Positions 1 through 12,385 of a DNA stretch of 12,385 nucleotides are shown here, piece by piece. The notes under the pieces were generated by a model. That model was not told the origin of the DNA and did no database searches. It saw only the letters and a list, made by a program, of their open reading frames with translations. The first letter of the stretch is position 1. Each line of letters begins with the position of its first letter. Made by a program: the position numbers and the translations under genes. The DNA comes from Candidatus Peribacteria bacterium (GTDB lineage Bacteria > Patescibacteria > JAEDAM01 > Absconditabacterales > Absconditicoccaceae), in NCBI GenBank assembly GCA_031261265.1, contig JAISKI010000040.1:1-12385 (forward strand). Reading direction: 5' to 3'.

Positions 1-47
1 TGTACTGCTATTAACTCCCTTTCTTCTTCCGATAACTGTGTGTGCAT
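1..47 (-). CDS. Partial IS30-type transposase N-terminus (runs off window)
   Basis: Only the first 15 codons lie in the window, read leftwards from an ATG at 45-47: MHTQLSEEERELIAV. The pattern 'x-L-(S/T)-E-E-E-R-x-x-I' is how the N-terminal helix-turn-helix of IS30-family transposases often begins (family knowledge, from memory). Downstream of the start, at about 93-121, lies a sequence resembling an IS30-type terminal repeat, at the short distance expected. A GTG in the same frame at 60-62 is an alternative start. Fifteen residues are too few for certainty; another helix-turn-helix protein is possible. Confidence 0.45.
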   Translation of the reverse strand, partial: MHTQLSEEERELIAV

Positions 48-70
48 TGCTTTCCATATCACGAAATAAA

Positions 71-94
71 GGTAATAATCTTATATTTATTACC
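71..94. repeat. Perfect 8-bp inverted repeat
   Basis: GGTAATAA (71-78) and TTATTACC (87-94) are perfect reverse complements around an 8-nt AT-rich loop. It sits between the putative transposase start and the putative IS end, so it may be an operator or leader hairpin limiting transposase expression. No U-tract follows on either strand. Confidence 0.55.
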
Positions 95-134
95 TGTGCA
101 TTTCGAATGTAAATTTATCCTACAAGATTTTGTG

Positions 135-162
135 TTGACTTTAGAAATCTTTTAAGTATAAT
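135..162 (+). promoter_or_regulatory. Sigma-70-type promoter for the 195-887 gene
   Basis: The -35 TTGACT (135-140) and a consensus -10 TATAAT (157-162) are separated by 16 bp. The predicted transcript starts near 169, giving a leader of about 25 nt to the ATG at 195. The promoter lies just outside the putative IS end, so the gene does not depend on read-out from the IS. Confidence 0.7.
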
Positions 163-194
163 GTAAATCGCTTAACATAAAAAAATAATAAAAA

Positions 195-887
195 ATGGAA
201 CAAAATGAAAATGGTGAAGCTCTACGTCCATTAACAAAAAAAGAGCAAAAAACATTAGATAGCTATGATATCCCGTATGATATCAAAGCAAAAGTAGTAG
301 AACACTGGAGGAGTAAAGAGGAGCCACAGGTTAAATCAACGAAAAAATCAGTATCCATTCTGTTAGCAGGTTTTATATTAAATATCCTGACATTACTTTT
401 GTGTATTGTTTTATGGGTAAAGTATTTAGGTTTGGATATTTCCTTCTTAACGGAAAATCCTAAACTGGTAGATGCTATTTGCAAATTGGGTATATTCGGG
501 GTATGGATTACCATGGGGATTTTACTTCTTGTTGCTATTCTCACATTTAGTATGGCGGTGGTATCGGGGACGAGTCCGAAATTTTCAGTATTGGATAATG
601 GTTATCTTGTTTTCTTTAAGAAAAAATCATTATTCAAAAAGATTTGTAATTGGTCATATTCTCTTACCCTGTTGATTGCATTGGTATTAAATGCTTTTTA
701 TGGGACTGCCATGGTATATGTTTTAATTAGTGGTATTTGGTATTTTTTCATAGCTGTTTTTAAAGATTTTGTGAAGAAAGAATTTGATGAAATACTCAAC
801 CCTAAAGACATTATTCAGAGAAGTGGTTTTATGCAAAGGCTTGAAGAGGCACAAAGAAAACAAAAAGAAAATCTTTCCCAAAAATGA
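195..887 (+). CDS. Unrecognised multi-spanning membrane protein, TGA-terminated
   Basis: I do not recognise the family. The 230-residue protein has a charged N-terminus of about 50 residues, hydrophobic segments near 52-76, 92-121 and 152-188 (probably four helices, the last two close together), and a Lys/Glu-rich C-terminus. It is preceded by a strong promoter and an AT-rich leader without Shine-Dalgarno. Oddly, it ends in TGA (885-887), which is glycine in this genome. Eighteen bases later comes a terminator hairpin, so TGA was evidently the ancestral stop. Read under code 25, the frame continues through TGA at 885, 924 and 1035 to TAG at 1056-1058, inside the convergent gene. It contains no internal TGA, and its glycines are mostly GGT/GGG whereas nrdD favours GGA. 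I infer recent gain from a standard-code donor, possibly with the neighbouring IS. Confidence 0.7.
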   Translation: MEQNENGEALRPLTKKEQKTLDSYDIPYDIKAKVVEHWRSKEEPQVKSTKKSVSILLAGFILNILTLLLCIVLWVKYLGLDISFLTENPKLVDAICKLGIFGVWITMGILLLVAILTFSMAVVSGTSPKFSVLDNGYLVFFKKKSLFKKICNWSYSLTLLIALVLNAFYGTAMVYVLISGIWYFFIAVFKDFVKKEFDEILNPKDIIQRSGFMQRLEEAQRKQKENLSQK

Positions 888-904
888 AAAAACGAATTGT
901 TTTC

Positions 905-939
905 AAAAAAGCCACTCTTTATTTGAAGTGGCTTTTTTT
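905..939. terminator. Bidirectional rho-independent terminator
   Basis: The stem GCCACT (911-916) / AGTGGC (927-932) is extended by an A-run (905-910) pairing with a T-run (933-939), with a 10-nt loop. It lies between the convergent membrane-protein gene and the FecR gene and can end transcripts from both strands. It ends the 195-887 transcript just after the TGA. Confidence 0.85.
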
Positions 940-942
940 ATA

Positions 943-2409
943 TTATTTCAATCTTAAATTTTCAGACAAATGAGCTTGCAGACCATCCCACTTTTCTTGA
1001 GACTCAGCAGAAGTCAGTCCTTCATCCGTTAATTTGAGTAGATAATCACATCGATTAGCCAATTTTGAGAACTGTTCTCCCTGAGAAGGAGCAATATAGT
1101 AATTTGCAGTCAAAGTTTCTTTTAAACTAAGAATCAGTTGTTTAATCTCTGTGAAGTCTGCAGACGCTTTTGTGTCTTGTCCGAAAACTTGAGCAATAGC
1201 GTTTACCTTTGTTGCAAGATCATTGAGAGATTCTGCACGTTTTTCTGTATCACCTTCCCAAGTAGCCACCGCAATTCTTTCGAAAATATTAATCAAAAAG
1301 AAACCATTAAGAGAATTTTTAAGAACATCCGTTTGCTGAGCTGAAGGAACTTTAGGTTCCTTTTGAGCGATCCCCAGATCGGTTTTAATAGTTTCAGTAG
1401 CTGATCCATCGTCTCCGTCCTTTTCATTGAGGAAAAGCGTCTCTCCAATGTCAGGCAGATCCAAGACATCAGGCAGATTTCCTTCTGTTTCTATTCCTCC
1501 ACTACCACGTCCAAACTCCCTAGCAAGGAAATTGCCAGTACTTGGAGTCTCCGTAGTGTGCAAAGCGAGTCTATCCTCTCAGGATGAAGAAGTCTCATCA
1601 TCAGAGAGAAGGAAAAGCGTTTCCGTAATATTATTTTTTGCCAAAAAGGTAGTAAACCCTTCTGGAGTAATATTGGTAATATCATTGTCTTTGATACTCA
1701 CTACTCCTTTATTCAAAAGAGTTTCCTCTTTTTGCAGAGGGTCTTTTTTGGAAACAAGTGTAGCATTTCCTCCATTATTTTTCACTAACGTTTCTCCATT
1801 ATTTTTTGCAATTTGAAGATTAAGAGGCTGATTTTTTTCAGAGCGAAGAGTAAGATCTTCTGCAATAATTTCAAAATCATTATCCGTGGCTTCATTTACA
1901 ATCTTGAAAAAAGTACCCTCAGTCAAAACGATCTGATAGCTTTTTTCCCCTAATTTGATAATTGCACACTCTGCTGGACCGATAATTTTCGCCTGAGATC
2001 CATCATCCAGATTAATGATAATTTCAGAACCCTGCTTGAGATGAAGCACATCCCCATGATGAATATACTGAGAAGAAAGAGTATTTTCTCCATTTTGGAG
2101 ATACCATTCCCCATTCACATCGATAATTTCAGCAATATAGTCTGCATAGATACTTCCAGGAATTAAGGGATCAGAAGAGAAGAAAAAGTTGTCGATTCCT
2201 CCGTTTCTCTCGATCATCACACCCCCAAACGTAAAAAGAACTAAGACTAAAGCAACGAAGGTATAACTAACTTTTTTATAGGTAAAAAAATGCCATTTTG
2301 CGACTTGTTGTTCAAACCTTTTTTCGGTAATTCTGCGAAAAAGCTCAGCTTTATGCTGATCCGAAAGGGAAGAAGTATGTTGAGTGCTAAAGTATTCTTG
2401 AAGTTTCAT
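943..2409 (-). CDS. FecR-domain, single-pass membrane protein
   Basis: Under code 25 this is one 488-residue protein. With TGA as stop it would break at 1579-1581 (codon 277), but the same frame continues without gap to TAA at 943-945. The first ~45 residues are a polar, likely helical cytoplasmic segment. A membrane helix follows near 47-66 (Y-T-F-V-A-L-V-L-V-L-F). An extracytoplasmic FecR-like beta domain spans about 95-175, with alternating 'G-E-W-Y-L-Q-N-G', 'G-D-V-L-H-L-K-Q-G' and 'D-D-G-S-Q-A-K-I-I-G-P' strands. The C-terminal ~200 residues are acidic, then helical, and unrecognised. In Proteobacteria and Bacteroidota, FecR proteins are anti-sigma sensors; no sigma-factor gene adjoins here, so that role is unproven. 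I chose ATG 2409; an in-frame ATG at 2532 would add 41 residues of hydrophobic character. Confidence 0.75.
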
Positions 2410-2656
2410 GATCTTTTTAACCAGTAAATCTACATTAAGGTATACGAATGAAATTCCATTTTGTGACAAAAAAGTAGCACAATCTATAATTGTGAAAAGA
2501 TTGCAAAAAAGTAAAGGAAAGAAAGAGGGCATCCCACCTATAATATCAGCAATATTGCATATACTACCGCCAGTTTCTCTCAGATTTTTGTGAAAAACTC
2601 AAAAAAAATGCTAACTCATAGCTATCACACACCAAAAAGTTTGAATGATCTTTCCC

Positions 2657-2686
2657 TTGTATTTTCTCTCCATAACAACATATAGT
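2657..2686 (+). promoter_or_regulatory. Candidate promoter of the nrd operon
   Basis: The -35-like TTGTAT (2657-2662) and -10-like TATAGT (2681-2686) are spaced 18 bp apart. The -10 lies inside the upstream NrdR-like box, the arrangement expected if a repressor blocks RNA polymerase. The leader to ATG 2748 would be about 55 nt. Confidence 0.5.
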
Positions 2687-2721
2687 AGTCAATCGCAAAA
2701 TTTTAACACAAGATATAGTGT
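2673..2721. promoter_or_regulatory. Pair of NrdR-like operator boxes upstream of nrdD
   Basis: The downstream box ACACAAGATATAGTGT (2706-2721) closely matches the NrdR consensus as I remember it (acaCwAtATaTwGtgt). A weaker copy, TAACAACATATAGTAG (2673-2688), lies 33 bp upstream start to start, about three helical turns, as is usual for NrdR box pairs. NrdR is the ATP/dATP-sensing repressor of ribonucleotide reductase genes. No nrdR gene is in the window, so its presence in the genome is assumed. Confidence 0.7.
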
Positions 2722-2747
2722 TTTATTTCCTTCGCAACATTTAAAAA

Positions 2748-4955
2748 ATGGTCATCTACAAAATCAGAAAAAGAAACGGATCTATCGTCACTTTCGAAAA
2801 AGATAAAATTTATAATGCAGTAAAATCCGCTTTCGAAGCCACATGAAGCGAAGACCTTTCTGCAGTTGAAAGACTTACTGACTTGGTGGTCACAGAAGTT
2901 GAAAAAAAAGTCTGACAAGATATTCCAGATATTGAGATCATCCAAGATAGCGTAGAAAATGTGTTGATGCAGGAAAACTATGACGAAGTAGCCAAAGCCT
3001 ACATCCTTTACCGTCAGAAAAGAACAGAAGCTAGGCAAACCCAAAATGTAGTCATTGAAGTAGATAAAACCATGGATGATTACCTTGGACATCTAGATCG
3101 AAGAATTAATGAGAATGCCAATATCGGATATTCTATTGGAGGTCTCATCCTCAAAAATTCTGAGAAAATTGTAGCGAATTACTGGCTCTCCAATATCTAT
3201 CCTGCTGAAATTGGAAACGCTCACAGAAATGCAGATTACCATATTCACGATTTAGGAATGTTCGCTCCCTACTGTGCAGGACGAAGTCTGAGACAATTAT
3301 TGGAAGAAGGATTTAATGGAGTAATCGGGAAAGTACAATCAAAACCCCCTCGCCATCTCCAATCTGCCGTAAACCAAATGGTAAATTTTCTCGGAACCCT
3401 ACAAAATGAATGGGCTGGTGCTCAGGCTTTTTCTTCCTTTGATACCTATCTAGCACCTTTCGTACATAAGTTTGAAAGCGAATTGGAGGCAGATCTAGAG
3501 GCTAACCACGCAAGCTTTGCCACAGAAAAAGAAAAAGCTGACTACATTTATCAAAAAACCTACAAATACACGAAACAGAATCTGCAAAACTTTGTCTTTA
3601 ATATGAATGTACCTTCTCGCCGAGGATGTCAAACTCCCTTTTCAAATATCACCTTGGATCGAACTTGTCCTGCTGATCTCCGTGATAAAGCTCTCCTTTT
3701 GGGAGGAATCTCACACGGATATTATCCAAAAAAATATGGAGAATTACAATCTGAAATGGATCTAATTAATAGGGTATTATTGGAGATTTATACTGAAGGA
3801 GATGCCAGCGGAGCAGTATTCACCTTTCCTATCCCTACCTATAATATCACAGAAGATTTCGATTGGGAAGGGCCTAATGTAAATAGTCTCTTTGAGATGA
3901 CCGCAAAATATGGAATCCCTTACTTTCAAAATTTCGTAGGTTCTCAATTCAAAGTAGAAAAAGATGCTGAGGGAAATATCCAGAAAGTTCCAAATCCAAA
4001 CGCCTACAAACCTGGAGCAGTTCGCTCAATGTGCTGTCGTCTACAGCTTGACCTGACCATGTTGGAAAAACGTGGAGGAGGGCTCTTTGGTTCCGCAGAG
4101 ATGACAGGATCCGTCGGAGTGGTCACCATCAACCTTCCAAAAATTGGATATAACCACAAGGGAGATAAAGAAGGATTTAAAAATCAGCTTTTGTATCTCA
4201 TGAACCTTGCTAGATCTTCTCTGGAGATCAAAAGAAAAGAGGTGACAAAACGACTAGACGCAGGACTTTATCCCTATACAAAACGTTATCTCGCTTCTTT
4301 TCGTAATCACTTCTCCACTATTGGAATCAATGGGATGAACGAAGCAATTCTCAATTTCACCAATGGGAAAGAGGATATTTCCTCTGATTGGGGAAAAGAG
4401 TTTTCAAAGGAGGTTATGGATTTCATGAGAGAAAAACTGGTCGAATATCAGGAAGAAACAGGGAATCTTTACAATCTAGAAGCTACTCCAGGCGAAGGTA
4501 CCACGTATCGTTTCGCAAAAGAAGATAAAAAACAGCTCCCAAATATCATTCAAGCTGGAACCGATGAGGCTCCTTATTACACCAATTCATCTCAGCTTCC
4601 TGTAGAATATACCAATGATCCTTTTGAAGCATTAGAAGCACAAAATGAATTGCAGTGTCTCTATACAGGAGGGACAGTCTTGCATCTCTATATGGGAGAA
4701 CGTATTTCAGATGCTACCGCTTGTAAAAATCTGATCAAAAAAGTAATCGAGAGCTATCAATTGCCGTATATCACCGTTTCGCCTGTCTTTTCTATCTGTC
4801 CGAAACACGGATACATCGCAGGAGAACACGATTATTGTCCTAAATGTGATGCAGAACTCAATTATACAGGAGATGAATTTAACATGGACATCAGAGCAAA
4901 GCATACCGATGATCCAGAGAAACTGGAACAACTCAGAAGACAAAAAATGGAATAA
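2748..4955 (+). CDS. nrdD: Anaerobic ribonucleoside-triphosphate reductase, large part (lacks glycyl-radical tail)
   Basis: Class III ribonucleotide reductase, making dNTPs from NTPs without oxygen. The 735-residue frame needs two UGA-as-Gly codons (2844-2846, residue 33; 2913-2915, residue 56), both in the N-terminal ATP-cone (about 1-95; K-I-R-K-R-N-G-S-I-V-x-F). The catalytic barrel follows, with the conserved Cys at about 176 (F-A-P-Y-C-A-G-R-S-L), 'S-R-R-G-C-Q-T-P-F-S-N-I-T' near 290, and the radical-relay 'M-C-C-R-L' at 428-432. The C-terminus has a zinc site, C684-x2-H687 and C697-x2-C700. It then stops at TAA, before the R-V-x-G-Y glycyl-radical motif that family members usually carry about 10-20 residues after this site. 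That motif is encoded by the next gene, 79 bp on. The ATG is preceded by an AT-rich leader without Shine-Dalgarno. Confidence 0.93.
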
Positions 4956-5034
4956 GGAATAATGAAACACCAATGATTCCGTTATACGGGATTTACATAT
5001 CTTACTCTTTTATATCTCTATCCAATCGACAACC

Positions 5035-5253
5035 ATGGAAAACAAATTCTACAACAAACAAGGTCAAGAAATTAAAAGACAACCTTGCGAAATCTACACC
5101 AGAGTAATGGGATATCTTTCTCCCGTATCTCGCTACAACATCGGAAAAAAATCTGAATTTTATTCTCGTAAATACTTTGAAGAAAGTAAGGTAGACAACT
5201 CCGCATTCATCAGAAAATTCAATGTAAATTGTGGATGCCCATGCGGAATGTAA
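5035..5253 (+). CDS. Separate glycyl-radical domain of NrdD (72 aa)
   Basis: This small protein carries the segment missing from the upstream NrdD: 'C-E-I-Y-T-R-V-M-G-Y-L-S-P-V-S-R-Y-N-I-G-K-K-S-E-F'. The radical glycine is expected at Gly26 of R-V-M-G-Y, encoded by GGA. It should dock on the large subunit and be converted to the radical form by NrdG, encoded next. Its tail is Cys-rich (N-C-G-C-P-C-G-M) and Cys18 lies just before the motif; these could bind metal, but that is conjecture. The TAA stop of nrdD is genuine in code 25 and the two frames do not join, so this is a split reductase rather than a UGA artefact. The stand-alone GrcA/YfiD of pyruvate formate-lyase is a functional analogy. 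Short NrdD-tail proteins may be annotated elsewhere, which I cannot check. Confidence 0.85.
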   Translation: MENKFYNKQGQEIKRQPCEIYTRVMGYLSPVSRYNIGKKSEFYSRKYFEESKVDNSAFIRKFNVNCGCPCGM

Positions 5254-5281
5254 TACCAGTTTTCTAACCTTTTTATTGATA

Positions 5282-5338
5282 AGCCCTCTGCTTTCCATGA
5301 CGTTTAGCCCACTGGGCAAATGAAGTGGGCGGAGGGCT
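5282..5338 (+). promoter_or_regulatory. GC-rich alternative-hairpin element before nrdG
   Basis: An outer stem AGCCCTC (5282-5288) / GAGGGCT (5332-5338) encloses an inner stem GCCCACT (5307-5313) / AGTGGGC (5324-5330). GCCC (5307-5310) can also pair with the nearer GGGC (5314-5317), and an extended outer stem competes for 5329-5330. The structure ends 14 nt before the nrdG ATG with only a short T-run (CTCTTT). It may be a weak terminator, a processing site or a switch setting the ratio of NrdG to reductase. I recognise no riboswitch class. Confidence 0.5.
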
Positions 5339-5352
5339 CTTTCAAAATCCTC

Positions 5353-6060
5353 ATGCAAATTATCGGAATCCAAACTACCACACTCGTTGACTATCCTGGG
5401 AAAGTAGCCTGTATCGTTTTTACTGCAGGCTGTAATTTTCGTTGTCCTTTTTGTTATAATCCACAAGCAGTGCTTCCAGAGCTCATCGCAAAAACTACCG
5501 ACCAACGAATCCCTGAATCAGCTTTTTTTAATTTTCTAGAGAGTAGAAAAGGACTTTTGGAAGGAGTAAGTATCTGTGGAGGAGAACCCACCTTACAACC
5601 AGATCTCTACGACTTCGCGAAGAAGGTCAAAGAAAGAGGATTTGCTGTAAAACTTGATACCAATGGAAGAGATGCCCAGCTCGTACAAAAAATGGTAAAA
5701 GACGGAATCCTCGACTACGTTGCCGTAGACATGAAGGCTCCCTTCTCCAAATATGAAAAGCTGACAGGAGTGGGAATCTCTTCTCAGTTTAGAGTCAGTT
5801 TCAATACCTTGCTCGCTTTTCTTCGTGCAAACGTAGTGGAATATGAATATCGTACCACCTTGATCAAAGGCTACCACACAGCAGATGATATTGAAGAAAT
5901 AGCTTCCTATCTTTTTGGGATCAAACACTATTATTTACAAAATTATATGAAAACTATCACGCTAGATCCCAATTTTGCAGGAGAAGCCTTCTCTCCAGAT
6001 GAATTGGCACAATTTCAAGGAATAGCAGAATTATTTGTAGAAGAATGCAAAGTGAGATAG
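5353..6060 (+). CDS. nrdG: Anaerobic ribonucleotide reductase activating protein (radical SAM)
   Basis: A 235-residue radical-SAM enzyme that uses a 4Fe-4S cluster and S-adenosylmethionine to put the glycyl radical on NrdD. The cluster motif C-x3-C-x2-C is at 27/31/34 (A-G-C-N-F-R-C-P-F-C). It is followed by 'C-G-G-E-P-T-L-Q-P-D-L' near 75-85 and 'D-T-N-G', both SAM-binding features. The start at 5353 gives the family-typical beginning M-Q-I-I-G-I-Q-T-T-T-L-V-D-Y-P-G-K; the in-frame ATG at 5320 lies inside the hairpin and is unlikely. It has no internal UGA and ends in TAG. Its place directly after the glycyl-radical gene supports joint action on the split reductase. Some distant pyruvate formate-lyase activases share these motifs, but the context favours NrdG. 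Confidence 0.93.
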   Translation: MQIIGIQTTTLVDYPGKVACIVFTAGCNFRCPFCYNPQAVLPELIAKTTDQRIPESAFFNFLESRKGLLEGVSICGGEPTLQPDLYDFAKKVKERGFAVKLDTNGRDAQLVQKMVKDGILDYVAVDMKAPFSKYEKLTGVGISSQFRVSFNTLLAFLRANVVEYEYRTTLIKGYHTADDIEEIASYLFGIKHYYLQNYMKTITLDPNFAGEAFSPDELAQFQGIAELFVEECKVR

Positions 6061-6098
6061 AAAGCTTAAAAGGTATAGGATTTTAGTTAAATTTTACC

Positions 6099-6126
6099 TT
6101 GATTTTCAGTTTTAGTTTTATATAAG
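6099..6126 (+). promoter_or_regulatory. Candidate promoter upstream of the peptidase gene
   Basis: TTGATT (6099-6104) and TATAAG (6121-6126) are spaced 16 bp apart, about 230 bp before the start codon. The distance is long, and I see no Bacteroidota-type -7 element nearer the gene, so this is tentative. Confidence 0.35.
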
Positions 6127-6188
6127 GGTATACGTTGCAACAAAAAATGTAGACTTTTCTTCTAGGAAGGAAATGAAGCCGAAGCAAT

Positions 6189-6216
6189 GAGAACTACTTT
6201 GTCACTCAAAGTTCTC
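6189..6216. repeat. Bulged inverted repeat in the peptidase leader
   Basis: GAGAA (6189-6193) plus CTTTG (6197-6201) pair with CAAAG (6207-6211) plus TTCTC (6212-6216), with a 3-nt bulge on one side and a 5-nt loop. There is no U-tract. It may be a dispersed palindromic repeat or an mRNA leader structure. Confidence 0.45.
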
Positions 6217-6358
6217 CAAGCATATTCACTTGTACTGCTACAAAATAGTAAAACGAATAGTAGGGAGACAAGCCTACTCAAAAAATAAAACAAAAATAAA
6301 TAATAGTATTCATCTGTTTCAATTTTATCAGATTGAAACAAAACAAAAACAAAAGAAC

Positions 6359-7411
6359 ATGAAACAGTTCAAAAAAATTTCGAGTTTATTTGCGGTGTGT
6401 TTCATCGCTAGTATGTTAGGTATGTTTTCATCTTGTGATCAGGATGAAGATATAGTATCAGTTCCCCCTCCTGTAGTGGAAGAAAGTTTAAGTCTAAATA
6501 ATCCATCACTGAGGGCATCTTCTGGTACTACGGTTTTAGGACTCTCCTCATCTTACTTAACAAGCCATTATGGTCATGTCTGCCAACATCGAACATTTAG
6601 TGGCTGGAATGCCAATAGTTCTTATGAGTTGCAACCAAATACTTCTAATGGTTATCCATACGTAGTTGGTAGTTTTACTTCTTTGCCCTATCAAGTAGTA
6701 GTTAATGGTAATTGTGGGGTCGCTGCATATGTAATTGCAAGGGGATTGGGATATTATGGTTCAAATCCTCCTTTCAGTTTATTGTCAGATCACGCTAATG
6801 CTACTACAAGGAAGCATAATACCGTTGTGTATTGTCAAACTTCCATGCGATTACATAGAGAAAAGCCATCCTATAATTTCGGGATACCAGCTATTGCTGA
6901 TATTCATGATGGAATCGCTCAAGGAGATGGTGTATCTGTATCTGATAAAGAATATTTAACAAATCCAACTAGCCCTACAGTTGGCTCTAGATCAAACTTT
7001 GTTGATGCAACTTTCTCTTGGGCAAAAAATGCAACAGGTCGTACTGCATATAAAAATGCGTTAGAAGCATCTTTACAGAGACAAAAACCCTTTGTTACTA
7101 TAGTGAAAGTACAAACAAGTAGTCATCCAATAAAACAAAATGGGGGAGATCAAGTTACATTATATTCTTCGTATAATTGGACAACTAATACTGGAAACTA
7201 CATATCAACAAGTGGTGGCGGACACTATATTGTTATTGTTCGATTAGAAAAAGTTACTAATAGTAACGGAGATATCGATGGAGACGCAAGTAAAATCTAT
7301 TATTTAGATCCTTATTGGGATGCAAAAGTAGTGTGGGAAACTACCTATCATAAATTAGTAGATTCTGCTGAATCAGCTGGAACCTACTATAATGGTTTTG
7401 GTTTTCTATAA
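6359..7411 (+). CDS. C39-like cysteine peptidase lipoprotein, Bacteroidota-like
   Basis: A 350-residue predicted surface or periplasmic lipoprotein. The signal peptide M-K-Q-F-K-K...M-F-S-S-C ends at lipid-modified Cys26, followed by acidic D-Q-D-E-D, resembling the Bacteroidota lipoprotein surface-export signal. The rest fits a papain/C39-like fold: a putative nucleophile Cys119 in 'N-G-N-C-G-V-A-A', His289 in 'G-G-G-H-Y-I-V-I-V', and Asp317 in 'Y-Y-L-D-P-Y-W'. The substrate is unknown; peptidase C39-like family 2 is my best match from pattern alone. None of its roughly 30 glycines uses UGA, and GGT is common, unlike nrdD. ATG 6359 is chosen because it begins the signal peptide; an upstream in-frame ATG at 6230 would bury it. 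The gene is flanked by a terminator and is probably a horizontal gain. Confidence 0.65.
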   Translation: MKQFKKISSLFAVCFIASMLGMFSSCDQDEDIVSVPPPVVEESLSLNNPSLRASSGTTVLGLSSSYLTSHYGHVCQHRTFSGWNANSSYELQPNTSNGYPYVVGSFTSLPYQVVVNGNCGVAAYVIARGLGYYGSNPPFSLLSDHANATTRKHNTVVYCQTSMRLHREKPSYNFGIPAIADIHDGIAQGDGVSVSDKEYLTNPTSPTVGSRSNFVDATFSWAKNATGRTAYKNALEASLQRQKPFVTIVKVQTSSHPIKQNGGDQVTLYSSYNWTTNTGNYISTSGGGHYIVIVRLEKVTNSNGDIDGDASKIYYLDPYWDAKVVWETTYHKLVDSAESAGTYYNGFGFL

Positions 7412-7440
7412 CCACTTGCAATTTCTAACGAGGTAAATAT

Positions 7441-7469
7441 AAACCACCTGTATTATATGCAGGTGGTTT
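7441..7469 (+). terminator. Rho-independent terminator after the peptidase gene
   Basis: The perfect 10-bp stem AAACCACCTG (7441-7450) / CAGGTGGTTT (7460-7469) has a 9-nt loop and is followed by TATT. It ends the peptidase transcript 30 bp after its stop and only 18 bp before the next gene, so the next gene must have a very close promoter or depend on read-through. Confidence 0.85.
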
Positions 7470-7487
7470 TATTGATAATTAGAGAAA

Positions 7488-8645
7488 ATGAAAAAAATAG
7501 TTCAAATAATATTTTATAGCCTATGTATTCTCTGATGATGTAGTAATACAGAAACTCCTATGGATTGATCCTTCGTAGATGAAACATTAATTGAAAGATA
7601 TTCGAAAAATGCAATAGTTATTTCTGAATTAGAAAGATCAGTTATAGCAAGTTGATTATCGTTTAACTTATTACCTATTGATGGATTTAAAATAAGTCCT
7701 TCTCCTATAGACGAAAACAATACCGTTACAGATTTTCTTTTTATAGATTATAACACTAAAGAAATTGGAATACACTTTTTTGATTTTATGCCAAATGAAC
7801 AAAATATTATGCGAAAATACAGCTTAGACAGTATTGGTGTTCCTTATGAAAATATCTATCCTCCTCTTAAAGATTTAGATATTACTAATGAGAACAGAGC
7901 AAAGTTCCCTGAATATTATTATATTCCTGATGTCCCAGATTATACTCAATCCTATAAAAAAGAATATTTGCAAAATAGTATTTGAAAAGAATATATCCCT
8001 TTCTATTATCAACCTATGATAGAGGCAGATTTTGATACCTTTATCCTCTGGACAGGGCGGATGTATGCTTCAGATAAAAATCAAGTATATATTTTACTCA
8101 GATATGATATTCCAGTGCTGGATCACAACAAATTCAATTATGAAGTTTTCAGAAGAAACGGAATTATTCAATATCCTTTTTATAATATAATACCAGGAGC
8201 AGATCCTAAGGAAGGAAATCAAATAGACCATCCTTTTTACTTAGTACAAAGTGGAGGAGTTTGGTATAAAGGTGTAAAGTTAGAAGAAGCTGATCCTTCT
8301 GCCGAGATTTTGTATTACGGTTCAGAGTACTTTGTTCAAGATGAATGAGTATGGTTTGAATATATAAAAATACCAGAGGCTTCTCCTAAGACTTTCAAAA
8401 TAATAAAAGACTATCCACAGAATGGATATGCTTTAGATGAGAAATATCTCTACAATAATATCACTAAAGAAACCAAAGAAAATATTAAACAAAATCGGTC
8501 ATACTACCGATGTATATATAAAGAGATATTTCAACAAATTAAAGATAATCCAGTATATTATAACAACGCATTAGTGGAACTAATGAGAGAAACAAACAAT
8601 ATGGAATGAGTATATGAAGATAAAAGGTGTGTGCTATTATCATAA
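7488..8645 (+). CDS. DKNYY-type lipoprotein with seven UGA glycines
   Basis: Under standard code this region is only fragments. With UGA as Gly it is one 385-residue frame ending in TAA. Codons 16 and 17 are tandem TGA-TGA just before TGT (7533-7541), making the signal-peptide end C-I-L-G-G-C a proper lipobox with Cys18. Other UGAs are at 7566, 7653, 7983, 8346 and 8607. The body resembles the DKNYY family: 'A-S-D-K-N-Q-V-Y', 'I-P-G-A-D-P-K', and 'I-P-E-A-S-P-K-T-F-K' followed by 'Y-A-L-D-E-K-Y-L-Y'. These are repeats of a Tyr-rich unit of unknown function, usually on secreted or surface proteins. Tyr and Asn content is high. The start has a weak AGAGAA upstream. No promoter is evident between it and the terminator. 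Confidence 0.75.
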
Positions 8646-8792
8646 TGATAATATATCTTTATTATAAATCAAAGAGAATTTTACGCCAGTTCTCCTCTCT
8701 CTCACCACCAAATATAAGTATTAATCGTTTCTCTTGAAAAAGCTAAGCGTATCTGTACAAGAGAGAAAACTTTTATTTTGTTTTTTAAGCTT

Positions 8793-9527
8793 ATGTTGAT
8801 TACTCTTTGAGGGAGAGCTGGAAGTGGAAAAGGAACAATTGCCAAACTCTTGACCCAAAAACTTGGATATGAAACGATCTCTATTGGAGATATGAGAAGG
8901 AAATTAGCAGAAGAAATGGGACTAAATATTCAGGATTTTAATCTCCTCGGCGATAAACCAGGAAATCAAGAAGAGTTTGACCTCAAATACGAAGAATACC
9001 AAAAAAATCTCCACTTGGAGGATAGTATCATTCTCGATAGCAGATTAGGATTTTACACTCAACCAAAGGCATTTAAGGTGCTTCTTGATGTAGATGAAGA
9101 GGTCGCGAGTAAAAGAATTCTCTGAGCTCAAAGGGAAACCGATCAATTTGAAAGTCCTGAAGAAGCTTTGAAAGAAGTAAAAGAAAGAAATCTGAACGAT
9201 CAAGAAAGATACAAAAAATTGTATGATATCAATGTTTGGGACTATAAAAACTATACCCTCGTCATTGATACCAGCGAAAGAACTCCAGAAGAAGTTCTTG
9301 AAATTCTGCTCAAAGAATTTAAACTCCGAAAGATAAAGAAAAGAGAAAGCTGAGATCCTGATTATACCTTTCTTACTACCGCTGAACCCGACCTCACCAC
9401 TCTGGAACAAAGTAAAGCTCTTTCCAAAGCAAAGCATAAAAAATCGTTGCTCAAAAATATTTTACTCCTTCTCGCTCTCATCGTAATTGCAGGACTCTGG
9501 ATCGGAACGGTTCTTATTTCAAAATAA
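8793..9527 (+). CDS. cmk: Cytidylate kinase-like protein with C-terminal membrane helix
   Basis: The kinase transfers phosphate from ATP to CMP/dCMP. The frame requires UGA as Gly at residues 6, 111 and 187 (8808, 9123, 9351) and gives 244 residues. The P-loop G-G-R-A-G-S-G-K-G-T lies at 6-15, its first Gly being a UGA. Next come 'S-I-G-D-M-R-R', the 'I-I-L-D-S-R-L-G-F' segment, a lid region with Arg, and 'D-x-x-R-Y-x-x-L-Y-D-I-N-V-W-D-Y...L-V-I-D-T-S'. This matches the short archaeal-type cytidylate kinase rather than the ~225-residue E. coli type. About 60 extra residues follow, ending in a hydrophobic helix (N-I-L-L-L-L-A-L-I-V-I-A-G-L-W-I-G) near 222-241, as if tail-anchored. That extension is unusual for the family. 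Its 3' end overlaps ksgA, convergent, by 14 bp. No Shine-Dalgarno. Confidence 0.85.
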
Positions 9528-10311
9528 GTGCTACTTCTGATCGAGAAAGCTCTTCGAGCCTCTTTCCTTGGAGATGTTCAGGAATCGGAAAATATTTCTC
9601 TTTTTTCTCTATCATTTTCGCGATTTTCCCTAGGGTTTTTCTACTATAAGGAGAAAAGAGGTCTAAAAACTCTACCAATCTTTCAAAAGAAAGCTGAGGC
9701 AATACAGATTTTTTAGCTAGTGAAACTAAGCAGCTTTTTACTTTCGGAGCAGGGTTGAAGGCTTTGGCGGGTACCGTCTTGAGATATTCAACGTGATAAG
9801 CATAATTTAAAAGTCGGTATAAATAGGATTTTTTTCCTGCATCTCGCTTAATTTTCTCGCCTACTTCCGCCTGAATCATAAAAATCCCCCCAATAACCTG
9901 TCATTGCGAGCGGAACGAAGTGGAAGCGTGGCAATCTAAAGGCTGTAAACTTTTTTGCTCTGCAGTAAAAAACTTTCTGAGAATGGGAGAGGTAATATAA
10001 TAAGGGAGATTTCCCACAATAAGCGAGGGAGTAGAAATGCTCTGCAAATCCACATTAAGCACGTCATCGAGAATAATAGTTCCTTGGTTTTCTAAAATCT
10101 CCTCTAACCCCGCTTTTAGGGTATCATCTTTTTCAATAACCGTAAAATTTGGAGAAATCTCTTTGATGAGTTTGGTAATTGCTCCCTTTCCTGGTCAGAT
10201 TTCTATAATCGCTTCAGCTTTCCAGTCGTGGTAAAGTTTTTTCACTTTGTCTGCGATTCGATGTCTGACCTTGGTATCGGTGAGGAAATTTTGTCCGAGA
10301 TAGGTACCCAC
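9514..10311 (-). CDS. rsmA (ksgA): 16S rRNA (adenine-N6)-dimethyltransferase with repeat insertion
   Basis: KsgA/RsmA dimethylates two adjacent adenines at the 3' end of 16S rRNA during late small-subunit assembly. Visible motifs: N-terminal 'Y-L-G-Q-N-F-L-T-D', SAM-binding 'I-I-E-I-G-P-G-K-G-A-I' with its first Gly (residue 39) a UGA (10195-10197), catalytic 'N-L-P-Y-Y' at 101-105, 'F-M-I-Q-A-E-V' from 144, and a C-terminal helical domain with 'V-P-A-K-A-F-N-P-A-P-K-V'. Between NLPYY and FMIQ the chain is about 18 residues longer than in E. coli KsgA. The extra part is the in-frame translation of a REP-like element (9900-9937), passing a second UGA (9901-9903, residue 137). I chose GTG 10309-10311 because it directly precedes the conserved N-terminus; the only upstream ATGs in frame overlap infC. 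Under standard code the gene would look broken in three. Confidence 0.9.
9900..9937. repeat. REP-like palindromic element inside ksgA
   Basis: On the plus strand it reads GTCATTGCGAGCGGAACGAA followed by GTGG and GCGTGGCAATC, with ATTGC/GCAAT at its ends. The form 'GTCATTGCGAG...GTGGCAATC' is a widespread dispersed palindrome in bacterial genomes, normally intergenic (established pattern, from memory). Here it is read on the minus strand as ...L-D-C-H-A-S-T-S-F-R-S-Q-G in KsgA. It is the only copy I see in the window. Confidence 0.75.
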
Positions 10312-10366
10312 AATGAGCGATAAAGGAAATAAAAAATCTTCCCAATCCGTAGATTGGAAAGAGGTA

Positions 10367-10990
10367 TTATCATCTAGAGAATAGGATAACACTGTATCCC
10401 TGTGCTTCTTTTTTTGGTGTATCATACTGAGATCTTCCCAGTGTGGAAAGAGCATTTTTAACCGCAATTATTTTTTCCAAAGCTTTATCTGCATACATTC
10501 TCTCTCTACCTTTGAGTCTGATACTTATTTTCACATTATCTCCATCGCGGAGAAATTCTTCAGCTTTTTTGATCTTTAATGCTAAATCATTTTCACCAAT
10601 ATTGTAGGAAAGTTTGATTTCTTTCATATCTTTACCTTTCTGACTTTTCTTTTTTTCTCTTTCATCTTTCCCTTTTTGATACATATATTTTCCATAGTCG
10701 GTCAAACGCACTGTGGAAAGCATTTTTTCTGGATCGTAAGTAATCTGTACAAGGTCTAATCATGCTTCCTCTGCCATTTCTAAAGCTCTACGCCTAGGAA
10801 AAGTTCAAAGATTTTGCTTCTCATCGTCAATAATGGTAATGGAAGGGGCTTTGATCTGGTCATTAATATACATCATTCTCGCTTTTGGATTGACGGTATT
10901 TGTCTGCTCATTTCTATGAAAAGTATGAGAAGGAGTTGTACTACTTCTCGGAGCTGTGGTCCCCGGTTTCACAAAAGGTTTTCAATCCAT
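10367..10990 (-). CDS. infC: Translation initiation factor IF-3
   Basis: IF-3 binds the 30S subunit, keeps it free of 50S and checks the initiator tRNA/start-codon match. The frame needs four UGA glycines (10982, 10805, 10760 and the last codon 10370) and ends TAA at 10367-10369, so the protein ends ...F-S-R-G. The IF-3 N domain starts at 'Y-I-N-D-Q-I-K-A-P-S-I-T-I-I-D' and includes 'A-E-E-A-G-L-D-L-V-Q-I', then the 'D-Y-G-K-Y-M-Y-Q-K' linker. The C domain has 'K-E-I-K-L-S-Y-N-I-G...D-N-V-K-I-S-I-R-L-K-G-R-E-R'. ATG 10990 gives 207 residues with a Thr/Ser/Pro-rich N-terminal extension; ATG 10876 would give 169, closer to the usual ~175. The upstream frame is closed by TAA eight codons before 10990. 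It sits between ksgA and two tRNA genes, probably one transcription unit. Confidence 0.92.
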
Positions 10991-11030
10991 AGGCAATAAG
11001 AAAGGTTAAAATCTGACTATCATTATTTCC

Positions 11031-11104
11031 CGCTCCCGGCGGGGTTCGAACCCGCGATTTCCACCGTGAGAGGGTGGCGTCCTAAACCACTAGACCACGA
11101 GAGC
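11031..11104 (-). tRNA. tRNA-Glu (anticodon CTC)
   Basis: A 74-nt cloverleaf. The acceptor GCTCTCG pairs with CGGGAGC (one G-U), the D stem is GTCT/GGAC, and the anticodon stem CCACC/GGTGG carries loop CTCTCAC with anticodon CTC. The T arm is GCGGG-TTCGAAC-CCCGC and the discriminator is G. CCA is not encoded. It is transcribed leftwards, 20 bp after tRNA-Arg and about 40 bp before infC. Confidence 0.93.
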
Positions 11105-11124
11105 TCTTTAATTTTTATAAGAAT

Positions 11125-11196
11125 TACCCCCACCAGGGATCGAACCTGGATCCGTAGCTTAGAAGGCTACTGTTCTATCCATTGAACTATAGGAGC
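11125..11196 (-). tRNA. tRNA-Arg (anticodon TCT)
   Basis: A 72-nt cloverleaf. The D stem is GTTC/GAAC, the anticodon stem GTAGC/GCTAC has loop CTTCTAA (anticodon TCT, reading AGA/AGG), and the T arm is CCAGG-TTCGATC-CCTGG with discriminator A. The acceptor is GCTCCTA/TGGGGGT with three G-U pairs, including the terminal G1-U72, which is rather weak. CCA is not encoded. AGA is the common Arg codon in neighbouring genes, in line with this tRNA. Confidence 0.92.
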
Positions 11197-11217
11197 ATTA
11201 CTGTGTGAACAGGGATC

Positions 11218-11245
11218 AGTATAAGGAAAGACAGTATAAAATCAA
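11218..11245 (-). promoter_or_regulatory. Promoter of the tRNA-Arg / tRNA-Glu unit
   Basis: Read leftwards, -35 TTGATT (11240-11245) and -10 TATACT (11218-11223) are spaced 16 bp apart. Transcription would begin near 11211, about 15 nt before tRNA-Arg. The unit may continue into infC and ksgA, as no terminator is seen between them. Confidence 0.65.
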
Positions 11246-11297
11246 TACTATTTATACAAAAATGTACCAGCAGAGTTAAAATGTCAGAACGGCTTGC

Positions 11298-11336
11298 GGG
11301 GTCCGTCGGGGAGGGGGAGGACCCCCTCCACCCCCC
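11298..11336. terminator. Very GC-rich hairpin after the FISUMP gene
   Basis: GGAGGGGG (11310-11317), loop AGGA, CCCCCTCC (11322-11329) form a perfect 8-bp G-C-dominated stem. A competing stem is GGGGTCC (11298-11304) / GGACCCC (11319-11325). It begins 15 bp beyond the TAG of the leftward FISUMP gene and so probably ends or protects that mRNA. No proper U-tract follows on the minus strand, so intrinsic termination is uncertain. It stands out against the AT-rich surroundings. Confidence 0.5.
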
Positions 11337-11351
11337 AAGAGATAAAAGAGA

Positions 11352-12385
11352 CTAAGAGGAGACAGAATTCTGAAAACAACGGAGAGAGAAGGCGTACGCA
11401 CGATTATCGTAATCATTGGAATACACGTAGGACGGATTGAAGTACAAGTAGCGAGCGTTGGTAGAATACGGACTAGATGACCAATAGAGGGCGTAGTAGC
11501 CCTGATAGAAGACCGTAGCAGAGGAATCATAACTGCGGTAGCCAGCAAGCGGGATTAAGAAGTCATTTCTAAACATCTCACCCACCGTACCTGTAGAAAT
11601 ATAAGGAAGACCTGCTCAAGCATTTTGCAATGTTCCTCCTATTGCTCCAGAATTTACATTATACCAGGTTTGGAGTAATCCTCCCCATTCATAGGCACTA
11701 GGCACATGATATCCAGCAGGACATGGTCCCTGTCTATCAGCGTCTTTACCTGCCCAATTTGATTGAGTATCTCCACTTCCTCCTCGGAGGTTATTATTTC
11801 CTGGATTTGACCAATCACTTCCTGCTTTTACATAATATCCACTATTGTAATAGTTCCCTGGACCAAAACCACTTGCATCAGGTCTTGTAGTCCCTGAAAG
11901 AAGAATAGTACCAGAATTTGGGAATGGAGTATTATTTCCCCACTGGAAATAATCTCAGTAGGAAGGATCCCAACAGTCTCCTCCATTACCATAATTGGTA
12001 CAAGTTCCACCTGCCCAACCATTATAAAGTTTTCCAGTACCTGCTACTGTAGCCCCTAAGTTTCTATCCATAATCGTATAGAACTGAGTTCCGTCACTTA
12101 CGGTGATCGTACCTGCAACTTCATCATGAGATACCCCTAGAGCTGGACCACTTGATACACATTCCTGTCCATCATCCAATTCATATCCTTCTGCACATTC
12201 AAAACGACAGCCTTCATCTGCTTCTGTATAGTAGATGGGCTTAGCTGAAGGTAGCCATACATTATGACTCACTTCTGTCTGCTCTATAGTCAGACTTTCT
12301 ACTCCTGTAGTAGCTCCTCCTGTACCACTCACCCATGTAGTACCTGTACCTGCAGGTCCACATCGAGATCCATAGGTCACACTAG
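11352..12385 (-). CDS. FISUMP-domain surface protein, C-terminal part
   Basis: At least 343 codons, with the start beyond the right edge of the window. The frame is joined through UGA at 11955-11957 (D-P-S-Y-G-D-Y-F-Q-W-G) and 11616-11618 (L-Q-N-A-G-A-G-L-P). The pattern is the 'Fibrobacter succinogenes major paralogous domain': 'I-M-D-R-N-L-G-A', 'Y-F-Q-W-G-N-N', 'C-P-A-G-Y-H-V-P-S-A-Y-E-W', 'I-P-L-A-G-Y-R', 'Y-W-S-S-S-P-Y', and the end 'A-F-S-L-R-C-F-Q-N'. Before it come a Gly/Thr-rich stretch and an EGF-like Cys cluster 'C-R-F-E-C-A-E-G-Y-E-L-D-D-G-Q-E-C'. Such proteins are thought to be extracellular, with no proven biochemical role. It ends in TAG, followed by a GC-rich hairpin. Confidence 0.85.

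Follow-up and report, generated by a model that had tools for sequence, protein, structure and literature searches.

The locus described here raises the question of how a ksgA gene can carry a repeat with a built-in TGA and still be read to its end. We analyzed the whole stretch of 12,385 nucleotides (hereafter, the window), in which a mechanical open reading frame at 9514-10467 on the minus strand contains ksgA/rsmA. This frame was longer than the probable gene: because full-length relatives begin near TYLGQNF, the probable start was the GTG at 10311 (10309-10311), giving a protein of 265 residues encoded at 9514..10311 (minus strand) under code 25. The product showed the features of KsgA/RsmA, namely the RrnaAD domain (118.1 bits against the Pfam cut-off of 24), motif I, NLPYY, and the KsgA fold, while TIGR00755, its top NCBIfam model by E-value, scored 151.8 bits and hence stayed below the equivalog cut-off of 171.

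Apart from the TGA within the repeat, ksgA contained a second in-frame TGA at 10195..10197 (minus strand, residue 91), which by comparison with relatives occupies the first Gly of E-I-G-P-G-K-G, the stretch that we take to be the SAM-binding motif I. Relatives covering this position had either G or W there, the W presumably reflecting UGA translated with table 4 by the database. With TGA at the conserved glycine of motif I, the window appears to fit genetic code 25 (UGA = Gly). An in-frame TGA was found in nine of the ten reading frames examined in the window (mechanical frames, not all of them proven genes), and no tRNA-Gly with the anticodon UCA was detected within the 12.4 kb. The expectation that a standard-code reading would truncate the gene was correct, as table 11 split ksgA into pieces, the C-terminal one beginning just past the insert. 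The database entry for the KsgA of this contig, P0121, is a 121-aa fragment, 100% identical, that begins just past the insert as well, and is an instance of how table-11 annotation cuts genes of this kind inside the repeat. Other KsgA entries, including P0127, P0128, P0132, P0134, and P0135, were also only 121-125 aa long and looked like fragments; P0127 was seen to begin with the Met of FM[VI]Q, and judging from their length the other short entries would share this start. Such entries were perhaps caused by table 11 stopping at a TGA just upstream of FM[VI]Q, and code-25 genes seem to be widely truncated in public sets.

Elsewhere in the window, two proteins encoded at 6173-7411 and 7488-8645 had lipoprotein-like N-termini by eye and no match in Pfam or NCBIfam. 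The former gave the impression of resembling Bacteroidota surface proteins, which could hint at gene transfer from a host bacterium. An open-ended gene with a Fib_succ_major domain was located at 11352-12383, near the genes for tRNA-Glu and tRNA-Arg.

The original prediction placed an in-frame palindromic repeat, with a TGA at 9901-9903, inside ksgA, and this was borne out. Pattern and DNA matches delimited a 38-bp repeat at 9900..9937 (plus strand), GTCATTGCGAGCGGAACGAAGTGGAAGCGTGGCAATCT, which is of the GTCATTGC...GCAATCT kind and has the ends GTCATTGCGAG...GGCAATCT. The pattern GTCATTGCGAGN{8,30}GCAATC occurred once in the window and in none of 200 shuffles, and no second copy of the repeat was found elsewhere in the 12.4 kb. 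On the coding strand the repeat reads TTA GAT TGC CAC GCT TCC ACT TCG TTC CGC TCG CAA TGA C, so that the ksgA frame runs through it as L-D-C-H-A-S-T-S-F-R-S-Q-TGA. The repeat-borne TGA (9901..9903, minus strand) corresponds to residue 189 of the long ORF and residue 137 of KsgA; the loop translation thus includes DCHASTSFRSQG, with Gly at the UGA, and ksgA stays open through the repeat because UGA is glycine here.

Although the term palindrome was apt for the family, it described this copy poorly, since the copy pairs weakly, with a stem of 5 + 2-3 bp around a 14-nt loop, and folded no better than shuffles as either RNA or DNA. The Rfam threshold was reached in the window by two tRNAs only. 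A structural RNA role for the repeat at 9900-9937 is unlikely, and these folding results also speak against the copy having been kept as a nucleic-acid element such as an mRNA hairpin, a terminator, or a protein-binding site. Copies elsewhere often possess longer complementary middles, which counts in favor of such an element, but for the copy in ksgA we consider this explanation very improbable. Around the borders there were four 4-nt direct repeats, of which two were in frame (45 and 51 bp); because direct repeats of this length are, by a rough estimate, about at the chance level, no target-site duplication is claimed.

Related copies were found outside ksgA. A blastn search returned a plasmid of the cyanobacterium Fischerella (E 8e-9, 93.3% identity across 45 bases of the query) and a plasmid of Hymenobacter, a member of the Bacteroidota (E 4e-6, 92.5% across 40 bases), as the sole matches among 72,556 plasmid records, and nothing among 50,697 phage records. 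Both plasmid matches fell between annotated genes of a gene table that is incomplete, which agrees with the predicted intergenic type. The pattern GTCATTGCGAGN{8,30}GCAATC was present in at least 120 IMG/VR stretches, and 120 of these together with the two plasmid stretches made up 122 loci with 213 copies between them, whose ends were conserved and whose middles varied. The long-loop form of the repeat in the window was not found in exact scans of IMG/VR. Among sampled genomes, the pattern occurred in 1 of 101 in one phylum and 3 of 150 in another, one copy each, and the reversed control pattern in none of either set. The repeat is therefore better called patchy than widespread, the term that had been proposed. 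One IMG/VR stretch (L049, 2695-2819) bore four tandem copies with 33-bp spacing, three of which were enclosed by a standard open frame reaching 50 codons or more in both directions.

For comparison of the loop between NLPYY and FMIQ, 224 related proteins were used, consisting of the best 120 of 2495 matches and 104 further proteins; 150 of them were measurable, and the 74 without one of the two motifs, including the fragment P0121 from the window itself, were dropped. Counted as FF...FMIQ, the loop of the window was 30 residues long, while 121 of the 150 relatives had 13, and it was the longest of all 151, followed by one of 28 residues. The extra segment, 17 residues above the usual 13, corresponds approximately to 9901..9951 (minus strand). 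The same count applied to what we take to be the E. coli KsgA sequence gave 12 residues, in accordance with the predicted excess of about 18. Loops of 19-28 residues also occurred in 8 of the 150 relatives, with unrelated sequences; because the loop is thus variable and permissive, extra length alone proves nothing, and it is the DNA match that does. In P0122, for example, which is 72% identical, the loop reaches 28 residues and contains no repeat sequence, and long loops therefore also arise by other routes.

The long loop might instead be an old feature of the family whose likeness to the repeat is coincidental. The eight long-looped relatives lend some support to this explanation, as does P0081, which has FFTAEQ and the upstream flank in common with the window and a loop of 21 residues, but the DNA match is far above chance, and the closest relatives among the matches listed are short-looped without anything like the insert. 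P0001, the best match, was 75% identical over the part covered (86% for the C-terminal query, downstream of the insert) and has FFSHEHPNILGGLFMIQ at the place of FFTAEQKSLQPLDCHASTSFRSQGQVIGGIFMIQ in the window, with a short loop, the nearest among the matches listed. In a 5-mer scan against the six-frame translations of 161 distinct copies, the loop of the window gave eight consecutive hits, and none of the 150 complete relative loops gave any. Over whole proteins, 25 of the 224 (P0121 included) had hits, which were scattered and below the shuffled mean of 58. The segment was accordingly missing from the close relatives sampled, a point that the original prediction had proposed to check; on the question it raised of an old family loop, the same segment was found in none of the 150 loops, although long unrelated loops did exist in eight. 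We regard a coincidental old loop as barely credible. As 0 of 150 loops contained repeat 5-mers, the insertion looks private to this lineage among the relatives sampled.

A protein search limited to residues 160-202 gave no candidate and was unreliable, having missed even P0081; a KsgA search of genome contigs returned two loci of 32-33% identity from other groups; and a KsgA alignment scan of IMG/VR yielded 23 stretches that fit a pattern, none of them confirmed. A further relative, P0002 (330 aa), displayed two long inserts at other places, one before NLPYY and the second, of about 40 residues and Gly/Trp-rich, near the C-terminus. These share no 5-mer with the repeat family and may be other translated repeats.

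In the structural model, the extra segment fell in a stretch of low confidence within an otherwise confident fold. AlphaFold2 on a 48-sequence alignment gave a mean pLDDT of 86.3 and a pTM of 0.83 for KsgA, and the best matches of the model were solved KsgA/Dim1 structures, among them those of A. aeolicus (3ftf), C. burnetii (3tqs), and E. coli (3tpz), with TM-scores by query length of 0.69-0.78 in the top ten. Residues 121-136, between helix 104-115 and strand 139-147, had pLDDT values below 50, which fits a flexible loop in the model, the low confidence being consistent with such a loop and no proof of it.

The insert comes from one contig, and an assembly artefact or strain mixture, in which a read with the repeat was wrongly assembled into ksgA, had to be considered. 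Among the KsgA matches listed, no independent assembly carrying the insert was found, the 100% match P0121 being the window itself. The contig is a single one of 12,385 bases, short repeats favor misjoins, and 38 bp is no multiple of three; against this, the ksgA frame is the same before and after the insert, both sides match relatives, and by simple reasoning only about one in three random misjoins would leave the frame intact. We therefore judge a misjoin improbable, and favor a genuine insertion of the repeat into ksgA.

Among known elements, the nearest in description were the CGTC-tagged REPs (PMC3733652, BMC Genomics 2013), reported there from five phyla, with TGTC as a common variant of the tag and CCTC as another, stems of 8-9 bp and loops of 4-5 nt (some exceptions aside), and tails that are mostly CCA. 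According to the same description, REPs are mostly intergenic and some lie within genes, including in Rickettsia conorii. The copy in the window resembles them in having a terminal TGTC at 9899-9902 followed by an AT-first stem, but differs in its 5 + 2-3 bp stem and 14-nt loop and in its tail, GCAATCTAAAGG, which contains no CCA. Because stem length, loop size, and tail all depart from the families as described, we did not file it as a CGTC-REP. To judge from its sequence, it appears to behave like an intragenic REP, lying in frame in a conserved gene and being absent from the homologues examined. As far as the description in PMC3733652 goes, it is also similar to the Rickettsia palindromic elements in being a palindromic repeat in frame within conserved protein genes. 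The suggested likeness to these elements was upheld in that the in-frame insert in a conserved gene was missing from the sampled homologues. It ends at the UGA frame, which is closed in Rickettsia, presumably a user of the standard code, and open in the window. Searches of open-licence papers found none that linked repeats of this sort to reassigned stop codons, or palindromic elements to Gracilibacteria and UGA, and matches listed for the letters of the repeat looked unrelated by title.

As to whether the reassignment of UGA matters, the pattern GTCATTGCGAGN{8,30}GCAATC is built such that every copy it finds has TGA in GCAATGAC. In 150 distinct copies (a non-random set among the matches listed), the number of open frames out of 900 was 685 by the standard code and 866 with TGA as sense; for the copy in the window, the respective values were five and six of six. 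Reassignment thus opens most of the closed frames, yet most frames are open regardless. At IMG/VR and plasmid loci, 186 copies gave 46 copy-frame pairs lying in standard open frames (putative genes) that reach 50 codons or more in both directions. Among the 25 longest frames of 214 copies, that of the window included, no second credible intragenic copy in the UGA frame was found; most of these frames were not credible genes, because the DNA was 50-66% GC with many TGAs. Two candidates with few TGAs were rejected individually: at L097, table-11 frames overlap the repeat, and at L010, the TGA of the repeat terminates a table-11 frame of 181 aa, which a 535-aa frame on the opposite strand partly overlaps. 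The 181-aa frame (12627-13172), a putative gene, thus ends as expected where UGA is a stop.

Taken together, these observations make it likely that ksgA of this lineage acquired a repeat of the GTCATTGC...GCAATC kind, which is read through its UGA as a loop. Its entry is shown by the DNA match and by its absence from the relatives examined. Normally intergenic, the repeat came to lie in a loop of the methyltransferase domain whose length already varied, after helix 104-115 and before strand 139-147 of the model, and in the frame that contains its built-in TGA. With UGA as Gly keeping the gene open, the repeat would, to go by sequence, add about 15-17 residues to a flexible loop. Most likely the insert serves no separate function and would survive thanks to a tolerant loop and a code in which its TGA is no stop; the insertion looks private among the relatives sampled and is probably neutral.

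More broadly, it is possible, though we hold it only tentatively and think it rather doubtful, that reassignment turns the built-in stop of the family into sense, such that bacteria with UGA = Gly would accumulate coding copies in a frame that no host with the standard code can use, and that the code would thereby shape where selfish repeats settle and add new loops to core proteins. That reassignment makes such insertions more widely tolerated is an attractive conjecture based on one case. Rickettsia and some other bacteria are already known for protein-coding palindromic repeats; a copy whose own UGA is sense, in a bacterium with code 25, offers a concrete and testable tie between code change and repeat tolerance.
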